Source: Frateuria terrea
GTDB lineage: Bacteria; Pseudomonadota; Gammaproteobacteria; Xanthomonadales; Rhodanobacteraceae
Assembly (NCBI RefSeq): GCF_900115705.1
Contig: NZ_FOXL01000005.1
Span: 104,454-168,453, forward strand
Reading direction: 5' to 3'
DNA length: 64,000 bases
Part shown: one piece after another, positions 1 through 64,000 of the stretch
How positions within the stretch are numbered: position 1 is the stretch's first letter
How the letters are laid out: every line of letters begins with the position of its first letter
Notes under the pieces: generated by a model
What the model was told of the DNA's origin: nothing
The model's database searches: none
Seen by the model: only the letters and a program-made list of their open reading frames with translations
Position numbers and translations under genes: made by a program

Positions 1-95
1 CGTCACGGATGGCTCAACCATGCGGCTTTGGTGGCGACACGCACGCCTATCGGGCGACAGCGCAAAACGCCAACATTGCCTATTTCCGGCACCAG
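1..95. repeat. Left attachment site (direct repeat with 43750-43844)
   Basis: All 95 bases match 43750-43844; identity ends where the left copy continues with CACAGC and the right copy with ATACGA. The repeat begins at the window edge, so it may extend further left. It contains no recognisable tRNA T-arm or tmRNA end. This is the prophage end distal to the integrase. Confidence 0.93.
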
Positions 96-109
96 CACAG
101 CAAGGAAAG

Positions 110-160
110 ACGCCGCTTCCGAGACCCTCTGGGGTAATCTTGGGGCGGCGTTTCTCTTTA
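110..160. terminator. Terminator-like hairpin inside the left prophage end
   Basis: ACGCCGC (110-116) pairs with GCGGCGT (145-151) around a 28-base loop that can itself form a small ACCC/GGGT stem, and is followed on the plus strand by TTTCTCTTT. On the minus strand it would end the late operon; on the plus strand it would end any host transcript entering through the attachment site. The large loop makes it weaker than a classical terminator. Confidence 0.5.
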
Positions 161-303
161 CCCCACCGTCCGCCAGTGGCTACGCGCACCACTTGAAAGC
201 GCCCCGGTCATCGGTCCGCGCCTGACAGGATCGGATGAGACCTGACTCGCGGGGCGAGATCAGTGTGCCACCCAGGGCTCCCCGCGGCTGTAGGGGCGCA
301 CCG

Positions 304-819
304 TCAAAGTACGTCGGCGAGCGGTGCGGCGAGCTGGTCGGCGACGGCAATCGCTGTACGAATGGAGCCGTTCGCGGCGTCCATCGCGGGAGTTGGAAAA
401 ACGTCCTGTACCTGCGGTGCGGGCGGCGGATCAGAGCTGGGAATCGGCACCTGCGGCTGCGGCTCGCCCAAGGCCAGCATCAGACAGGCCTTGCGCACCG
501 TGCTCACGGTCCAGGCATCCAGATGCTCCTGCATGACGCCACGCCAGGTTGCGACGCCGGCAATCTGGCCGTTGGCCTTCTGGCGTGGGGCACCGTCGAC
601 CAGTTGCATCGCCACGGCGAGCAGGTCGATCGCCACCGTCTCGGGCTTGTCGTGCACCACGCACGAGCACCAGACGGTTTGCCCGGTATCGAGCATGACG
701 GCAGAGCCGGCGGCGATCAGATCGTCGGCAAGACCCGGGAAGTCGATGCCGTTCTGGGTCAGGAGCGCGGCCAGGCCGGCGGCAACATCGAAGGTGGTGT
801 CGAGTTTCGTGTAGCTCAT
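304..819 (-). CDS. Late protein of unknown function, last gene of the tail operon
   Basis: 171-residue protein, not recognised. The ATG at 819 lies 11 bases downstream of the stop of the tail-tip gene, so it belongs to the late operon. No signal peptide or membrane segment is visible. A proline-rich stretch near residues 120-140 precedes an alanine-rich C-terminus. Genes in this place, after a J-like protein, are often tail fibre, fibre-assembly or lysogenic-conversion proteins, but nothing in the sequence settles this. The region from 176 to 303 shows no gene. Confidence 0.6.
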   Translation of the reverse strand: MSYTKLDTTFDVAAGLAALLTQNGIDFPGLADDLIAAGSAVMLDTGQTVWCSCVVHDKPETVAIDLLAVAMQLVDGAPRQKANGQIAGVATWRGVMQEHLDAWTVSTVRKACLMLALGEPQPQVPIPSSDPPPAPQVQDVFPTPAMDAANGSIRTAIAVADQLAAPLADVL

Positions 820-829
820 GGGTACTTCC

Positions 830-3800
830 TCACTTCGCGGGCTTCATGTTGTGGTGCGAGTAGTCGCCGACCCAGAAGCAGTCGTTCTCGCAGGTAATGT
901 GCTGCACGAGGATGTCTCCCACGTCGAACACCTCCGCCACGCGCATCACGCCAGCCGTGCGATGTTTAAGCACCAAGTCGCGCGTATAGGGCGCACGCAC
1001 GCAAAGGCCATCCGCCGTTTCGAGCGGCGCGCTCTCCGAGCAGATGATGCTGGAGCCGTCCAAGCCCACCACGCGCACGCCGGGCTGCAGCTTTGCCTCC
1101 GAGTACGAGACTCGGCCCCAGCGTCCGCTGGCGAGCAACAGGTCATCGCCCACGCGCACGTCGCCGGCACGGATCGTCTCGTGCGAGCCATCCGACGCGC
1201 GGCGAATCACCGGCTCGTCCACCTGCGGGCAACCGGTCTGCCCGCCGCCGCTGCCGGTACCGCTGGTGGGGTAGGTGATGGTGGCCTGTCCCACGAATAC
1301 CCGACCGTTGGCGTTGAGGCTGGTGATCTGGCTCGTCGTCGCCTGGAGTGACTTGCTGCCGCCGGTCATGCCGGGGTCGTCGTAGTAGAAGTAGTACGTC
1401 ACGGTTGCACCTGGCGAGCCCGATACCGTGACGTTGCCGGAGTTATAGGCAATGGAGTCGCCCCCGCCAACAAAGCTCGCGGCGCTGGCGCTGAACGAGG
1501 CGGAGGTCGTGGTGGTGGTGTAGGTGACGGACAGACCAGACCAGCCGCCACCGTAGTTGCCCCATGTCACCAGTGGTAGGTTGCGCTGGGTGCTGAGCGT
1601 GCCGGAGACTTCGGTGGCGAGGTCAGAAACCGAGTAACCCTGTGCGCTGATGACACGGCAGTCGTAAGGGAGGCTTCCTGCGACGTAGGTTGAGCCGCTG
1701 GTGTTGCTTATGTACCCGTCAACCTCAATCCATGCCGCCGCCGTGTCAGCGGGAGCGGTCAAGCTACCGCGCACAACGGATGACGCCCTTCCCACCCGAG
1801 CGAACTCCGCGCCGCTAATAATGCTGCCGTCTGCCTTGAGCCAGGCGACTTGAATCGTTGTATACGTGTTCACGCCAGCCGGCGGGATCGAAGCGAAAGC
1901 CACGCTTGCGTTCAGTTCCGCGACGATGACCTGCCCCGCGCTCACAGGAAAGATCTCAGAGCGCAGCACAGATACCACGGTGGCGCCATTCGGGACCGAT
2001 GCGCCAGTAGCTACTCGGAAAAGAATGTCGGTGCTTTCCGGGATAACCGCCCAGGTTGCTGCGTTCTGGTTGATAGCCAGCGTCCAGTTGTCTACAGCGT
2101 ACGCACCAACGGCGATGCCGAGACCCTTCGCGATGCCCATCGTGTTGCGCGAGAACGTGGGGTTTCCGATAAGGCTCTTGCCTGCGCCCGCCAACGGAAT
2201 AGAGCCGTTGATGAGTGCCGCCAGCCGGGTCTTGCCCCACGTAGAGCTATCGGGGACCTCATCGAGGCTAGCCGGTTGCACCGTCATCACGCAGCTGGTG
2301 GCGTTGTAGTAGCCACTGGAGTGGTTGACGTAGTACAGCTCGAAATGCGCGAACTGCGCGCCCGCGGGGGCCGCGCCTACAGCCTTGCTCACGGTTTGGC
2401 CGGTTGGACCGCAGGTGATGGACGCCAAGGTCGTGGCGACTTCGGTATGCGATGCGTCGCGCCACGAGATGCGGCATCCCGCCGATGATCCGGCGTTCGC
2501 GCTCAGACCACGTAGGCAGCAGGCGACGGTGATCGTCTGCCCAGGCACCACGCTCACGTAGCCGGTATTGCGCGCGTAAGTCGTGGCACCGCCGGCCTGC
2601 CCCTGGCGCACCAGGTGGGTCGGGCACGCGCTGTCCGGGCTGTTGCCGTCCGTGCCGTTCTGATAGAAGCCGGTCGGGTTGTCGAAGGTCCAGCCAGCCG
2701 TTCCGTTGAGGAAGTTGCCGTTGATGACGTGCGGGACGTTGACCGCTGCTGTCACATCGGCGCCATCGGCGACCGTCTTGCCCTTGTTCGTGAGGACCGC
2801 CGTGTAGGCACTCCAGCCGGCCGAGACCACCGCGCCGCGCGAGCGCAGGCGGTAGTAGTAGGTCGCGCCGGTGGTGAAGTGGTGCACGTAGGACGTGCTG
2901 GTCGGGCCGACCTGCGCCAGCACCGTCCAGGGGCCGCCGCTCGCCGTCGCGTACTCGATCGACGTGCAGCCCACCGCGGCTGGGTTGGGGTTGAACCAAG
3001 TGATCGAGACGCCGTCAGCGACCGCCGTGACGGCGGGACTGTTGGGTGTCACCGGCACGTCCGGCAGCTCGATGTTCGTGCCGACGATGTAGGTGTAGGC
3101 GGTCTCGTCGGCCAGCGTCCGGCCACCCTTGCCGAACACGTTGAAGCTCACGAACTTGAGGTAGACCGTCTGGCCGATCTGCGAGGGATCGACCGGGATG
3201 CGCAGGATGTTCTCGTCTAGGCGCACGAATGGTGCGCCAGCGCTGTGCGCTACTTGGTCCGATCCGTAGCCGCCACGCCGCAGGTAGCCAAGCGTGTAGC
3301 TCGGGCCGCCGGCCAGCGTGGCGGTTTGGTAGGCGACGAGCTCGTTGTCGATCATCGCCAGGGTGATGAATTGGTCGGCGTCGGCCTGGGTTCCGCCCAG
3401 CAGCTCGACCGGGCCGTTGAGCACTACGTTGGGCGCGCCAGTCGTGTCCGGGTCACTGCCGGCGGCCAGGCTGTTGGTCAACTCACCATAGGCCGCCCGC
3501 TGGCTGTGCGTGGTCAGGTAGGTGTAGCTGGTGCCATCGTGGCTGAGGTACACATCGCAGCCAGCCCATAGCGGATCGGTGCCCGACAGGGCACACCATA
3601 TCTCCGGTTGGTTGTTCGAGACTAGGAATCCAGGGCCGCGAAACAGGTAGGGGCCGTCCACCGGGCCGGGGTCAGCGTTGGGATCGACGCTTGTGCCGGC
3701 GTTCGGCTGCGTGGCGTAGATGCTGGCGTGGCTGATGCCCTCGGGGAACTCTTCGGCCACGATGGACAGCAGGCCATGCTCATCCTCGGACACTTCGGTG

Positions 3801-4984
3801 ATGCGCACGGGCGTCAGGTACAGGCCCGTATTGGCATCGGTCAGCGTCACGATGTCCATCGGTTCCAAGTAGCAGTAGCGCCACGACAGTTGGAACTCGT
3901 AGGTATTGCGGATGTAGTACGTGCGCTGCAGCAGGTTTTGCGCCACCAGCTTGGCGACCGCCGCCTGCGTCACCATGTCGACCGAGTCGGACTGGTCGGC
4001 GCGGGCGCCCGTACCCACCACGTCTTGGTCAATCGACGCGACCACCGTGCCGGTGTGGTACGTGTTGGCGCGGTCCTTGAACTCCACGCGCTGCATGTTC
4101 ATTGCATCGGCCGGCGCAATGCGCTTGACCGTGACCGGATCGCCGGGACCGTTGGTGATGAAATCGTCGCGGCCGAGATCCGCAACCGCCGTCAGGCTGG
4201 GCGTGTAGGTGACGCCGTTGCCGGTGATCGTGGCATCGCCGTAGGGGACAACCTTCAGCACACCCTCGGAGAAGAACGGGGCGCTGTTGGCGTACTTGAA
4301 CAGGTCGTCCAGCGCCTGCTGGGCCGGCGTCTGCGTGCTGTAGACGGGCGAGAAGAACAGGCCGGCTGCGGTGCAATAGTTCTTGAACGCGGTCAGGTCG
4401 CCCAGCGCGTTGAACTGCACACCGATCTGGCTATCGGTGCAGATGGCGGTCGCAATGTCCGCCGGGTTGGCGTCCTTGATCGACGCGCTGAACTGGTTGC
4501 GGCCGTCTATCTCGAAGTTGTAATTCGGCAACGAGGCCGAGCTGCCCAGGTCCTTGTTCTGGAACGCGGCCAGCACCGTGCCTGAATAGCCTAGAGCATG
4601 GTCGCCGGACAGGTGCGACCACGCGGACTGCCCTTGCGCGCCCGTGAATGCCAACCCGCCCACAGCCGAGAGCGTGGTCGTGCTGCTGCCATCGTAGACG
4701 GTAACGATATTGCCCACGCCCTCCGCCAGGCCGAGCAGGTAGCTGCACTGGTAGGTGTAGGACGTGCTGGCTTGACCGCCGCCGCCACCACCCTTGCCGC
4801 CCTGCTGCTTTTGGGTGTGAGCGATGGCCTTGAAGTCCATGTAATCGATGACGTTGCCGGCCAGCTTGTTGCGGCCGAACACCACCGGGATGGGCGAGCC
4901 GTACTGCGCACCCTGCAGGTCGATGCCCATCGCACGGGTAGGCGTCTGCGCTGCGGATTTGTGACCGCCACCGAATAGGCTCAC
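830..4984 (-). CDS. J-like tail tip / host-specificity protein with C-terminal Hint domain
   Basis: About 1384 residues. The N-terminal third resembles central tail-hub proteins (GSPIPVVFGRNKLAG near residue 30, then a glycine-rich loop). A fibronectin type III-like segment spans about residues 638-738 (VSITWFNP, YYYRLRSRG), followed by long beta-rich repeats typical of a receptor-binding tip. The last 133 residues form an intein-like Hint domain: Cys at about 1252, CSESAPLETADG in the middle, HITCEN and a final HHN before MKPAK. The start chosen is GTG at 4984: it overlaps the previous stop as GTGA and GGAG lies nine bases upstream; the TTG at 4999 is less likely. It should form the tail tip that contacts the host receptor. 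Whether the Hint domain cleaves the protein is unknown. Confidence 0.9.
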   Translation of the reverse strand: MSLFGGGHKSAAQTPTRAMGIDLQGAQYGSPIPVVFGRNKLAGNVIDYMDFKAIAHTQKQQGGKGGGGGGQASTSYTYQCSYLLGLAEGVGNIVTVYDGSSTTTLSAVGGLAFTGAQGQSAWSHLSGDHALGYSGTVLAAFQNKDLGSSASLPNYNFEIDGRNQFSASIKDANPADIATAICTDSQIGVQFNALGDLTAFKNYCTAAGLFFSPVYSTQTPAQQALDDLFKYANSAPFFSEGVLKVVPYGDATITGNGVTYTPSLTAVADLGRDDFITNGPGDPVTVKRIAPADAMNMQRVEFKDRANTYHTGTVVASIDQDVVGTGARADQSDSVDMVTQAAVAKLVAQNLLQRTYYIRNTYEFQLSWRYCYLEPMDIVTLTDANTGLYLTPVRITEVSEDEHGLLSIVAEEFPEGISHASIYATQPNAGTSVDPNADPGPVDGPYLFRGPGFLVSNNQPEIWCALSGTDPLWAGCDVYLSHDGTSYTYLTTHSQRAAYGELTNSLAAGSDPDTTGAPNVVLNGPVELLGGTQADADQFITLAMIDNELVAYQTATLAGGPSYTLGYLRRGGYGSDQVAHSAGAPFVRLDENILRIPVDPSQIGQTVYLKFVSFNVFGKGGRTLADETAYTYIVGTNIELPDVPVTPNSPAVTAVADGVSITWFNPNPAAVGCTSIEYATASGGPWTVLAQVGPTSTSYVHHFTTGATYYYRLRSRGAVVSAGWSAYTAVLTNKGKTVADGADVTAAVNVPHVINGNFLNGTAGWTFDNPTGFYQNGTDGNSPDSACPTHLVRQGQAGGATTYARNTGYVSVVPGQTITVACCLRGLSANAGSSAGCRISWRDASHTEVATTLASITCGPTGQTVSKAVGAAPAGAQFAHFELYYVNHSSGYYNATSCVMTVQPASLDEVPDSSTWGKTRLAALINGSIPLAGAGKSLIGNPTFSRNTMGIAKGLGIAVGAYAVDNWTLAINQNAATWAVIPESTDILFRVATGASVPNGATVVSVLRSEIFPVSAGQVIVAELNASVAFASIPPAGVNTYTTIQVAWLKADGSIISGAEFARVGRASSVVRGSLTAPADTAAAWIEVDGYISNTSGSTYVAGSLPYDCRVISAQGYSVSDLATEVSGTLSTQRNLPLVTWGNYGGGWSGLSVTYTTTTTSASFSASAASFVGGGDSIAYNSGNVTVSGSPGATVTYYFYYDDPGMTGGSKSLQATTSQITSLNANGRVFVGQATITYPTSGTGSGGGQTGCPQVDEPVIRRASDGSHETIRAGDVRVGDDLLLASGRWGRVSYSEAKLQPGVRVVGLDGSSIICSESAPLETADGLCVRAPYTRDLVLKHRTAGVMRVAEVFDVGDILVQHITCENDCFWVGDYSHHNMKPAK

Positions 4985-5412
4985 GCTCGGATTCTCCAAA
5001 AACCATGGGGGCGATCCGCCCAGCGGCGCACTTCGGCGCGCTCGACTTTGCCCGCCTCGCGGCTGGCGTGGATCATGTAAAGCTCGGGCTCGATGGCCTC
5101 GACGATGCCGCCGTGCGAGAAGCAGCGGCCGACGCGGAACAGCACCAGGTCACCGATCTGCGGGGCTTCGACCGGGTCGGCAAAGCGCTTCACCCAGCCG
5201 AGGTACTTTTCCTCGCTGCGGTGCAGGTGCCAGTCCGGCGCGTAGGGGCGCGGCTCCACTTCGGCCGGGATCAAGCCCAGCGCCGTCAGCACACGCACCG
5301 GCAGCATGGCGCAGTCCACGCCCACGCCGAGAACGTCCGCTTGGTGGCGATAGGGCGTGTCTAGCCATCGCCGCGCCTCCGCGACGATGCGTTCGCCTTG
5401 AGGGAGGGTCAT
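4981..5412 (-). CDS. NlpC/P60-type tail-tip peptidase (lambda K-like)
   Basis: 143 residues, the usual length for phage tail NlpC/P60 proteins. Catalytic Cys34 lies in GVDCAMLP, the histidine in FSHGGIV (His100), and a further histidine in MIHAS (His115), giving the papain-like Cys-His arrangement. It sits between the L-like and J-like tail genes, as lambda K does, and overlaps both by four bases. The family is thought to cut peptidoglycan peptides locally during DNA entry or to help tail-tip assembly. The N-terminal JAB-like domain of lambda K is absent. Confidence 0.88.
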   Translation of the reverse strand: MTLPQGERIVAEARRWLDTPYRHQADVLGVGVDCAMLPVRVLTALGLIPAEVEPRPYAPDWHLHRSEEKYLGWVKRFADPVEAPQIGDLVLFRVGRCFSHGGIVEAIEPELYMIHASREAGKVERAEVRRWADRPHGFWRIRA

Positions 5413-6383
5413 TGCAGGTCGAAGCGATTTTTCTGCCCGCCCGGCCCACGCCCGATGCCGCCATGCCCAAGGCCGGCGCCGCCACCGCTCGAAGAGCTGG
5501 GAGCATTGCCGCCCATCTCGATCACTTCGGGCGTGGGCACGTAGGGGAATCCACGGAAGCGCGACAGGTTGGCGAATTTGGCCGAGCAGGTGCTTTGCGT
5601 CTTGTCGCAGCCGGGGTACGCGGTGAAGGTGTCACCGGCCGCACAGGCGCCAGGCAGCGGATAGAGCAACGACAGCACGCCGCCGCTGAAGCTCTTCACC
5701 GATCGCGTCAGGCCGGCATTGGCGCCCGAGGTAATGACGATGTACCCCTGCGCGAAGTAGTCCGCCGCCTGCGTGAGCCCAGCGTCGGTGATCGTCGTGA
5801 CCGTACCGCTATCGACGCTACCGGACACGGCAAAGCTCGACTTCACCAACCCACACCCGGCATCGAACAACGCATGGTTGCACTGCGGCAGGAAGTAGTT
5901 GCGAGGGAACGCGGCGCTCAGGTAGACAAGATCGCTCGACACGTTGAGCGAGACCTTGCCCGAGCCGGCCGACACATCCGCCACCGTGCCCGTGAACAGG
6001 TTGACGATCCCGCGCGAGGTGTCGGTCAGGCTGGGCGTCAGGAACTTGTCCACCTTGACGCGCGCGCCATCGAAGCCGCCCGCATTGGCGAACGCGCCCG
6101 GCGTCTTGCCCATGATCAGCGTGTCGCCGTCGTAGAACACGTCGACTTCCAGGCTTTCGACCTGCAGGCCGATCGACAGCTTGATCGGGCCGCGACCGAA
6201 GCCAGGCACGCCACTGGACGACTGCGCGGCAAGGAAGATGTGCCCGCCGTAGGTTATGTTCTGCGGCGCGTCGGTGTAGTACAGCACCGTCCCCGAGAGC
6301 AGCGTCAGGGTGTAGAGGTCGGCCACCATGAGCTGCTTCGAGCTGGTGAGCATCGTCTTAAAGTCGGCGCTGATCGATTTCAT
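5409..6383 (-). CDS. Tail tip assembly protein, DUF2163/lambda L-like
   Basis: 324 residues. The N-terminal two thirds resemble the DUF2163/BR0599 phage family. The C-terminal part has four cysteines in a conserved arrangement (PQCNHALFDAGCGL; YPGCDKTQSTC; then RFRGFPYVP), which matches the region of lambda gpL that carries an iron-sulfur cluster. A flexible Gly/Ser-rich tail closes the protein. Position between the M-like and K-like genes supports a role as the hub protein linking tail tube and J. Metal binding is inference from the cysteine pattern. Confidence 0.82.
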   Translation of the reverse strand: MKSISADFKTMLTSSKQLMVADLYTLTLLSGTVLYYTDAPQNITYGGHIFLAAQSSSGVPGFGRGPIKLSIGLQVESLEVDVFYDGDTLIMGKTPGAFANAGGFDGARVKVDKFLTPSLTDTSRGIVNLFTGTVADVSAGSGKVSLNVSSDLVYLSAAFPRNYFLPQCNHALFDAGCGLVKSSFAVSGSVDSGTVTTITDAGLTQAADYFAQGYIVITSGANAGLTRSVKSFSGGVLSLLYPLPGACAAGDTFTAYPGCDKTQSTCSAKFANLSRFRGFPYVPTPEVIEMGGNAPSSSSGGGAGLGHGGIGRGPGGQKNRFDLQ

Positions 6384-6736
6384 CGCACCGTCCGCATGGT
6401 CACGGTCTGGACCTCGTACATCTGGTTTAGCATCTGGTTGAACTCGACCTTGTCGTCGACAAAGCGCACCGTGAACGGGCTCGCCGGGTCGTTTGGCACG
6501 TTGAGGTAGAACGGCGTCAGGCTTCCCTGCTGGCCGTCGAAGAAACTCTGGAAGGTCTGGAAGTCGGCCTGCGACAGGTAGGCGAACGTCAGGTCGAACT
6601 CATAGACCGGTGCCGTCCATCGGCCGGTGCGGAACTCCGCTCCCGATGCCGTCGTCTCGACGTCCGTCGACCATAGCGAGCGCTTCTTGATGTCCCAGGT
6701 GACGCCGGGAAAGGTCGGGAAGGTGTTGATGCTCAT
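6380..6736 (-). CDS. Minor tail protein, DUF2460/lambda M-like
   Basis: 118 residues with the opening FPTFPGVTWDIKK and central QSFFDGQQGSLTPFYL, typical of the small tail-tip proteins encoded directly after the tape measure. It overlaps the tape measure stop and the next gene by four bases each. It probably forms the distal tail ring at the end of the tape measure. No catalytic motif is expected or seen. Confidence 0.78.
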   Translation of the reverse strand: MSINTFPTFPGVTWDIKKRSLWSTDVETTASGAEFRTGRWTAPVYEFDLTFAYLSQADFQTFQSFFDGQQGSLTPFYLNVPNDPASPFTVRFVDDKVEFNQMLNQMYEVQTVTMRTVR

Positions 6737-9615
6737 CGCGCCCCCAGCATGTGACCGCGACGGCCTGCCAGCTTGATGGCGCTAGCAATGGCGGCCGGAT
6801 TGCGCCGCATGTAGTCCTTGAAGCTGCGCGGGTCGGTTGTGTGGACGTGCACCTGTGGGCCGCCCCCCTGCCCGCCCTGCTTCGCCATCTGGCGCATCGG
6901 GTTGGCGATATTGGCCGGCAGCACCATCTCGTCCTTGTGCAGCTCGGTCATCGCGCCATCGAAGGGGACGCGCTCCCAGCCGCCACGCGCCGAGGCCAGC
7001 GAGCCAGAGAACGCCTCGATACCGGCGAACGCCACGCCGGCCGCAATCGGCGCCAGGATCGGGCCGACGTAGGGGATGCCCACGATGGCCTGATAAGCCT
7101 TCGCCGCGCCGGTAGCTGCTGCGCTGGTGATTTGGCTCTTGCCGGTGGCGGCGTCGGTGGCCTTGGATTGGGCGGCGGCAGCCTGCTCGACTACGGCGCG
7201 CTGCTCGGTGCCAGTAGTGGTTGCGGCAGTCTTTGCGCCCTCGTTGGCGATCCAATTCATCAGGGTTGAGATACCCATCTGGGCATAGCTCGCCACAATC
7301 GACAGCAGGATGTTGTCCAGCCCCTTCTTGAAACTTTGCGTGCCTTGGATCATTCCTTGGATCGACTGCTGGAAGGCGCTGTCGATGGGCTTGAGCGCCT
7401 TTTGCCACGACTGCTGCATGGCCTTCTGCCGGTCCGCATCGCTCTTGGCGGCATCAGCGGTGTATTGCTTTTGCAGGTTGGCGATCTTGCGCTCGACTTC
7501 TTCGGCCGCCTTTGACTTGGCATCGAGCAAGGCAAGCTCGCGGGCAAGCGCCTGAATTTCGAGCTGGTACTCGGCGTCGTTGGCGGCGGCGATGGCGGTC
7601 AACTCCTGCTGCCGGGAGATGTTGCCCAGCTCGAACGCCGTTTCGATCTGCTGCCGCTTGGTCGCCATGGCGGTCTGCACGGCGTCGATGTCGATTACTT
7701 CCTTCTGGCGGGCCGCCTGCTCGCGTTCGCGGACAACCGCTGCGTCATAGCTCTTCTCGTCGGCCAGCAGTTGGTTCAGCGCGGCCTTTTGCTGCGATGA
7801 GTTTTCCCCGTACAGCCGGGAGGCGTTGGTTAGAACCGATGCGTCAGCCTGCATCCGCTCGGCCGTGTTGGCGGCAGTGCCGGCCCGAACCATTTCCAGG
7901 TCGTTAAGCTCTTCGGCCATCGCCTGCTTGCGTTCACGCGAAGCCTGCATCTCGGCCTGATGCTGGGCACGCGTGGTGGTGTCGATGTCCTGGTATTTCT
8001 TGTTGATCTCCGCCAGTAGCTCTGCCAGCTTGGCACCACCTACGGCGGCGCCACTGATGGGATCGAACTCGACGCCTTGAACGCGCTCATCGTTTGGGTT
8101 GGCGTCGTGCATCGCTTTGAGCTGCTGTTCAAGCTCAATGCTTTTCTGTAGACGCTCGTTCTTGCGGTCTAGGTTGGCGAACTGCGCATCGAACGCCTTG
8201 GCAGCATTGATGCCATCGGTTTGTACCTGCGCGGCTTTCGCTTTGGCCTTCGCTGCATCCTCGGCAGCTTGCTTGGTCTTTTCCAGCGCGGCGCGCTGCT
8301 GCTCCAGGTCGGCAATCTGCCCCGACGTGTCCTGAGCGAAAATAGCGTCAATGATGTCCGAGCCAGAATCGACGCCCTGCCCGTCCCGCAGCGTTTGAAT
8401 CTGCGCATTGATCTTTGCGATCTTCTCGTCAACGGTGGCCTCGCGGAGCGAATCGCCCATGCGCGTGCCGATGCCCTCGATCGCCATGCCGAGGTCTTGC
8501 CACGCCTGCTTGATCAGGTTCGTTTCTTTGACCGCCTCGGGGGCTCGGTTCGCCATCGCGTCGGCAAAGGCGTTCAGTGCAGTCGTGGCGGCATCGGTTG
8601 CGTCGCCGGTTCTCTCTAGCTGCTCGATTTCCTCCATCTGCGTGAGCGAGAGAAAATGGAACTGCTGATCCAGTGCACGAACCGCCTCCACTGGGTTCGC
8701 CTGCAGCTTCATGACCGCATCCACGGCCTGATCCATGCTCTGGCCGGTGACAGTCGCCATGTCTGCAGCGGCTTGCGCGGCTACCTGCATCTGCTCTGCG
8801 TTGAACCGGCCCGAGCCAGCGAGCTTGGTTACGGCCTGCTCGGCTTCGCGGGCGCTCACCTCTGCGCTGGCCGTGGCGCTAGACAGGCTGAGCAACTGGT
8901 CGCGAGTCATGCCCGCCACGCCATTGGTCAGCGTCAGCGAGTGTGCCAGGTCATCATCGGCCTTGATGCCCTCGTAGGCCTCATACGCGAAGGTGCCCAC
9001 CGCAGCCGCAGTCGCCGTGATCGCCAGCCCGAGCGGGCTGAATGCGTACTGCAGCAGGTTGAGACGGTTCGCCATCGTCATGGCCGAACCTTCCATGCGC
9101 GTCCAGTTTCCGCGCAGCGCCTCGCCTACCAGCACGCCGGCCTCACGGGTCACGCCCGCATTGACGACGATGGCTTCGGTATTGGCCTCAACCGCAACCG
9201 TCGCCGCATCCGTTGCCTCGGCAACTTCGGTCTCAGCCGCCGCCTGCCGCGTGGCCGCGGCCATCTGGTCGTTCTGAGCGGCGATCTGCGCCGCCGTCGC
9301 GTCAAGTTGGGCGTCCGTAGCCTCCACGCGCAAGCCCATGCGCTCGGCTAGGCTGCGTTCGCTCTCAGCCAGCCCCGAGTTGGCGCGAACCTGCTCCATG
9401 GATGCCGCGACCATCGCTTTGATACGAGCGGATGCGGCCTCGGCAGAATCCGCCACGGCGGCCTGGGCCGCCTGTATCTCCGTCGATGAGGCCACAACCG
9501 ATGCGGTCATGGCTTCGGACGAGGATGCTACCGACTCGGCGGCCGCATCCATGCCGGCCTTGAGCTCGCTAAGGTCAGCGGTCAGCAGGACTTTGATTTC
9601 GTTGTCGGCGGCCAT
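6733..9615 (-). CDS. Tail length tape measure protein
   Basis: 960 residues, mostly alanine-rich helix and coiled coil, with hydrophobic segments near residues 195-215 (FSPLGLAITATAAAVGTFAY) and 860-885 (PYVGPILAPIAAGVAFAGI), and a C-terminal region like lambda-type H proteins. The length sets tail length during assembly, and the hydrophobic segments are thought to enter the host envelope during DNA ejection. It is the longest late gene after the J-like gene and lies downstream of the chaperone frameshift pair. A strong terminator sits just before its start. Confidence 0.93.
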   Translation of the reverse strand: MAADNEIKVLLTADLSELKAGMDAAAESVASSSEAMTASVVASSTEIQAAQAAVADSAEAASARIKAMVAASMEQVRANSGLAESERSLAERMGLRVEATDAQLDATAAQIAAQNDQMAAATRQAAAETEVAEATDAATVAVEANTEAIVVNAGVTREAGVLVGEALRGNWTRMEGSAMTMANRLNLLQYAFSPLGLAITATAAAVGTFAYEAYEGIKADDDLAHSLTLTNGVAGMTRDQLLSLSSATASAEVSAREAEQAVTKLAGSGRFNAEQMQVAAQAAADMATVTGQSMDQAVDAVMKLQANPVEAVRALDQQFHFLSLTQMEEIEQLERTGDATDAATTALNAFADAMANRAPEAVKETNLIKQAWQDLGMAIEGIGTRMGDSLREATVDEKIAKINAQIQTLRDGQGVDSGSDIIDAIFAQDTSGQIADLEQQRAALEKTKQAAEDAAKAKAKAAQVQTDGINAAKAFDAQFANLDRKNERLQKSIELEQQLKAMHDANPNDERVQGVEFDPISGAAVGGAKLAELLAEINKKYQDIDTTTRAQHQAEMQASRERKQAMAEELNDLEMVRAGTAANTAERMQADASVLTNASRLYGENSSQQKAALNQLLADEKSYDAAVVREREQAARQKEVIDIDAVQTAMATKRQQIETAFELGNISRQQELTAIAAANDAEYQLEIQALARELALLDAKSKAAEEVERKIANLQKQYTADAAKSDADRQKAMQQSWQKALKPIDSAFQQSIQGMIQGTQSFKKGLDNILLSIVASYAQMGISTLMNWIANEGAKTAATTTGTEQRAVVEQAAAAQSKATDAATGKSQITSAAATGAAKAYQAIVGIPYVGPILAPIAAGVAFAGIEAFSGSLASARGGWERVPFDGAMTELHKDEMVLPANIANPMRQMAKQGGQGGGPQVHVHTTDPRSFKDYMRRNPAAIASAIKLAGRRGHMLGAR

Positions 9616-9632
9616 GGGTTTCCTGCGGGCAA

Positions 9633-9658
9633 TAAAAAACCCCGCCGGAGCGGGGTTT
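9633..9658 (-). terminator. Intrinsic terminator between the lipoprotein and tape measure genes
   Basis: On the minus strand CCCCGC pairs with GCGGGG around a four-base loop and is followed by six T. It lies inside the late operon, 18 bases before the tape measure start. Full expression of tail genes would require antitermination or read-through; without it, only genes up to the lipoprotein would be transcribed. Confidence 0.85.
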
Positions 9659-9676
9659 GTATGGAGATCACTTGGA

Positions 9677-10084
9677 TCAACCGTGGTTTATTGATTCGAC
9701 CCTATCGTCGCTTCCGTAACCAACGAAATCGGATGGGACGACGGAATCGTCTGCTGCCTCCATCTCAAGATCAATGCGCTTGCATTGATCTATGTGCCCG
9801 ATGGTTGAGAATTCCTTCTGCCGGCAGTCAAAGCCTGCAGCCTCAACCTCATCGGGCGACATTCCGATGTGTATAAACCCTTCCGCAATCTCTTGTTTGA
9901 ACTTGCTTTCGGGATGAGCATTGATATACGCATCCCTGTCTGATTGGACTCGCTCGGCTGCGCGCTGGCTGCTGGCGTCCCTAGCATCCTGCTCTGCGCG
10001 CATCTGTGCAGCGTAATCGACGACTGGGGCGGTCGAGCATCCACCAAGACCCAGCACGACAGTTACAACAAACATCCGCTTCAT
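9677..10084 (-). CDS. Small lipoprotein with a BamE/SmpA-like motif (candidate moron)
   Basis: 135 residues. A short signal peptide with two positive residues ends in the lipobox LGGC (Cys16); Ser at +2 predicts outer-membrane sorting. The mature part has a charged helix (about 25-65), then FIHIGMSPDEVEAAGF, a pattern like the BamE/SmpA/OmlA fold, and two cysteines that could form a disulfide. It interrupts the usual chaperone-to-tape-measure order and is bracketed by a 31-base gap and a terminator. Known phage lipoproteins encoded next to tape measure genes block superinfecting DNA entry, so superinfection exclusion is a reasonable hypothesis. GGAG lies before the ATG at 10084. Confidence 0.78.
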   Translation of the reverse strand: MKRMFVVTVVLGLGGCSTAPVVDYAAQMRAEQDARDASSQRAAERVQSDRDAYINAHPESKFKQEIAEGFIHIGMSPDEVEAAGFDCRQKEFSTIGHIDQCKRIDLEMEAADDSVVPSDFVGYGSDDRVESINHG

Positions 10085-10115
10085 TGCGCACTCTCCACTG
10101 TTGAGTGCGCCGATC

Positions 10116-10666
10116 CTACCGCTGCCCGGCGAACGCTGCCACAGCAGCGTCAAACTCGCCGTCGTCCTCTGGCTTGGCCGTGGTGCCAATCCCGAGATAC
10201 GCCTGCACCATCCATTGCACGGGCGGCCGATCCTTCCAGCCCTCGGAAAGATCGGCCACGTCGCGCCAGGTCAAACGTTCGAGGATGTCGTCGGGGAACC
10301 ATCCAGTAGCGGAGTGGACGAGTCCGACGACGCCGGCTCGGGTGAGGGGCTCGCGCTCCCCGTCGCCGCCGGTTCCAAAGGGCGGCCGACATACCCCGAG
10401 ATATGCAGCATGCCGTTGATGATGGGACGCAACATCGGCAAGTCAATCAGGTCGTTGAACTGATCGCGGGTCAGGTCCGGATAGTTACGTTTGACTAGCG
10501 CGAACAGCACGTTCGACGCTGCCTCGACGTAGACCCGGAAATCCACGTTGCCTTCCGGCTCGCACAGAACCGCGATGGCGTCCTTGTAGTCGAAGTCGAT
10601 GCGCAGATTGATCGGAGGCACGGTGAACTCCGTGCCCCCGAGGTTGAGGATTGCACCCGGGATCAT
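10116..10666 (-). CDS. Tail assembly chaperone, long form made by -1 frameshift (lambda GT-like)
   Basis: The ribosome reads the short chaperone frame to the slippery heptamer at 10382-10376, slips back one base and continues in an open frame to TAG at 10116-10118. The extension contains GWFPDDILERLTWRDVA and WMVQAYLGIGT, ending in FAGQR, a plausible T domain. By analogy with lambda gpGT it should bind tape measure and tail tube subunits during assembly. The extension has no start codon of its own. Frameshift efficiency cannot be read from sequence. Confidence 0.82.
10271..10666 (-). CDS. Tail assembly chaperone, short form (lambda G-like)
   Basis: 131 residues, starting three bases downstream of the tail tube stop. 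The N-terminal part (residues 1-100) is a compact domain; the C-terminal 30 residues are Pro/Ser/Ala-rich and of low complexity, as expected for sequence read only after the slippery site when no slip occurs. It lies between tail tube and tape measure, the usual chaperone position. It should be made in excess over the frameshifted form. Confidence 0.85.
   Translation of the reverse strand: MIPGAILNLGGTEFTVPPINLRIDFDYKDAIAVLCEPEGNVDFRVYVEAASNVLFALVKRNYPDLTRDQFNDLIDLPMLRPIINGMLHISGYVGRPLEPAATGSASPSPEPASSDSSTPLLDGSPTTSSNV
10376..10382 (-). other. Programmed -1 frameshift slippery site CCCTTTG
   Basis: In the chaperone frame the codons read C CCT TTG, an exact X-XXY-YYZ heptamer. After slipping, CCC and TTT re-pair, and the new frame stays open for about 90 codons. 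GC-rich sequence downstream could form a stimulating structure. The same strategy is conserved in most long-tailed phages. Confidence 0.85.
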
Positions 10667-10669
10667 GCG

Positions 10670-11404
10670 TTACTCCGAGACATACGGGGTGATGGTGCGG
10701 CCGGCGCTGTCGGCGAACGCAGTGAAGTCCAGCTCCGTGATGCCCCAATCGGCCATCTTGGTCGGCAGCGAGAGCTTCGAGGCGATGCACGACCACAGCT
10801 TGAACGCCTCCTGCTGGCCGTTGTACTGGCGCACAACGATGATCGAGAAGGTCGGCTGGACGCCCTGCAACGGGTTGCCGGTGGTGATCGTGGTGCCGTT
10901 GGTCGCGTCCGTCTTGGTGTAGCTGATGAGCACGTTCTTGGACGCATCGGCCGCTGCGAAGGTGTATACGCCGGCCGCTACGCTGTACTGGCCCTGCGTC
11001 GGGGCGCTGGCCACCTTCTTGAACGGCAGGCCGGTATCGGCATACAGCACGCCCTCGTCGTCGACGAAGTTGGCCGAGCCGTTCACGGTAACGGTGTAGG
11101 GCGTGACCGCGGGGATCGCGCCGGCCTCCTGATACACCAGCAGCGTCTGGCCCGTGGCGGAGGTGCCGCCGAAGAACAGGTCGTTGTAGAGGTTGCCGCT
11201 GACCTGGGCGAACTTCGCCTTGCCGGTGATCTTCTGCTGCGCGGCGCCCACGGCCACCGGGAACTGCCCCTGGCCGTACAGCTCCTTGACGGTGCGCGAG
11301 ATGTCCAGCGAGACATCCTGCAGGGTGCCGAACTGAATCGGGGTGGAATTGGCGGCGGTGTTCGTGGCGAACAGCAGGCCGGAGCCGAAGGAACGCTGGG
11401 GCAT
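10670..11404 (-). CDS. Major tail tube protein
   Basis: 244 residues, beta-rich, with the start FGSGLLFATNTAANS and VQPTFSIIVVRQYNG typical of siphophage tube subunits. It lies between the tail terminator and chaperone genes. The C-terminal half (DFTAFADSAGRTITPYVSE) ends the tube fold. No separate Ig-like domain is present. The protein should polymerise around the tape measure. Confidence 0.85.
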   Translation of the reverse strand: MPQRSFGSGLLFATNTAANSTPIQFGTLQDVSLDISRTVKELYGQGQFPVAVGAAQQKITGKAKFAQVSGNLYNDLFFGGTSATGQTLLVYQEAGAIPAVTPYTVTVNGSANFVDDEGVLYADTGLPFKKVASAPTQGQYSVAAGVYTFAAADASKNVLISYTKTDATNGTTITTGNPLQGVQPTFSIIVVRQYNGQQEAFKLWSCIASKLSLPTKMADWGITELDFTAFADSAGRTITPYVSE

Positions 11405-11409
11405 GACGG

Positions 11410-11661
11410 TTACTCCTCAGTGGCGGCGGGTGCCACGGCTTCGGCGAGGTGCTTGAGCAGCTCGGCCTTGTCGGCGGCGGAAACAGGGGCCATGCCGGCA
11501 ACGGCGCAGCGGTGGAAGTGGCGCTCGTACCAGCGCTCGACGGCGGCGAGCACGCGCTCGGCGTCGACCGTGGCGGGATTGGCGATGTCGCCCAGGCGCG
11601 TTGAGCGGGATGCGGGCAAGGCCTGGCCCTCCGGTTGCCCGGATGCGGTGTCGTCGTTCAT
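11410..11661 (-). CDS. Small late protein of unknown function
   Basis: 83 residues between the tail terminator and tail tube genes, with short gaps on both sides (11 and 5 bases). An acidic/polar N-terminus is followed by a predicted helix (AERVLAAVERWYERHFHR) and a second helix near the end (KAELLKHLAEAV). Not recognised; its place fits a minor tail or head-tail joining factor. Confidence 0.65.
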   Translation of the reverse strand: MNDDTASGQPEGQALPASRSTRLGDIANPATVDAERVLAAVERWYERHFHRCAVAGMAPVSAADKAELLKHLAEAVAPAATEE

Positions 11662-11672
11662 GGGGTGGCCTC

Positions 11673-12110
11673 CTAGAAGCCGGGTAGCACGATGGTGATG
11701 GGAAGGACGGCCACGGCGCGGTCGCCAAGCACGCCCTCGAACACCTGAATGGCGCCGTCAATGGCCGCATATTCGACCAAACCGCCGAGTGTCTGGCGGT
11801 TGGAGCCGGGGGGCGGGTTGAGCAGCGCGCAGGCCGCGTCGATCAGCGCATTGAGGTCGGTCGACGGCGCCGCGCTGGGATCGTCGTTGTGCACGTAGAG
11901 CAGCCAGTCGGCCTTCCAGGTGAAGGTTGACGGCGTGTTGCCGCTGAACTTCGCGTCCTGGCTTCCCTGCAACTGGAACGCGGCCGGAAACTCCTCGGGC
12001 TGCACATCCTGCACGTTGCGCAGGCGGCGGCTGACCGTGAACACGCCCGGCAGGCTTTGCAGCTTGGCGAACAGGGCCGCAAACACGGCCTCACGGGTGG
12101 CGCGGGTCAT
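11673..12110 (-). CDS. Tail terminator-like protein
   Basis: 145 residues with an N-terminal helix (REAVFAALFAKLQSLPGVFTVS) and a beta-rich core with DWLLYVHND and ending AVLPITIVLPGF, resembling lambda U / tail-completion proteins. It overlaps the preceding connector gene by four bases (ATGA) and precedes the tube gene. It should cap the tail tube and join it to the head. Confidence 0.72.
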   Translation of the reverse strand: MTRATREAVFAALFAKLQSLPGVFTVSRRLRNVQDVQPEEFPAAFQLQGSQDAKFSGNTPSTFTWKADWLLYVHNDDPSAAPSTDLNALIDAACALLNPPPGSNRQTLGGLVEYAAIDGAIQVFEGVLGDRAVAVLPITIVLPGF

Positions 12111-12598
12111 AGACCGATCGCCTCTTTTACGGCGGCGCGCAGCTCGGCGATACCTTCGGGCGCCTGCTCGCGCAAGGCACTGCGCATGTAGCTTCGCTCA
12201 GGCAGGTTCACGTAGCTCGAATGCTGATTCACCAGCACCTCGCGGGGGTTTGCCATCGGCTTGCCCCAGGCCATCGTCTGCATGCGGTGGAACGCCGACA
12301 CGACCACGTTGCGCTGCATGCCGTACTCGTGCGCCTTGGGGTAGGGCACGTCCAGGCCGGCCCGCGCGCCGCCGCTGATGGTGTCGGCGGTCTCGCGCTT
12401 GTCCGGGTAGACGGAACTCGACAGTTTGCCGCTGCGACGGTGCAGCGGGTCGCCGGACAGCTTGCTCATCTTGATGTAGCCGGCAAGCTCGGTCGCCCAC
12501 ATATCCAGTGACGTCTTCGCTGCCGCCTTGATCTTGCCGGTGGTCTCTTCCAGCTTGGTGACGAGCGCCGTGTCGCCCGTGATCTGCACGCCAATCAT
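12107..12598 (-). CDS. HK97 gp10-like head-tail joining protein
   Basis: 163 residues from ATG at 12598, which overlaps the stop of the upstream gene as ATGA; an in-frame GTG further upstream is less likely. The order helix, RRSGKLSSSVYP, then AGLDVPYPKAHEYG is characteristic of the gp10/minor tail Z-like family. It lies between the gp6-like connector and the tail terminator, as in HK97. Confidence 0.83.
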   Translation of the reverse strand: MIGVQITGDTALVTKLEETTGKIKAAAKTSLDMWATELAGYIKMSKLSGDPLHRRSGKLSSSVYPDKRETADTISGGARAGLDVPYPKAHEYGMQRNVVVSAFHRMQTMAWGKPMANPREVLVNQHSSYVNLPERSYMRSALREQAPEGIAELRAAVKEAIGL

Positions 12599-13143
12599 GG
12601 GACGGTCCACCACACGCGCTGCTTGAGCGCCGTCTTGACCGCCGCGGGCATGTCCGCCTGGCTGTAGCTGATGGTCTGCTGCGTGCCAAGCGTCTCGCTC
12701 GACTTGTCGATGCGGTCGCGCTTGGCGAAATGCGCTGCGACCAGCTCAACGCACGCCTGCGCCACGTCAGACGGCACGCTCGCATAGCCAGCCGTATAGC
12801 TCACGGTGACGTTCTGAACGCCACGGTGGAAGCAGTAGCCGCGCAAGTAGACGGTTGTCTCGTCGAACAGGTAGCCAGTGCCCGTACCGACAGCAGCAGG
12901 GATCGCCTGACCGTCCACCGTCACGGACGCGACCGCCGTCACTAGACCATGCGCCAGAAACAGGCGATTGCCACCTGTCCCATTTCGGGACTCGGTGTAG
13001 GCCGCGCTGGCGAACGTCCGGTTGCAATAGCTCTCGATGGCGGCCGAGATAGCCGTAATCAGGGACGACAGCACGCCATCGGTCGCGCTGGACGTGATGC
13101 CCAGGAACGCTTTCACGTTCGCCAGCGTGCAAAGGTCGGCCAT
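12595..13143 (-). CDS. Head-tail connector (HK97 gp6-like)
   Basis: 182 residues starting MADLCTLANVKAFLGI, with DGVLSSLITAISAAIESYCNRTF, the all-helical DNA-packaging/connector fold that forms a ring under the portal. A beta segment follows (YLFDETTVYLRGYCF). It overlaps the preceding small gene as TAATG and the following gene as ATGA, so translation is probably coupled. Confidence 0.87.
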   Translation of the reverse strand: MADLCTLANVKAFLGITSSATDGVLSSLITAISAAIESYCNRTFASAAYTESRNGTGGNRLFLAHGLVTAVASVTVDGQAIPAAVGTGTGYLFDETTVYLRGYCFHRGVQNVTVSYTAGYASVPSDVAQACVELVAAHFAKRDRIDKSSETLGTQQTISYSQADMPAAVKTALKQRVWWTVP

Positions 13144-13322
13144 TACGGCGCTACCGGCTCGGCGGGTTGCTCACCCACGGCCACAAAGCCATGACGCAGC
13201 AGGGATTCATAGGCCTCCACCGGAACGGTGAAGATGCCCTTCTTGTCGGCGCTATAGCTTTCGCCCGCGTGCGACAGGGTATCGGCGCAGCCATTGGGGC
13301 CGCGCATCTTGATGTCGGACAT
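13143..13322 (-). CDS. Small head-region protein (59 residues)
   Basis: Open frame MSDIKMRGPNGCADTLSH... ending VAVGEQPAEPVAP, with GGAG five bases before the ATG at 13322, and a TAATG overlap with the connector gene. A central stretch (IFTVPVEAYESLLRHGF) resembles small proteins encoded just after the capsid gene in related phages. Function unknown; a minor capsid or decoration role is possible. Confidence 0.7.
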   Translation of the reverse strand: MSDIKMRGPNGCADTLSHAGESYSADKKGIFTVPVEAYESLLRHGFVAVGEQPAEPVAP

Positions 13323-13334
13323 GGATTACTCCGA

Positions 13335-13363
13335 AGCAAAGCGGGCGACGGGATGCCGCCCGC
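13335..13363 (-). terminator. Weak terminator-like hairpin after the capsid gene
   Basis: On the minus strand GCGGGCG pairs with CGCCCGC around nine bases, followed by TTTGCTT. It lies 18 bases after the capsid stop and before the small 59-residue gene. The T tract is interrupted, so it may attenuate rather than stop transcription or may protect capsid mRNA from 3' decay. Confidence 0.5.
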
Positions 13364-13381
13364 TTGTGGGGTTGCCGCGAC

Positions 13382-14860
13382 TTAGCCGGCGCCGACGCCC
13401 GTGATGACGCCCATCGCAAACGGGGCGTACACCGCGAGGGTTTCCTCGGCGTAGATGCCGTGCTGGTAGCTGCGGGTGACCAGCGGCCATTCGATCTCGT
13501 ACCAGTCGCGGCGCAGGTGCATCTCGGCCACGTTCGGCACTTCGTTGGACTGGTACTGGGCCGGCAGGTTGTCCGCCCAGGCGATGATGCAGCCCGCCGG
13601 CACGTCCGGGTGCAGCAGGACGGGGATCATCACGCCGCCGTTGAGCGCGAACGGGTTGTAGTAGTGGGCGACGACGTTGCCCGCCACGATCGCACCCGGC
13701 TCGCCCATGGCGATGTTCTGGCGCAGCAGCGAACCGCTGGTGCCGCTCAGCACCTTGTTGGTGATGCCCTGCTGCTCCTGCGCCGAGACGTAGATGACGG
13801 TCGACGAGAGCTTGTAGTTGTCCCACATGCTCTTGAGCATCACGTCGATCTCGGTCACCGAACCGCGACCGGAGGCGGTCAGGGTGGCGCCGTTGAGCTG
13901 CTTGACGTAGGCGTTGTTCGCCGGGTTCAGCGCGTTCACCAGCAGGCCGTCGAAGCCCAGGTTCTGGTTGCGGCTGTTGTCGGCAGTGATCGCGGTCGCG
14001 GCCTGGTTGCCCGAGGCCAGCGGAGCCGAGAACGCCGCGGTCGGAACCGTGGTGATGGCCTGCAGCGTCTCGCTACCGGAGGCGCCCACGTACCAGGCGA
14101 AGCCCAGCGCCGAACGGCTCGGCACCACGGTGGCGGTGAGCGTCTGGCCCAACGTGACGGCCTGCGTCGCAGCGGTGGACTTATTGCCCGAGCCGCCCGC
14201 GAGCGAGAACGTCTGGCCGTCCTGGCCGGTGATGGTCTTGGTCGTGGCAACGCCGGTCGCGCTGACGGACGAGTTCTTCAAGCCCTCGAAAGTCAGCTCC
14301 ACGCAGATGACGCTGTAGGTCAGCGCCGGCAGGGTCGCGCCAGAGCCGGACGCGCTCAGGGTCGGGGTCGCGCAGGTGCCCAGGGCCACGGAGGCGTTGC
14401 CGCCCAGGATCGCCAGTTCCTCCTTGCGCATGGCCTTCTGCAGAAGGCGGATGGACGAGCGCGAACGCTCATCCTCGAAGCCCTCGGACGCGCTCTGCGC
14501 CTCGAAGGTCAGCGCCGCTTCCTCACCCAGCGTGCGGTAGCTGGCCGCCTTGTCGGTCACGTCCAGGGTCATCACGCCCGAGCGCTGGCCTTCCGGCACC
14601 CAGCCCATGGCGTCGAAGCCCGAGCCGAACAGGTTGTTCACCTGCTTCCAGTTCGTGGCGGTGCCGCCCTTGCCCTTCACGCGCGGGATCTTCTTCGAGA
14701 GGATCGTGATGATGGGGTAGAGGTTCTTCGCCGGGGCCTGCAGGTCGTAGTTGACCAGGCCGGCAGCGGTGGTGACGGTGTTGCCAGCCTTCGCCAGCGG
14801 GCCGCTCTGGTAGACGCCCTTGAGCATGCCAAGGGTCTCGGTGGTGATGTCATTGCTCAT
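13382..14860 (-). CDS. Major capsid protein, HK97-type, with inserted domain
   Basis: 492 residues from ATG at 14860, chosen because GGAG precedes it; a TTG four codons upstream lacks a site. The N-terminus (about 1-130) and C-terminus (about 330-492, HPDVPAGCIIAWADNLPA and the end VITGVGAG) match long HK97-fold capsids with the YQSNEVPNVAEMHLRRDWYEI region. Between about residues 180 and 300 lies a Ser/Thr/Ala/Gly-rich beta segment that looks like an inserted Ig-like or decoration domain. It follows the protease-scaffold gene, separated by two hairpins. Confidence 0.88.
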   Translation of the reverse strand: MSNDITTETLGMLKGVYQSGPLAKAGNTVTTAAGLVNYDLQAPAKNLYPIITILSKKIPRVKGKGGTATNWKQVNNLFGSGFDAMGWVPEGQRSGVMTLDVTDKAASYRTLGEEAALTFEAQSASEGFEDERSRSSIRLLQKAMRKEELAILGGNASVALGTCATPTLSASGSGATLPALTYSVICVELTFEGLKNSSVSATGVATTKTITGQDGQTFSLAGGSGNKSTAATQAVTLGQTLTATVVPSRSALGFAWYVGASGSETLQAITTVPTAAFSAPLASGNQAATAITADNSRNQNLGFDGLLVNALNPANNAYVKQLNGATLTASGRGSVTEIDVMLKSMWDNYKLSSTVIYVSAQEQQGITNKVLSGTSGSLLRQNIAMGEPGAIVAGNVVAHYYNPFALNGGVMIPVLLHPDVPAGCIIAWADNLPAQYQSNEVPNVAEMHLRRDWYEIEWPLVTRSYQHGIYAEETLAVYAPFAMGVITGVGAG

Positions 14861-14875
14861 GGGTCGCTCCAAATG

Positions 14876-14897
14876 AAAAAGCCGCCTCTTGGGCGGC
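14876..14897 (-). terminator. Tandem hairpin 1 before the capsid gene
   Basis: On the minus strand GCCGCCC-AAG-AGGCGGC is followed by five T, 16 bases before the capsid start. It is almost identical to the hairpin at 14911-14932; only the loop differs. Either an intrinsic terminator needing antitermination or a processing/stability element for capsid mRNA. Confidence 0.75.
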
Positions 14898-14910
14898 CGG
14901 GGGTGAAACG

Positions 14911-14932
14911 AAAAAGCCGCCTCGTGGGCGGC
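14911..14932 (-). terminator. Tandem hairpin 2 after the protease-scaffold gene
   Basis: On the minus strand GCCGCCC-ACG-AGGCGGC is followed by TTTTTC. Together with the hairpin at 14876-14897 it forms a 35-base repeat unit, so the pair probably arose by local duplication. Confidence 0.75.
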
Positions 14933-14957
14933 TTGGGTGCGGGGGTGAATCGTTGGT

Positions 14958-16157
14958 TTAGCGGCGGTGCGCGAGCTTCATCAGCTTCAACGCGGTTTCG
15001 GCGTGGTCGACGCTGCCGTCCTTGCGCAGCACGGGAGAGTCGTCCAGCTTGTTCATTGCCTCATGGCCCGCGTCGGCGTCCTTGTCCACGGCCACTACCT
15101 TGGCAACGCCCTTGGGCGGGGCGGCCTTCTGCATCAGGTCGGCGTATGCGGTCGTGACCTTTTCGAGCTTGCCGGCGAGGTCATCGCGATCGGCGGTGAC
15201 CTTCTTCAGCGCGTCGTGCGCCTTGGCGAGGTCGTCGGCGGCCTTGGCGAGCGCATCGGGCTCGGCATCCTTCGCCAGATCATCCACGGGCGCGGCCAGT
15301 TCCAGCACCTCGACCACCTCGGACGCCGGCTTGATCGCCTCGTCCACTTCCTCGGCAGCCATCGCCAGGAAGGCATCAGCCAGCGGCTTGAGCGCGGCGC
15401 GAAGCTGGGCCGGCACCTTGCTGCCGTCCTTCTCCCAGGCCGCCTCGTCGTCGGCGCAGTCGGCGATGAACGACAGGTCGTTCAGGGTCTCGGCGAACTC
15501 GGCCACCGACCACAGGCCCTTCTCGATCACATCCTTTCCCAGCAGCACGCGGATCACATTGCCGGCATCCTCGGCGCCATCGGCCTTGGCCAGTCGTTCG
15601 GCTTGGGCGTTGTAGCCCTTGGCGACGGGTTCGGCCTCGGCCGACTTCGCAAGCGGCTCGGCGCCCGAAGCGGCAAACTTGCGCAGTTCCTCGGCCCCAT
15701 CCGCCTTGATGACGGAAAACTGCGCGTCGGGGTTGCACGGCAGGTCAACGATGCTGACCTCGACCGGATCGGCGGTGTAGCGCTGCAAGCCGTCGTCGCC
15801 CTTCCACTTGCGGGCGTAGGAGCCGCCAATGGAGAACCCGGTGTAGCAGCCTTCCAGCACCTTGTTCCATTCGTTGTCGTCCACGATCTTGGCGCACACG
15901 CTGATGGCCTTGGCGTCATCATCCATGTCCAGCTGCTTGACCACGCCGGCCACGGCCGGGCTGTGCATCACGCGCACGTTGCCGACGCTCTTGCCGTCGG
16001 TGGCCTTTGCGATGCCGGTCGACCACTTCTCGAACAGCGGCTTGGACGAGTCGTAGTCGAACACCTCGCCGGAGCGGTCCAGCGCCTCGTTGGCGATCAC
16101 GCCGGTGACGGTGCGCTGGGCCTCGTCCACCTTGGTCATGCGGGCGAAAATGTGCAT
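14958..16157 (-). CDS. Prohead protease (XkdF-like) fused to a scaffold-like coiled coil
   Basis: 399 residues. The N-terminal 170 residues resemble the XkdF/HK97 prohead protease fold: GVIANEALDRSGEVFDY, GNVRVMHSPAVAGVV with the His-Ser pair, and PVEVSIVDLPCNPDAQFSV. The remaining part is acidic and helical, with a heptad-like stretch at about 305-355 (DDLAKAHDALKKVTADRDD) that suits a scaffold. One gene would thus supply scaffold and protease before capsid maturation. It starts three bases after the portal stop. Confidence 0.8.
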   Translation of the reverse strand: MHIFARMTKVDEAQRTVTGVIANEALDRSGEVFDYDSSKPLFEKWSTGIAKATDGKSVGNVRVMHSPAVAGVVKQLDMDDDAKAISVCAKIVDDNEWNKVLEGCYTGFSIGGSYARKWKGDDGLQRYTADPVEVSIVDLPCNPDAQFSVIKADGAEELRKFAASGAEPLAKSAEAEPVAKGYNAQAERLAKADGAEDAGNVIRVLLGKDVIEKGLWSVAEFAETLNDLSFIADCADDEAAWEKDGSKVPAQLRAALKPLADAFLAMAAEEVDEAIKPASEVVEVLELAAPVDDLAKDAEPDALAKAADDLAKAHDALKKVTADRDDLAGKLEKVTTAYADLMQKAAPPKGVAKVVAVDKDADAGHEAMNKLDDSPVLRKDGSVDHAETALKLMKLAHRR

Positions 16158-16160
16158 GGG

Positions 16161-18431
16161 TCAGTTCTCCGGGAGTTTGCGCTTGTACGCCGCGTCGCAG
16201 CGGCAATGCGGGTGCGCGATGGGCGCGGCATCGCCGCTCTGGAAGGGTTGGTCAATCGGTATCCATCCCTGCTTGGCGTTGCGCTGGCAGGGCACGCAGA
16301 TGCCCTCGTCGTTCGACAGGAGCCAGTGCTTGGCCTTCATGCCCACGGCAGTAGCGCCGACATAGGCGCCCTTGCCCTCGGCGTCGCGCAGTTCAGTGGT
16401 GGCGATCAGCTCGGCACGCTCGGGGCTGAAGGCGTAGGCGGTTTCCAGCAGGTCAGCCAAGCCCGTGTGGCTCGCATCGGCCTGCAGCGCATCGGTGAGC
16501 GTCTGGCGCACCATTTCGCGGGTCGCCTCAGCCAACTTGCCGCCCTGCCCGTCCTTGGTCAGCATCTCCACGGCATGCTCGGACGCCCATTTGATGGCGT
16601 CAGGGTCTTTGCCGCCGAAGATGGTCGCGACAGCCTCGGGCGACTCGGTCAGCACCTCGGGCTCGGTGACGATCAGGCGGGCCACTTCATGCTTCGCGCC
16701 ATCCGCAGCGGTGGCCGTGATCGCGTCGACGTAGTCATCCCACGCCAGAGACAGGCCCGACGTGTCGAGCTCGCTGATGTACTCGGCAATCCATGCATCC
16801 TGAGGCGAGGTGCCGTTATCGCCGCCGCGGGTGCCGTCAGCCGCGGTCTTGCCCAGCTTCTTCAGCGCCTTGATGGCGTTCTGCTTGACCACGTCCAGCG
16901 CAGCGGCGAACGCATCACGCAGCTCCATCTCGCCATTGGTCAGCGGCTCGGCGGCCTTGTTCAGGTCGCCGTCGGCGTGCTTCTCGGCCTTGTCGCCGGG
17001 CTTGGGTGCCGGCTTGCCACCCCTGGGCGGCGGTTCGTCGGGGTTGGCCGGATCGACTGGCGCCGGGGGAGGCGCCATCACCTGCTCCAACGGCACGGCG
17101 CCGCTCGCGGTGAAGATCAGGTAAGCGTCACCGCCCGGCTCGGTAATCCGCTTCTCGCCCAGCTTGGCGCGGATTTCGTTGATCGTGTATGCGCCGTGGG
17201 ACTGGTACGTGGTCAGGATGGTCGCCTGCGCGGCCGGATCGAGCGATTCCTCCTCGACCCACTTGAACTGCAGGTCTGGACAGCCAAGGTGGACCTGGAT
17301 CAGGTGATCCATGACCTCCTTCACCCACACCATGATCGGCGTGAGACCTTCCTTGAGCGCCGCCTCCTGCTGCGTCTCGGACGTGGAGCGGTTCTGCTGC
17401 TTGATGAAGGCCGTGGGCGGCAGGCTGAAGGCGTAGCAGACGACGCGCGCCAGCCACTCGTCGAACTCGTCCTTCAGCGGCGCATCCTTGACCGACTCGA
17501 CCTTCGTGCCGCCCGGAACAAAGCGCACCTTGCGCTTGTAGCCCTGGTCGCCCTCGATGACCGAATCCCAATACGCCTGGAACTGCTTGATCTGCTCCCC
17601 CGACCAGTCTTGCGGCATCGAGGCGTAAGCGGCTGGGATGTTGCCCTCGGTGAAGTACTGCAGCTGGCTGGCCATGCGGCGCAGCGCGATGTTCACCGTG
17701 AGGATGATCTGCTCGACGGGGCTGAAGCCGTAGAACTTGTGCACACGCGGGTTGCGCGGCGTGTAGACCAGCTCGTCGGCGGTGTAATCGACGGCCGGGA
17801 TGCCCTTCAGCACCTGCTGGTAGGCAGGCGACGGCGGCGCGGGACGGCGCCCCGTGTCGTCCACCAGCGGCTTGATGGTCGTGCCGTCGATCAGCTCGAA
17901 GCCGTACATCTCGCCGTTGTTGCGGCGGCGCACGTAGATGCTGGTCGCGTCCGTGACCATGACCTCTTCGAGCACCATGCGCAGCCACGACTGCCAGCTG
18001 TGCACGCCATCGGGACGCTTGAGCAGCGCGGTGATCGTCTGGACGCGCGTGTCGCCCTCGGTGTCCTTGGCGTCGTCCACGCCCCCCACGGACCACACCA
18101 TCGCTGACATCTGATCCTTGCGGGTCTCGATGGCGAGGCGTACCAGGTCGCAACGGTCGGCCAGCGCACGGAGCTGCTGGAAGCTGGTCAGCTCCGTGCC
18201 GCGCGGGGTATAGGTGAGATTGACGCCAACGGGATAGTCGAACTGGCGGCCGGCCGCGCCCTGCGCCACAGGCTGCACGGGCTGGTTGGGGCTCATCCAT
18301 GTATCGGGCGACACGCCGGCAATGGCATAGCGCACGGCGGTGGAAAGGCGGCCAAGGAAGCCCTGCTGCCGGGCAGCATTCGCCACTGGCGCAAGATCGG
18401 TTGTCTTTGCGCCTTCGGGAATGCGGGGCAT
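16161..18431 (-). CDS. Portal protein fused to SPP1 gp7/Mu gpF-like minor head protein
   Basis: 756 residues, much longer than a normal portal (about 400-500). The first 450 residues follow the HK97-type portal pattern (RTEL, PDGVHSWQSWLRMVLEEVMVTD, FGFSPVEQI region, SEQIKQF, SLPPTAFIKQQNRSTSE). A Pro-rich linker at about 460-490 leads to a C-terminal head-morphogenesis domain ending in CVPCQRNAKQGWIPIDQPF and PIAHPHCRCDAAYKR, the conserved end of SPP1 gp7/Mu gpF proteins. The fusion would place the minor head protein on each portal subunit. No frameshift or stop separates the parts. Confidence 0.88.
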   Translation of the reverse strand: MPRIPEGAKTTDLAPVANAARQQGFLGRLSTAVRYAIAGVSPDTWMSPNQPVQPVAQGAAGRQFDYPVGVNLTYTPRGTELTSFQQLRALADRCDLVRLAIETRKDQMSAMVWSVGGVDDAKDTEGDTRVQTITALLKRPDGVHSWQSWLRMVLEEVMVTDATSIYVRRRNNGEMYGFELIDGTTIKPLVDDTGRRPAPPSPAYQQVLKGIPAVDYTADELVYTPRNPRVHKFYGFSPVEQIILTVNIALRRMASQLQYFTEGNIPAAYASMPQDWSGEQIKQFQAYWDSVIEGDQGYKRKVRFVPGGTKVESVKDAPLKDEFDEWLARVVCYAFSLPPTAFIKQQNRSTSETQQEAALKEGLTPIMVWVKEVMDHLIQVHLGCPDLQFKWVEEESLDPAAQATILTTYQSHGAYTINEIRAKLGEKRITEPGGDAYLIFTASGAVPLEQVMAPPPAPVDPANPDEPPPRGGKPAPKPGDKAEKHADGDLNKAAEPLTNGEMELRDAFAAALDVVKQNAIKALKKLGKTAADGTRGGDNGTSPQDAWIAEYISELDTSGLSLAWDDYVDAITATAADGAKHEVARLIVTEPEVLTESPEAVATIFGGKDPDAIKWASEHAVEMLTKDGQGGKLAEATREMVRQTLTDALQADASHTGLADLLETAYAFSPERAELIATTELRDAEGKGAYVGATAVGMKAKHWLLSNDEGICVPCQRNAKQGWIPIDQPFQSGDAAPIAHPHCRCDAAYKRKLPEN

Positions 18432-18434
18432 CGG

Positions 18435-19871
18435 TCAGTCCTGTTTGCGTTCGGCTTGCTGGCGGTAGAAGTCGAGGATGCCGGTGGTCGTCGGCTGCAC
18501 GAACTCGGCAAAGGCGCGACTGAGCGCGTCCACCTGGTCGTCATGCGTGCCGTTGGGGAACACCCGCATCTCTGCGACCAGCGCGTCATTCCACGGCGCC
18601 CGCACCATCGCCACGTTGCCCACGTTGACCTGGGCGGCGAAGGGCTCGGCGCGCGTCACCTTGTCGCCCGTTTCCGGGCTGGCCTTCACCCGGTAGCCCT
18701 CAAGCAGGCGGGTGAAGTGAAGAACCTGTGTCTTGCCGGCCTGCCCCGGATCTTGGGGAATCGAGATGCGCGGCACCTTGCCGTCGCGCTCGGCCGTGTT
18801 TTTGAGCGTGGCCTGCACTTCATCAGGGCCGCCCCGCATCCGGGCCACGTCCGCGATGTAGTAGCGCCCGGAGCGCCCCCGGCCCAGCTTGCCGCCCACC
18901 GTCCAGTCCGGATCACTGCCCGGCTTGGGTACGCTGGCGGCCAAGTCCCAGCCGCGCACCCATTCGATTTCGTCATCCACCGGTAGCGCGTCGATCACGC
19001 GGATGGCGTCGGGCTTGAAGATGTTGCCCTCGCCGGGGCTGGGCGCCTGCTGGTACTGCCCGGCGAACGTGTAGGGCGCTGCGGTCTGCATCCGCCGCAG
19101 GTCTGCGATCGAGTGTTTGGCCGGCCACAGGGCCTCGCCCTGTTCCGTGATCGCCGGCAGGCAGACGTGCTCCCACGACTCCCCGTTCCCGCCCGCCAGC
19201 AGCCAGCCCGCCAAGTCGCGCTCGTGCAGGCGCTGCATGATCAGGATGATGGGTGTTTCCGGCCCGTTCTTGCGGCTTTCCAGCGTGTTCTGGAACCACT
19301 CGATCACGCCGTTGCGGATCACATCGCTGCGGGCTTCGTCGGCCTTGTGCGGGTCATCGATGATGATCGCGCCACCGAAGCCAGGCCGGTGCTTGCCCGC
19401 GCCGTATCCGGTAATCGTTCCGCCCGCGCCTACCGCATAGACGCATCCACCAGCCGTGGTGCGCCATTCGTGCTTCGCTGCGCTGTCGGCCCGTAGCTCG
19501 GTGTCCGGGAAAATCTCCCGGTACGCTTCCGACTGCACCAGCTCGCGCGTCTGCCAGGCGTTCCCCGTGGCCAGCGCGCCGGAATAGCTCGTATGGATGA
19601 ACTCGGCGTCAGGCACCTTGCCCAGCGCCCAGGCCATGAAGTTGACCACCGCTAGCTCCGTCTTGGAGTAGCGCGGCGGGATGTTGATGATCAGGCGCCT
19701 GCACTCGCCACGGAATACGCGCTCCAACGCATCGCAGATGGCCTGGTGATGCTCGGCCCGTTGCCAAAGGTAGCCCTTGCGCTGGCGGAACATCCACCGG
19801 CTGAACGCGTATAGCTGGCCGCGACATAGTGCCTTGGCGCCCTCGACCTCTTGGGGGGTGAGTGCGTCCAC
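18435..19871 (-). CDS. Terminase large subunit
   Basis: 478 residues. Walker A-like PPRYSKTE lies at 65-72 and Walker B AIIIDD at 168-173, followed by the coupling motif region. The nuclease domain shows GWDLA near residue 308 and a C-terminal DDQVDALSRAF, supplying acidic metal ligands. It packages DNA into the prohead through the portal. The start is GTG at 19871, three bases after the small-subunit stop, with only a weak ribosome site, which suggests translational coupling. Confidence 0.93.
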   Translation of the reverse strand: MDALTPQEVEGAKALCRGQLYAFSRWMFRQRKGYLWQRAEHHQAICDALERVFRGECRRLIINIPPRYSKTELAVVNFMAWALGKVPDAEFIHTSYSGALATGNAWQTRELVQSEAYREIFPDTELRADSAAKHEWRTTAGGCVYAVGAGGTITGYGAGKHRPGFGGAIIIDDPHKADEARSDVIRNGVIEWFQNTLESRKNGPETPIILIMQRLHERDLAGWLLAGGNGESWEHVCLPAITEQGEALWPAKHSIADLRRMQTAAPYTFAGQYQQAPSPGEGNIFKPDAIRVIDALPVDDEIEWVRGWDLAASVPKPGSDPDWTVGGKLGRGRSGRYYIADVARMRGGPDEVQATLKNTAERDGKVPRISIPQDPGQAGKTQVLHFTRLLEGYRVKASPETGDKVTRAEPFAAQVNVGNVAMVRAPWNDALVAEMRVFPNGTHDDQVDALSRAFAEFVQPTTTGILDFYRQQAERKQD

Positions 19872-19874
19872 GAG

Positions 19875-20186
19875 CTAGAACTTCTCTGCGGCAGACTGCG
19901 CGGCCTCCCGCAATTCGTCCTGCCCCAGGACGGGCAGCGGTGGCTTGACGGTCGTGGTTTGGTCGATGGTCTGCGGCGCCTTGCCATAACCACGGTCAAG
20001 CAGCTCTTTGGCTGCTGATACGCGGGCAGCGGGCGGCATCTCGGCGCCGCGCATGATCTGCGCCAGCATGCAGACGGCCTCTTCCCCGTATTCCTGCGCC
20101 GCAGCCTTCACATCTGCCGTGGCCTTGTTCCGCGAGCCGGGTTTGCGGCCACCAGTTTTCGGGGTGCCCTTCGGTCGGCCTGCCAT
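19875..20186 (-). CDS. Terminase small subunit-like protein
   Basis: 103 residues. The basic N-terminus RPKGTPKTGGRKPGSRNK is typical of small DNA-binding proteins preceding large terminase genes; a helical core (ARVSAAKELLDRGYGK) follows. It should recognise the packaging site, which is probably nearby. It lies four bases before the large subunit gene. Confidence 0.8.
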   Translation of the reverse strand: MAGRPKGTPKTGGRKPGSRNKATADVKAAAQEYGEEAVCMLAQIMRGAEMPPAARVSAAKELLDRGYGKAPQTIDQTTTVKPPLPVLGQDELREAAQSAAEKF

Positions 20187-20194
20187 TTCTAAAC

Positions 20195-20371
20195 CTATCT
20201 ATCTTCCGAGTACTGTTTTTGTCCGCGGCCCTGCTTACGCTCACACGCCGCAACCCTGACCTTGATGGACTCGATGTCCTTGAAGGCTTCAGGCGCCTCG
20301 GCGAAGGCCTTGCCATCCACACATGCGCGGGCTTTTGCCAGCTCGGCGTACAGTCCGGGCATCGGGTTCAT
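20195..20371 (-). CDS. Small late protein, 58 residues, possible lysis accessory
   Basis: Open frame MNPMPGLYAELAKARACVDG... to KQGRGQKQYSEDR. It overlaps the previous membrane-protein gene as ATGA, so translation is probably coupled. Hydrophilic, no signal peptide. It lies between the lysis cassette and the terminase; not recognised. Confidence 0.6.
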   Translation of the reverse strand: MNPMPGLYAELAKARACVDGKAFAEAPEAFKDIESIKVRVAACERKQGRGQKQYSEDR

Positions 20372-20544
20372 TCGGGGGACTCATTGGTCGTGATGTCAGC
20401 CGGCACAGTCGGGCTAACCGGCTCCTTGCGCGGCTTCCCATCCCACAGGATCAGCAGCAGGACGAAGCAAACCGAGCACAGGCCGGCGAGGAACAGGAGC
20501 GCGTGCTTGACCTGGTCGCTGTGCGCGGCGAGATAGGCGGCCAC
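20368..20544 (-). CDS. Small membrane protein of the lysis cassette
   Basis: 58 residues from GTG at 20544. One strong membrane segment (HALLFLAGLCSVCFVLLLIL, residues 14-33) with a charged N-terminus and a polar 25-residue C-terminus. Together with the neighbouring endolysin and holin it could be a second holin, antiholin or spanin component. The start is uncertain because several codons precede the membrane segment, but the ATGA overlap with the next gene supports the frame. Confidence 0.6.
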   Translation of the reverse strand: MAAYLAAHSDQVKHALLFLAGLCSVCFVLLLILWDGKPRKEPVSPTVPADITTNESPE

Positions 20545-20591
20545 GTCAGCCGCCCTGGGTGTCGATGCCGTCGTGGCAAATGCCGTCGCGG

Positions 20592-20999
20592 TCAGTGTCC
20601 ATTGCTCACGCCCTTGAGCTTTTCAGCCGTGCGCATGCCGCCCAGGCCCAACATGCCGAGCAACAGGGTCATGAGCGATTCGGTGTCCAGCGCAGGGAAC
20701 GAAACCGGATGGCCAGCGAGCGCCGCGATCCACGACAGCAGCGGGCCAAGGATCGTCACGCCGAAGCCGGCGCCACACACCCAGCCCACGAAAGGACGCC
20801 AGCCGGCAACGAACAGGCTCTGACTTCCAGCCTCGGCCTTGTTCACGTCCGCCTGCATCTGCGCCATGGCCGTGTCTTGCTGCATCACGGCGATCTGCAG
20901 GGAGAGCGCGTTCTTCGCTTCCTCGGACTTGTCAGGGAAGAACTTGTCGACGATGCCCTTCACCGCCTCGGCGGCTTCGCTAATGCCCGTCAGACTCAT
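20592..20999 (-). CDS. Holin, three-membrane-segment family
   Basis: 135 residues. An amphipathic N-terminal part (EAAEAVKGIVDKFFPDKSEEAKNA) is followed by FVAGWRPFVGWVCGAGFG and two further hydrophobic segments (ILGPLLSWIAALAG; LMTLLLGMLGLGGMRT), the pattern of the GTA-type/3TM holins. It overlaps the endolysin stop as ATGA. It should form the membrane lesion that releases the endolysin, which lacks a signal sequence. Confidence 0.82.
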   Translation of the reverse strand: MSLTGISEAAEAVKGIVDKFFPDKSEEAKNALSLQIAVMQQDTAMAQMQADVNKAEAGSQSLFVAGWRPFVGWVCGAGFGVTILGPLLSWIAALAGHPVSFPALDTESLMTLLLGMLGLGGMRTAEKLKGVSNGH

Positions 21000-21451
21000 A
21001 CCCACACCCCCGTGCGCATGATCTGCGCGAGATTGGTTGCACGCTGGCCGACTTGGCGAGCCCACAGGCTGTCGAGCATGCGTGTCGCGGCACTGTCGTA
21101 GTCACCCGCGCCAATGGCCGCGAGCATCCCCGTGAAGCCCTTGACCGCCTTGATGCCCATGTTGAACACCATGTCTGCCAGCACCAGGCGGCGGGGATCG
21201 GACAGGTTCGCCCAGCCCGGCAGCGTGGCGGCGTCAGCGCCAGCAAGCACCAGCCGGTTCCAAAGCAGGTATTCCGCTTCCGTCTCAGTGATTCCGGCGC
21301 CTGGACCGATGTTCGTACCGATACCGATGGTCGGATTGCCCACTACGCGCGAGCCGGGCCGGATGTACGCACCCGTGGCATCGTCGTAAACGCACAGGCG
21401 CAGCCCTTCCTCGCCCTTGAGGCGATCGATCAGCGGATGCAGGTCCGTCAT
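20996..21451 (-). CDS. Endolysin, GH24 T4-type lysozyme
   Basis: 151 residues, a normal length for phage muramidases. The conserved start GEEGLRLCVYDDATG provides catalytic Glu14/15 and Asp23/24, and NPTIGIGTN supplies the Thr (41) of the E-D-T triad. No signal peptide or SAR segment is visible, so export depends on the downstream holin. It overlaps both neighbours by four bases. Confidence 0.88.
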   Translation of the reverse strand: MTDLHPLIDRLKGEEGLRLCVYDDATGAYIRPGSRVVGNPTIGIGTNIGPGAGITETEAEYLLWNRLVLAGADAATLPGWANLSDPRRLVLADMVFNMGIKAVKGFTGMLAAIGAGDYDSAATRMLDSLWARQVGQRATNLAQIMRTGVWV

Positions 21452-21681
21452 GGCCGATCAGCCTTGCGGTCCAGCTTTTCCTCGATCCGCACCAGCGTGG
21501 CCCGGATGTCCTGATACACCGCATCACTTCGCCGCCGGTCGGCCTCGGCGTTGGCCGTCAGCCCCTCGATGCGGATTTCCGATGCGGTCAGGCGCGTGGA
21601 ATGGCGCCAAAGCCAAGCGATCAGGCCGCCCACCGTTGGTATCGCCACCGCAGCCAGTGCGATCAGGTCCGAAGTGTTCAT
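21448..21681 (-). CDS. Small membrane-anchored coiled-coil protein of the lysis cassette
   Basis: 77 residues. An N-terminal membrane segment (LIALAAVAIPTVGGLIAWLW) is followed by a charged helix with coiled-coil character (RRRSDAVYQDIRATLVRIEEKLDRK). This resembles small XhlA- or spanin-like proteins found next to endolysins. It overlaps the endolysin start as ATGA. Exact role unknown. Confidence 0.65.
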   Translation of the reverse strand: MNTSDLIALAAVAIPTVGGLIAWLWRHSTRLTASEIRIEGLTANAEADRRRSDAVYQDIRATLVRIEEKLDRKADRP

Positions 21682-21692
21682 GGGCTCTCGCG

Positions 21693-21935
21693 TCAGTCTG
21701 CGCGGCGCGGGGCCGGCTTGATGGTGGCGACCTTGCCGCCGTTCTCTACTTGTGGCTTGCCGTCGTCCATCAGCAGCGAATCGACGGATACCTCGCCCTT
21801 GCCAGGGATACCCATGAGCATGGCGCCGCCTTCCAGCCGGTAGACGTACAGACCGCCGTAGCGGGCGCACAGGGCCGGAGCGTCCTCGATCCATGCCTCG
21901 CCTTCGCGAAGGAAGACTTCGGATTCCTCGCTCAT
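21693..21935 (-). CDS. Late protein of unknown function (80 residues)
   Basis: Acidic protein starting MSEESEVFLREGEAWIEDAPALCARYG, with a beta-rich central part (LYVYRLEGGAMLMGIPG). It overlaps the phosphoesterase stop by four bases and precedes the lysis cassette. No motif recognised. Confidence 0.62.
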   Translation of the reverse strand: MSEESEVFLREGEAWIEDAPALCARYGGLYVYRLEGGAMLMGIPGKGEVSVDSLLMDDGKPQVENGGKVATIKPAPRRAD

Positions 21936-23017
21936 GCAGCCACCATCCGGGCACTGACTCGCACGCGGCCAACCTCGCCCCAGGTCTTGGAGTAGGTCAC
22001 CACTTGCGCGTCGCGGTCACTCATCCAGCCGCCGCGCGAGGCGTAGGCGTCTTTCGCGGCTAGCGTGCGGTGCTGCTCCACCAGCATTAGGCTGGTTTCC
22101 TTCACGTCCACATGGTGCAGGTGACCCATGTGCGCGTAGGCGTATTTCGTGCGGCCGAACACTTCGCGGAACTTGGCGGCAAACACCGCGTCGATGCCCG
22201 CCATCTTGTGCTTGTGGCCGTGGTGGAAGAACAGCGCTGTAGCGCCATGCTCCACGCAGTAATAGGGGTCCGGTGACACATCCACCGCCACCCGCGGCTC
22301 ATCGGCATACAGGGCTGCCAGCAACTCGCGCAGCCAGATGGAGCTAGCCGTGTCGTGGTTGCCCTCGGCCATGAGGACGATCACGCGGGCGTGCTTGGCG
22401 AGCAACATGCCGATCACCCGGCGAATCGCCCGGATCGCCACGCGGACGATCTTCTGGAACCGTGTATCAGCGTCCAATAGGTGCTTGGATGCCGGCGTTA
22501 CCGCGTCCAGCCCGTCTTGGTGCAGGAAGTCACCAAGCTGGCAGAACACCCCAAGCTCAGCATCGGGACTCTGCGCGATCGCCGCGCCGAACCAGTCCAC
22601 CAGCATGCTTTCGGCAATGTCCAGGTTCCAGTCGTCGCCAGTTTCCTCGGGCCAGCTCAGCATGCCTAAGTGGTAGTCCGAAACGACGTACAGGTTCGCC
22701 AGGTCCTCGGCCGTGCGCTTGGGAGCGCGCTGCGCTGGGACAGGCTTGATCTTCTCAGCCAGCGCGGCGATTGCCGCCTGTATGGCTTGCTTGCGGGCTT
22801 CCTCATCCGCCGATGTTTTGACCCACTGCAACACGGTTTCACCCGTGCGCACATCGGTCAGCGTCGACGTGCCGCGCAGCTTCACGCCCTCGGGCAGGTT
22901 GTCCGGATCACTCAGCGAGGCCGGGCCCAGCTTGAACGCATGGCTACCCGTCTTGCACCAGCCGCGCCCACCGCCGTTGCGGATCGCGCCATCAGCTTGG
23001 CACCGGGGGCACTTCAC
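21932..23017 (-). CDS. Calcineurin-like metallophosphoesterase with N-terminal zinc ribbon
   Basis: 361 residues. CPRC near the start plus Cys21 and His26 suggests a small zinc ribbon. The phosphoesterase core shows all metal motifs in order: SDYHLG (Asp114, His116), GDFLH (Asp163), EGNHD (Asn220, His221), HHGHKH (about 265-270) and GHLHH (298-302). It should hydrolyse phosphodiesters or nucleotides; the substrate cannot be told. The start is GTG at 23017, overlapping the previous stop as GTGA. It is the second gene of the late operon, before lysis. Confidence 0.85.
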   Translation of the reverse strand: MKCPRCQADGAIRNGGGRGWCKTGSHAFKLGPASLSDPDNLPEGVKLRGTSTLTDVRTGETVLQWVKTSADEEARKQAIQAAIAALAEKIKPVPAQRAPKRTAEDLANLYVVSDYHLGMLSWPEETGDDWNLDIAESMLVDWFGAAIAQSPDAELGVFCQLGDFLHQDGLDAVTPASKHLLDADTRFQKIVRVAIRAIRRVIGMLLAKHARVIVLMAEGNHDTASSIWLRELLAALYADEPRVAVDVSPDPYYCVEHGATALFFHHGHKHKMAGIDAVFAAKFREVFGRTKYAYAHMGHLHHVDVKETSLMLVEQHRTLAAKDAYASRGGWMSDRDAQVVTYSKTWGEVGRVRVSARMVAA

Positions 23018-23250
23018 GCAGCCGCCGTATCGTCGTCAGTGGCGTCCAGGCGTTCGCGCAGGACTTCGGCGGGGGTTACCGGCTCGGGCGGATTGACCAG
23101 CGCCAGCGCCTCATCGATCAGCAGCCGCGCGTGGTAGATGTACTGCAAGGCCGTACGCAGCTTGGCCTCGACGGGGCTCACCTCGTGGGCGGGCGGCGGC
23201 TTGGCGTCGCTCACTGCCGCCTCGGTGAACGGCGGGAACTTCGCTTGCAT
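23014..23250 (-). CDS. First late-operon protein, unknown function
   Basis: 78 residues from ATG at 23250, preceded by GGAG eight bases upstream. A Pro-rich N-terminus leads to a helix (VEAKLRTALQYIYHARLLIDEAL) and an acidic C-terminus. It overlaps the phosphoesterase start by four bases. Not recognised. Confidence 0.62.
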   Translation of the reverse strand: MQAKFPPFTEAAVSDAKPPPAHEVSPVEAKLRTALQYIYHARLLIDEALALVNPPEPVTPAEVLRERLDATDDDTAAA

Positions 23251-23506
23251 GGCGGTTCTCCGCTTCCTTGTAGATGCCGTGCCAGGGAGGCCGCCGTAGC
23301 GCTTTACCTGGATCATCCCCTTGGGCCGTCACGGCAAGTCGAATAGGCTGGCTCCGCTATCGGCGGTCGGAGCCGTATACGTTGCTTCGTGGCGCGCTTT
23401 CCACATTAGGCGCAACGCTAAGCCGGTCGCACGCCGCGACGAACGCTGAAATAGATGGCCGGTCTGCGTCAGGGGGAACGCAGCCGGCCGGGTGCCGAAT
23501 GGGCAC
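23251..23506 (-). other. Untranslated leader of the late operon
   Basis: About 250 bases between the late terminator and the first late gene contain no convincing gene. Several short inverted repeats are present (for example GGCCGGCTGCG and CGCAGACCGGCC around 23470-23490). With the promoter and terminator upstream it forms a long late leader. Confidence 0.5.
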
Positions 23507-23537
23507 AAAAAAAGCCCACCGGGTTAGGGCGGGCTTT
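23507..23537 (-). terminator. Late leader terminator (tR'-like)
   Basis: On the minus strand GCCCGCC pairs with GGTGGGC (one G-T pair), followed by seven T. It lies about 30-60 bases downstream of the predicted late start point, so without antitermination only a short RNA would be made. This is the lambda pR'-tR' arrangement. Confidence 0.85.
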
Positions 23538-23565
23538 TGGGCTTGCTGCGGACGCAGCTTTGCCT

Positions 23566-23601
23566 GTACTGATTTGTACCTGATTACCCTCTTGACGTCA
23601 A
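23566..23601 (-). promoter_or_regulatory. Late promoter (pR'-like)
   Basis: Minus strand -35 TTGACG (23601-23596), 17-base spacer, -10 TACAAA (23578-23573), predicted start near 23566. It overlaps the end of the Q-position gene by four bases and faces the late operon. This is the best sigma70-type match in the region. Confidence 0.78.
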
Positions 23602-24104
23602 GCGGCCCGTTCTCGTGACTCGCCAGAGGATCGTTCGGCGTACTCGGCCCGGTCCAGCGTGGACTCGCACTTCATCCATAGCCAGCCAGCGCCGATGTTC
23701 ACCAGCCCCTCGAAATCCACCGGGCGAAGCTTCGGGCGCTTCGGCTCGACCCCGTGCACCGCCAGCCGATAGGACGCCATCGCCACCACCAGCATCCGCG
23801 ATGCGTTGCGCTTGCCGATAGGCCCGGTGCCGGCGATCAGCTTGTCCGCCAGCCAAGTCACAATCTCCCGCTCCCGGTCGTCCACCCGAAGCGCGATGCT
23901 GTAGACGATCCACGGTCCGACGTCGCGGGGGTGCAATGCCGCCATCTTGAGCGCTACCAGCATGCGGGCCTCGCTGGTCAGCCATCGGGCCGCGAACGGC
24001 TCACCCCCTCCTGAATCCGCCGTGCGGTAAGTGGTCGATCCAAGCAAGCGGCCAAGGCGCTCCATCAGCCTCGGGCGGTCTTTCCCGTACAGGTCGTTGG
24101 TCAT
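23598..24104 (-). CDS. Q-position protein, candidate late antiterminator
   Basis: 168 residues, basic at both ends (RERAA terminal; KDRPRLMERLGR near the start), with a helical core (VGPWIVYSIALRVDDREREIVTWLADKLI). No family is recognised with certainty. It is the last gene of the minus-strand early operon and is followed at once by a promoter and terminator like pR'/tR'. Because the late operon contains several strong terminators, an antitermination role as in lambda Q is the most economical inference. An ordinary activator or a packaging-related protein are alternatives. Confidence 0.6.
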   Translation of the reverse strand: MTNDLYGKDRPRLMERLGRLLGSTTYRTADSGGGEPFAARWLTSEARMLVALKMAALHPRDVGPWIVYSIALRVDDREREIVTWLADKLIAGTGPIGKRNASRMLVVAMASYRLAVHGVEPKRPKLRPVDFEGLVNIGAGWLWMKCESTLDRAEYAERSSGESRERAA

Positions 24105-24139
24105 AGCGCCCCCTTCAGGCGTTCGTGGTCAGGACGGCG

Positions 24140-24349
24140 TTATCGATGGCGCTGGATCGGCGTAGGGTCCATGCTCAAGCTTTCCTTTATGAGGGCCTCA
24201 ACGTCCTCTTCGCGATAGCGGACAGTGCGGCCAAGGCGAACGAACGGAAGAGACGGGCCGCTGCGGCCAAGCCGCCAGTCTTCCAGGGTGCGAGGCTTGA
24301 TGCTCAGGATTTCGCAAACTTCAGCGGGTGTTAGCAGCTTCGTTGCCAT
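24140..24349 (-). CDS. AlpA/excisionase-type HTH protein
   Basis: 69 residues from the ATG at 24349 (the ATG two codons upstream is too close to GGAG). LLTPAEVCEILSIKPRTLEDWRLGRSGPSLPFVRLGRTVRYREEDVEALI is the MerR/AlpA-like winged helix fold used by excisionases and small regulators. It lies directly before the Q-position gene. A role in late control is possible; a second protein of this class lies next to the integrase at 41906. Confidence 0.78.
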   Translation of the reverse strand: MATKLLTPAEVCEILSIKPRTLEDWRLGRSGPSLPFVRLGRTVRYREEDVEALIKESLSMDPTPIQRHR

Positions 24350-24351
24350 TG

Positions 24352-24555
24352 TCATTTCTCCAGCTTCGAGTGGTCGAGTTCAAACTGTTTGCCCGGCGTG
24401 CTCATGCAGCGCGGGAAGGTGCGGTCGTACTGGCATCCGCCCCAATTCGTGAGTCGGTGTTGGCAGGCTCCGCACCCGCCCATGCGGTAGACCTTCGCCA
24501 GTTGGCGGCGGGCCAGCGCCCGTTCGGCGGAGCGTTCGGGCGCGGAGTAGGTCAT
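24352..24555 (-). CDS. Small cysteine-rich protein, probable zinc-binding
   Basis: 67 residues starting MTYSAPERSAERALARR. Four cysteines (GGCGACQH, GGCQYD, PRCMS) could bind zinc. It overlaps the next gene by four bases and stops three bases before the HTH gene. Function unknown. Confidence 0.65.
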   Translation of the reverse strand: MTYSAPERSAERALARRQLAKVYRMGGCGACQHRLTNWGGCQYDRTFPRCMSTPGKQFELDHSKLEK

Positions 24556-24698
24556 GCGGCTGGCTCGTGCTGCTTGCACAGATGCGGCGCGCTCGGATGC
24601 CAGTAGCCGTTGCCCTTGGCGCATGAGCCCATGCCGGCTTCCGGGTTGATCGGGTCCGGACGGAAGTGCACGCAGCGTTCGCAGGTGGTGGTGGGCAT
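24552..24698 (-). CDS. Small cysteine/histidine protein (48 residues)
   Basis: Open frame MPTTTCERCVHFRPDPINPE... with CERCVHF, a glycine-linked Cys and LCKQHEPAA, a compact zinc-ribbon pattern. It overlaps the gene before it (TGATG) and the one after it (ATGA). Not recognised; the tight packing supports its reality. Confidence 0.62.
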   Translation of the reverse strand: MPTTTCERCVHFRPDPINPEAGMGSCAKGNGYWHPSAPHLCKQHEPAA

Positions 24699-25138
24699 CA
24701 GGCGGCTTCCCACCGGAGCTTTCGCTGCACGGGGTGGTGATCGACGCGCGGACGCGACGAGCAGGACCACGAGCCGCCGCCCGCCTCACCCACGCATTGC
24801 CAGCCAGCTGCGCGTAGCGAAGCTCCACCCTCCTCTGGCAGCGTGTACGTGACCACTCGCGAGTATCCGAGCGCCCGAGCCGCGCGGCGCGCCCGGCCGT
24901 AGAGAATCGAACAGGCGTTCCGAGTACCGTCGGTGCAGCAGCGCGTCACCTCAGCCGTCCGCCCGTCATCCAGTCCGCGAGCCACCGGTCTGCCAACGAT
25001 GACCACGCCGCAAAGGCGTTCGCCATCCATCGCTGCGAGCGCGAACAACCCGCCTTGCGGCGCCCGGTGATGCCGGTGATGCTCGGCCACGAACGCCTTG
25101 GCCTGCCGCTGAGTGCAAGGGACGACAGAGAGGCTCAC
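24698..25138 (-). CDS. Phage protein of the XF1762 family (GNAT-like)
   Basis: 146 residues from GTG at 25138, overlapping the RusA stop as GTGA. The sequence FVAEHHRHHRAPQGG, CGVVIVGRPVARGLDDG, EVTRCCTDGT, NACSILYGRARRAARALGY and SLRAAGWQCVG follows a phage family known from Xylella and many other phages. The fold is thought to be acetyltransferase-like; the substrate is unknown. Confidence 0.78.
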   Translation of the reverse strand: MSLSVVPCTQRQAKAFVAEHHRHHRAPQGGLFALAAMDGERLCGVVIVGRPVARGLDDGRTAEVTRCCTDGTRNACSILYGRARRAARALGYSRVVTYTLPEEGGASLRAAGWQCVGEAGGGSWSCSSRPRVDHHPVQRKLRWEAA

Positions 25139-25587
25139 GCCATCACCTCCACCACGATCCGCACGCCCGGCGCATCCAGCGCGCCGTCGCCCTCGTTCGG
25201 GAAGCGCTTGGCCCCGATCCACTCGACCACGCGGGCGTCATCGGCCCACACGCCGGCATCGGTCAGCGCGTCCTCGGTGGAGCGCTGGAGCTTGGAGCCG
25301 TCCGGCTTGCGGTCGGGGTAGGTCACGCGCGTCTTGGGCGCGCTCTTGGGCTTGGGCAGGGTGAAGGTCAGGCGGACGCGGAGCGGGCCGTCGAGCGGGC
25401 CGGTCATGCCTACCGATGCCATCGCCTCGCGCGCCGCCCACTTCACGGCCTCGCGCCAGGGCTTCACCTTGGCGGATGACTCGACCATCACACCGCGACC
25501 GCCGCGCATCCCGACGAAGCGCTTGGAGCCTTGCGGGCCGGGGATGCCGTAGACCTCGATCACTAGGCGATGGGGCTTGCCGGTCAT
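25135..25587 (-). CDS. rusA: RusA-type Holliday junction resolvase
   Basis: 150 residues from ATG at 25587. Features of RusA: GIPGPQGSKRFVG start, VRLTFTLPKPK, PDGSKLQRSTEDALTDAGVWADDARVVEW, where the acidic residues bind metal. It should cut Holliday junctions during phage recombination or before packaging. It overlaps both neighbours by four bases. Confidence 0.87.
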   Translation of the reverse strand: MTGKPHRLVIEVYGIPGPQGSKRFVGMRGGRGVMVESSAKVKPWREAVKWAAREAMASVGMTGPLDGPLRVRLTFTLPKPKSAPKTRVTYPDRKPDGSKLQRSTEDALTDAGVWADDARVVEWIGAKRFPNEGDGALDAPGVRIVVEVMA

Positions 25588-25973
25588 GCTTCCTCTCCCT
25601 TGTAGATCAGCACGCCCTTTTCGCGCTGCCGGCGCAGGGTCCGAATCAGGGCGCGGGCGATGCACTCGTGCCAGTTCACCTCGGCCCGAAGCTCGGGGAT
25701 CAGGTGCGTGCGACCGTCCAGCAGGTTGTGGCAGTAGTCATCGGCAAACACCGCCTCGGAGTCGTGCGGCTTAATGCCCATGCCGCCACCGCCGTACATG
25801 CGCAGGTGCGCAAGCACAGTCGTCTCGCGGGCGTTCGGGCAGCCGGGGAAGCAGACAGTGCAATCCTCGCCCTTGGCAGCCTTGCGGGCCGGCGTCATCT
25901 TCGGGCGGCGACCGCTGGCCTTGATGGTCGTGGCCTTAAGGGGCGTCTTGCGCTGGATGGGGATGCGCTTCAT
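25584..25973 (-). CDS. DUF1364 family protein (putative HNH-like nuclease)
   Basis: 129 residues, basic N-terminus, then CTVCFPGCPNARETTVLAHLRMYGGGGMGIKPHD and YCHNLLDGR, a Cys/His arrangement typical of DUF1364 proteins of the nin region. Metal binding and a structure-specific nuclease role have been suggested for the family. It lies between the methyltransferase and RusA genes. Confidence 0.78.
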   Translation of the reverse strand: MKRIPIQRKTPLKATTIKASGRRPKMTPARKAAKGEDCTVCFPGCPNARETTVLAHLRMYGGGGMGIKPHDSEAVFADDYCHNLLDGRTHLIPELRAEVNWHECIARALIRTLRRQREKGVLIYKGEEA

Positions 25974-26614
25974 GCGATCAGCCTCCCTTGCCGCTGGGCG
26001 TCCTCGATGCGGCGGCAGGCGATGTCGAAGTACTTGGGTTCGATTTCGATGCCGACGAACTCGCGCCCAAGGTTCACGCAGGCAACGCCAGTCGTTCCCG
26101 ATCCCATGAACGGGTCAACCACAACGCCACGAGTCCAACCAATAAACTGCTCCATGAGGTAAACAGGCTTTTCGGTCGGGTGATCGCCATTGCCTGTGCG
26201 CGGAGCGCGCACAACGTCGGTCGGCCGTTTGCCGGGCCATGAGTGGTCGGGGCCGGGCCAGAACATGGCGATTTCCGTCTGCCTGGCGTGTTCGTGCTCA
26301 AGATCGCCCATCGACCAGTTGTTCTTGACCCAGGTAACGCACGACTTCGGGTGCGGTACGCCGTCGCGGAGGTTGTCCCACCTGCAGAACACATAACGGG
26401 AGTGAGTGGCCGGGATGCTGCAGGCCCAAACCAGCAAGCCCACGTCGTCGTCATTCGCGATTCGGGCGTGCTGCTCTGCCCTGAAGTTCGACCGGAAGCT
26501 CATCCCATACGGCGGATCAGTAATAACCGCGTCCACCTTGGGCAGCGTCGGCAGGATTTCGCGGCAATCGCCTAGATACAGGGTCGCGTTGCCGATGATT
26601 ACGGGATTGCTCAT
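25970..26614 (-). CDS. DNA methyltransferase (N4-cytosine or N6-adenine), orphan
   Basis: 214 residues from ATG at 26614. The catalytic motif DPPYG (33-37) precedes the S-adenosylmethionine motif VVVDPFMGSGTTG (about 165-176), so it belongs to the beta class. No restriction enzyme gene is adjacent. It overlaps NinB and the DUF1364 gene by four bases. It may protect phage DNA from host restriction or affect expression; target site unknown. Confidence 0.88.
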   Translation of the reverse strand: MSNPVIIGNATLYLGDCREILPTLPKVDAVITDPPYGMSFRSNFRAEQHARIANDDDVGLLVWACSIPATHSRYVFCRWDNLRDGVPHPKSCVTWVKNNWSMGDLEHEHARQTEIAMFWPGPDHSWPGKRPTDVVRAPRTGNGDHPTEKPVYLMEQFIGWTRGVVVDPFMGSGTTGVACVNLGREFVGIEIEPKYFDIACRRIEDAQRQGRLIA

Positions 26615-27057
26615 GCGGCCCACCTCTCGCGCTGTCCCCACATCGGATCGGGCGAAGGCACGTCAACGCCAGCCTCGGCTCCGATGCGCTGCACCATGTC
26701 GTAGAACCGGGCGAAGGTCGCCGCGTCGATCACGTCCCGATCGCCTTGCTCGTTCGTGGTTGTCGTGCGGCGCGGCCGGCTGACGATCTGGCCCATGACC
26801 TCGCGCTCGACCTCGCCGAAGAACTTGCGGCAGAAGGCGTCGTGGAGCTCGTCCGGGTCGTAGCCGGTGGCATCGGTGAGGGCTGGGTAGGCCACTCCCC
26901 ACAGAGCCGCGTTCTGGTCGCCGCTTCGCTCCTTGCGTGCCTCCTTGACCTCGATGCGCCAGGACTTGTTGGCCGGCAGCCGATCAAGGAAGGCGTGCGC
27001 GTTGGCCAGCACCTGGGGGCGCTCGGGGCCATTGGCGTTGAGCTGGTAGCGCTGCAT
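26611..27057 (-). CDS. ninB: NinB-like recombination protein
   Basis: 148 residues. FLDRLPANKSWRIEVKEARKERSGDQNAALWGVAYPAL and the later ELHDAFCRKFFGEVE are characteristic of NinB (lambda Orf), which binds SSB and DNA and replaces RecFOR functions. The ATG at 27057 is preferred, with GGAGG seven bases upstream; a GTG one codon earlier is possible. Confidence 0.86.
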   Translation of the reverse strand: MQRYQLNANGPERPQVLANAHAFLDRLPANKSWRIEVKEARKERSGDQNAALWGVAYPALTDATGYDPDELHDAFCRKFFGEVEREVMGQIVSRPRRTTTTNEQGDRDVIDAATFARFYDMVQRIGAEAGVDVPSPDPMWGQRERWAA

Positions 27058-27272
27058 CACGCCACCTCCCGCAGCTTCCAGCGATACGGCTTGCTCGCAT
27101 CCTTCGGCTTGAGCTTCACGACTTCGCGCCGGCAGTGCATTCCTCGCAGGGTCGAGGCGATGGCCTCGTAGGGGAGCGCGAGGCGCTGGGCCAGTTCGGC
27201 GGCGGTCATCGGCTCAGCCATCACTTGTGCGATGCGCTCATGGGTGCCGCGAAGGTAGGTGCGCTGGGTCAC
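27057..27272 (-). CDS. Small winged-helix-like protein, tandem paralogue 2
   Basis: 71 residues from GTG at 27272, overlapping the stop of the previous gene as GTGA. The helix-turn-helix-like part HERIAQVMAEPMTAAELAQRLALPYEAIASTL and the strand region REVVKLKP match the pattern of the neighbouring gene at 27269-27478, so the two look like diverged duplicates. Confidence 0.65.
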   Translation of the reverse strand: MTQRTYLRGTHERIAQVMAEPMTAAELAQRLALPYEAIASTLRGMHCRREVVKLKPKDASKPYRWKLREVA

Positions 27273-27478
27273 GCGGCAACCCTCAGCACACGGCGCGGCG
27301 TATTCACCCAGCCGGCCCAATTGGGGAGCTCATGGACGTCACCGCGGGCGCGCATGATGACCAGCTCCTCACCCACGTCACGGCGGCAAGCGCACAGGAC
27401 GCGGGCCAGCTCGGAAATGGTCATCGGCTCAAGGCGCAGGGCGCCAGTGATGCGCTCGCGTAGGGGCAATGGGTTCAT
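27269..27478 (-). CDS. Small winged-helix-like protein, tandem paralogue 1
   Basis: 69 residues. LRERITGALRLEPMTISELARVL with a following helix and GDVHELPNW gives a short winged-helix pattern. Shares MT-x-x-ELA and the helix/strand order with its neighbour. It overlaps the gene before it as ATGA and the gene after it as GTGA. Confidence 0.65.
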   Translation of the reverse strand: MNPLPLRERITGALRLEPMTISELARVLCACRRDVGEELVIMRARGDVHELPNWAGWVNTPRRVLRVAA

Positions 27479-27810
27479 GCGCGCACCGCCTTGGCCTGCT
27501 TGGCTGCATCGGCGGCATCGACACGCGACCAGTGGGCCTTCACCATGTCGATATTCATGTCCGGCTGGCGGCCGGTGATTTCGCAATGCACGCCCTTGCC
27601 AGCGGCGTAGATGTGCCGGATGTAGCAGTCGCCGCACCGTGCGATCACCGTCCCATCGTCCAGCGTGAACACCACATCCGCGAAGCCTCGCAGGTGCTTG
27701 GCATCGCGTGGGTCCCAACGGGACTGGCAATTGGCGACTCCGCAGAACTGGGGGCGCTCAGTGGGGCGCTCGGACTCTCGCTGAGGCGCGCCGGTCGTGT
27801 ATTTGCTCAT
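27475..27810 (-). CDS. Early protein of unknown function with CxxC motifs
   Basis: 111 residues from ATG at 27810. FCGVANCQSRWDPRD and ARCGDCYIRHIYAAGKG hold two cysteine pairs that may bind zinc. It overlaps the replication gene and the next gene by four bases. Not recognised. Confidence 0.65.
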   Translation of the reverse strand: MSKYTTGAPQRESERPTERPQFCGVANCQSRWDPRDAKHLRGFADVVFTLDDGTVIARCGDCYIRHIYAAGKGVHCEITGRQPDMNIDMVKAHWSRVDAADAAKQAKAVRA

Positions 27811-28631
27811 CGGTGATACCTCCCCTCGGCAACCTTCGCGAAGTTGCCGGGCCGGGTTAGCCATTCCAGGTCAGCCACGAACGGCGGCTTGCCATCCCGG
27901 CCAGGAGCGCGCCCCGTCAGGAACGGCGACCGGGAAACGTCAGTGAAGTAGTTCCGCCACGCCTCAAGCGTCGGCAGGTCTTCCCGCCACCGTTGGCGGA
28001 TGTAGCCGGCGCGGGCATCGGTCAACTTTTCGACCGCCCTGCACATCGGCAGCAGCTCGTGGTACAGCGCCACGATCTGACTCAGCGGGCAGCGGCTTGC
28101 GGGTTGGGCAGCGTCCTTTGCCCCTTTCGACTCGTCCGTGTCACCCGATGGCAGGTCGTCCGCGTTAGCGGCGACGTCTAACCTTCCGTCAGGAAGGTTA
28201 GATAGCTCTTGAAGGGAATCAGGAATCAGAGAATCAGGAATCAGCACGGCAACTTCCGTGCCTTCACCGTGCTTGTCAGTTGCTTGCACCGTACTTGCAC
28301 CGTGCATGCATGGTGCCGGGATCGAGCTAGCCTGTTCTTTGCAGTGCGGGTTCTGGTGCTTGGCGAACTCAGGGATGGCTATGTATCGGGCCTCGCTCAC
28401 CGTGTAGCGCACGATGAACCCTCGCTCAGCAAGCTCGCCAAGTAGCGCATCGCAGTCACATTCGTCATACGGCAGGCAGTCCGCCTTGATGCGCTTCGGA
28501 CGATCCTCTAGCCGCCCCTCCCTATCTGCCACGCACCAAAGCCCGCAGAACAGGATGCGCGCGAGCGGGTTGCACTCGGCAAGCAAGTCGTTCTTGAAGA
28601 ATCCCGGCTTTATGTTGCGGGCGCGGCTCAT
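27807..28631 (-). CDS. Replication protein with N-terminal helix-turn-helix (lambda O-position)
   Basis: 274 residues from ATG at 28631. The start RARNIKPGFFKNDLLAECNPLARILFCGLWCVADREGRLEDRPKRI is a phage replication initiator/DnaT-like domain of the winged-helix type. A variable linker (about 105-185) follows, then a C-terminal helical domain (QIVALYHELLPMCRAV, WREDLPTLEAWRNYF) resembling DnaD/replisome-loading parts. It should bind the origin that its own linker region appears to encode. No helicase gene is adjacent, so it probably recruits the host helicase. Confidence 0.78.
   Translation of the reverse strand: MSRARNIKPGFFKNDLLAECNPLARILFCGLWCVADREGRLEDRPKRIKADCLPYDECDCDALLGELAERGFIVRYTVSEARYIAIPEFAKHQNPHCKEQASSIPAPCMHGASTVQATDKHGEGTEVAVLIPDSLIPDSLQELSNLPDGRLDVAANADDLPSGDTDESKGAKDAAQPASRCPLSQIVALYHELLPMCRAVEKLTDARAGYIRQRWREDLPTLEAWRNYFTDVSRSPFLTGRAPGRDGKPPFVADLEWLTRPGNFAKVAEGRYHR
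28177..28308. other. Candidate replication origin within the replication gene
   Basis: Repeats cluster in the linker-coding part of the O-position gene. An 11-bp perfect inverted repeat with arms TCTAACCTTCC and GGAAGGTTAGA lies at 28177-28202. Four GAATCAG heptamers lie at 28216, 28223, 28231 and 28238. Three copies of CACCGT(A/G)C(A/T)TG start at 28265, 28287 and 28298, spaced by 22 and 11 bases, so they face the same side of the helix. Lambda also carries its iteron origin inside O. Origin activity is inferred. Confidence 0.6.
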
Positions 28632-29176
28632 AGAGAACCGCCCTCCCGGACGATGTTCCAGCAGATACCGCAGAAGTAGCTGAAACACTGTTGCCGGCTA
28701 TAGGGCTTGCGAGCCGTGGCGATTTCCATTGCACGGATGCACTCGGCGACGCCGATCTTTTCCACGAACTGCTTGATGCTCTGTAGCCAATCCTTGCGGA
28801 TGCCATCCAGCCGGAACTGCTCGACGAAAATGTCAGCAATGTCCCAAGCCTGCTCGTGGATGCGCTCGCGCTTGGCGGCCATTACCTCGGCGTAGCCACG
28901 AACCTGCTCCTCGCGCTCAGCAACCTCTGCGGCCCTGGCCGAAAGGGACGCCGGCACGCTCTGAAGCGATACGGCGCCTTTCCCAAGGTTGCAGTGGTCG
29001 CAGGCAGTAACGAGGTTGTCCATGTCGTTCTGTCCGCCTTCGGCAACGGGCACGATATGGTCAACGTGCAGCACGGCCTCTGGCGGATGCGATCCGCAGT
29101 ACTGGCAGGTAAAAGAGTCCCGCTTGAACACCTCAAACCGGGTGCGCTTCGACAGCGGCTTGCGCTTTCCGGCCAT
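28628..29176 (-). CDS. HNH endonuclease-domain protein of the replication region
   Basis: 182 residues from ATG at 29176. RFEVFKRDSFTCQYCG, HVDHIVPVAEGGQNDMDNLVTACDHCN is a complete HNH domain with two CxxC zinc sites. The C-terminal half is helical (AAKRERIHEQAWDIADIF, FVEKIGVAECIRAMEIA) and may contact replication proteins. It overlaps the replication gene by four bases, so it is part of the early operon rather than an inserted mobile gene. Confidence 0.82.
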   Translation of the reverse strand: MAGKRKPLSKRTRFEVFKRDSFTCQYCGSHPPEAVLHVDHIVPVAEGGQNDMDNLVTACDHCNLGKGAVSLQSVPASLSARAAEVAEREEQVRGYAEVMAAKRERIHEQAWDIADIFVEQFRLDGIRKDWLQSIKQFVEKIGVAECIRAMEIATARKPYSRQQCFSYFCGICWNIVREGGSL

Positions 29177-29535
29177 TACGCAGCGCCTCCCGCGTACACC
29201 AGCGACCGCCACTTCGGGCAGATCGACGCGTGGCGCCTACGGCTGCGCCCTGCCCCGCACTGTTCGATCAGGCCGGCATTGGCAGCCTTGCGGTAGATGG
29301 CACCCCATGCGCGATCCGTAGGCGGCGTGGGGAAGCGTTTGTCGTCGTGCGCGGCGTCGCTCACGTCCTCGCTGATGAAGGTGGCGTTGTTCCGTGCGTA
29401 CTCGGCCAGGAACGCATAGGCGCGTTCGGGCCAGTCGAAGCACAGGTCTTGTGCGTGGTCGATCGCCTGCTGGATGCCGGTGTCGCGACGCTGGCGGGCG
29501 GCGGTGAAGTCGATGCAGGACTGGACGGCGCTCAT
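29176..29535 (-). CDS. Early protein of unknown function
   Basis: 119 residues, sharing TAATG with the HNH gene and overlapping its upstream neighbour by four bases. AFLAEYARNNATFISEDVSDAAHD and RAWGAIYRKAANAGLIEQCG suggest a helical DNA-binding fold; the C-terminus is basic (RSRRRHASICPKWRSL). Similar small proteins are common beside phage replication genes. Confidence 0.65.
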   Translation of the reverse strand: MSAVQSCIDFTAARQRRDTGIQQAIDHAQDLCFDWPERAYAFLAEYARNNATFISEDVSDAAHDDKRFPTPPTDRAWGAIYRKAANAGLIEQCGAGRSRRRHASICPKWRSLVYAGGAA

Positions 29536-29879
29536 GCGATCACGACCCCATCGCGGATGTGCTCAGCAGCGAAGCGGCAGGCATCCACCACTTCCCAGCG
29601 CTCGGGTGGCTCAACGGTGCCGGTACGATCCGCCAGGAACGCGGCTTGCCTGTCCAGCACAGCGGCAAAGCGGGCGGCGCGGAGGTTGGCGCTGACGGGC
29701 CGGTTAGGAAGGTGCGCGCCGATGTGCGCAACCGTCTCAGCGTCAGGAGCCGCCCAGTCGACGCCTTCCTGTTTGGCTTCACGCTCGGTCACCGTCACGT
29801 TCACGGGTACGGTGACAGGCTGAAGCTGCGGGTGAGTACGCGCGGTGCGTTTGCGGCCGGAGAAAAAGGACAGGGTCAT
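29532..29879 (-). CDS. Early protein of unknown function
   Basis: 115 residues. Basic N-terminus (FFSGRKRTARTH), beta-like VTVPVNVTVTERE, and a C-terminal helix pair (RFAAVLDRQAAFLAD; VDACRFAAEHIRDG). Overlaps both neighbours by four bases. Not recognised. Confidence 0.62.
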   Translation of the reverse strand: MTLSFFSGRKRTARTHPQLQPVTVPVNVTVTEREAKQEGVDWAAPDAETVAHIGAHLPNRPVSANLRAARFAAVLDRQAAFLADRTGTVEPPERWEVVDACRFAAEHIRDGVVIA

Positions 29880-30247
29880 GCTGCCACCCTCGCCCGCAAC
29901 TCAGCGTTCTCAGACTCAAGCCGCGCCAGCCTTTCCTCCGGCGACTCCACGCGCGGCACCATGTCCATGCCGCACTGGTAGCTGACCCACTGCTGCCACG
30001 CCCACGAGTGGGTGGCACGGGCGAAGTCCAGCGCCTTGTCGGCCGGGAAGTGGTGCGTGCCGCCGATGATCCGGGAGAGCTGCGCCCGCTCCATGCCAAT
30101 CAGGTCAGCGATGCGCGAAGCGGTCTTGCCGGACTTGAGGATGGCGAGGCCGATGGCCTGCCCGCTCGTCTTGCACAAGGCCACTTCATGCGCCGGAGCG
30201 CGTTCTATGCCTCGCACAGAACCAATGATCGGTAACTCGTGCTGCAT
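29876..30247 (-). CDS. HTH regulator in CII position
   Basis: 123 residues. The central part SGKTASRIADLIGMERAQLSRIIGGTHHFPADKALDFA is a helix-turn-helix of the Cro/CI type, followed by a conserved WAWQQWVSYQ segment and a C-terminal coiled coil (SPEERLARLESENAEL) that could mediate multimers. It is the first gene after the terminator downstream of cro, where lambda has cII. An activator of lysogeny is a reasonable guess. The ribosome site is weak. Confidence 0.65.
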   Translation of the reverse strand: MQHELPIIGSVRGIERAPAHEVALCKTSGQAIGLAILKSGKTASRIADLIGMERAQLSRIIGGTHHFPADKALDFARATHSWAWQQWVSYQCGMDMVPRVESPEERLARLESENAELRARVAA

Positions 30248-30285
30248 GGTCGTGTCTCGTGTTGATGGTTGGAAATCGGGCGAAA

Positions 30286-30316
30286 TAAAAGGCGAGGCCG
30301 AGAGCGGCTCGCCTTT
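30286..30316 (-). terminator. Terminator downstream of cro (tR1-like)
   Basis: On the minus strand AAAGGCGAG and CTCGCCTTT form a stem with further pairing CCG/CGG inside and a short loop, followed by TATTT. It separates cro from the CII-position gene, as tR1 does in lambda, so early antitermination or read-through would be needed. Confidence 0.8.
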
Positions 30317-30345
30317 GGGGTTACTTGATGAGTACGGTCAGCACG

Positions 30346-30579
30346 TCACGCCGCCTTCGCTTTGGTGCGGGGAGGCTTTGCGCCGAACACGTCGGGGCGG
30401 AGGTCGTAGCGGGTGATAGCGCCGTCAGTGGCTTTCTCGATCCGCTTGGCGAGATCGATGCCGGCCTTCCTGCCGCGCCAATTGACGGCGACCTGCCAGA
30501 GGTAGCCCGGCGTTGTCCCGCACTGGTCAGCAAGAGACCGGCGCACCCCTGTGTCTTCGATGTAGGCGAGTAGGCTCAT
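30346..30579 (-). CDS. Cro-like regulator, YdaS family
   Basis: 77 residues. RSLADQCGTTPGYLWQVAVNWRGRKAGIDLAKRIEKATDGAITRYDLRPDVF is the YdaS/Cro-type HTH, with a basic alanine-rich tail. It shares the YLWQ recognition-helix segment with the divergent CI-like protein, which fits binding to the same operators. The predicted transcript starts within one or two bases of the ATG, so the mRNA is probably leaderless. It is the first gene of the minus-strand early operon. Confidence 0.83.
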   Translation of the reverse strand: MSLLAYIEDTGVRRSLADQCGTTPGYLWQVAVNWRGRKAGIDLAKRIEKATDGAITRYDLRPDVFGAKPPRTKAKAA

Positions 30580-30586
30580 AATGCAA

Positions 30587-30614
30587 ACGATAGCACACTG
30601 CTACCATCATGCAA
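30587..30614 (-). promoter_or_regulatory. Promoter of the cro operon (pR-like)
   Basis: Minus strand -35 TTGCAT (30614-30609), 16-base spacer, -10 TATCGT (30592-30587), start near 30580. The operator at 30591-30603 occupies the spacer and runs into the -10. The same layout recurs at 32541-32568. Confidence 0.78.
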
Positions 30615-30652
30615 TAGCACCTTGCCAGTATCCGGCGAGTAGCACCCTGCTA
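30591..30652. promoter_or_regulatory. Three repressor operators (oR-like)
   Basis: Sites of form TAGCA-N3-TGCTA: 30591-30603 (perfect), 30615-30627 (one mismatch, TGCCA) and 30640-30652 (perfect). Centres are 24 and 25 bases apart. They fill the gap between the divergent cro and CI-like genes, as oR1-3 do in lambda. Confidence 0.82.
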
Positions 30653-30664
30653 CATGCTCTCGAC

Positions 30665-31138
30665 ATGGGTACCGCTCCAAAACTTCAATCGATCAAAGAG
30701 TTCCGTCGCGCTCGCCTCGCCGCCCTGCTCGACAAGCATGGGAAGACCGAACTGTCGCGTCTGGTCGATATTTCGGCCGACTACCTGTGGCAGATGGGAA
30801 AAGGCCGGGGCGGCTCCGCTCGCGGCGTCAGCGACGCTAACGCGGCCAAGATCGAGGCGGCGCTAGGCAAGCCTGCCGGATGGATGGATGGCGAAGAATC
30901 CGCGCCGTTGAGCCAATCTCAGCCGCTGCTACTTGACCCGGTCATGCTGGCCGAAACCCACAGAACTCTTCGAGAGCTTGAAGAGGAGCGGGGGCGGACA
31001 TTCTTCCTGGAAGACGAATCAGATGCGGCACGATTCGTGCAGCTCTATCAGGAGCGGGCGGCGTTGCCAAAGCATCCGTCGCAGGAGGACTGGGTTCAGT
31101 TCGGTAGAAAGCTAGCGGTGATAGCGGCGCGGGGCTAG
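30665..31138 (+). CDS. CI-like repressor without S24 peptidase domain
   Basis: 157 residues from ATG at 30665. The N-terminal HTH reads FRRARLAALLDKHGKTELSRLVDISADYLWQMGKGRGG, followed by SDANAAKIEAALGKPAGWMD, a typical Cro/CI end of domain. The C-terminal half (about 90-157) is short and helical and lacks the Ser-Lys catalytic dyad of LexA/CI-type cleavable repressors. No ribosome site precedes the ATG, so it may be leaderless, like lambda cI from pRM. As the only plus-strand gene facing the operators it is the likely maintenance repressor; RecA-induced cleavage would not apply. Confidence 0.78.
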   Translation: MGTAPKLQSIKEFRRARLAALLDKHGKTELSRLVDISADYLWQMGKGRGGSARGVSDANAAKIEAALGKPAGWMDGEESAPLSQSQPLLLDPVMLAETHRTLRELEEERGRTFFLEDESDAARFVQLYQERAALPKHPSQEDWVQFGRKLAVIAARG

Positions 31139-31163
31139 CGTCTATCGCCACAGGGGGCGACAG

Positions 31164-31370
31164 ATGGACGAGGAGATGGTATGCCGACTAAAGGCGCTGG
31201 CAAGGGAAAAGTGGCCGAAGGACTACAAGAGCAAGCCGAAGCTTAGGCTTGTCGGCGTCAACGATTTGGCGCCCGCCAACGAACCGCCGCGACGCGTGTT
31301 GCGTCCGACCGAGGCCCGCAAGCTGTACGGGTGGCCCGGTGAAGGGATGAAAACGGGCTCAGATGGGTGA
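31164..31370 (+). CDS. Small immunity-region protein
   Basis: 68 residues, 25 bases after the CI-like gene and probably co-transcribed. Basic (REKWPKDYKSKPKLRL) with a C-terminal RPTEARKLYGWPGEG. Not recognised. Placed where lambda carries rexA. Confidence 0.65.
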   Translation: MDEEMVCRLKALAREKWPKDYKSKPKLRLVGVNDLAPANEPPRRVLRPTEARKLYGWPGEGMKTGSDG

Positions 31371-31503
31371 GGCTGCCCTAAAGCCCAGCAAAATTAAGCC
31401 GATAGAAATTTGCAGTTGACAAATCACGACGCCATTGTTAGCGGCAAGTTTTTTTGCTAGTCTTCACATTGTGACAGGTAGGGTTGGCCTACCTCTGCGA
31501 CGA

Positions 31504-31530
31504 GGCCGCCCTTTTGGGCGGTCTGTTCGT
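31504..31530 (+). terminator. Hairpin upstream of the 31550 gene
   Basis: CCGCCC-TTTT-GGGCGG at 31506-31521, followed by TCTGTTCGTTCT. A weak terminator or leader hairpin between two immunity-region genes; a TTGACA element lies upstream at 31416-31421 without a clear -10. Confidence 0.45.
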
Positions 31531-31549
31531 TCTAGGAAAGCAAGAGGTC

Positions 31550-31942
31550 ATGCGCGGTATGAATGGATACGACGGTTTCGATGTCGCCGAGGCGCAAACG
31601 ACGGAAGAGCGCGAGAAAGAGGCCGTAGCGGCCGGACTTTGGCAGGACGTCGTAAGGGCGACGAACGACTGCATCGAGGCGCACAACTTGCTCGGGTATG
31701 TCCGGTTCGAGCAGATGACCAACCCGTCGATCGCTGAGATGGCCCTACAGTTGGCCGCGATCGAAGGAGCACTGAACGGGCTGGTCAACAACCCTGGACT
31801 GTCTTTTGCGGCCTGGAAGGACCTGAGCAACTGCAATCAAAACGTCCACTGGATCCGCAGGCTGTTCCTGTCGCTCAAGAACAAGGATAAGGATGAGTAC
31901 GACACCTGCATCCGCAACTTGAAAGCCCAGTGTCCGTTGTAA
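31550..31942 (+). CDS. Immunity-region protein of unknown function
   Basis: 130 residues from ATG at 31550 (AGAGG upstream). Mostly helical and acidic, with TTEEREKEAVAAGLWQDVV, NPSIAEMALQLAAIEGAL and WIRRLFLSLKNKDKDEYDT. No membrane segment. It lies in the transcript unit downstream of the CI-like gene and has a lower GC than its surroundings. Candidate lysogen-expressed function; no family recognised. Confidence 0.7.
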   Translation: MRGMNGYDGFDVAEAQTTEEREKEAVAAGLWQDVVRATNDCIEAHNLLGYVRFEQMTNPSIAEMALQLAAIEGALNGLVNNPGLSFAAWKDLSNCNQNVHWIRRLFLSLKNKDKDEYDTCIRNLKAQCPL

Positions 31943-31965
31943 CGAGGTAGGACTAGGAGAGAACC

Positions 31966-32142
31966 ATGAATGCCCACGAACTAGGCTTTGACCTGCAGGC
32001 GCTGGCTTCGCCCAAGAGCCATGAAGACTTCATGGCGCTAGCTGCTGAGGCGAGGACGGAGTTCGCGCTACTGCATAGTCGTATGAACGCGATTCTTGCC
32101 GCGGAACGTGCTGCGCGGCTTCCTAAGGAAGAGGCGCTCTAG
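31966..32142 (+). CDS. Small immunity-region protein (58 residues)
   Basis: Open frame MNAHELGFDLQALASPKS... ending RLPKEEAL, with an excellent AGGAGA site five bases before the ATG. Entirely helical. It is the last gene before the terminator at 32165 and follows the 130-residue gene by 23 bases. Confidence 0.7.
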   Translation: MNAHELGFDLQALASPKSHEDFMALAAEARTEFALLHSRMNAILAAERAARLPKEEAL

Positions 32143-32164
32143 GCGCCAACGCACCATCGCATAC

Positions 32165-32193
32165 AAAGGACCCCGCCTCGGCGGGGTTTTTTG
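32165..32193. terminator. Terminator closing the immunity region (bidirectional)
   Basis: CCCCGC pairs with GCGGGG around four bases, followed by six T on the plus strand; the A-rich left side makes it partly active for the minus-strand gene ending at 32198. Equivalent in position to lambda tIMM. Confidence 0.88.
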
Positions 32194-32197
32194 TGCC

Positions 32198-32428
32198 CTA
32201 CGCCAACTCAGGCACCTCCCCCGCCGTGAACAGCACCAGCGGATTGCCGTAGTCCCCTGCTTCCTCGTCCACGTCCATGCTGTAGGCGATGACGCCTGCA
32301 TGCTGCCCGGCCAGGCGTTGAGCCAGGCTCGCGGCCTCCTGTCCCGTGGCGCGCTGCGCCGCCATACGCGGGATCAACCCGCCCTTCTGCCGATCGAACG
32401 GCTGCACTACGTGGATCGTCTCTCTCAT
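32198..32428 (-). CDS. Small conserved phage protein of unknown function
   Basis: 76 residues from ATG at 32428 with purine-rich GGGGCAGGG upstream. MRETIHVVQPFDRQKGGLIP and AQRLAGQHAGVIAYSMDVDEEAGDYGNPLVLFTAGEVPEL form a compact alpha/beta pattern found in small proteins of other phages. It is transcribed opposite to the genes around it, possibly from the other side of the operator region at 32528, so it may be under repressor control. Confidence 0.7.
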   Translation of the reverse strand: MRETIHVVQPFDRQKGGLIPRMAAQRATGQEAASLAQRLAGQHAGVIAYSMDVDEEAGDYGNPLVLFTAGEVPELA

Positions 32429-32527
32429 GGCCCTGCCCCTGTCTACTGAGGGCATGGTCGCGCACGCCTGGCGCATGGGCTGAGATCGATGTGCGGCAAT
32501 TACTGTACTACGTCGTTTCGCCATTGG

Positions 32528-32564
32528 TAGCATTTCGCTATTGCGTACCGCTAGCAATGTGCTA
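32528..32564. promoter_or_regulatory. Two repressor operators (oL-like)
   Basis: TAGCA-TTT-CGCTA at 32528-32540 (one mismatch) and TAGCA-ATG-TGCTA at 32552-32564 (perfect), the same sequence as at 30591-30652. Centres are 24 bases apart. They lie between the divergent genes ending at 32428 and starting at 32604. Confidence 0.82.
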
Positions 32565-32568
32565 TCGT
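32541..32568 (+). promoter_or_regulatory. Promoter of the plus-strand early operon (pL-like)
   Basis: -35 TTGCGT (32541-32546), 16-base spacer, -10 TATCGT (32563-32568). The operator at 32552-32564 runs into the -10, exactly as at the cro promoter. Predicted start near 32575, giving a leader of about 29 bases before the first gene. Confidence 0.78.
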
Positions 32569-32603
32569 TACTCCCGTCGCCAGCAAGGCGAGGGAGATGC
32601 CCC

Positions 32604-32813
32604 ATGTTGCTCTGGACCTCTGAAGCCATCCGCGTAACCCCGGCCCTGTGCCTGGACGTCAAGGCGTTCAAGCACGACGTGACGCTCGGGGTCGTGGTCG
32701 ACGGATCTCCCCTCCTGGAAGACATCCACATCGAAGACGACGCGGCTACCGCGGCGCTGATCGACGCGCTGCAGACGGCGCTGCGCATCAAGCGCGAAGC
32801 CAACAGGCATTAA
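32604..32813 (+). CDS. First gene of the plus-strand early operon, unknown function
   Basis: 69 residues with GGGAG before the ATG. EAIRVTPALCLDVKAFKHDVTLGVVVDGSPLLEDIHIEDDAATAALIDAL is acidic and not N-like: the arginine-rich motif of antiterminators is missing. It would be the first protein made from the pL-like promoter. Confidence 0.68.
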   Translation: MLLWTSEAIRVTPALCLDVKAFKHDVTLGVVVDGSPLLEDIHIEDDAATAALIDALQTALRIKREANRH

Positions 32814-32855
32814 CCACCGGCGCGGCCAAGTGCCTCGCGATGAAGGGGGAGTGAG

Positions 32856-33116
32856 ATGGGTAACGAATTGCAGCGGGTGGATGTAGTCGAAGCACTCGCC
32901 TCTTGGTGCAACGAGAAGAACATCGGCAGGGCTGAGTACGACCGACGCTGCTCTGTATGCGCCGCCGTGGCCGAGATGATCGAGGCGGGGCGCGAGCTTC
33001 GGGCCGGCATGGACGAGAACGACACCCGTCCGATGGATGCTGGCCCGGCCAAGCGATTCCTCGCTGCCGACGCTCGCCATCGTGCAGCCCTTGCTCGCAT
33101 TGGCGGTGCCGCATGA
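32856..33116 (+). CDS. Early protein of unknown function
   Basis: 86 residues, helical, with ASWCNEKNIGRAEYDRRCSVCAAVAEMIEAGRELRAGM. Overlaps the next gene as ATGA. Three cysteines, no clear motif. Confidence 0.62.
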   Translation: MGNELQRVDVVEALASWCNEKNIGRAEYDRRCSVCAAVAEMIEAGRELRAGMDENDTRPMDAGPAKRFLAADARHRAALARIGGAA

Positions 33117-33409
33117 CCGCCCTCCCCTACCAGCCCGTGCCGACCTTGGCCCAGCAGCGCCGATTGAGGCGCTGGGTGGATAAGACCCACCCCATCCGCC
33201 AGTACGAGCAGACGCAGGCCCTCATCAGCCCGGTAGAGGCGGCTGGTGTGGCGTGTTGCGACGTGACGGATGAACCGCCCGTGATGCTGGCCGAGGCCGT
33301 CTCAATCATCGCCAAGGGCTTTGCCTGCATCGCTGGGTGGCTGGCCTTCGGCTTCGGTGTTCTTTGGCTGTGCGATCTGGCCGGCCAGTATTTCGGAGGT
33401 CATGCATGA
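33113..33409 (+). CDS. Small membrane protein of the early operon
   Basis: 98 residues from ATG at 33113. A cytoplasmic-type N-terminal half (LAQQRRLRRWVDKTHPIRQYEQ) and one C-terminal membrane segment (GFACIAGWLAFGFGVLWLCDL, about 69-89). Overlaps neighbours by four bases. An early membrane protein could affect superinfection or host physiology; no homology recognised. Confidence 0.62.
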   Translation: MTALPYQPVPTLAQQRRLRRWVDKTHPIRQYEQTQALISPVEAAGVACCDVTDEPPVMLAEAVSIIAKGFACIAGWLAFGFGVLWLCDLAGQYFGGHA

Positions 33410-33702
33410 GTAAGCACGCGCCAGGTCCGTGGTACGTCGTCACTAAGGCCGCCAACCCTTACTGGCGCTGTGATGGAACCGAGGTAAGCAGCGAATATGG
33501 CCGCATCGCTGATTGCGGCTCCGATGGCATGCGCGCGCTTGATGTATGCCAAGCCAACGCCCGCCTTATCGCCGCCGCGTCTGAGCTGTTGGATGCGCTG
33601 ACGATGGTCCGCGATTACGTGGTTACCATGAAGGGTAGGGGGCACGAGTACCAAGTCGCCATTGACGCCGCCATAGCCAAGGCCACGGGAGAGCAGGCAT
33701 GA
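33406..33702 (+). CDS. Early protein, common small phage family
   Basis: 98 residues. MSKHAPGPWYVVTKAANPYWRC start and the C-terminal ARLIAAASELLDALTMVRD pattern recur in many small phage proteins of unknown function. Overlaps both neighbours as ATGA. Confidence 0.68.
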   Translation: MSKHAPGPWYVVTKAANPYWRCDGTEVSSEYGRIADCGSDGMRALDVCQANARLIAAASELLDALTMVRDYVVTMKGRGHEYQVAIDAAIAKATGEQA

Positions 33703-34103
33703 GCGCCGCCTACCGCATCCCCAATCACGACGGCTACCTGCTGGCCGGGTCCGACTGTGACAACTCCGCGATAGATGAGGCGTTCGAGTCCATCACCGAC
33801 AAGCAGAAGCGCGAGATTGTCGTGAGCGTGGCGGATCGGTTCGGCGGGCATGACGCCTTCGAAACGCTGGAAGCCTTCGCGGATCAGATCGACACGCTGG
33901 CGAACGCCCACTACATGCTCGACCAGTTGTTCACCCGTGACTGCTCCATCTCGCAGCTCATGGAGCGTCAAAAGGCGCAGCCCGACCGGATTATCAGCCT
34001 GCGTTGCCTGCTGAACCTGACCGGTCAATGCGCGCAGGCGGTAGACGAGGCGACTACGGACAACGCGCGTGAAATCCTCGACGGCTGGAATGGGGAGGAA
34101 TGA
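33699..34103 (+). CDS. Early protein of unknown function
   Basis: 134 residues, acidic. Predicted all-helical with ITDKQKREIVVSVADRFGGHDAFETLEAFADQIDTL. No motif recognised. Overlaps the previous gene by four bases; the next gene begins three bases after its stop. Confidence 0.62.
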   Translation: MSAAYRIPNHDGYLLAGSDCDNSAIDEAFESITDKQKREIVVSVADRFGGHDAFETLEAFADQIDTLANAHYMLDQLFTRDCSISQLMERQKAQPDRIISLRCLLNLTGQCAQAVDEATTDNAREILDGWNGEE

Positions 34104-34106
34104 GCC

Positions 34107-34274
34107 ATGTGCGACCTCCTGACAGATCCGGTCATTGCCGAGCTTCGCAAGCTGACCGTCTACCGGCGTATCGAAAACGCCCTTGACGAACTTTTCAACG
34201 CCACCCCGGCAGCGGAAGCACTCCCCCGCGAAGCTGTCGGCGGTGGCACTTTTGAGCAAGGAGATGCGGCGTGA
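34107..34274 (+). CDS. Small early protein (55 residues)
   Basis: Open frame MCDLLTDPVIAELRKLTVYRR... ending FEQGDAA; the stop overlaps the GTG start of the next gene as GTGA. GGAGG lies ten bases upstream. Function unknown. Confidence 0.6.
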   Translation: MCDLLTDPVIAELRKLTVYRRIENALDELFNATPAAEALPREAVGGGTFEQGDAA

Positions 34275-34726
34275 ACAACGTTTCCGAACGCAATCCCGAG
34301 TGCATCGCCAAGGATGGCTGGCGTCACTCCGACAAGTGGAAGCGCGAAGGTAAGAACTTCCTTGTCGAGGTGTCGCGCCATTCGAGCCCGGAGTTCAACA
34401 GCGATTATTCCGAGGTCATCGGGCAGGAGCATCGCTGGTGCGTCTACTTGTACGTCTACCCGAGGCATCCCGACTTCGCGCGATTCGACTCCAATGGGGA
34501 CATGCACTCTCAGCCGTACTACGAGTGCCACAGCTACGTGAGCCTTTTCCGCGTGCATAGGGATGAGAGTGGCGAGATTACGTCGTTCCAGCTTGGCTGG
34601 GACTACAACCACGACGGCGACGACTATTACACGCACCTCGCCACCCCGAGCGCGGCCGGAAGCGTGTTTTACGACGCCAATCGCCTGTTCGACGAGGCAG
34701 CCGAGCGCACCAAGGTGACCGCATGA
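34271..34726 (+). CDS. Early protein of unknown function
   Basis: 151 residues from GTG at 34271. Rich in Trp, Tyr and His (GWRHSDKWKREGKNFLVEVSRH; RWCVYLYVYPRHPDFARF; QLGWDYNHDGDDYYTHL), probably a beta-rich fold. Overlaps the next gene as ATGA. Confidence 0.65.
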   Translation: MNNVSERNPECIAKDGWRHSDKWKREGKNFLVEVSRHSSPEFNSDYSEVIGQEHRWCVYLYVYPRHPDFARFDSNGDMHSQPYYECHSYVSLFRVHRDESGEITSFQLGWDYNHDGDDYYTHLATPSAAGSVFYDANRLFDEAAERTKVTA

Positions 34727-34899
34727 CCACCCTCACCCACGCCCCCGGCTTCGTGATGCACGCCCGCACATGGGCCGCTATCCGCCCGCTGAGCAACGAC
34801 GAGCGCCGCGCCATGTGGGCGGCCAGGTTCTACGCCCAAGGCCACCACCGCACGCCGCAGAAGCCGCGTGTGAGGGTTCCGGCTAGGCCGCAGCACTGA
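34723..34899 (+). CDS. Small basic early protein (58 residues)
   Basis: Open frame MTTLTHAPGFVMHARTW... ending RVPARPQH. Strongly basic C-terminus suggests nucleic acid or acidic-protein binding. Overlaps the preceding gene by four bases. Confidence 0.6.
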   Translation: MTTLTHAPGFVMHARTWAAIRPLSNDERRAMWAARFYAQGHHRTPQKPRVRVPARPQH

Positions 34900-34913
34900 C
34901 AAAGGACATAGCA

Positions 34914-35336
34914 ATGGGCACTCGTGCAGATTTCTACGTTGGCCGTGGCGACGATGCCGAATGGCTCGGCAGCATCGCTTGGGACGGCTACCCCAAAGGC
35001 ATTGCCGACACCATTCTTGGTGCCCTGAACGAGCAAGATTTCAGGGATGCCGTTGAATCGTTTCTCACCGGGCGCAAGGACGCCACGATGCCTGCCATGG
35101 GCTGGCCGTGGCCGTGGGAAACCAGCGCCACCACGGACTACGCCTACGCCTTTGATGGTGACGTTCACGCCTCCTGTTTCGGCGGTAACTGGTTCGACCC
35201 GCGCAACGAGCCGGACGATGACGACGAGGGCCGCGAGGTCACTGGTGATCCTGCCGTGTTCCCCAACATGTCCGACCGCAAGAACGTCCAGATCGGCGGC
35301 GCTAGGAGCGGCATCCTCGTTTTCGGCATGAGCTAA
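34914..35336 (+). CDS. Conserved phage protein of unknown function
   Basis: 140 residues. MGTRADFYVGRGDDAEWLGSIAWDGYP and WPWPWETSATTDYAYAF form a pattern seen in small proteins of many temperate phages. AGGACATAGCA precedes the ATG. No catalytic motif visible. Confidence 0.68.
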   Translation: MGTRADFYVGRGDDAEWLGSIAWDGYPKGIADTILGALNEQDFRDAVESFLTGRKDATMPAMGWPWPWETSATTDYAYAFDGDVHASCFGGNWFDPRNEPDDDDEGREVTGDPAVFPNMSDRKNVQIGGARSGILVFGMS

Positions 35337-35445
35337 CAACCCCGCTAGCTGCTAGCGCCTCCTGGTGAGCCGCCCGTCCACTGAAGCAGCAACGGGCAAA
35401 CCTATTCCAACGCGCAGCCGGCGCTATCCGGCAAAGGATTCTGAA

Positions 35446-36408
35446 ATGGACGGTAGTTCCCTGATCCCGCTGGAAACCATCAACGCCATCGAGGTGTTCA
35501 AAGGCCCGAACCTTGATGAACTGCTGGCGAAGATTCGGCAGGAAACGGCCACCATCGTGCCGGACGTTTCCACGGCTGGCGGGCGCAAGGAAATCGCCTC
35601 GCTTGCCTACAAGGTGGCGCGCTCCAAGACCACGATTGACGAGGCCGGCAAGTCCCTTGTTGCCGAATGGAAGAAGCAGGCCGGCGAGGTGGATGCCGCC
35701 CGCAAGAAGGCTCGCGATTACCTGGATGCGTTGAAGGATGAAATCCGCGCTCCGCTGGATGCATGGGAAGCCGAACAGGCCCGCATCGAGCAGGAAAAGC
35801 GCGAAGCCGAGGAACGAGCCAAGGCTGAGGCTGAAGCCGCCGCGCGCGCCGAATTGGAGCGCCGCGAGGCCGAGATTCGTGCCCGCGAGGAAGCTATCGC
35901 CAAGGCCGAAGCTGAAGCCCGCGCCAAGGCGGAGGCGGAACAGGCCGAGCGCGACCGGATTGCCCGCGAGGAACAGTTGCGCAAGGAGGCAGAGGAAAAG
36001 GCCAAGCGTGAGGCTGCGGAGGCCATCGCCCGCGCCGAGGCCGAAGCTGCCCAAGCCAAAGAGGCTGCGCGCCTCGCGGCTGAGCAGGCAGAGCGCGAGA
36101 AGGCCGAAGCTGCCGAACGCGCCGAGCGCGAGAAGCAAGAGGCCATCGCCCGCGCCGAACTAAAGGCTAAGCAGGAGGCCGAGGAAAAGGAGCGCGTCCG
36201 CTTGGCAGAGGAAGCCAAGAAGGCTGCCGAGGCTGCGCGCATCAAGGCCGAGGAAGACCGCCGCGCCGCTGACCGTGAACACCGCAAGCAGGTGAACAAC
36301 GCCGCCCTCGCCGCTCTCACGGATGAGGGGATCGACGCCGAAATCGCTAAGCGCGTCATCACCCTGATTGCGTCCGGCAGCGTGCCGCACGTCAGCATCA
36401 AATACTGA
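35446..36408 (+). CDS. Long coiled-coil protein of the recombination module
   Basis: 320 residues from ATG at 35446. After an N-terminal domain of about 110 residues (PLETINAIEVFKGPNLDELLAKI; SLAYKVARSKTTIDEAGKSLVAEWKK) comes a long charged helix of Ala-Glu-Lys-Arg repeats (about 120-280) and a short C-terminal domain (ALAALTDEGIDAEIAKRVITLIASG). Such proteins sit directly before phage recombinases. It may tether the annealing protein and exonuclease. The repeats make this DNA internally repetitive. Confidence 0.75.
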   Translation: MDGSSLIPLETINAIEVFKGPNLDELLAKIRQETATIVPDVSTAGGRKEIASLAYKVARSKTTIDEAGKSLVAEWKKQAGEVDAARKKARDYLDALKDEIRAPLDAWEAEQARIEQEKREAEERAKAEAEAAARAELERREAEIRAREEAIAKAEAEARAKAEAEQAERDRIAREEQLRKEAEEKAKREAAEAIARAEAEAAQAKEAARLAAEQAEREKAEAAERAEREKQEAIARAELKAKQEAEEKERVRLAEEAKKAAEAARIKAEEDRRAADREHRKQVNNAALAALTDEGIDAEIAKRVITLIASGSVPHVSIKY

Positions 36409-36417
36409 GGATTCGAG

Positions 36418-37278
36418 ATGAGCAACCAGCACCTACAAGTCGTCCCGATGACGCAGCAGGCCGTGGCCGTCTATGGCGAGCGGAGCCTGACGGCAGCGGA
36501 CATGCGCGCACAGGTCAACTTGATCCAGGACGTGATGCGCTCCGTGATGTTCGACGGCACCCATTACGGAACGATCCCCGGCACCAAGTCCGTAAGTCTC
36601 TACAAGGCGGGCGCGGAAAAGCTGATGGCGACGTTCCGCCTCGCTGCCGATCCCGAGGTAGAGGACTTGAGCGAGCCGGGCGAGGTTCACTACCGCGTCA
36701 AGGTCCGCATCGTCTCTCCGTCCGGCGTGATGCTTGGCGCGGGCCTTGGTGAGTGCAGCAGCCAGGAAGAAAAGTACGCGTGGCGTCGTCCGATCTGCCC
36801 CGAAGAGTTCGATGCCACTCCGGAAAACCGCCGTCGCATCAAGTTCAGCAAGTACCAGAGCAAGGTCGAGAAGCAGCAGCAGATTCGGACCAACCCGGCA
36901 GACGTGCGCAACACCATCCTCAAGATGGCGAAGAAGCGCGGGCTGGTTGACGCGATCCTGACCGTGACCGCCGCGTCGGACATTTTCACGCAGGACATTG
37001 AAGACCTGCCGGAAGAGCTTCGCGAGCAGGTTGCCGAGGATGTCCGCAGCCGTGCCCGCCCCGGTGCCCAGGCGGTGCAGAAGACGATCCCCGAGGACAC
37101 GCCGGAAAGGCTGGCGCTCATCGCGGACATGGTGGCCGTGGCCGACAACGGATCGGACGCTTTCCGCGATGCGTGGAAGGACCTTTCCAAGGATCGGCGC
37201 GCCTTGATCGCTGACCGCATGGATGAGTTCAAGCAGCACGCACTGGCCGCTGACGCCAAGAGTGCGGAGGGCGAGTAA
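36418..37278 (+). CDS. Putative ssDNA-annealing/recombination protein
   Basis: 286 residues. VMRSVMFDGTHYGTIPGTKSVSLYKAGAEKLMATFRL, VRIVSPSGVMLGAGLGECSSQEEKYAWR and DVRNTILKMAKKRGLVDAILTVTAASDIFTQDIED are hallmarks of a phage family found beside YqaJ exonucleases. By position it is the Bet/RecT equivalent; the biochemical class is not proven by sequence. Its last base is shared with the ATG of the exonuclease gene. Confidence 0.72.
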   Translation: MSNQHLQVVPMTQQAVAVYGERSLTAADMRAQVNLIQDVMRSVMFDGTHYGTIPGTKSVSLYKAGAEKLMATFRLAADPEVEDLSEPGEVHYRVKVRIVSPSGVMLGAGLGECSSQEEKYAWRRPICPEEFDATPENRRRIKFSKYQSKVEKQQQIRTNPADVRNTILKMAKKRGLVDAILTVTAASDIFTQDIEDLPEELREQVAEDVRSRARPGAQAVQKTIPEDTPERLALIADMVAVADNGSDAFRDAWKDLSKDRRALIADRMDEFKQHALAADAKSAEGE

Positions 37279-37895
37279 TGGATCAGAACACGACCGAATG
37301 GTTGCAGGCCCGCGCCGGCAAGATCACGGCCAGCCGCATGTGTGACGTGATGGCGTTCGGAAAGCGCGACGGCAAGCCCCTGAAGTCCCGCCAGGACTAC
37401 ATCGGGGACATTGTGGCCGAGCTGCTTACGGGCGAGCCGAAGGAGCAGGTCAAGGCCAGGCCGCTGGATTGGGGCCACGACGTGGAGGCCGCCGCCCGTG
37501 TCGCCTATGAGGCCGAAACGGGCGAAGTCGTGCAGCAGGTAGGGTTTCTGACCCACTCCCTGTTGCCTTACATCGGTTGCTCGCCAGATGGGCTGATCGG
37601 CGGTGATGGGCAGATGCAGATCAAGTGCCCGAACAACCCCGCCGTGCACATCGCCACGCTGCGCGACGGGATGCCCGAGGAACACATCGCCCAGGTTCAG
37701 GGCGAAATGTTCGTCACCGGGCGCGCATGGTCGGACTTCGTTAGCTTCGATCCCCGTATGCCGGAACACCTGCGCCTCTACCGCCAGCGCATCAAGCGCG
37801 ACGAGGCATACATCGAACAACTGGCCGCTGCCTGCGAATCGCTGTGGGCGGAAGTGCAGACGTACATCACCTACCTCAACGAGAAGGCAGCTTAA
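37278..37895 (+). CDS. YqaJ-type viral exonuclease
   Basis: 205 residues, close to lambda Exo in length. TEWLQARAGKITASR, DWGHDVEAAARVAYEAETG (acid near Glu70), IGCSPDGLIG (Asp104) and QMQIKCPNNP (Lys116) are the YqaJ core. The residue corresponding to the second metal-binding acid, usually Glu in E-x-K, is Gln114. It follows the annealing-type protein as in lambda red modules, and would resect DNA ends 5' to 3'. Confidence 0.82.
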   Translation: MDQNTTEWLQARAGKITASRMCDVMAFGKRDGKPLKSRQDYIGDIVAELLTGEPKEQVKARPLDWGHDVEAAARVAYEAETGEVVQQVGFLTHSLLPYIGCSPDGLIGGDGQMQIKCPNNPAVHIATLRDGMPEEHIAQVQGEMFVTGRAWSDFVSFDPRMPEHLRLYRQRIKRDEAYIEQLAAACESLWAEVQTYITYLNEKAA

Positions 37896-37897
37896 TC

Positions 37898-38161
37898 ATG
37901 GGCATCCAATACGAAGTCACCGCGATTACCGGCAAGTACACCGACCGGGACGGCAACGAAAAGAACCGCTACGCCAAGCTGGGCGTGGTCATGGAAACGA
38001 AGAACGGCCCCATGCTCAAGCTGGAAACGATCCCGCTTGGCTGGGACGGATTCGCCTACCTCAACGAGCCGCGTGCCAAGGATGAGCAGCCGCGCGGCCA
38101 GCGCCAGGGCAACCGCGCTCCCGCTCAGTCGCCCAACGACCCCGAAGACCTGCCCTTCTAA
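37898..38161 (+). CDS. Small SSB-like protein with acidic SSB tip
   Basis: 87 residues from ATG at 37898. A single short beta-rich domain (IQYEVTAITGKYTDRDGNEKNRYAKLGVVME) is followed by a Gln/Arg/Pro linker and the acidic hydrophobic end PNDPEDLPF, which mimics the C-terminal tip of bacterial SSB. It lies two bases after the exonuclease stop. Binding of single-stranded DNA and recruitment of recombination proteins is inferred; it is too short for a standard SSB domain. Confidence 0.68.
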   Translation: MGIQYEVTAITGKYTDRDGNEKNRYAKLGVVMETKNGPMLKLETIPLGWDGFAYLNEPRAKDEQPRGQRQGNRAPAQSPNDPEDLPF

Positions 38162-38171
38162 GGACACCCCC

Positions 38172-38399
38172 ATGACGACGAAAGAGAGTGAGGTGGATGT
38201 GCTGGCGGTGATGGAGGAGTCGGTTGCGGCTAGTGAAGTCGGAGAGTACCCGGGCACGGCATTGGCTCTGGCCGATGCCCGCGCCGCCGTGGCCGAGGCG
38301 TTCGAGGCGGCGGAAGAGGTGTACCGCATATCCGAGCGCAAGCATGACGCCTGGGACCGCCTCCGCACCGCCCTCCGCAATGCAGGGGTGAAGCTGTGA
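38172..38399 (+). CDS. Early protein of unknown function
   Basis: 75 residues, acidic, alanine-rich helices (ALADARAAVAEAFEAAEEVYRISERKHDAWDRL). The stop overlaps the next GTG start as GTGA. Not recognised. Confidence 0.6.
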   Translation: MTTKESEVDVLAVMEESVAASEVGEYPGTALALADARAAVAEAFEAAEEVYRISERKHDAWDRLRTALRNAGVKL

Positions 38400-38755
38400 A
38401 CACGACAACGAACACGCGAGGGGTGAGTGAGGCGATGGTGGAGCGGATTGTCGGCCGCTTGGACGGCAACATTCGCCATGTGCTGACTGAAGTATCCAAG
38501 GGGGCAGCCCCTGCGGCGTTGCAGGATTTGGCTACACATGCGGTTCTGCACCTCGATGGCGTGCAGGATGAAATCCGCCTTGCTCTACGCCACACGGCCA
38601 TCGGAGTTCCCGATTCGCAGCTTTGCACCTTCTACCAGGTCAGCACGTTTCAAGACTTGGTGCGCGCGATGGATGGACACATCGGTCAGCTCCAACACAA
38701 GCTCAAGGACAAGCGCCCTTGGGAGGACACCTTCCCGCCGAGTCCGAGGGCCTGA
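38396..38755 (+). CDS. Early protein of unknown function
   Basis: 119 residues from GTG at 38396. Predicted helical (VERIVGRLDGNIRHVLTEV; DLATHAVLHLDGVQDEIRLAL). Followed three bases later by the next gene. Confidence 0.6.
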   Translation: MNTTTNTRGVSEAMVERIVGRLDGNIRHVLTEVSKGAAPAALQDLATHAVLHLDGVQDEIRLALRHTAIGVPDSQLCTFYQVSTFQDLVRAMDGHIGQLQHKLKDKRPWEDTFPPSPRA

Positions 38756-38757
38756 AC

Positions 38758-39504
38758 ATGACCGACCAACTGAACTTCGTGACGCTGCTCGGTCGCGCGC
38801 AGGCGCAGGTGGAGGCGAGCCCGCTATGGCGGCGTTTCATCGACGGCACGCCACTCGCCAACGATATTGCCGTCTGGATGGCGAACTTCGCCCTTGAAGC
38901 CGCCCTGTCCGCCGAGCCTGCCGCACAGGGGGATGGTGAGGCGGTGGCGGATGAGTGCCGCCACGACTGGGTCGATTACGTGAAGGAGGAATACAAGCCG
39001 CGTCATCGTGTGCTCGAACTCGGCGAGTCGAACATTGAGCGATACGTGCGCATCGGCCTGATGTGCACCACCTGCGGCGCAGAGAAACCCGCCCCGCCCG
39101 CCCAACCTGCCGAGCTGACCACCGACGCCCAAAAGATCCAGTGGCGCATCGCATATCTGGAACACGGCCAGTGGTCGAAGCTGCCGGACGGCCTATACCG
39201 GGTCAAGCACGAAAGCCCAGGTACCACCGTACTGACGCGCACCGAGGAACCTGCCGAGCGCGTGCCGGAGATAACCGAGGGGCACGTTCGCGTGTTTCTT
39301 GATTGTCAGGATGCTGACCCTGCTGACGGCGAGGAATCGCAGGTGTATCACGGCCTTATGGCCGTGCGCGACGCCATGCTCGCCGCCTCTCCCGCGCCGT
39401 CCGAGGGCGGGAAGGGGGTGGAGTGCCGCCACAAATGGGCCTCCAGGCTAGGCCCTGAGAATGCCGGGAAGCGTTGCGACTGGTGCGGAGAGGTGAGGCC
39501 ATGA
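38758..39504 (+). CDS. Early protein with two repeated Cys/His segments
   Basis: 248 residues from ATG at 38758. Two similar segments, ECRHDWVDY...CTTCGAEKP (about 63-105) and ECRHKWASR...CDWCGEVRP (C-terminal 27 residues), look like zinc-binding units. Between them is a domain like common small phage proteins (KIQWRIAYLEHGQWSKLPDGLYRVK). Probably a composite of shuffled phage domains. Overlaps the Lar-like gene as ATGA. Confidence 0.65.
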   Translation: MTDQLNFVTLLGRAQAQVEASPLWRRFIDGTPLANDIAVWMANFALEAALSAEPAAQGDGEAVADECRHDWVDYVKEEYKPRHRVLELGESNIERYVRIGLMCTTCGAEKPAPPAQPAELTTDAQKIQWRIAYLEHGQWSKLPDGLYRVKHESPGTTVLTRTEEPAERVPEITEGHVRVFLDCQDADPADGEESQVYHGLMAVRDAMLAASPAPSEGGKGVECRHKWASRLGPENAGKRCDWCGEVRP

Positions 39505-39860
39505 CCGCCCATGACGTGAATGATGTGCGCGCGAGGTTGCTGCCGTGCCCGTTCTGTGGACGTGAGCCGATCCCTGGTCACGGGATGAGTGGCGACGTGA
39601 CGCTCTACAACGTCCGCTGCCGCTGCGGCGCTGGCGTCAATGACTTCTTCGACAGGCAAGAGGCAGACGATGCATGGAACACCCGCGCCGCCCACGCCGA
39701 CCTGGCCGGGGAGGTGCGGGAGTTGGTGGAGAGATGGCGGACGCGCATGCCAGCGAACGCGCCGGATACCACCCGCGTTCTGATGCGCGAGTTTTGCGCA
39801 GACCAGCTTGAAGCGACTCTCGCCAAGTTCCCCACCCAGCGCGCGGGAGGTGGAGAGTGA
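39501..39860 (+). CDS. Lar-like restriction alleviation protein
   Basis: 119 residues from ATG at 39501. LLPCPFCGREP, VRCRCGAGVNDFF and ADDAWNTRAA match the zinc-ribbon Lar family. Rac prophage Lar reduces type I restriction and boosts modification; the same role against host restriction is inferred. The C-terminal 55 residues are a helical extension shared with neighbouring small proteins. Confidence 0.78.
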   Translation: MTAHDVNDVRARLLPCPFCGREPIPGHGMSGDVTLYNVRCRCGAGVNDFFDRQEADDAWNTRAAHADLAGEVRELVERWRTRMPANAPDTTRVLMREFCADQLEATLAKFPTQRAGGGE

Positions 39861-39994
39861 GCGCCGCAACTGCAATCTGTCTATGGGTGCTGGTGCAAAT
39901 CTTGAAGGTCACATTTGCTGCGGCTGTGATCGTTGTTCTGTGGCGCGCACGCACTCCGAAGCGCACCCACCCCACCCACCAGGAGAAGCCGTGA
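39857..39994 (+). CDS. Small membrane protein (45 residues)
   Basis: GTG start overlapping the Lar-like stop; open frame VSAATAICLWVLVQILKVTF... ending THQEKP. One membrane segment (residues 4-27) and a basic C-terminus. Function unknown. Confidence 0.55.
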   Translation: MSAATAICLWVLVQILKVTFAAAVIVVLWRARTPKRTHPTHQEKP

Positions 39995-40395
39995 TGGGAG
40001 AGAAGATGACGCTGGAAGCCGTGCGCGACTGGCATCGGAAAAAGGCGCGTGAGATGGACGTTTGCGGGGAGCTTATGTTCCCGGGTCCGAACGAAAGCCC
40101 CTTCTACCGCTATCCGTCCGAAGCGTCCAAGGAACACGACCGTATTGCCGACGCCCTCGACGCCCACCTTACCCAGCCTGCGCAATGCCCCTACATCGCA
40201 TCTAACGACGAGGGCACGCACTACTGCCGACTGGCTGAGAGTGCCCAGCCTGCGCAGGCGGTGGATGTGGGGGCGATCAATGCCGTGATCCGCGAGCTGC
40301 GCAAGTGGCCGAAGGAAGAAACGTTCTACGACCACCGGGCTACGCGCCTCGCTTGTGCCGACAAGCTAGCTGACGCCATCGGGGAGGAAAAATAG
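39994..40395 (+). CDS. Early protein of unknown function
   Basis: 133 residues from ATG at 39994, after AGGAG. MTLEAVRDWHRKKAREMD, SPFYRYPSEASKEHDRIADALDAHL and a C-terminal AINAVIRELRKWPKEETFYDHRATRLACADKLADAI resemble mosaic small phage proteins with repeated short helices. No known function. Confidence 0.63.
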   Translation: MGEKMTLEAVRDWHRKKAREMDVCGELMFPGPNESPFYRYPSEASKEHDRIADALDAHLTQPAQCPYIASNDEGTHYCRLAESAQPAQAVDVGAINAVIRELRKWPKEETFYDHRATRLACADKLADAIGEEK

Positions 40396-40587
40396 ATGGA
40401 ATGGATCATTCGTAATCGGCCACCCGTCCACTCGCCGAGAACACCAAGACCCGCCAAGCCGATTGGACAGTTTGGCCGCTGTCCTGCTGCACCGCTAGTA
40501 CACGTCGAAGGGCTTGATGTGGATGTGCGTATTCGCGTTGACGACAACAACGACAGAGATAGCGCGCCTTGCCATGGAAATGGCTGA
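40396..40587 (+). CDS. Possible small protein (63 residues)
   Basis: GGAGG lies eight bases before an ATG that directly follows the preceding stop. The product (MEWIIRNRPPVHSPRTPRPA...) is Pro/Arg/Asp-rich and of low complexity, so the frame may not encode a stable protein. Listed because no better gene covers 40396-40646. Confidence 0.35.
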   Translation: MEWIIRNRPPVHSPRTPRPAKPIGQFGRCPAAPLVHVEGLDVDVRIRVDDNNDRDSAPCHGNG

Positions 40588-40646
40588 GCGTCGCTCTCGG
40601 CCAAGCACCGCCGCCCTCCCCAACGCCAACGGGAAGGAGGGGTGAG

Positions 40647-40859
40647 ATGGGCTGGCAACCAATCGAAACGCTCGACCCGAAATGCGGCATGTTCCTCGCC
40701 TTTCACCCGCATCTCGGCCAGCGGATTCTCACTGTGGCGTCTTACGACGGTGGCTGGTTCTACAACGAACGCGGCGACCTGTACCCAAAGCAGGCCGTTA
40801 CGCACTGGCACCCGTTACCCGACGCCCCACAGGAGGACACCCCCGATGCTGCCCGATGA
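40647..40859 (+). CDS. DUF551 domain protein
   Basis: 70 residues from ATG at 40647, after GGAAGGAGGGG. WQPIETLDPKCGMFLAF, DGGWFYNERGDLYPKQAVTHWHPLPDAP matches the DUF551 pattern found in many phages. Function unknown. Confidence 0.75.
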   Translation: MGWQPIETLDPKCGMFLAFHPHLGQRILTVASYDGGWFYNERGDLYPKQAVTHWHPLPDAPQEDTPDAAR

Positions 40860-41154
40860 GGTGAGGAAGGCGGTGGAGTATCTGGACGACCTGATACTCA
40901 ACTATCACAACTTCGATCTACTGAAGTGGCAGACCATCCGCGCCCACCTGCTGGCCCGTGAGGCGGAGGTGGAGTTCGAGCAGAAACGCAGCGAAGAGCG
41001 CGGGCGCATGTTCGACCGTGAACAGCGCAGGCGTATAGCTGCCGAGGCGCTGCTGCGGGAGCTTCGTCTGCGCATCAACGAGACGCGCGGCCCTAACGCA
41101 TTTGACGTTTTGCAGCGTGTAGACGCCCACCTTTCGGAGAACAGCCGTGGCTGA
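40846..41154 (+). CDS. Early protein of unknown function
   Basis: 102 residues, overlapping the DUF551 gene by 14 bases and the next gene by eight. Helical, with DEVRKAVEYLDDLILNYHNFDLL and a long charged helix (REAEVEFEQKRSEERGRMF). Not recognised. Confidence 0.63.
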   Translation: MLPDEVRKAVEYLDDLILNYHNFDLLKWQTIRAHLLAREAEVEFEQKRSEERGRMFDREQRRRIAAEALLRELRLRINETRGPNAFDVLQRVDAHLSENSRG

Positions 41155-41461
41155 CCCCATGCTTGCAGAGCTGGATGAGGTGAAGTGGCTGCGTGATGCG
41201 GCTGCTGGGATCGCGCTTGAGGGACATGCTGGCTGGGGTAACGCCTGCATCTTCGGTGCCGAATGCATCGAGCGCTTGCAGTCCACCCTAGCCGACATGG
41301 CGAAGCGGCTTGAGGCGGCGGAGAGGGATGCGGCGGTGATCCGCGAAGTGGTCGGGAACTGGCGAGTCTTAGAGCGCGTCAGCGGCAACAGCTTCGAGCG
41401 CGGCGCCTTCAAGCTGTGCGCAGACCAGATCAACGCCGCCACACAGGAGGGCGAGGGATGA
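41147..41461 (+). CDS. Early protein of unknown function
   Basis: 104 residues from GTG at 41147, GGAG seven bases upstream. ADMAKRLEAAERDAAVIREVV has coiled-coil character. Overlaps both neighbours. Confidence 0.62.
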   Translation: MADPMLAELDEVKWLRDAAAGIALEGHAGWGNACIFGAECIERLQSTLADMAKRLEAAERDAAVIREVVGNWRVLERVSGNSFERGAFKLCADQINAATQEGEG

Positions 41462-41715
41462 AGCTGAGGACGGAGATGCGAAGGGTTGGTAGCCGCATGG
41501 AGCTATTCGATATTGAGCTAAACACCAGCACGTATCCAACCGTAGAACACGACGCTATGGCAGCACACGCGCTGTTGCAGGCGATGGTCGATTGCCGCAA
41601 GCGGTATAGCTCTCTGGAATACGCCGCTGACCAAACCGCAGAGCACTACCTGCAAAGCACGCTGGAACGCGCCGCCGAAATCCTGGCCGGCTGGATGGGG
41701 GAGGAAAGGGGATGA
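41458..41715 (+). CDS. Early protein of unknown function
   Basis: 85 residues from ATG at 41458, overlapping the previous stop by four bases. Helical (DAMAAHALLQAMVDCRKRY; SLEYAADQTAEHYLQSTLERAAEILAG); the last part resembles the end of the 33699 gene product, ILAGWMGEE versus ILDGWNGEE. Confidence 0.62.
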   Translation: MKLRTEMRRVGSRMELFDIELNTSTYPTVEHDAMAAHALLQAMVDCRKRYSSLEYAADQTAEHYLQSTLERAAEILAGWMGEERG

Positions 41716-41906
41716 CTCCGATTTGCAAGCACGAGGTGGAGGTGAAGCATTGCGCCGACTGCCTGCCAGCCGCCGCGATGAAAGCAGCCCGCAAGCTGTT
41801 CACCGTCAAAGGCCGCTACCACTCGCAGATTGCCATGTGCGAGTTGGGCGAACTGTTGGGCTATCCGGTCGTTTGGCCGAACAAGAAAGAGCAAGAGGTC
41901 GAGTGA
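41712..41906 (+). CDS. Small early protein with Cys pairs
   Basis: 64 residues. ICKHEVEVKHCADCLP may bind zinc; the rest is helical. Overlaps the excisionase-like gene start by one base and the previous gene by four. Confidence 0.62.
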   Translation: MTPICKHEVEVKHCADCLPAAAMKAARKLFTVKGRYHSQIAMCELGELLGYPVVWPNKKEQEVE

Positions 41907-42160
41907 TGGGCGCTGAGAACGAAGACAAGAAGGACAACACCGTCGAGCTGATCGCGGCCCTTGTGGCTGGCGATCGCTGGTTGTCGGCGGATTCCTGCGC
42001 GGTGTTCCTTGGCGGGATCGCGCGACGCACGTTCCTGGAAAAGATCGCCTGTCGGCCTGACTTTCCGGCACCGTCGCGCATCCTTGGCACGACGAAGCTC
42101 TGGAAGAAGTCCGAGGTAGACCAGTGGGCCGAGCGCCAGAAGGTCAACCGAGCCGCTTAG
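41906..42160 (+). CDS. Excisionase-like AlpA-type HTH protein
   Basis: 84 residues from ATG at 41906. DRWLSADSCAVFLGGIARRTFLEKIACRPDFPAPSRILGTTKLWKKSEVDQWAE is a winged helix of the AlpA/excisionase class. It is the last gene of the early operon and the closest to the integrase, the usual place of xis. It should bend attachment-site DNA and favour excision. Confidence 0.78.
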   Translation: MGAENEDKKDNTVELIAALVAGDRWLSADSCAVFLGGIARRTFLEKIACRPDFPAPSRILGTTKLWKKSEVDQWAERQKVNRAA

Positions 42161-42165
42161 CGTGT

Positions 42166-42171
42166 TATAAT
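42166..42171 (+). promoter_or_regulatory. Consensus -10 box of the HNH gene
   Basis: A perfect TATAAT stands seven bases before the ATG of the HNH gene, which would place the RNA start at the start codon itself (leaderless mRNA). No good -35 is visible (TCAACC near 42143). Confidence 0.55.
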
Positions 42172-42178
42172 AACTCCT

Positions 42179-42715
42179 ATGTATTCAGACTCTACATATG
42201 TCCGCGTAAAGGACAAGCTGGCCTTGTTTTCCGATACTTCGGCGTGTTGGGAATGGCCTATGTCAAAGACAAGAGCGGGATACGGGCAGCTTACATATAG
42301 GGAAGACAATTCCACCAAGCTTGCGTATGCGCACAGGGCATCGTTCGAGATAGCTAAAGGCCCAATACCGGATGGGATGTGCGTCTGCCACACATGCGAC
42401 AACCCAGGGTGCTTCAATCCGAGTCATCTTTTCATTGGGTCGCATCAGCAGAATATGGCGGACATGGCCTCCAAGGGCAGGACAAAGAAGGGAAAGTCTT
42501 ACCCGATCGGTGACGCCCATTGGGCAAAAGGAAGGCGCAAAGAAGTGCAAGGAAGTAACAACGGTAACTCAAAGCTGGAAGAGGCTGACGTCATTGAAAT
42601 ACTACGATCAAGCGAGAAAAATGTTCGTTTGGCCGAGCGGTTCGGTGTTTCGCAAACGATCATTTCGATGATCAAAAAGCGAAAGGTATGGGCTCATGTC
42701 AGCCCAAGCGTTTAG
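42179..42715 (+). CDS. Freestanding HNH homing-type endonuclease
   Basis: 178 residues. SACWEWPMSKTRAGYGQL, AHRASFEIAKGPIPDGMCVCHTCDNPGCFNPSHLFIGSHQQNMADMASKGRT is the HNH domain typical of phage homing endonucleases, and a C-terminal helix-turn-helix (EADVIEILRSSEKNVRLAERFGVSQTIISMIKKRKVW) would bind DNA. Base composition is clearly richer in A+T than its neighbours. It lies between the xis-like gene and the integrase and its end overlaps the integrase end by 17 bases, which suggests insertion as a mobile gene. Confidence 0.88.
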   Translation: MYSDSTYVRVKDKLALFSDTSACWEWPMSKTRAGYGQLTYREDNSTKLAYAHRASFEIAKGPIPDGMCVCHTCDNPGCFNPSHLFIGSHQQNMADMASKGRTKKGKSYPIGDAHWAKGRRKEVQGSNNGNSKLEEADVIEILRSSEKNVRLAERFGVSQTIISMIKKRKVWAHVSPSV

Positions 42716-43670
42716 CTAGATCGCTGGCGGAAGTATTGTAATAAAGAAGAAGTGACTTCAAATCCTTGTGCCCGATGACACGGGCCAGCTCAAGCACGTC
42801 GAGCTTCTTGGACAGCCGCCAGATGGCCTCTGCCCTGCTGTCATGGAAGTGAAGGTCGCCAAGTCCTGCCGCTTGCCGCGCCTTGCGGAATAGCGAGTCC
42901 CGCGTCGGCGGGTGCAGGTCGAACACCGTTGCGGTGTCTCTTGGCAGTACAGAAAGGATTTCAACGGCACGCGTGGACAGCGGAACGTCCCGCGCCTCGC
43001 CGTTCTTGGTCTTCGGCAGGTGGATGTAGCAGTCTTTCAGGTGGACGTGCTTCCACGTCAGCCCGACTATCTCCCCGGCCCTACAGGCGGTTTCCAGAGC
43101 GAACAGGAAGGCTAGGCCCGTCCTCTGCTTCGCGGTGGCCGCAGAGAGGCCGTCATGCAGACCTAGCGCGGTCGAGAGCCTATCAATCTCGTCATCCGAC
43201 ACCCTGCGCTTACGGCTTGGCGGTGCCTTGGGCTTGCGCACGTCCTTGAGCGGGTTGGACTTGATCCAGCCCCAATCCCTGCGCGAAACCTCGATCACCG
43301 AGCGCAGAAGGTTCATTTCCCGTAGCACCGTGGCCGGCGTCACCGACTTGAGGCGCAAGTCTCGCCAGTCGGCAATGTCCGTGGGCGCTAGAGTCGCCAT
43401 CGGACGCTTAGCTATCGGCATCTTCGCCATCGCGTCCAGGCGGGTGCGCTCCCATTTCTCCCCGCCCTTCCCTTTTGAGACCTCATCGCGGTAGCGCTCG
43501 AAAGCGTCCGCCATGTTCTTGTCCGGGAGCTTCTTGCCGGATAGCTGGGCCTCCCGTTCAACCGCCCATGCCGCTGCCTGCGCCTTGGTATCGAATGTGC
43601 CAGACTCGCGCACGCCTTCGACGTATACCTGAGCCCGCCACTTCTTGCCACGTTTCTGGAAGGTAGCCAT
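42699..43670 (-). CDS. int: Tyrosine integrase
   Basis: 323 residues from ATG at 43670 (MATFQKRGKKW); upstream in-frame starts would extend into intergenic sequence. The arm-binding N-terminus (WRAQVYVEGVRESGTFDTKAQA) and core domain are followed by catalytic ETACRAGEIVGL (Arg), HFHDSRAEAI (His, Arg), VIGHKD (His) and the Tyr in LLLYYNTSA. It lies beside the right attachment repeat and is transcribed away from it. It should integrate the phage at the host site now marked by the 95-bp repeats. Confidence 0.94.
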   Translation of the reverse strand: MATFQKRGKKWRAQVYVEGVRESGTFDTKAQAAAWAVEREAQLSGKKLPDKNMADAFERYRDEVSKGKGGEKWERTRLDAMAKMPIAKRPMATLAPTDIADWRDLRLKSVTPATVLREMNLLRSVIEVSRRDWGWIKSNPLKDVRKPKAPPSRKRRVSDDEIDRLSTALGLHDGLSAATAKQRTGLAFLFALETACRAGEIVGLTWKHVHLKDCYIHLPKTKNGEARDVPLSTRAVEILSVLPRDTATVFDLHPPTRDSLFRKARQAAGLGDLHFHDSRAEAIWRLSKKLDVLELARVIGHKDLKSLLLYYNTSASDLAKRLG

Positions 43671-43749
43671 CGCCGCCGTTGGTGTAATTTTGGCGTAACG
43701 ATGATAGGGCAACGCGCATCCTAGTGGGGCGATAGTGCATATCGCTACC

Positions 43750-43844
43750 CGTCACGGATGGCTCAACCATGCGGCTTTGGTGGCGACACGCACGCCTATC
43801 GGGCGACAGCGCAAAACGCCAACATTGCCTATTTCCGGCACCAG
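43750..43844. repeat. Right attachment site (direct repeat with 1-95)
   Basis: Identical to 1-95 over 95 bases. It lies 80 bases upstream of the integrase start and is followed after five bases by the host terminator at 43850. Crossover position within the repeat cannot be told from sequence. Confidence 0.95.
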
Positions 43845-43849
43845 ATACG

Positions 43850-43879
43850 AAAAAGGCCCGCGCAAGCGGGCCTTTTTTT
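43850..43879. terminator. Host bidirectional terminator after ispH
   Basis: GGCCCGC pairs with GCGGGCC around GCAA, with five A on one side and seven T on the other. It ends ispH transcription on the minus strand and would end a plus-strand transcript entering from the attachment site. Confidence 0.88.
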
Positions 43880-43896
43880 GCGGGCACCGCCTCGCG

Positions 43897-44859
43897 TCAC
43901 AGGCTGGCAGGCACGCTGCCGCCGTCCAGGCGCAGTTCGCGCGGCAGCGCGAAGGTGATGGTTTCGGCCTCCCCCTGCAGCTCGCGTACTTCGCCGGCGC
44001 CCCAGGATTGCAGCCGGGCAATCACATCGCGTACCAGCTTGTCCGGCGCCGACGCCCCCGCGGTGATGCCGATGCGGGCGACGCCCTCCATCCAGGCGTG
44101 GTCGATGTGCTCGGCGCCGTCGATCAGGAAGGCCCGAACGCCGTGCTTCTCCGCCAGCTCGCGCAGGCGGTTGGAGTTGGAGCTGTTGACCGAGCCGACC
44201 ACCAGCACCAGGTCAACCGCTTCGGCCAACCGGCGCACGGCGTCCTGGCGGTTCTGCGTGGCGTAGCAGATGTCGTCCTTGCGCGGACCCTCGATATCGG
44301 GAAAGCGCTCGCGCAGCGCGGTGATGATCGCCTTGGTGTCGTCCACCGAAAGCGTGGTCTGGGTGACGTAGGACAGCTGGTGCGGAAAGCGCGGCGCGAG
44401 CAAAGCCACGTCCTCCACCGACTCGACCAGCAGGATCTCGCCGCTGTTGGCCGGGTTCCACTGGCCCATGGTGCCTTCGACTTCCGGATGGCCGGCATGC
44501 CCGATCAGCACCACGCTGCGCCCGGTGCGGCCCAGCCGCGCGACTTCCATGTGCACCTTGGTGACCAGCGGGCAAGTGGCGTCGAACACCTTCAGCGCGC
44601 GCTGACCCGCTTCTTCTCGCACGGCCTGGGACACGCCGTGCGCGCTGAAGATCACCGTGGCGCCATCAGGCACCTCGTGCAGTTCCTCGACGAAGATGGC
44701 GCCGTCGGCGCGCAGCTTCTCCACCACGTAGCGGTTGTGCACCACTTCGTGGCGTACGTAGATCGGCGCGCCGTACGACTCCAGCGCGCGCTCGACGATG
44801 GCGATGGCGCGATCGACGCCAGCGCAGAAGCCGCGGGGATTGGCGAGCAGGATGTCCAT
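43897..44859 (-). CDS. ispH: 4-hydroxy-3-methylbut-2-enyl diphosphate reductase
   Basis: 320 residues from ATG at 44859. The three iron-sulfur ligands lie in [21 protein letters not shown] and [11 protein letters not shown], and the HVMSFC-type active-site residues follow the family. It carries out the last step of the MEP isoprenoid pathway, making IPP and DMAPP. It is downstream of lspA with a 90-base gap and is followed by the prophage in this strain. Confidence 0.97.
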
Positions 44860-44949
44860 GGGCGTTTCGCAGAAGTGACGGAGTACTGCAGCAGATGCCT
44901 GCGCTCGACCGCTGCGGTCATGCACGGACGCGCTCCTGCAACTGCCGCA

Positions 44950-45444
44950 TTATCGCACGTCGGCCTTGCCGCTCCTGAAACCGAACAGGATGAGCAACAC
45001 GGCACCTACCGTGATGCCGCAGTCGGCCACGTTGAAGACTGGATAACTCCACTGCCGGTAGTAGACCTGGATGAAGTCTGTTACCTGGGCCGCGTGCAGG
45101 CGGTCGACCAGGTTGCCCAGCGCGCCACCGACGATCAGCGCCAGCGGCAGCGCGGTGCGCCAGTCCCGGCGCGCGGTGCGTGCCAGCCACACGACCAGCG
45201 CGCCGCTGATCAGCAGCGCCAGCACCACGAAGAACCAGCGTTGCCAGCCATCGCCGGAGGCCAGGAAGCTGAAGGCAGCGCCGGTGTTGAAGGCCAGCGT
45301 CCAGTTGAGCACGCCGGGGACCACCGGATGCGGCATGCCGGCCGGCTGCAGGGCCTGCAGCGCCCACACCTTGGTGAGCTGGTCGAGGCCGATGACCAGC
45401 AGGGAGAGCAGCAGCCAGGGCAAGGCGTTGGGTTTGGGGTGCAT
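44950..45444 (-). CDS. lspA: Lipoprotein signal peptidase II
   Basis: 164 residues, four membrane segments. Catalytic aspartates lie in GGALGNLVDRL and VFNVADCGITVG, the aspartic-peptidase pair of the family. It cleaves the signal peptide of prolipoproteins, including the prophage lipoprotein at 9677. The ileS-lspA-ispH order is conserved in many proteobacteria. Confidence 0.96.
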   Translation of the reverse strand: MHPKPNALPWLLLSLLVIGLDQLTKVWALQALQPAGMPHPVVPGVLNWTLAFNTGAAFSFLASGDGWQRWFFVVLALLISGALVVWLARTARRDWRTALPLALIVGGALGNLVDRLHAAQVTDFIQVYYRQWSYPVFNVADCGITVGAVLLILFGFRSGKADVR

Positions 45445-45472
45445 GGGCCAGTCCGAAGCGATTTATCCAACA

Positions 45473-45566
45473 CCGTTCGCCCTGAGCGTAGCGCAGCGGA
45501 GTCGAAGGGCAGCGTGCGGTCGGCCCTTCGACCCCGGCCTGGCGGGCCTACGCTCAGGGTGAACGG
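45473..45566. repeat. Palindromic intergenic repeat (REP/BIME-like)
   Basis: Outer arms CCGTTCGCCCTGAGCGTAG (45473-45491) and CTACGCTCAGGGTGAACGG (45548-45566) match 18 of 19 bases as an inverted repeat. Inside, GTCGAAGGGC and GCCCTTCGAC form a second inverted pair. The word TCGAAGGGC is a known component of dispersed palindromes in xanthomonads. It occupies most of the ileS-lspA gap. Confidence 0.85.
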
Positions 45567-45576
45567 TTTCGTGTGG

Positions 45577-48438
45577 TCAGAACCAGCGGCGCGTCTCGCC
45601 CTGCCCCGCCACGTTTTCGATACAGCGACCGCACAGCTCCGGATGTTCCGGATGGCTGCCGACGTCAGGACGGCGGTGCCAGCAACGCACGCACTTGGCC
45701 GCGTCGCTCACGGTGGCCGAAACCCAGGCTTCGCCATCGGCCAGTTCCACCTTGGCTGCCTCGTCAGGACGCGGCGCAAGCGGTGCCAGCGCGGCATCGG
45801 ACGTGATGAAGAAGAAACGCAGCTCTTCCTGCGCCGGTGCATAGCGCTCGACCAAGGCCGGGCCTGCGTGGATCGCCAGGCTCGCCTCCAGCGATGCACC
45901 GATCCGGCCGTCCTTGCGCATGCCCTCCAGCACGCGCGCGCCCGCTTCGCGGATGGCCAGCAGGTCGGCCCACCAGCGGCGCTGCTCGGGCGACCCCTGC
46001 GTCGCGGCCAGGCCCTCATACCAGGTTTCGAACAGCACGCTCTGGCCGCGCGCGCCGGGCAGCTGTTGCCAGATTTCTTCGGCCGTGAACGCCAGCACCG
46101 GCGCCAGCCAGCGGACCAGTGCCTCGGCGATGCGGAACATCGCGCTCTGCGCGCTGCGCCGGCCGTGGCTGTCGGTCGGCATGGTGTAAAGGCGGTCCTT
46201 GGTGATGTCCAGGTACAGCGCGCCCATCTCGTTGGTGCAGAAGTTCTGTACGCGCGAGACCACGTCCGGGTAGTCGTAGCGCTCGTAGGCCGCCACCATC
46301 GCCTGCTGCACGTCGAACGCCTGCTGCACCGCCCACTGGTCCAGCGGCAGGGTTTCCTCGACCGGCAGAAGGTGCTTGGCCGGGTCGAAGCCATCCAGAT
46401 TGCCGAGCAGGAAACGCGCGGTATTGCGGATGCGTCGATAGCTGTCCGATACCCGCTTGAGGATCTCGTCGGAGACGGTCATCTCGTTGCGGTAATCGGC
46501 CGAAGCCACCCACAGGCGCAGCACGTCGGCGCCGAGCGTGTCCATCACCTTCTGCGGCGCCACCACATTGCCCAGCGACTTGGACATCTTGCGGCCGGAA
46601 GCGTCGACGGTAAAGCCGTGCGTGAGCACTTCGTCGTAGGGTGCGCGGCCGTTGATCGCCGAGGAGGTCAACAGCGAGGACTGGAACCAGCCGCGATGCT
46701 GGTCCGAGCCTTCCAGGTACATCACCTTGTACTGCGCGGCATCGCCCTGCTGCAGTTCCGGCCGCTGGCCGATCACGCAGAAGTGGGTGACACCCGAATC
46801 GAACCAGACGTCGAGGATGTCGGTGACTTTCTCGTAGTCCCCGGCCTGCTCGCCCAGCAGCTCGGCCGCATCGAGCTCATACCAGGCGTCGACCCCTCCC
46901 TGCTCGACCTTCTTCGCCACCTGCTCCAGCAGCGCGACGGAATCCGGATGCGGTTCGTGCGTGGCCTTGTGCACGAACAGCGCGATCGGCACGCCCCAGG
47001 TGCGCTGTCGGCTGATGCACCAGTCCGGACGACCCGCGACCATGCCGGCGATGCGCTCCTCGCCCCAGGTCGGCACCCAACGCACGTCCTTGATGGCTTT
47101 GAGCGCGGTCGCGCGCAGGTCCGACTGCTCCATGCCGATGAACCACTGCGGCGTGGCGCGGAAGATCACCGGCGTCTTGTGGCGCCAGCAGTTCGGGTAG
47201 CTGTGCTCGATCTTGGCGTAGGCCAGCAGCACGCCGCGACTGCGCAGCAGCTCGACGATCGCTTCGTTGGCCTTCCAGATGTGCATGCCGGCCAGCGCGA
47301 GGCCGTCGGCGGGGGGCACGTCCTCGCGGTAGGCCCCGCGCGGGCCGACGTAGTTGAGCGTGCCCAGGCCGTTGTCGCGGCCGACGATGAAGTCCTCCAT
47401 GCCGTGGTCGGGCGCGGTGTGCACGGCGCCGGTGCCGTCCTCGGCAGAAACGTGCTCGCCGAGCAGGATGGGAACCTCTCGCGGATAGAACGGGTGCCGC
47501 AGCTTGAGGCGGTCGAGGTCCGCGCCCGTGGCGTGGCCGAGCACGCGCGCGGCTTCCACGCCATAACGCTTGAGCGCAGGCTCGACCAGCGCGCTGGCGA
47601 CCACCAGCAGCAGGCGCTGGCCATCGCGTGCAGGTCCCTCGACCAGCGCGTATTCCAGCTCTGCACCCAGCGCCACCGCCTGGCTGGAAGGCAGCGTCCA
47701 GGGCGTGGTGGTCCAGATCGGCACGGCGACGATGGCGTCGCCGGGATCGACATCGAACTTGCCGGCCAACGCCTTGGGATCGACCGCATCGTAGGCCACG
47801 TCCACCGCCGGCGATTGCTTGTCGCCGTACTCGATCTCCGCTTCGGCCAACGCCGAACCGCAGTCGAAACACCAGTAAACCGGCTTGGCGCCGCGCACTA
47901 CGTGGCCATTGGCGACGATGCGCGCGAGGGCACGCAGCATGTCGGCCTCGTAGCGGAAATCCATGGTCTTGTAGGGATGGGCCCAGTCGCCCAGCACGCC
48001 CAGCCGCTTGAAGTCGGCACGCTGCGCGTCGACCTGTTCCTGCGCGTACTCGCGGCACTTCTGGCGGAACGCGCGCGCATCGAGCTTCTCGCCCGGCTTG
48101 CCGTGCTTTTTCTCCACCGCGATCTCGATCGGCAAGCCGTGGCAGTCCCAGCCCGGCACGTAGGGCGAGCGATAGCCGGCCAGCAGCTTGGACTTGACCA
48201 CCATGTCCTTGAGGATCTTGTTGACCGCGTGGCCGATGTGGATCGCGCCGTTGGCGTACGGCGGGCCGTCATGCAGCACGAACACCCTGTCGCGCCCGGC
48301 CGCATGCTGCTGGATCTGGGCATAGCGGCCGACCTTCTCCCACTCGGCCAACCAGTGCGGCTCGCGCTTGGGCAGGTCGCCGCGCATCGGAAAATCCGTC
48401 TGCGGCAGGTTGATCGTGCTTTTGTAGTCGTGCGTCAT
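45577..48438 (-). CDS. ileS: Isoleucyl-tRNA synthetase
   Basis: 953 residues, full length. Class I signatures HIGHAVNK near residue 73 and KMSKS in [10 protein letters not shown], the CP1 editing region between them, and a C-terminal zinc site [12 protein letters not shown]...CGRC. It charges tRNA-Ile. Upstream 160 bases to ribF contain no gene. No sign of damage. Confidence 0.98.
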
Positions 48439-48599
48439 GGGGCTGTCCGTGGGGCGACGCCGGAAGGCGCGAAACGCGCTGGCGAACCGCTAAAACTAGT
48501 GGAAATTGTTGCGTTGCGGTAGGGGACGATCCGTGCATGGGCGCCCGCGGACGTCAGCAGAGACGGCGGCGTGCCCAGCGCGCTCCTGCTGGAGACCGC

Positions 48600-49553
48600 T
48601 CAGGCTTCCGCAAGCCGCGGATTCATGCCCAGCAACTCCCGCGCCTGCCTGGCGTCCTCGTGCATCTGCACGGTCAACGCCTCCAGGCCGTCGAACTTCC
48701 GCTCGTCGCGCAGCTTGGCGACGAACTCCACCGCCATGCGCCGGCCGTAAAGGTCACCCTCGAAGTCGAACAGGAAGACCTCCAGCACCGGTTGCTCGAC
48801 CTGGTTGACCGTCGGCCGCAGACCCAGCGATGCCACACCCGGCCAGGCGCACGGCGCCTCGCCCAGGCCCACGCGCACCGCGAAGATGCCGTGCACCGGG
48901 CTGACCCGCCCGCGCAGGTGGATGTTGGCCGTGGGAAAGCCCAGCGTGCGGCCAAGCTGGTTGCCGCGCTCGACCCGTCCCTCGATCACGAACGGCCGGC
49001 CGAGCAACAGCGCGGCACCGGCGAATTCGCCCGCCGACAGCAATGCGCGCACGCGGGTCGCCGACACGCGTGCGCCGTCGAGCAGCACCGGCGGCATCAC
49101 CCGCGTGACGAAGCCGAGCTGCGCACCCATGCGTTGCAGCAGTGCGACGTCACCGGCGCGCTTGTGGCCGAAGCGAAAGTCCTCGCCGACCCAGACCTCC
49201 CGCGCCGCCAGCCGCTCGACCAGCACCCGGCGCACGAACTCCTCTGCCGACATCGCAGTCAGCGAGGCGCCGAATCGCAACAGCAGCGCCTGCGCCATCC
49301 CGGCGGCCGCGAAACCCCTGAGCTTCTCGCGCACGCTGGAAAGCCGGGAGATCGGCTCGGGCGAGAAATAGGCCCGCGGAAGGGGCTCGAAGCTGACCAC
49401 CGCCGGCAAAGCATCCAGCGCCTGGGCGCGAATGCGCACTTCGCCCAGCAGGGCCTGGTGCCCGCGATGCAGGCCGTCGAAGGCGCCGATGGCCACCACG
49501 CTGCCACCGGGGGCCAGGCAGGGGCCCGCAAGGTCCCGGGAAAGTCTCGTCAT
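48600..49553 (-). CDS. ribF: Bifunctional riboflavin kinase / FAD synthetase
   Basis: 317 residues. N-terminal nucleotidyltransferase motif GAFDGLHRGHQALL and VGEDFRFGHKRAG; C-terminal riboflavin kinase with LGRTLGFPTANI and VFLFDFEGDLYG. It converts riboflavin to FMN and FAD. The murJ-ribF-ileS order is typical of the group. Confidence 0.96.
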   Translation of the reverse strand: MTRLSRDLAGPCLAPGGSVVAIGAFDGLHRGHQALLGEVRIRAQALDALPAVVSFEPLPRAYFSPEPISRLSSVREKLRGFAAAGMAQALLLRFGASLTAMSAEEFVRRVLVERLAAREVWVGEDFRFGHKRAGDVALLQRMGAQLGFVTRVMPPVLLDGARVSATRVRALLSAGEFAGAALLLGRPFVIEGRVERGNQLGRTLGFPTANIHLRGRVSPVHGIFAVRVGLGEAPCAWPGVASLGLRPTVNQVEQPVLEVFLFDFEGDLYGRRMAVEFVAKLRDERKFDGLEALTVQMHEDARQARELLGMNPRLAEA

Positions 49554-49617
49554 CCGGGCAGTATACGAGAGCCGTGCAGAGGTCCCGTATGCGCCCGGTT
49601 CCCTCTTTTGCCAAGCG

Positions 49618-51225
49618 TCAGGCCCCGCGCAGCTCGCCCAGGCGGAAGCCCATGGCGAAGAGCGCCGCCACGTAGGTCAGCCCCCCTGCCCCGACCAGCA
49701 CCGCCAGGTGCCAGACACGGGTAGCTACCGGCACGACCATCCAGTGCGGCCACAGCCAGCGCCCGGCCAGCAGCACCGCCACCATCGCCGCGCAGGCGAT
49801 GCCCAGGCGCAGCCAGTGGCGCAGCCAGCCCGGCCGCGGATCATAGACACCCGCGCGCCTGAGCCAGTACCAGAGCTGCGCGAATTGCAGGTAGTTGGAC
49901 AACACGCTGGCGACCGCCAGTCCCACGTGCAGCCCCGGCACGCTGGCGATGCCCTGCAGCCAGCCCGCCTGGCGTTGCACCGGCGTGGTCCACAAGACAT
50001 ACAGCAGCCAAACGATCAGCACGTTGAAGACCATGTTGGAGATCAGCGATACCACCGCCGCACGCACGGGCGTACGCGTGTCCTGCCGTGCGTAGAACGC
50101 AGGCAGCAGCACTTTCACCAGCGCGTACGACGGCACGCCGCAGCTGAGCGCCATGGTGGACAGCGTCGTCATGCGCGTGTCGAACATCGTGTACTGGCCG
50201 TTCTGGAAAAACGTGCTCACCAGCGGTTCGGCCAGCAGCAGCAACGCCAGCATCGCCGGCACCGCGATCAGCAGCGTCGTGCGCACGCCCCAGTCCAGCG
50301 CCCGGGAGAAACCCGCCCGGTCGGTGCCCACATGGTGGCGCGAGAGCGCCGGCAGGATCACCGTGCCCAGTGCCACGCCGAACACGCCCAGCGGCAGTTC
50401 CAGGAACCGGGTGGACTGGTACATCCAGGTCTGCGAGCCGGTCACCAGCAGGGTGATCAGCACGGTATCGAGCAACAGGTTGATCTGCCCCACCGAGGCG
50501 CCGAACAGGGTCGGCACCATCAGTTTCATGATTCGCCGCACGCCCGGCTGGTGCCAGCCCCAGCGAGGGAGCGCCAGCAGGTCCAGCTCGCGCACCGCCG
50601 GCAGCAGGAAGAGCAGTTGCAGCACGCCGGCCACCAGTACCGCCCAGCCCAGCGACATGATCGGCACCGCCAGGCGTGGCGCCACCCAGAGAGCCCCGAT
50701 GATCATGCACACGTTGAGGATCACCGGCGCCATCGCCGGCAGGCCGAAGCGGTGGAAGCTGTTCAGCGCGCCGCCGGCCAGCGCGGTCAGCGAAACGAAA
50801 AGCAGGAACGGGAAGGTCAACCGGAGCAGGTCGACGATCAATGCGAACTTGTGCGGCTCGGCCACCGCACCGGGCGCGAACACCAGCGCCAGTTGCGGCG
50901 AGAACAGCACGCCCAGCGCCACCACCACCAGCAGCACGCCGCCCAGCGTGCCGGCCACGCGCGCGGTCAGCTCCTTGAGCTCGGCGTGACTGCGGGTCTC
51001 CTTCACCTCGGTGAACACCGGCACGAAGGCGGTGGAAAACGAACCCTCGGCGAACAGCCGTCGCATGAAATTGGGAATGCGAAAGGCGATCACGAAGGCG
51101 TCGGTCGCAGCCGAAGCGCCGAACACGTGGCTCATCGCCACGTCGCGGGCCAGCCCCAGCACGCGCGAAACCATCGTCATGCTGCTGAACGAAAGCAGCC
51201 CGCGTAACATGCTCGGGGTTTTCAT
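49618..51225 (-). CDS. murJ: Lipid II flippase
   Basis: 535 residues from ATG at 51225, with about 14 membrane segments. The MurJ/MviN signature MVSRVLGLARDVAMSHVFGASAATDAFVIAFRIPN is complete, including the essential arginines and the RLFAEGSFSTAFVPVF region. It moves lipid II across the inner membrane for peptidoglycan synthesis. It diverges from rpsT over 230 bases that contain the rpsT promoter. Confidence 0.96.
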   Translation of the reverse strand: MKTPSMLRGLLSFSSMTMVSRVLGLARDVAMSHVFGASAATDAFVIAFRIPNFMRRLFAEGSFSTAFVPVFTEVKETRSHAELKELTARVAGTLGGVLLVVVALGVLFSPQLALVFAPGAVAEPHKFALIVDLLRLTFPFLLFVSLTALAGGALNSFHRFGLPAMAPVILNVCMIIGALWVAPRLAVPIMSLGWAVLVAGVLQLLFLLPAVRELDLLALPRWGWHQPGVRRIMKLMVPTLFGASVGQINLLLDTVLITLLVTGSQTWMYQSTRFLELPLGVFGVALGTVILPALSRHHVGTDRAGFSRALDWGVRTTLLIAVPAMLALLLLAEPLVSTFFQNGQYTMFDTRMTTLSTMALSCGVPSYALVKVLLPAFYARQDTRTPVRAAVVSLISNMVFNVLIVWLLYVLWTTPVQRQAGWLQGIASVPGLHVGLAVASVLSNYLQFAQLWYWLRRAGVYDPRPGWLRHWLRLGIACAAMVAVLLAGRWLWPHWMVVPVATRVWHLAVLVGAGGLTYVAALFAMGFRLGELRGA

Positions 51226-51384
51226 GCGTGGCGCGGAAACCGGTACGTGGCAAAGCTGGTAGTTTGACAGCCCACCGGGGCGCGCAGGTAGCTTCTGCGT
51301 GGCGACAAGGTGGCTTGAGGGAAGCCAGCCGGTCCACCCTCGCGGCAACATCGCCCCGGGATCTGCCAAATCCCGGGTAACCGG

Positions 51385-51413
51385 TTGACCGGCCAGCCCA
51401 TTGCCCGCATAAT
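51385..51413 (+). promoter_or_regulatory. Promoter of rpsT
   Basis: -35 TTGACC (51385-51390), 17-base spacer, -10 CATAAT (51408-51413), leaving a leader of about 36 bases before the TTG start. Confidence 0.72.
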
Positions 51414-51455
51414 TGCCCGTCTTTTTCCAACCCAAGCCTTCCCTGGAGTTCTACC

Positions 51456-51719
51456 TTGGCCAACATCAAGTCCGCGAAGAAGCGCGCGCGCCAGTCCGAG
51501 CAGCGCCGCCTGCGCAACGTCAGCGCCCGTTCCATGGTGCGCACCGCCCTGAAGAAGGTCGTCAAGGCCATCGAGGCGAAGGACAAGGCCGCCGCCGTGG
51601 AAGCCTTCGCCGCCGCCCAGCCGGTCATGGACCGCTACGCCGCGCGTGGCCTGATCCACAAGAACAAGGCCGCTCGCCACAAGAGCCGCCTCAACGCGAA
51701 GATCCACGAGCTGGCGTAA
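51456..51719 (+). CDS. rpsT: 30S ribosomal protein S20
   Basis: 87 residues starting [20 protein letters not shown], the S20 family. The start codon is TTG, with GGAG seven bases upstream; rpsT of Escherichia coli also uses this rare start, which takes part in autoregulation. It binds 16S rRNA in the small subunit. Confidence 0.97.
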
Positions 51720-51746
51720 GCCGGCCTCGTCATCAAGGGTTGGTGA

Positions 51747-51774
51747 GAAGGCCGGCGCAAGCCGGCCTTTTCGT
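51747..51774 (+). terminator. Terminator of rpsT
   Basis: AAGGCCGGC-GCAA-GCCGGCCTT followed by TTCG. It lies between rpsT and the convergent asparaginase-family gene and may serve both. Confidence 0.82.
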
Positions 51775-51820
51775 ATGCGTGGCAGAAAGGCATGCAGCAC
51801 CCGGCTGCCTCCTTCCATGG

Positions 51821-52861
51821 TCAAGAGAAACTGGTGGTGTACACGCTGGGTGAGGCGAACAGGCCATCGCGCTTCTTCGCGTCACAAACCGCGTAGGTAA
51901 AGCCGCGCTGGATCGCATGCGCACCCACGGCGCCGTCACGGCGCAGCGCGATGAAGCCGACCTGGATTTCCTTCGCCCCGTCCGGGCGCTTCTTCACGAT
52001 ACGGCGCACGGCCTCCTCGCAGGCTTCCTGTGGACTGCGCCCCTGCCTCATCAGCTCGACCACCAGGAAGCTGCCGGCATTGCGGATCACCTCCTCGCCC
52101 ACGCCGGTGGAGGTGGCGCCACCCACTTCGCCGTCCACGTAGAGACCTGCGCCGATGATCGGGCTGTCGCCGACGCGGCCGTGCATCTTCCACGCCATGC
52201 CGCTGGTGGTGCAGGCGCCGGCCAGGTGACCATGCGCATCGACGGCAAGCATGCCGATGGTGTCGTGGTTGTCGCGCCCGCCTGGCAGGCCACGGTGGTA
52301 GTCGAGGTTCTCGCTGTTGACCACAGGCTTGTACCTGGCCGTCTTCAGCCAGTCGCGCCAGGCCTTTTCCGCTTCCGGCGTCAGCAGGTTCTCCTCGTCG
52401 AAACCCTGCTCGCGGGCGAACTGAAGCGCGCCGTCGCCGACCAGCAGCACGTGCGGCGTGGCCTCCATCACCCGCCGCGCCACGCGTATCGGATGGGCGA
52501 TGTGCTCCAGGCAGGCGACCGCGCCGCAGCGACCGTCGAAATCCATGATGCTGGCGTCCAGGGTGACGTGGCCGTCGCGATCGGGATAGCCGCCCTTGCC
52601 GACGCTGTGGTTGGACAGGTCCGACTCCGGCACCTGCGCACCCTGCTCCACTGCATCCAGTGCCTTGCCGCCACGCGCGAGCACGGCCCAGGCCGCCTGG
52701 TTGGCGGGTACGCCGAAATCCCAGGTGGAGATCACGCGGGCGCCATCGGTGCCAGGCAGCGCACCCTTCGATGGCGCTGCGGTGGCGAACCCCAAGCGTG
52801 GCGCGGCAAACGCACCGGCGGCCAGCATGGAGGTCTTCAGGAACTCGCGGCGGGAAGGCAT
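51821..52861 (-). CDS. Tat-exported N4-(beta-N-acetylglucosaminyl)-L-asparaginase family hydrolase
   Basis: 346 residues from ATG at 52861. A twin-arginine signal (SRREFLKTSMLAAGAFAAP) predicts folded export. The mature part is an Ntn-hydrolase of the isoaspartyl peptidase/asparaginase family: self-cleavage before Thr201 in NHDTIGMLAVD, then GRVGDSPIIGAGLYVD and STGVGEEVIR. It probably cleaves glycosylated asparagine or isoaspartyl peptides in the periplasm. It sits inside an otherwise ribosomal gene cluster. Confidence 0.93.
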   Translation of the reverse strand: MPSRREFLKTSMLAAGAFAAPRLGFATAAPSKGALPGTDGARVISTWDFGVPANQAAWAVLARGGKALDAVEQGAQVPESDLSNHSVGKGGYPDRDGHVTLDASIMDFDGRCGAVACLEHIAHPIRVARRVMEATPHVLLVGDGALQFAREQGFDEENLLTPEAEKAWRDWLKTARYKPVVNSENLDYHRGLPGGRDNHDTIGMLAVDAHGHLAGACTTSGMAWKMHGRVGDSPIIGAGLYVDGEVGGATSTGVGEEVIRNAGSFLVVELMRQGRSPQEACEEAVRRIVKKRPDGAKEIQVGFIALRRDGAVGAHAIQRGFTYAVCDAKKRDGLFASPSVYTTSFS

Positions 52862-53078
52862 GTGCGGGGATTCCTCGGGAAGAAGCTCCGCATGATGCGC
52901 GATTCGGGCTGAGCAGGCGAACTTGGCGGTTTTCCCGTCGGCTTCCCCCACCCGCCTGTCGGAATCTCCCGTGAATGGAGAAAGGCTAGCCGAGGACGGG
53001 CTACGGTACCCGGGTCCTTTCCCCGTTCACGGGGACGGTATCCCAGGGGCGGAGGCGGAGTCCTTGCGAGGAAGCCGC

Positions 53079-54561
<1,483 letters not shown>

Positions 54562-54585
54562 GACTTAAATCCTCCGGCTGGTGTT

Positions 54586-54900
54586 TCAGGCGTTGATGCC
54601 CGTGATCTCGACTTCGGTGAAATGCTGCCGGTGCCCCATCTGCTTCTTGTGGTGCTTGCGGCGGCGAAACTTGATGATGCGGATCTTGTCCGCACGGCCG
54701 TGGCGGCGCACGGTGGCCGAAACGGTGGCGCCGGCGATGGTCGGCACGCCGACGTTGACCGAATCGCCCGAGCCGACCAGCAACACCTGGTCGAAGCTCA
54801 CGTTGGCGCCTTCCTCGGCATCCAGCAGCTCCACGCGCAGCACGTCGCCCTGCTGGACGCGGTACTGCTTGCCGCCGGTCTTGATGACTGCATAACTCAT
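54586..54900 (-). CDS. rplU: 50S ribosomal protein L21
   Basis: 104 residues, [21 protein letters not shown] start and [16 protein letters not shown], the L21 signature. Binds 23S rRNA. First gene of the rplU-rpmA operon, with the promoter at 54969-54998. Confidence 0.98.
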
Positions 54901-54968
54901 GGGATTGTCCCTTCTGTCGTTATTCTCTTGGGTTCCACCACGCGCGAACCGGCCGCGGTGAACGGCGG

Positions 54969-54998
54969 ATTATAACGAGCCCGTCAACGCCTGGTCAA
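54969..54998 (-). promoter_or_regulatory. Promoter of rplU-rpmA
   Basis: Minus strand -35 TTGACC (54998-54993), 18-base spacer, perfect -10 TATAAT (54974-54969). It lies just downstream of the preceding gene's stop. Confidence 0.82.
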
Positions 54999-55014
54999 TC
55001 TTTGAGCAGGCGGC

Positions 55015-55605
55015 TCAATGCCCGGCGGATGAGCTGCCGGCCGCAGGCGCGGCCAGCTTCGTGCCCGGCGCGGCGGCCGGCGCCGCCGGGCAGCGGCCCT
55101 GGGCGTCGATGCGGCCGCTCTTCTGCAGGTCGGCCAGCATCGCCTGGGCCCGCTGGCGGCCCCATTCCTGGCCCAGTTGCATGCCTTCGGCCATGGTCGC
55201 CGGCATTTCGGTGATCACCTTCCGGCCCAGCGGAGAGCGGTAGAACCTGAGCAGGCCCTGGATGTCGGCCGCGCTGAAGTGCCGCTGGTAGATCGGCACC
55301 ATGCGGTCGGTCAGCTCCCGCACGCCCTTGGCGTCGATGAAGTTCTGCCAGTAGCTTGCCGGCACGCAGGGAATCTGCTGCTGCATCATGGCCTCCATCT
55401 GCGTATTCATCTGGCCGAGCATGCGGTCGACGCCGGACGCCTCCATCAGCTGGCGCACCTGCTCGTCGCTGGGCTCCTTGGGGCTGGCCGGCTTGTGGGA
55501 GACCGCCTTGTGCTTGTGGCTGGCCGACTTGTGCGTGGCCGCCACGACGTTGCCGGCGCCTGCCGCCAGCAGCAGGCCCAGGCCCGCCCCGATCCACTTG
55601 CGCAT
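55015..55605 (-). CDS. Exported DUF2059 protein
   Basis: 196 residues from ATG at 55605. A signal peptide ([22 protein letters not shown]) is followed by a Lys/His/Pro-rich linker and the DUF2059 domain with [45 protein letters not shown]. Periplasmic, function unknown in this family. Confidence 0.85.
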
Positions 55606-55735
55606 TCCGTCTCCGCCGCTTTGCGGCCTGTTGCTGAAACTCGGGCATTTAGCCACAGCGCGACGGCCGGCGGAATCTCAATTCCTGATCCGGGCAGGTT
55701 GCTATAGTGGCCGGTCTCCCCCATATCCCTGCGCG

Positions 55736-58668
<2,933 letters not shown>

Positions 58669-58672
<4 letters not shown>

Positions 58673-59130
58673 GCCCGCGCAAATCCGCCAAGGCGGCCAA
58701 GGCCGAAGCCGCCGAGGCCGTCGCTCCTGCCGCGCCCACGCCGCTGTTCACTGCGACCCTGCCGGTGCGCTGGCGCGATCTGGACGCCTTCAACCACGTC
58801 AACAATTCCAATTACCTCACCTATCTGGAAGAGGCCCGGCTGCAATGGCTCAGCCACGTGCCGGGGCCGTGGTTCGACGACCACGCCATGCCGGTGATGG
58901 CCGCGGTTCTGCTGAACTACCGCCGCCCGATCGAGTGGCCGGCCCGGCTGCACGTGGAGCTGTTCTGCGAGCGGCTGGGTACCAGCTCGATGACGATCGC
59001 CCATCGCATCCTCGACGCCGAACAGCCGGACCGCCTGTACGGCGACGGCAATGTGGTGATGGTCTGGATGGACCCCGCCACCGGCAAACCGGTGCCGCTG
59101 CCCGAAGCGATCCGCGATGCTGTGGACTGA
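58669..59130 (+). CDS. Hot-dog fold acyl-CoA thioesterase (4HBT)
   Basis: 153 residues. [28 protein letters not shown] holds the catalytic Asp of the 4-hydroxybenzoyl-CoA thioesterase family. The 25-residue Ala/Lys-rich N-terminus is an extension. Translationally coupled to uvrA. Substrate unknown. The 250 bases after it show no gene. Confidence 0.9.
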
Positions 59131-59381
59131 CGTGGCGCGTACGCCGGGCGGGCGTCATTGGGATCGGTGGCCCTGCCAGGAGCCTTGAGGCAACGCCTCG
59201 ACATCGGTGCCACGCGCCTACGCTCAGCCGATAGTCGTTCGCCGAGGGGGCAGACTGGATGCCGGCGTCGACGTGGCCGGCGCGGATGGCCGCTTTCTCT
59301 GCGGGGAGGACCCGAACAATGGTCCGGTAACAGCGGAAGCCATGCCTCTATGATGGCCCCTCCCCTCGAAGGAGCCTGCCC

Positions 59382-60824
59382 ATGCCTCTGCCCCCTCGCC
59401 GTGCCCTCGCCTTCGCCTGCCTTGCCGCTTGCCTTGCGCCTGCCGTACAGGCTGCCGACGGCACCGAACTGACGCTCTACCGCAGCGACAGTCCCGCGCT
59501 TTACACCGCCGCCGGCGATGGCAGTGTCGGCGAGGGCCATGCGGTGGTGCGCGAGCAGCGCACGCTGCAGCTGAAGGCCGGCACACAGGACATCACCCTG
59601 GGCGACCTGCCGCTGTACCTGGACCCGGAGGCCATCGCGCTGGACTTCGCAAACGAGCAGGCCAGGGTCGTTTCGCAGCGCCTGCTGCTCGGCCAGGGCA
59701 ACGAGGCGGCGCTGGCCGGGCTGGTCGGCCAGGACATCACCGTACTCGGTAGCAATGGTGAAGCGCTGGCGCAAGGCACCCTGCTGCGCGCCGGCAGCGG
59801 CCTGCTGGTCAAGGGAGCGCTCGGCACCACGCTGGTGCGCGATTACGCCGCAGTGCGCTCGTCCAGTGGCGGCTTTCCCATCGGCGCCAGCCTGCGCCTG
59901 CGCGTGGATGCCGCCCGCGCCGGCGATGCCGCCGCCACGCTGAGCTATCCCACCGCCGGCCTGGGCTGGCGCGCCGCCTACGTGGCCACGCTGCAGCCGG
60001 GCGATGCCTGCCGCATGCAGTTCGAATCGCGCGCCAGCATCGCCAACCGCAGCGGGCGCGACTGGCACGACGCCACGCTCAAGCTGGTCGCGGGCGAGCC
60101 ACGCTTCGCCAAACCCACGGCGCCTCAGCCGATGATGATGGCACGTGGCTACGCCAAGGCGGAGGCCTCGGCCATGCCGCTGCAGTCCTCGCTCGGCGAC
60201 TACCGTCTGTACACCCTGCCGCGGCCGGTCGACCTGCCCGACGGCAGCGTCAGCCAGGTGCCGCTCTACGCAGACCGCACGCTGGCCTGCGAACGCACCG
60301 CGCTGTACGAGAACGGCAACGGCTGGAACCCATCCGAACCGATGATCTCGCCCGATTTCAATGTCGGCGGTAGCAACACCATCGAGAGCACGCTGCGCTT
60401 CACCGCCTTCGACAGCCTGCCCGCCGGCTTCCTGCGCGTGCTCGGCAGCGACAACGCCGGCACGCCGCAATTCCTCGGCGAGGGCCGCCTCGACGACACG
60501 CCCAAGGGCAGCGATGCCACCCTTACGCTCGGCACCGCCTTCGACCTGCGCGCCGAGCGCGAGCGCACCGCGTTCAAGCTGGACAAGGCCGCGCACGCCA
60601 TGGACGAGGCCTTCCGTATCACGCTCACCAACGCCGGCCCAGCGGCCCGCGTGGTGACCGTGCGCGAGCATCCCAGCCGCTGGCGCGAATGGACGCTGGC
60701 GTCCTCGTCGGTCAAGCCGAGCAAGCAGTCGCCGGACCTGCTGGAGTTCAAGGTGAACGTGCCGGCCGGTGGCAAGGCCACGCTGGACTACGCGGTGCAC
60801 TACCGGTGGAGCGCGGGCGAATAG
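59382..60824 (+). CDS. Exported DUF4139 domain protein
   Basis: 480 residues. A signal peptide (RRALAFACLAACLAPAVQA) precedes the domain; DUF4139 hallmarks include YPTAGLGWRAAYVATL, NRSGRDWHDATLKLVAGEP and the end NVPAGGKATLDYAVHYRW. Beta-rich, probably periplasmic; function unknown. Confidence 0.87.
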   Translation: MPLPPRRALAFACLAACLAPAVQAADGTELTLYRSDSPALYTAAGDGSVGEGHAVVREQRTLQLKAGTQDITLGDLPLYLDPEAIALDFANEQARVVSQRLLLGQGNEAALAGLVGQDITVLGSNGEALAQGTLLRAGSGLLVKGALGTTLVRDYAAVRSSSGGFPIGASLRLRVDAARAGDAAATLSYPTAGLGWRAAYVATLQPGDACRMQFESRASIANRSGRDWHDATLKLVAGEPRFAKPTAPQPMMMARGYAKAEASAMPLQSSLGDYRLYTLPRPVDLPDGSVSQVPLYADRTLACERTALYENGNGWNPSEPMISPDFNVGGSNTIESTLRFTAFDSLPAGFLRVLGSDNAGTPQFLGEGRLDDTPKGSDATLTLGTAFDLRAERERTAFKLDKAAHAMDEAFRITLTNAGPAARVVTVREHPSRWREWTLASSSVKPSKQSPDLLEFKVNVPAGGKATLDYAVHYRWSAGE

Positions 60825-60929
60825 CCCGCCACCTGGCTGTATCCGAACCAGTGCGCGACCGGCCACGACGCTGGTCGAGCACCGGTCACTCGCCCTCGGC
60901 ATTCCAACGACGAACCAAGGAATCGCGCC

Positions 60930-61694
60930 ATGCTCGACATCCTCCCTCACGACGGCGAGATCGCCGAGATCCGCCTGGCCCGTCCGCCCGTCAACGCGCT
61001 GAACCTGGAGCTGATCGCGGCCCTGCGTGACGCCCTGGCCCAGGCGCCGCGCGACGGCGCGCGCGGGCTGGTGATCTCCGGCGCGCCAGGCCTGTTCTCC
61101 GCCGGCGTGGATGTGCCCGCGCTGCTGCAACGCGACCGCGCCGGCGTGCGCGAATACTGGCGCGCGCTGTTCGCACTGTGCGCGGACCTGGCCTACCTGC
61201 CTGTGCCCGCGGTGGCGGCGATCACCGGCCACAGCCCCGCGGGCGGCGCCGTGCTTGCGCTGTTCTGCGACTACCGCGTGATGGCGCAGGGGCCGTTCCG
61301 GATCGGCCTGAACGAGGTGCAGGTGGGACTGCTGGTGCCCGACTGCATCCAGCTTGCGCTACGCCGCGTCGTCGGCACCTACCGCGCCGAGCGGCTGTTG
61401 GTCGCCGGCGCCATGATCGAGGCCGAGCAGGCGCTGTCCTGCGGCTTCGTGGACGAACTGACCGGCGTGGACCAGGTGGTCACCCGCGCGGCGCACTGGC
61501 TCGGCGAACTGCTGGCGCTGCCGCGCCAGGCGATGCTCGCCACCCGCGAACTGGCCCGCGCCGACCTGCGTGCCGCCTGGCACGACGTCGACGCGCTGCC
61601 GCTGGACAGCTTCACCGAGGCGTTCTTCAACGCCGAGACGCAGGCGACGTTGCAGGCGCTGGTGGCGCGGCTGAAGGCCAAGAGCGCCGGCTGA
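60930..61694 (+). CDS. Enoyl-CoA isomerase/hydratase family protein
   Basis: 254 residues. Oxyanion-hole segments LFSAGVDVPALL and GHSPAGGAVLALFCDYRVM, then IGLNEVQVGLLVPD. The HSPAGGA and GLNE segments resemble delta3-delta2-enoyl-CoA isomerases (ECI/DCI) more than hydratases. Role in unsaturated fatty acid oxidation is inferred. Confidence 0.85.
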   Translation: MLDILPHDGEIAEIRLARPPVNALNLELIAALRDALAQAPRDGARGLVISGAPGLFSAGVDVPALLQRDRAGVREYWRALFALCADLAYLPVPAVAAITGHSPAGGAVLALFCDYRVMAQGPFRIGLNEVQVGLLVPDCIQLALRRVVGTYRAERLLVAGAMIEAEQALSCGFVDELTGVDQVVTRAAHWLGELLALPRQAMLATRELARADLRAAWHDVDALPLDSFTEAFFNAETQATLQALVARLKAKSAG

Positions 61695-61751
61695 CCCCTC
61701 CTCCCTGCATGCAGGCAACGCACCCTTGCAAGCAGGAAGAAGCCAACCGGC

Positions 61752-62615
61752 TCAACCGGTAGCGATCGGCCGCGACGGATCGCTCACCCAGCCGCTCCAC
61801 GACGGCGCGTAAAGCCGGGAACCGTGCAGTCCGGCGTACTCCATCGCCAACAGGTTGTGGCAGGCGGTCACGCCGGAGCCACACATGTGCACCACTTTGC
61901 CTGGAGCCGTGTCTCCCAACACGGCGGCAAACTCCTCGCGCAGCTGCGCTGGCGGCTTGAAGTGGCCGTCGGGCGCGAGGTTGTCGGCATAGGGACGGTT
62001 GAGCGCACCCGGCACGTGGCCGGCAGCCCGGTCCAGCGGCTCGGTATCGCCGCGATAGCGCGCGGCGGCACGCGCATCGACCAGTACCGGCGACGGCTCG
62101 GCATGCAGTGCAGCGTGGTCGGTGATCGCCTGGCTGGCATCGAAATGCAGGTCCACCTGGGTCGGCGTGCGCTGCACTGCGCCGGTTTCCTCGGGCAGTC
62201 CGGCCGCACGCCAGGCAGCGAGCCCACCGTCCAGCACCGCCACCTCGCGCACGCCGGCCAGGCGCAGCAGCCACCACAGCCGCGCCGCGGCCAGCGCGCT
62301 GCTGCCGGCGTCATACGCGACCACCTGCAGGCCGGGGCGCCAGCCCCAGCGGCCAAGCACGGCAGAGAACGCCTGCTCCAGCGGCAACGGATGGCGGCCC
62401 AGCCCCTGGCCCTGGCGGCCGAGGTCGGAAAGGTCGTGCTCCAGGCTGGCGTGCACGGCGCCGGGAATGTGCGCCTCGCGGTATTCCCGTTCGGGCTTGT
62501 CCGGATCGGCGGCGGCGGCGCCCGCCGGGTCGGCCCGGCAGTCGACGATCAGCACCTGGTCCGGCGGCAGCTCGGCCAGCGCGGCCGCATCGATCAGCGT
62601 GGTGTGCAGGCTCAT
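61752..62615 (-). CDS. sseA: 3-mercaptopyruvate/thiosulfate sulfurtransferase
   Basis: 287 residues, two rhodanese domains. The second carries the active-site loop CGSGVTACHN, the SseA-type signature; the first has no cysteine loop. It transfers sulfur from 3-mercaptopyruvate to acceptors. Overlaps the Nudix gene by four bases. Confidence 0.92.
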   Translation of the reverse strand: MSLHTTLIDAAALAELPPDQVLIVDCRADPAGAAAADPDKPEREYREAHIPGAVHASLEHDLSDLGRQGQGLGRHPLPLEQAFSAVLGRWGWRPGLQVVAYDAGSSALAAARLWWLLRLAGVREVAVLDGGLAAWRAAGLPEETGAVQRTPTQVDLHFDASQAITDHAALHAEPSPVLVDARAAARYRGDTEPLDRAAGHVPGALNRPYADNLAPDGHFKPPAQLREEFAAVLGDTAPGKVVHMCGSGVTACHNLLAMEYAGLHGSRLYAPSWSGWVSDPSRPIATG

Positions 62616-63235
62616 GCGTGTCCCATCCGTTCGAGCAGGTTGAGCAGCATCGCGGCGGTGGCGCCCCAGATGCGGTGACCGCCGTGGACGAATTCGACCA
62701 TCGCCCGCCGGTGGCCGCGGTAGTCCATCACATAGCGCTTGAGGTTCGACGGTTCAAGGAAGAACGCGAACGGCACCTCGAACACCTCCGCCACCTCTGC
62801 CGGCGTCGGGTAGAGCACCGCCTGCTCGGCGATGCATCCGACCACCGGCGTGACGCTGTAGCCGCTGATCGTCTCGAAGCAGTCGAGGAATCCCAGCGGC
62901 TTCACCTGCGCGCGCGACAGGCCGATTTCCTCCTCGCTCTCGCGCAGCGCGGTATCGACCGCGTCGGCGTCTTCGGGATCCTTGCGCCCACCGGGAAAGG
63001 CCACCTGCCCGGCATGCGCCTGCAGGTGCGCCGTGCGCACGGTGAACACCAGGCGCGGCTGCACGCCCTCACGCAAGCCGATCAGGACCGCCGCGGGGCG
63101 CCTGGGCACATCGCCGAGCAGATCGGCCATCTGGGCATGGTTCCAGCCCGGGCCAGTGGGCGGATCGGAGAGCGGCCGCAGGGCGCGCGGCAACGCGTCG
63201 AACACGCGGACCGGACGGTCGGGCACGCCGTCCAT
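62612..63235 (-). CDS. Nudix hydrolase, CoA diphosphatase-like
   Basis: 207 residues from ATG at 63235. The Nudix box GGRKDPEDADAVDTALRESEEEIGL is complete and preceded by VRTAHLQAHAGQVAFPGG, the pattern of NudL/CoA pyrophosphatases. It shares TAATG with the preceding DUF1289 gene. Confidence 0.92.
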   Translation of the reverse strand: MDGVPDRPVRVFDALPRALRPLSDPPTGPGWNHAQMADLLGDVPRRPAAVLIGLREGVQPRLVFTVRTAHLQAHAGQVAFPGGRKDPEDADAVDTALRESEEEIGLSRAQVKPLGFLDCFETISGYSVTPVVGCIAEQAVLYPTPAEVAEVFEVPFAFFLEPSNLKRYVMDYRGHRRAMVEFVHGGHRIWGATAAMLLNLLERMGHA

Positions 63236-63423
63236 TACGCGCTCGCGCGCGCGGGAAGGATCTCGCGCATGTAGTGCAGGCGCTCGGCGTCGTCCATGCT
63301 GCGCCAGCGCGCGATCTCCTCGCCGCTGCGCAGGCAGCCCTCGCACCAGCCGCGCGTATCCAGCCGGCAGATGCCGATGCAGGGCGTTAGCGGAGAGGCG
63401 GGGGCGGCGGAGTCGTGCGGCAT
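63235..63423 (-). CDS. DUF1289 family protein
   Basis: 62 residues. CIGICRLDTRGWCEGCLRSGEEIARWRSM gives the four-cysteine DUF1289 motif, probably a small metal-binding protein. Often found beside CoA- or Nudix-related genes. Confidence 0.9.
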   Translation of the reverse strand: MPHDSAAPASPLTPCIGICRLDTRGWCEGCLRSGEEIARWRSMDDAERLHYMREILPARASA

Positions 63424-63566
63424 TCGAACGATTTTAGCCGATGCGCTGGAACGTGGCGGTGCTGCCGCGACGGGCGCTTCGATGTCGCCTGCGGGCTGCG
63501 CTTATCCACGGATCGCGATCGCTCGTCCGAGGGCGGCGCGACGCGCCCAGGTCGAAGGACCCCGCC

Positions 63567-64000
63567 CTATTTGGCGATATCGAGCAATTCGATCTCGAAC
63601 ACCAGCGCCTCGTTCGGCCCGATGCGCGGCAGCTGGCCACGCTCTCCATAGGCCAGCTGCGGCGGGATCACCACCTTCCAGCGATCGCCCACGTGCATGC
63701 GCGGGATTACGTCCTGCCAACCGGGGATGACCTTGTCGACCTGGAAGGTGACCGGCGCGCCATGCGCCCACGAACTGTCGAACTCGGTGCCGTCGACCAG
63801 CATGCCGCGGTAGTTGACCGTCACGGTGCTGGTCACCGTGGGGCTGTCCTTGCCCTTGCCCGATTCGATCACCGCGTACTGGATGCCCGAGGGGAGCTGC
63901 ACCACGCCAGGACGCTTGCGGTTCTGCGCCAGGTAGTCGGCGCTCTTGCGTGCGTTGGCCGCGGCGATGCGCTTGAACTCGGCCACGGCATGGGTGTGCA
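63567..64000 (-). CDS. FKBP-type peptidyl-prolyl isomerase (5' end outside window)
   Basis: At least 143 codons are visible; the frame stays open to the window edge, so the start lies to the right. The visible N-terminal part (ANARKSADYLAQN) is the end of an FkpA/Mip-type dimerisation domain, and YRGMLVDGTEFDSSWAHGAPVTFQVDKVIPGWQDVI the FKBP core. It should catalyse proline isomerisation in the envelope or cytoplasm. Confidence 0.9.
   Translation of the reverse strand, partial: HTHAVAEFKRIAAANARKSADYLAQNRKRPGVVQLPSGIQYAVIESGKGKDSPTVTSTVTVNYRGMLVDGTEFDSSWAHGAPVTFQVDKVIPGWQDVIPRMHVGDRWKVVIPPQLAYGERGQLPRIGPNEALVFEIELLDIAK

Follow-up and report, generated by a model that had tools for sequence, protein, structure and literature searches.

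In phage lambda, the replication operon lies behind the promoter pR and the recombination operon behind pL; operator OR1 enters the -10 element of pR and OR2 reaches its -35 element, the centres of the two sites being ~24 bp apart. Lambda CI possesses a self-cleaving domain stimulated by RecA, cro is transcribed with a leader, and OL consists of three sites. The S24 self-cleavage domain is not known as a feature of regions of the RacR/PaaR2 type.

In prophage CP-933P of Escherichia coli O157:H7, PaaR2, YdaS and YdaT correspond to CI, Cro and CII, and footprints cover both promoters, with two repeat types under those of PaaR2 and YdaS; the repressor is small (~15 kDa, His-tagged), and RACE showed its message to be leaderless (PMC8630535). 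In the Rac prophage, three variant repeats (GCCTAA/TTAGGC) separate racR from ydaS, and RacR gives three complexes with this DNA (PMC5700373). Jobling has argued that YdaS and YdaT are Cro and CII (PMC5917428). The word reported for YdaT, the CII equivalent, is TTGATTN6AATCAA. In the telomere phage PY54, both cI and cro are leaderless, their messages starting at the AUG as mapped by RACE (PMC4488713).

Here we describe a prophage region in a 64,000-nucleotide stretch of Frateuria terrea DNA (the window, whose numbering is used throughout) in which five copies of the dyad TAGCA-N3-TGCTA are, judging from their sequence and setting, almost certainly binding sites for the prophage's own repressor proteins in a switch of the lambda type. 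The region resembles lambda in the placement of OR1 and OR2 on pR, the ~24 bp between their centres, and the operons behind pR and pL; it differs in that the CI-like protein has no detected self-cleaving S24 domain, cro is predicted to be leaderless, and OL has two sites. Its likeness to RacR/PaaR2-YdaS-YdaT regions is one of layout, a YdaS-family Cro and a short peptidase-less repressor both being present here. Features shared with CP-933P include a CI-like repressor, YdaS as Cro, divergent promoters, pL -35 and -10 elements equal to those of pR, and pL operators resembling those of pR/pRM; the two differ in operator consensus (GTTTAGTAA there, TAGCA-N3-TGCTA here), in operator number (three OL operators and four intergenic inverted repeats there, against two sites at OL and three at OR here), and in what follows the repressor (a toxin-antitoxin pair there, small genes here; PMC8630535). 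Rac likewise has YdaS as Cro and three repeats between repressor and cro, with a different operator word (PMC5700373). PY54 shares leaderless cI and cro (by RACE there, predicted here) and differs in that its Cro binds one site only (PMC4488713). The layout of the region is already published for CP-933P; a search of open-access literature found no paper that links TAGCA-N3-TGCTA with operator, repressor and prophage.

The prophage and its immunity genes

The prophage lies inside the window. An IMG/VR provirus record (L001) is identical across the 8.5 kb compared, and its provirus span corresponds to approximately 304-43670. The genes to which we refer are as follows.

18435-19871: terminase, same prophage
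29876..30247, minus strand: candidate CII-like helix-turn-helix regulator, second gene of the pR operon (phrog_101, 0.0022, weak; phrog_2345, 0.0011)
30346..30579, minus strand: Cro-like repressor, YdaS family, 77 aa (PF15943, E 2.7e-9; phrog_35, 1.3e-15)
30665..31138, plus strand: CI-like repressor, 157 aa (phrog_12107 'transcriptional repressor', 3.3e-7)
31164..31370, plus strand: small gene directly 3' of cI
32604..32813, plus strand: gene of 69 aa that opens the pL operon, its homologues doing so in nine relatives
37278-37895: RecE/YqaJ-type exonuclease, behind pL
42699-43712: integrase, same prophage

The YdaS-family match of the Cro-like protein exceeds the curated cut-off, and the nearest solved sequence is 3bd1, a 'Cro protein' (2.4e-5). 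The helix-turn-helix gene that follows this ydaS-type cro occupies the CII position, its CII-like match (phrog_101) being weak; behind pR lie this candidate, an HNH protein and a replication initiation protein. A DNA search of named phages gave no relative of the immunity region, all 11 matching records falling on the first 177 query bases (the HNH gene); at the protein level, CI retrieved four records, weakly and in the helix-turn-helix part, and Cro retrieved 30.

Scans of Pfam and NCBIfam, S24 peptidase included, assigned the CI-like protein to no family, and HTH_3 was matched by four of six aligned CI members. Its structural model (mean pLDDT 77.6, pTM 0.41) places helices at 5-67, an N-terminal helix-turn-helix domain, followed by a poorly predicted linker and three helices at 92-154. 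Sequence and model together suggest a short repressor, with a helix-turn-helix and a three-helix C-terminal domain and without a detectable peptidase. A fold search with this model returned nothing at E <= 0.001; the phage Rep-Ant complex 5d50, at ranks 2 and 3 (E 0.077 and 0.11, TM 0.34-0.37), was too weak a match to be accepted. As no peptidase domain was detected, cutting of the repressor by the RecA route is not expected. The window contains no exact LexA box of the form CTGT-N8-ACAG, nor a Xanthomonas-type box (<=3 mismatches), these two box types defining the scope of that search. In two relatives, L002 and L101, cI is likewise followed by a similar small protein (MDE..CRLKAL.., judged by eye).

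Operators and promoters

The operators and promoter elements lie in two clusters.

30587..30614, minus strand: pR core; -35 TTGCAT (30614-30609), 16-base spacer, -10 TATCGT (30592-30587)
30591..30603: OR1, cro-proximal; TAGCACACTGCTA, perfect; over 11 spacer bases and 2 -10 bases of pR
30615..30627: OR2; TAGCACCTTGCCA, one mismatch; abuts the -35 of pR; centre 24 bp from OR1
30628..30664, plus strand: putative pRM region for cI, proposed from sequence
30640..30652: OR3, cI-proximal; TAGCACCCTGCTA, perfect; centred 25 bp from OR2 and 19 bp upstream of the cI ATG
32528..32540: OL2; TAGCATTTCGCTA, one mismatch; abuts the -35 of pL
32541..32568, plus strand: pL core; -35 TTGCGT (32541-32546), 16-base spacer, -10 TATCGT (32563-32568)
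32552..32564: OL1; TAGCAATGTGCTA, perfect; centre 24 bp from OL2; two-base overlap with the -10 of pL
32571..32596, plus strand: hairpin where the pL transcript is predicted to begin (-17.8 kcal/mol, z -3.39)

The original prediction placed five sites here, three of them perfect palindromes, and all five are present: three related operators (30591, 30615, 30640) separate the divergent cro and CI-like genes, and a second cluster (32528, 32552) lies beyond cI at the plus-strand pL, ahead of the recombination genes. The perfect copies are those at 30591, 30640 and 32552, the sites at 30615 and 32528 having one mismatch each. The twin promoters it described were likewise recovered (TTGCAT-16-TATCGT at pR, TTGCGT-16-TATCGT at pL), and together with their sites they form a single 41-base module (a site, the -35, a gap of five bases, then another site that overlaps TATCGT by two) that is identical at 30 of 41 positions. 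Its picture of an operator that fills the spacer and runs into the -10 needs correction in the first part: in a register identical at both promoters, the site enters the -10 by two bases and covers the last 11 of the 16 spacer bases, not all of them. The second site at each promoter ends flush with the start of the -35. A simple sigma-70 consensus scan flagged neither pR nor pL, each of which matches 7 of the 12 E. coli consensus positions; in many relatives the -35 place is taken by TTGACT or TTGACA.

The 3.84 Mb host genome contains three exact copies of TAGCA-N3-TGCTA, all in this region, and, at <=1 mismatch, eight places of which five are here; the control, in which the pattern was read backwards, occurs in 34 places. 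Equal frequency of the motif elsewhere in the genome, which would have spoken against the original prediction, was therefore not found. At <=2 mismatches the window shows no enrichment (13 found, 11.9 expected), so the signal resides in exact and near-exact copies and in their clustering. When the half-site and spacing were left free, a dyad search gave a score of 8 (TAGCA, spacing 3) for the two regions, against a maximum of 3 in 300 dinucleotide shuffles.

Upstream of cI, a putative pRM can be recognized from a weak -35-like element (GTATCC) beside OR2 and a -10-like element (TACATG, 30651-30656) that overlaps OR3 and leaves eight bases to the cI ATG; a cI message from this promoter would be leaderless. 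For cro, the distance from the -10 to the ATG is seven bases, and a leaderless message is therefore predicted.

Leaderless cro may extend beyond this prophage. A Cro relative occurs in 17 of 233 family genomes (the host's own included), and measurements were made on the sequence upstream of cro in 18 cases: the window is one of them, L011 and L002 were included as well, and L081, in which a cro start could not be located, was excluded. In 17 of the 18, the distance from the end of the predicted -10 to the cro ATG is 5-10 bases, and a Shine-Dalgarno-like four-base word occurs within the last 20 bases before the ATG in none, which makes leaderless cro look like a family trait, as a prediction. 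Three loci with distant Cro types, outside this set (L058, L060 and L064), go against the trend, the best promoter found by our script lying 40, 34 and 34 bases upstream of the start codon; since Shine-Dalgarno-like words are missing from these loci as well, their absence is not diagnostic by itself. A repeated dyad scoring >=3 was found in 14 of the 18 cro regions versus 16 of 297 pieces drawn at random from the window (three of these reaching 5 or 6), and in 15 of 18 a dyad centre lies 14-19 bases before the ATG.

The hairpin predicted to open the pL transcript contains GGGAG in its 3' arm, ahead of the start codon. Because a MAFFT alignment of the pL leaders had the stems out of register, hairpins were folded singly: 9 of 10 leaders (8 of 9 relatives) have one, with z < -3 in eight and -1.24 in L045, while the L047 leader has no such hairpin (z 0.76). 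Rfam gave two matches (32085-32192 and 32125-32190), both under gathering scores.

Operator words in related phages

Relatives were sought with the CI protein and a five-row alignment, the criterion being the CI C-terminal domain; nine phages, the window counted, also carry the first pL gene, and their OL and OR were compared. The best word at OL is found again at OR in every one of the nine, with a score reached by 0, 8, 9, 6, 2, 6, 1, 2 and 2 of 200 pieces of 130 bases taken at random from the same sequences. These words are TAGCA-3 (window), TTACC-5 (L045), AACAC-5 (L002, L048, L049), TATGG-4 (L044, L047), TACGA-4 (L012) and, weakly, TAAAC-5 (L043). Phages with the same helix-turn-helix type have the same word (L002/L048/L049; L044/L047), and other types differ, the types being assigned by eye. 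A search with the first pL gene, which matched 7 of 233 family genomes, added one new genome as a tenth phage (G151), whose CI combines the same C-terminal domain with a different helix-turn-helix. Its word, ACTAG-5 (up to two mismatches), occurs at a pair of OL sites with 24 bases between them and at three sites in OR, and is also its best shared word by the nine-phage procedure; the case is weak because 8-10 of 200 random pieces score as high. Among the ten phages there are thus seven different words; two of these, in L043 and L101, are weak.

Two further loci that resemble the CI C-terminal domain, L050 (E 8.5e-16) and L051 (5.1e-11), stand outside the ten because the 7 kb of sequence examined for each revealed no pL gene. 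Before CI, neither has a repeated dyad passing the script score of 3; by eye, L050 shows text like the TATGG-4 word of L044/L047, whose helix-turn-helix it resembles, and nothing was seen before CI in L051, the more divergent carrier of the domain. L035 has a longer repressor of another kind and was not compared. Several entries are the same place: L073 is the window itself, and L088/L045, L055/L012 and L075/L046 are identical. An A1-based scan of the genome contigs gave one locus.

The original prediction had suggested a search for the operator in other prophages; a promoter-plus-operator pattern matched 18 viral loci. Two clusters with four or five sites in all (<=1 mismatch) are seen at four loci (L058, L060, L062 and L064), and three sites at L011; of the remainder, seven have a single site and six have 2-7 sites in other arrangements. 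A CI relative (E <= 0.001) is present in 5 of the 18 (L064, L071, L011, L058, L060), the repressors of L060 and L064 being much longer than the window's. A pattern for tandem pairs, which required an exact first site and a partly specified second one, allowed no mismatch and so misses imperfect pairs such as the window's OR, matched 2 of 233 family genomes. One match is the OL pair described here; the other, in G230, was rejected as an operator since it sits within a long coding gene with a repetitive stretch. Within the reach of this pattern, a wide distribution of the word in the host family was rejected.

A probable repressor switch and its alternatives

These observations very probably describe a lambda-type prophage immunity region in which OR1-3 and OL1-2 are read by the CI-like repressor and Cro. 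That the sites are operators of the two early promoters, as originally predicted, is supported by their exclusivity in the genome, the shared register and the adjacent Cro/YdaS and CI-like genes, and further by the replication gene behind pR, the recombination gene behind pL and the OL/OR words of relatives. We assume, from the precedents of lambda and CP-933P, that CI and Cro use the same sites. In the lysogen, OR1/OR2 and OL1/OL2 would be occupied by CI dimers that cover the -10 and -35 elements of pR and pL (by position, OR1 and OL1 blocking the -10, OR2 and OL2 the -35), silencing the replication and recombination operons, and CI at OR2 may aid its own weak promoter, pRM. In the lytic phase, Cro on OR3 would shut off cI, since OR3 lies on the weak -10-like element eight bases from the cI ATG. 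Both effects would have their counterpart in lambda. Looping between OR and OL may also occur. The sequence itself shows the sites and their exclusivity, the common register, the gene order and, among relatives, an operator word that changes with the type of CI helix-turn-helix; that the two proteins bind, in what order the sites fill, that pRM exists and is activated, and that cro and cI are translated without leaders is inferred.

The alternative closest to this reading is that the sites serve CI or Cro alone, the other protein recognizing an overlapping, different word. CP-933P provides the precedent in the two repeat types under its PaaR2 and YdaS footprints (PMC8630535), and L082 and L086 have GCTA-type words similar to the window's together with Cro recognition helices that, by eye, are unlike its own. 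One repeated dyad is conspicuous in the two regions, however, and in L011, a viral contig with the same operator, the window's Cro and its CI helix-turn-helix each have a relative; we consider this arrangement distinctly unlikely. A third helix-turn-helix protein encoded nearby (29876-30247) could make the sites the property of another regulator, whether this CII-like protein or a host factor. The host genome has no exact copy outside this region, unlike what a host regulator would have, which led us to reject that version, and the word reported for the CII equivalent YdaT is of another kind, leaving this reading very improbable. As for chance palindromes, the window count at <=2 mismatches is indeed what chance predicts, yet the genome-wide counts and the 300 shuffles rule against them (all three exact copies here; a score of 8 against a shuffle maximum of 3), as do the register found twice and the same layout in relatives, so that coincidence has a negligible probability.

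Under the preferred reading, of CI and Cro acting at all five sites, the sites are predicted to set immunity specificity. A wider proposal, which we regard as speculative and rather unlikely, is that these phages form an immunity-swapping group in which the helix-turn-helix and the five operators are exchanged jointly, the CI C-terminal domain, the 69-aa pL gene and, mostly, the hairpin remaining constant; the constant CI domain would then be a non-SOS off-switch, perhaps operated by the pL product or a phage antirepressor.

Hall, Lefevre and Cordes (2005, as cited in PMC4997575) reportedly inferred OR half-sites together with Cro recognition helices. The several operator words found here, paired with repressor helix-turn-helix domains in a similar frame, offer material for rules of protein-DNA recognition. 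The locus yields a prediction of immunity specificity that can be put to the test in a group of prophages from non-enteric hosts, as yet uncharacterised, and bears on how prophages with peptidase-less repressors are induced.

Starts of the early transcripts

The messages of cro, the YdaS-family gene, appear leaderless in the window and its relatives, a prediction from sequence: the distance from the end of the predicted -10 element to the cro ATG is 5-10 bases in 17 of the 18 regions measured, among them the window. The plus-strand early promoter, pL, is followed by a hairpin and a small gene.

30579-30592 (-), predicted leaderless start of cro, also in relatives
32571-32596 (+), stem-loop where the pL transcript is predicted to begin, ahead of the pL gene
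32604-32813 (+), 69-aa gene heading pL
31503-31524, terminator-like stem of 9 pairs, between cI and pL

The stem-loop was found in nine of ten folded leaders (the window and the related phage loci L002, L012, L043, L044, L045, L048, L049 and L101), the leader of L047 being the one without it; most follow the pattern CTCCC..GCC..GGC..GGGAG, and the 3' arm contains the ribosome-binding word. The terminator-like stem directly precedes the gene at 31550, and the two genes at 31550-32142 showed no clear family.

An operator mimic in a coding gene

The apparent tandem operator pair in G230, a host-family genome, was rejected as mimicry by repeated words within a long primase-like coding gene.

G230:C82:7104-7138 (L090 3094-3139), GCTAGC-rich repeated words within the coding gene

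The repressor domain and the first pL gene

30665-31138 (+), gene of the CI-like repressor; C-terminal domain (..SQ..LDP....) at residues about 85-154

Among related repressors this domain comes joined to several helix-turn-helix types, and the matches listed for it in Pfam and NCBIfam scans were all HTH-type or otherwise weak. The 69-aa gene was not found in L050 or L051, two more divergent carriers of the domain, and flanks at many other scanned loci were too short to judge its presence. It heads pL in ten phages with a common CI C-terminal domain, nine selected for both gene and domain and one reached via the gene alone; its product is a candidate partner of the CI-like repressor.
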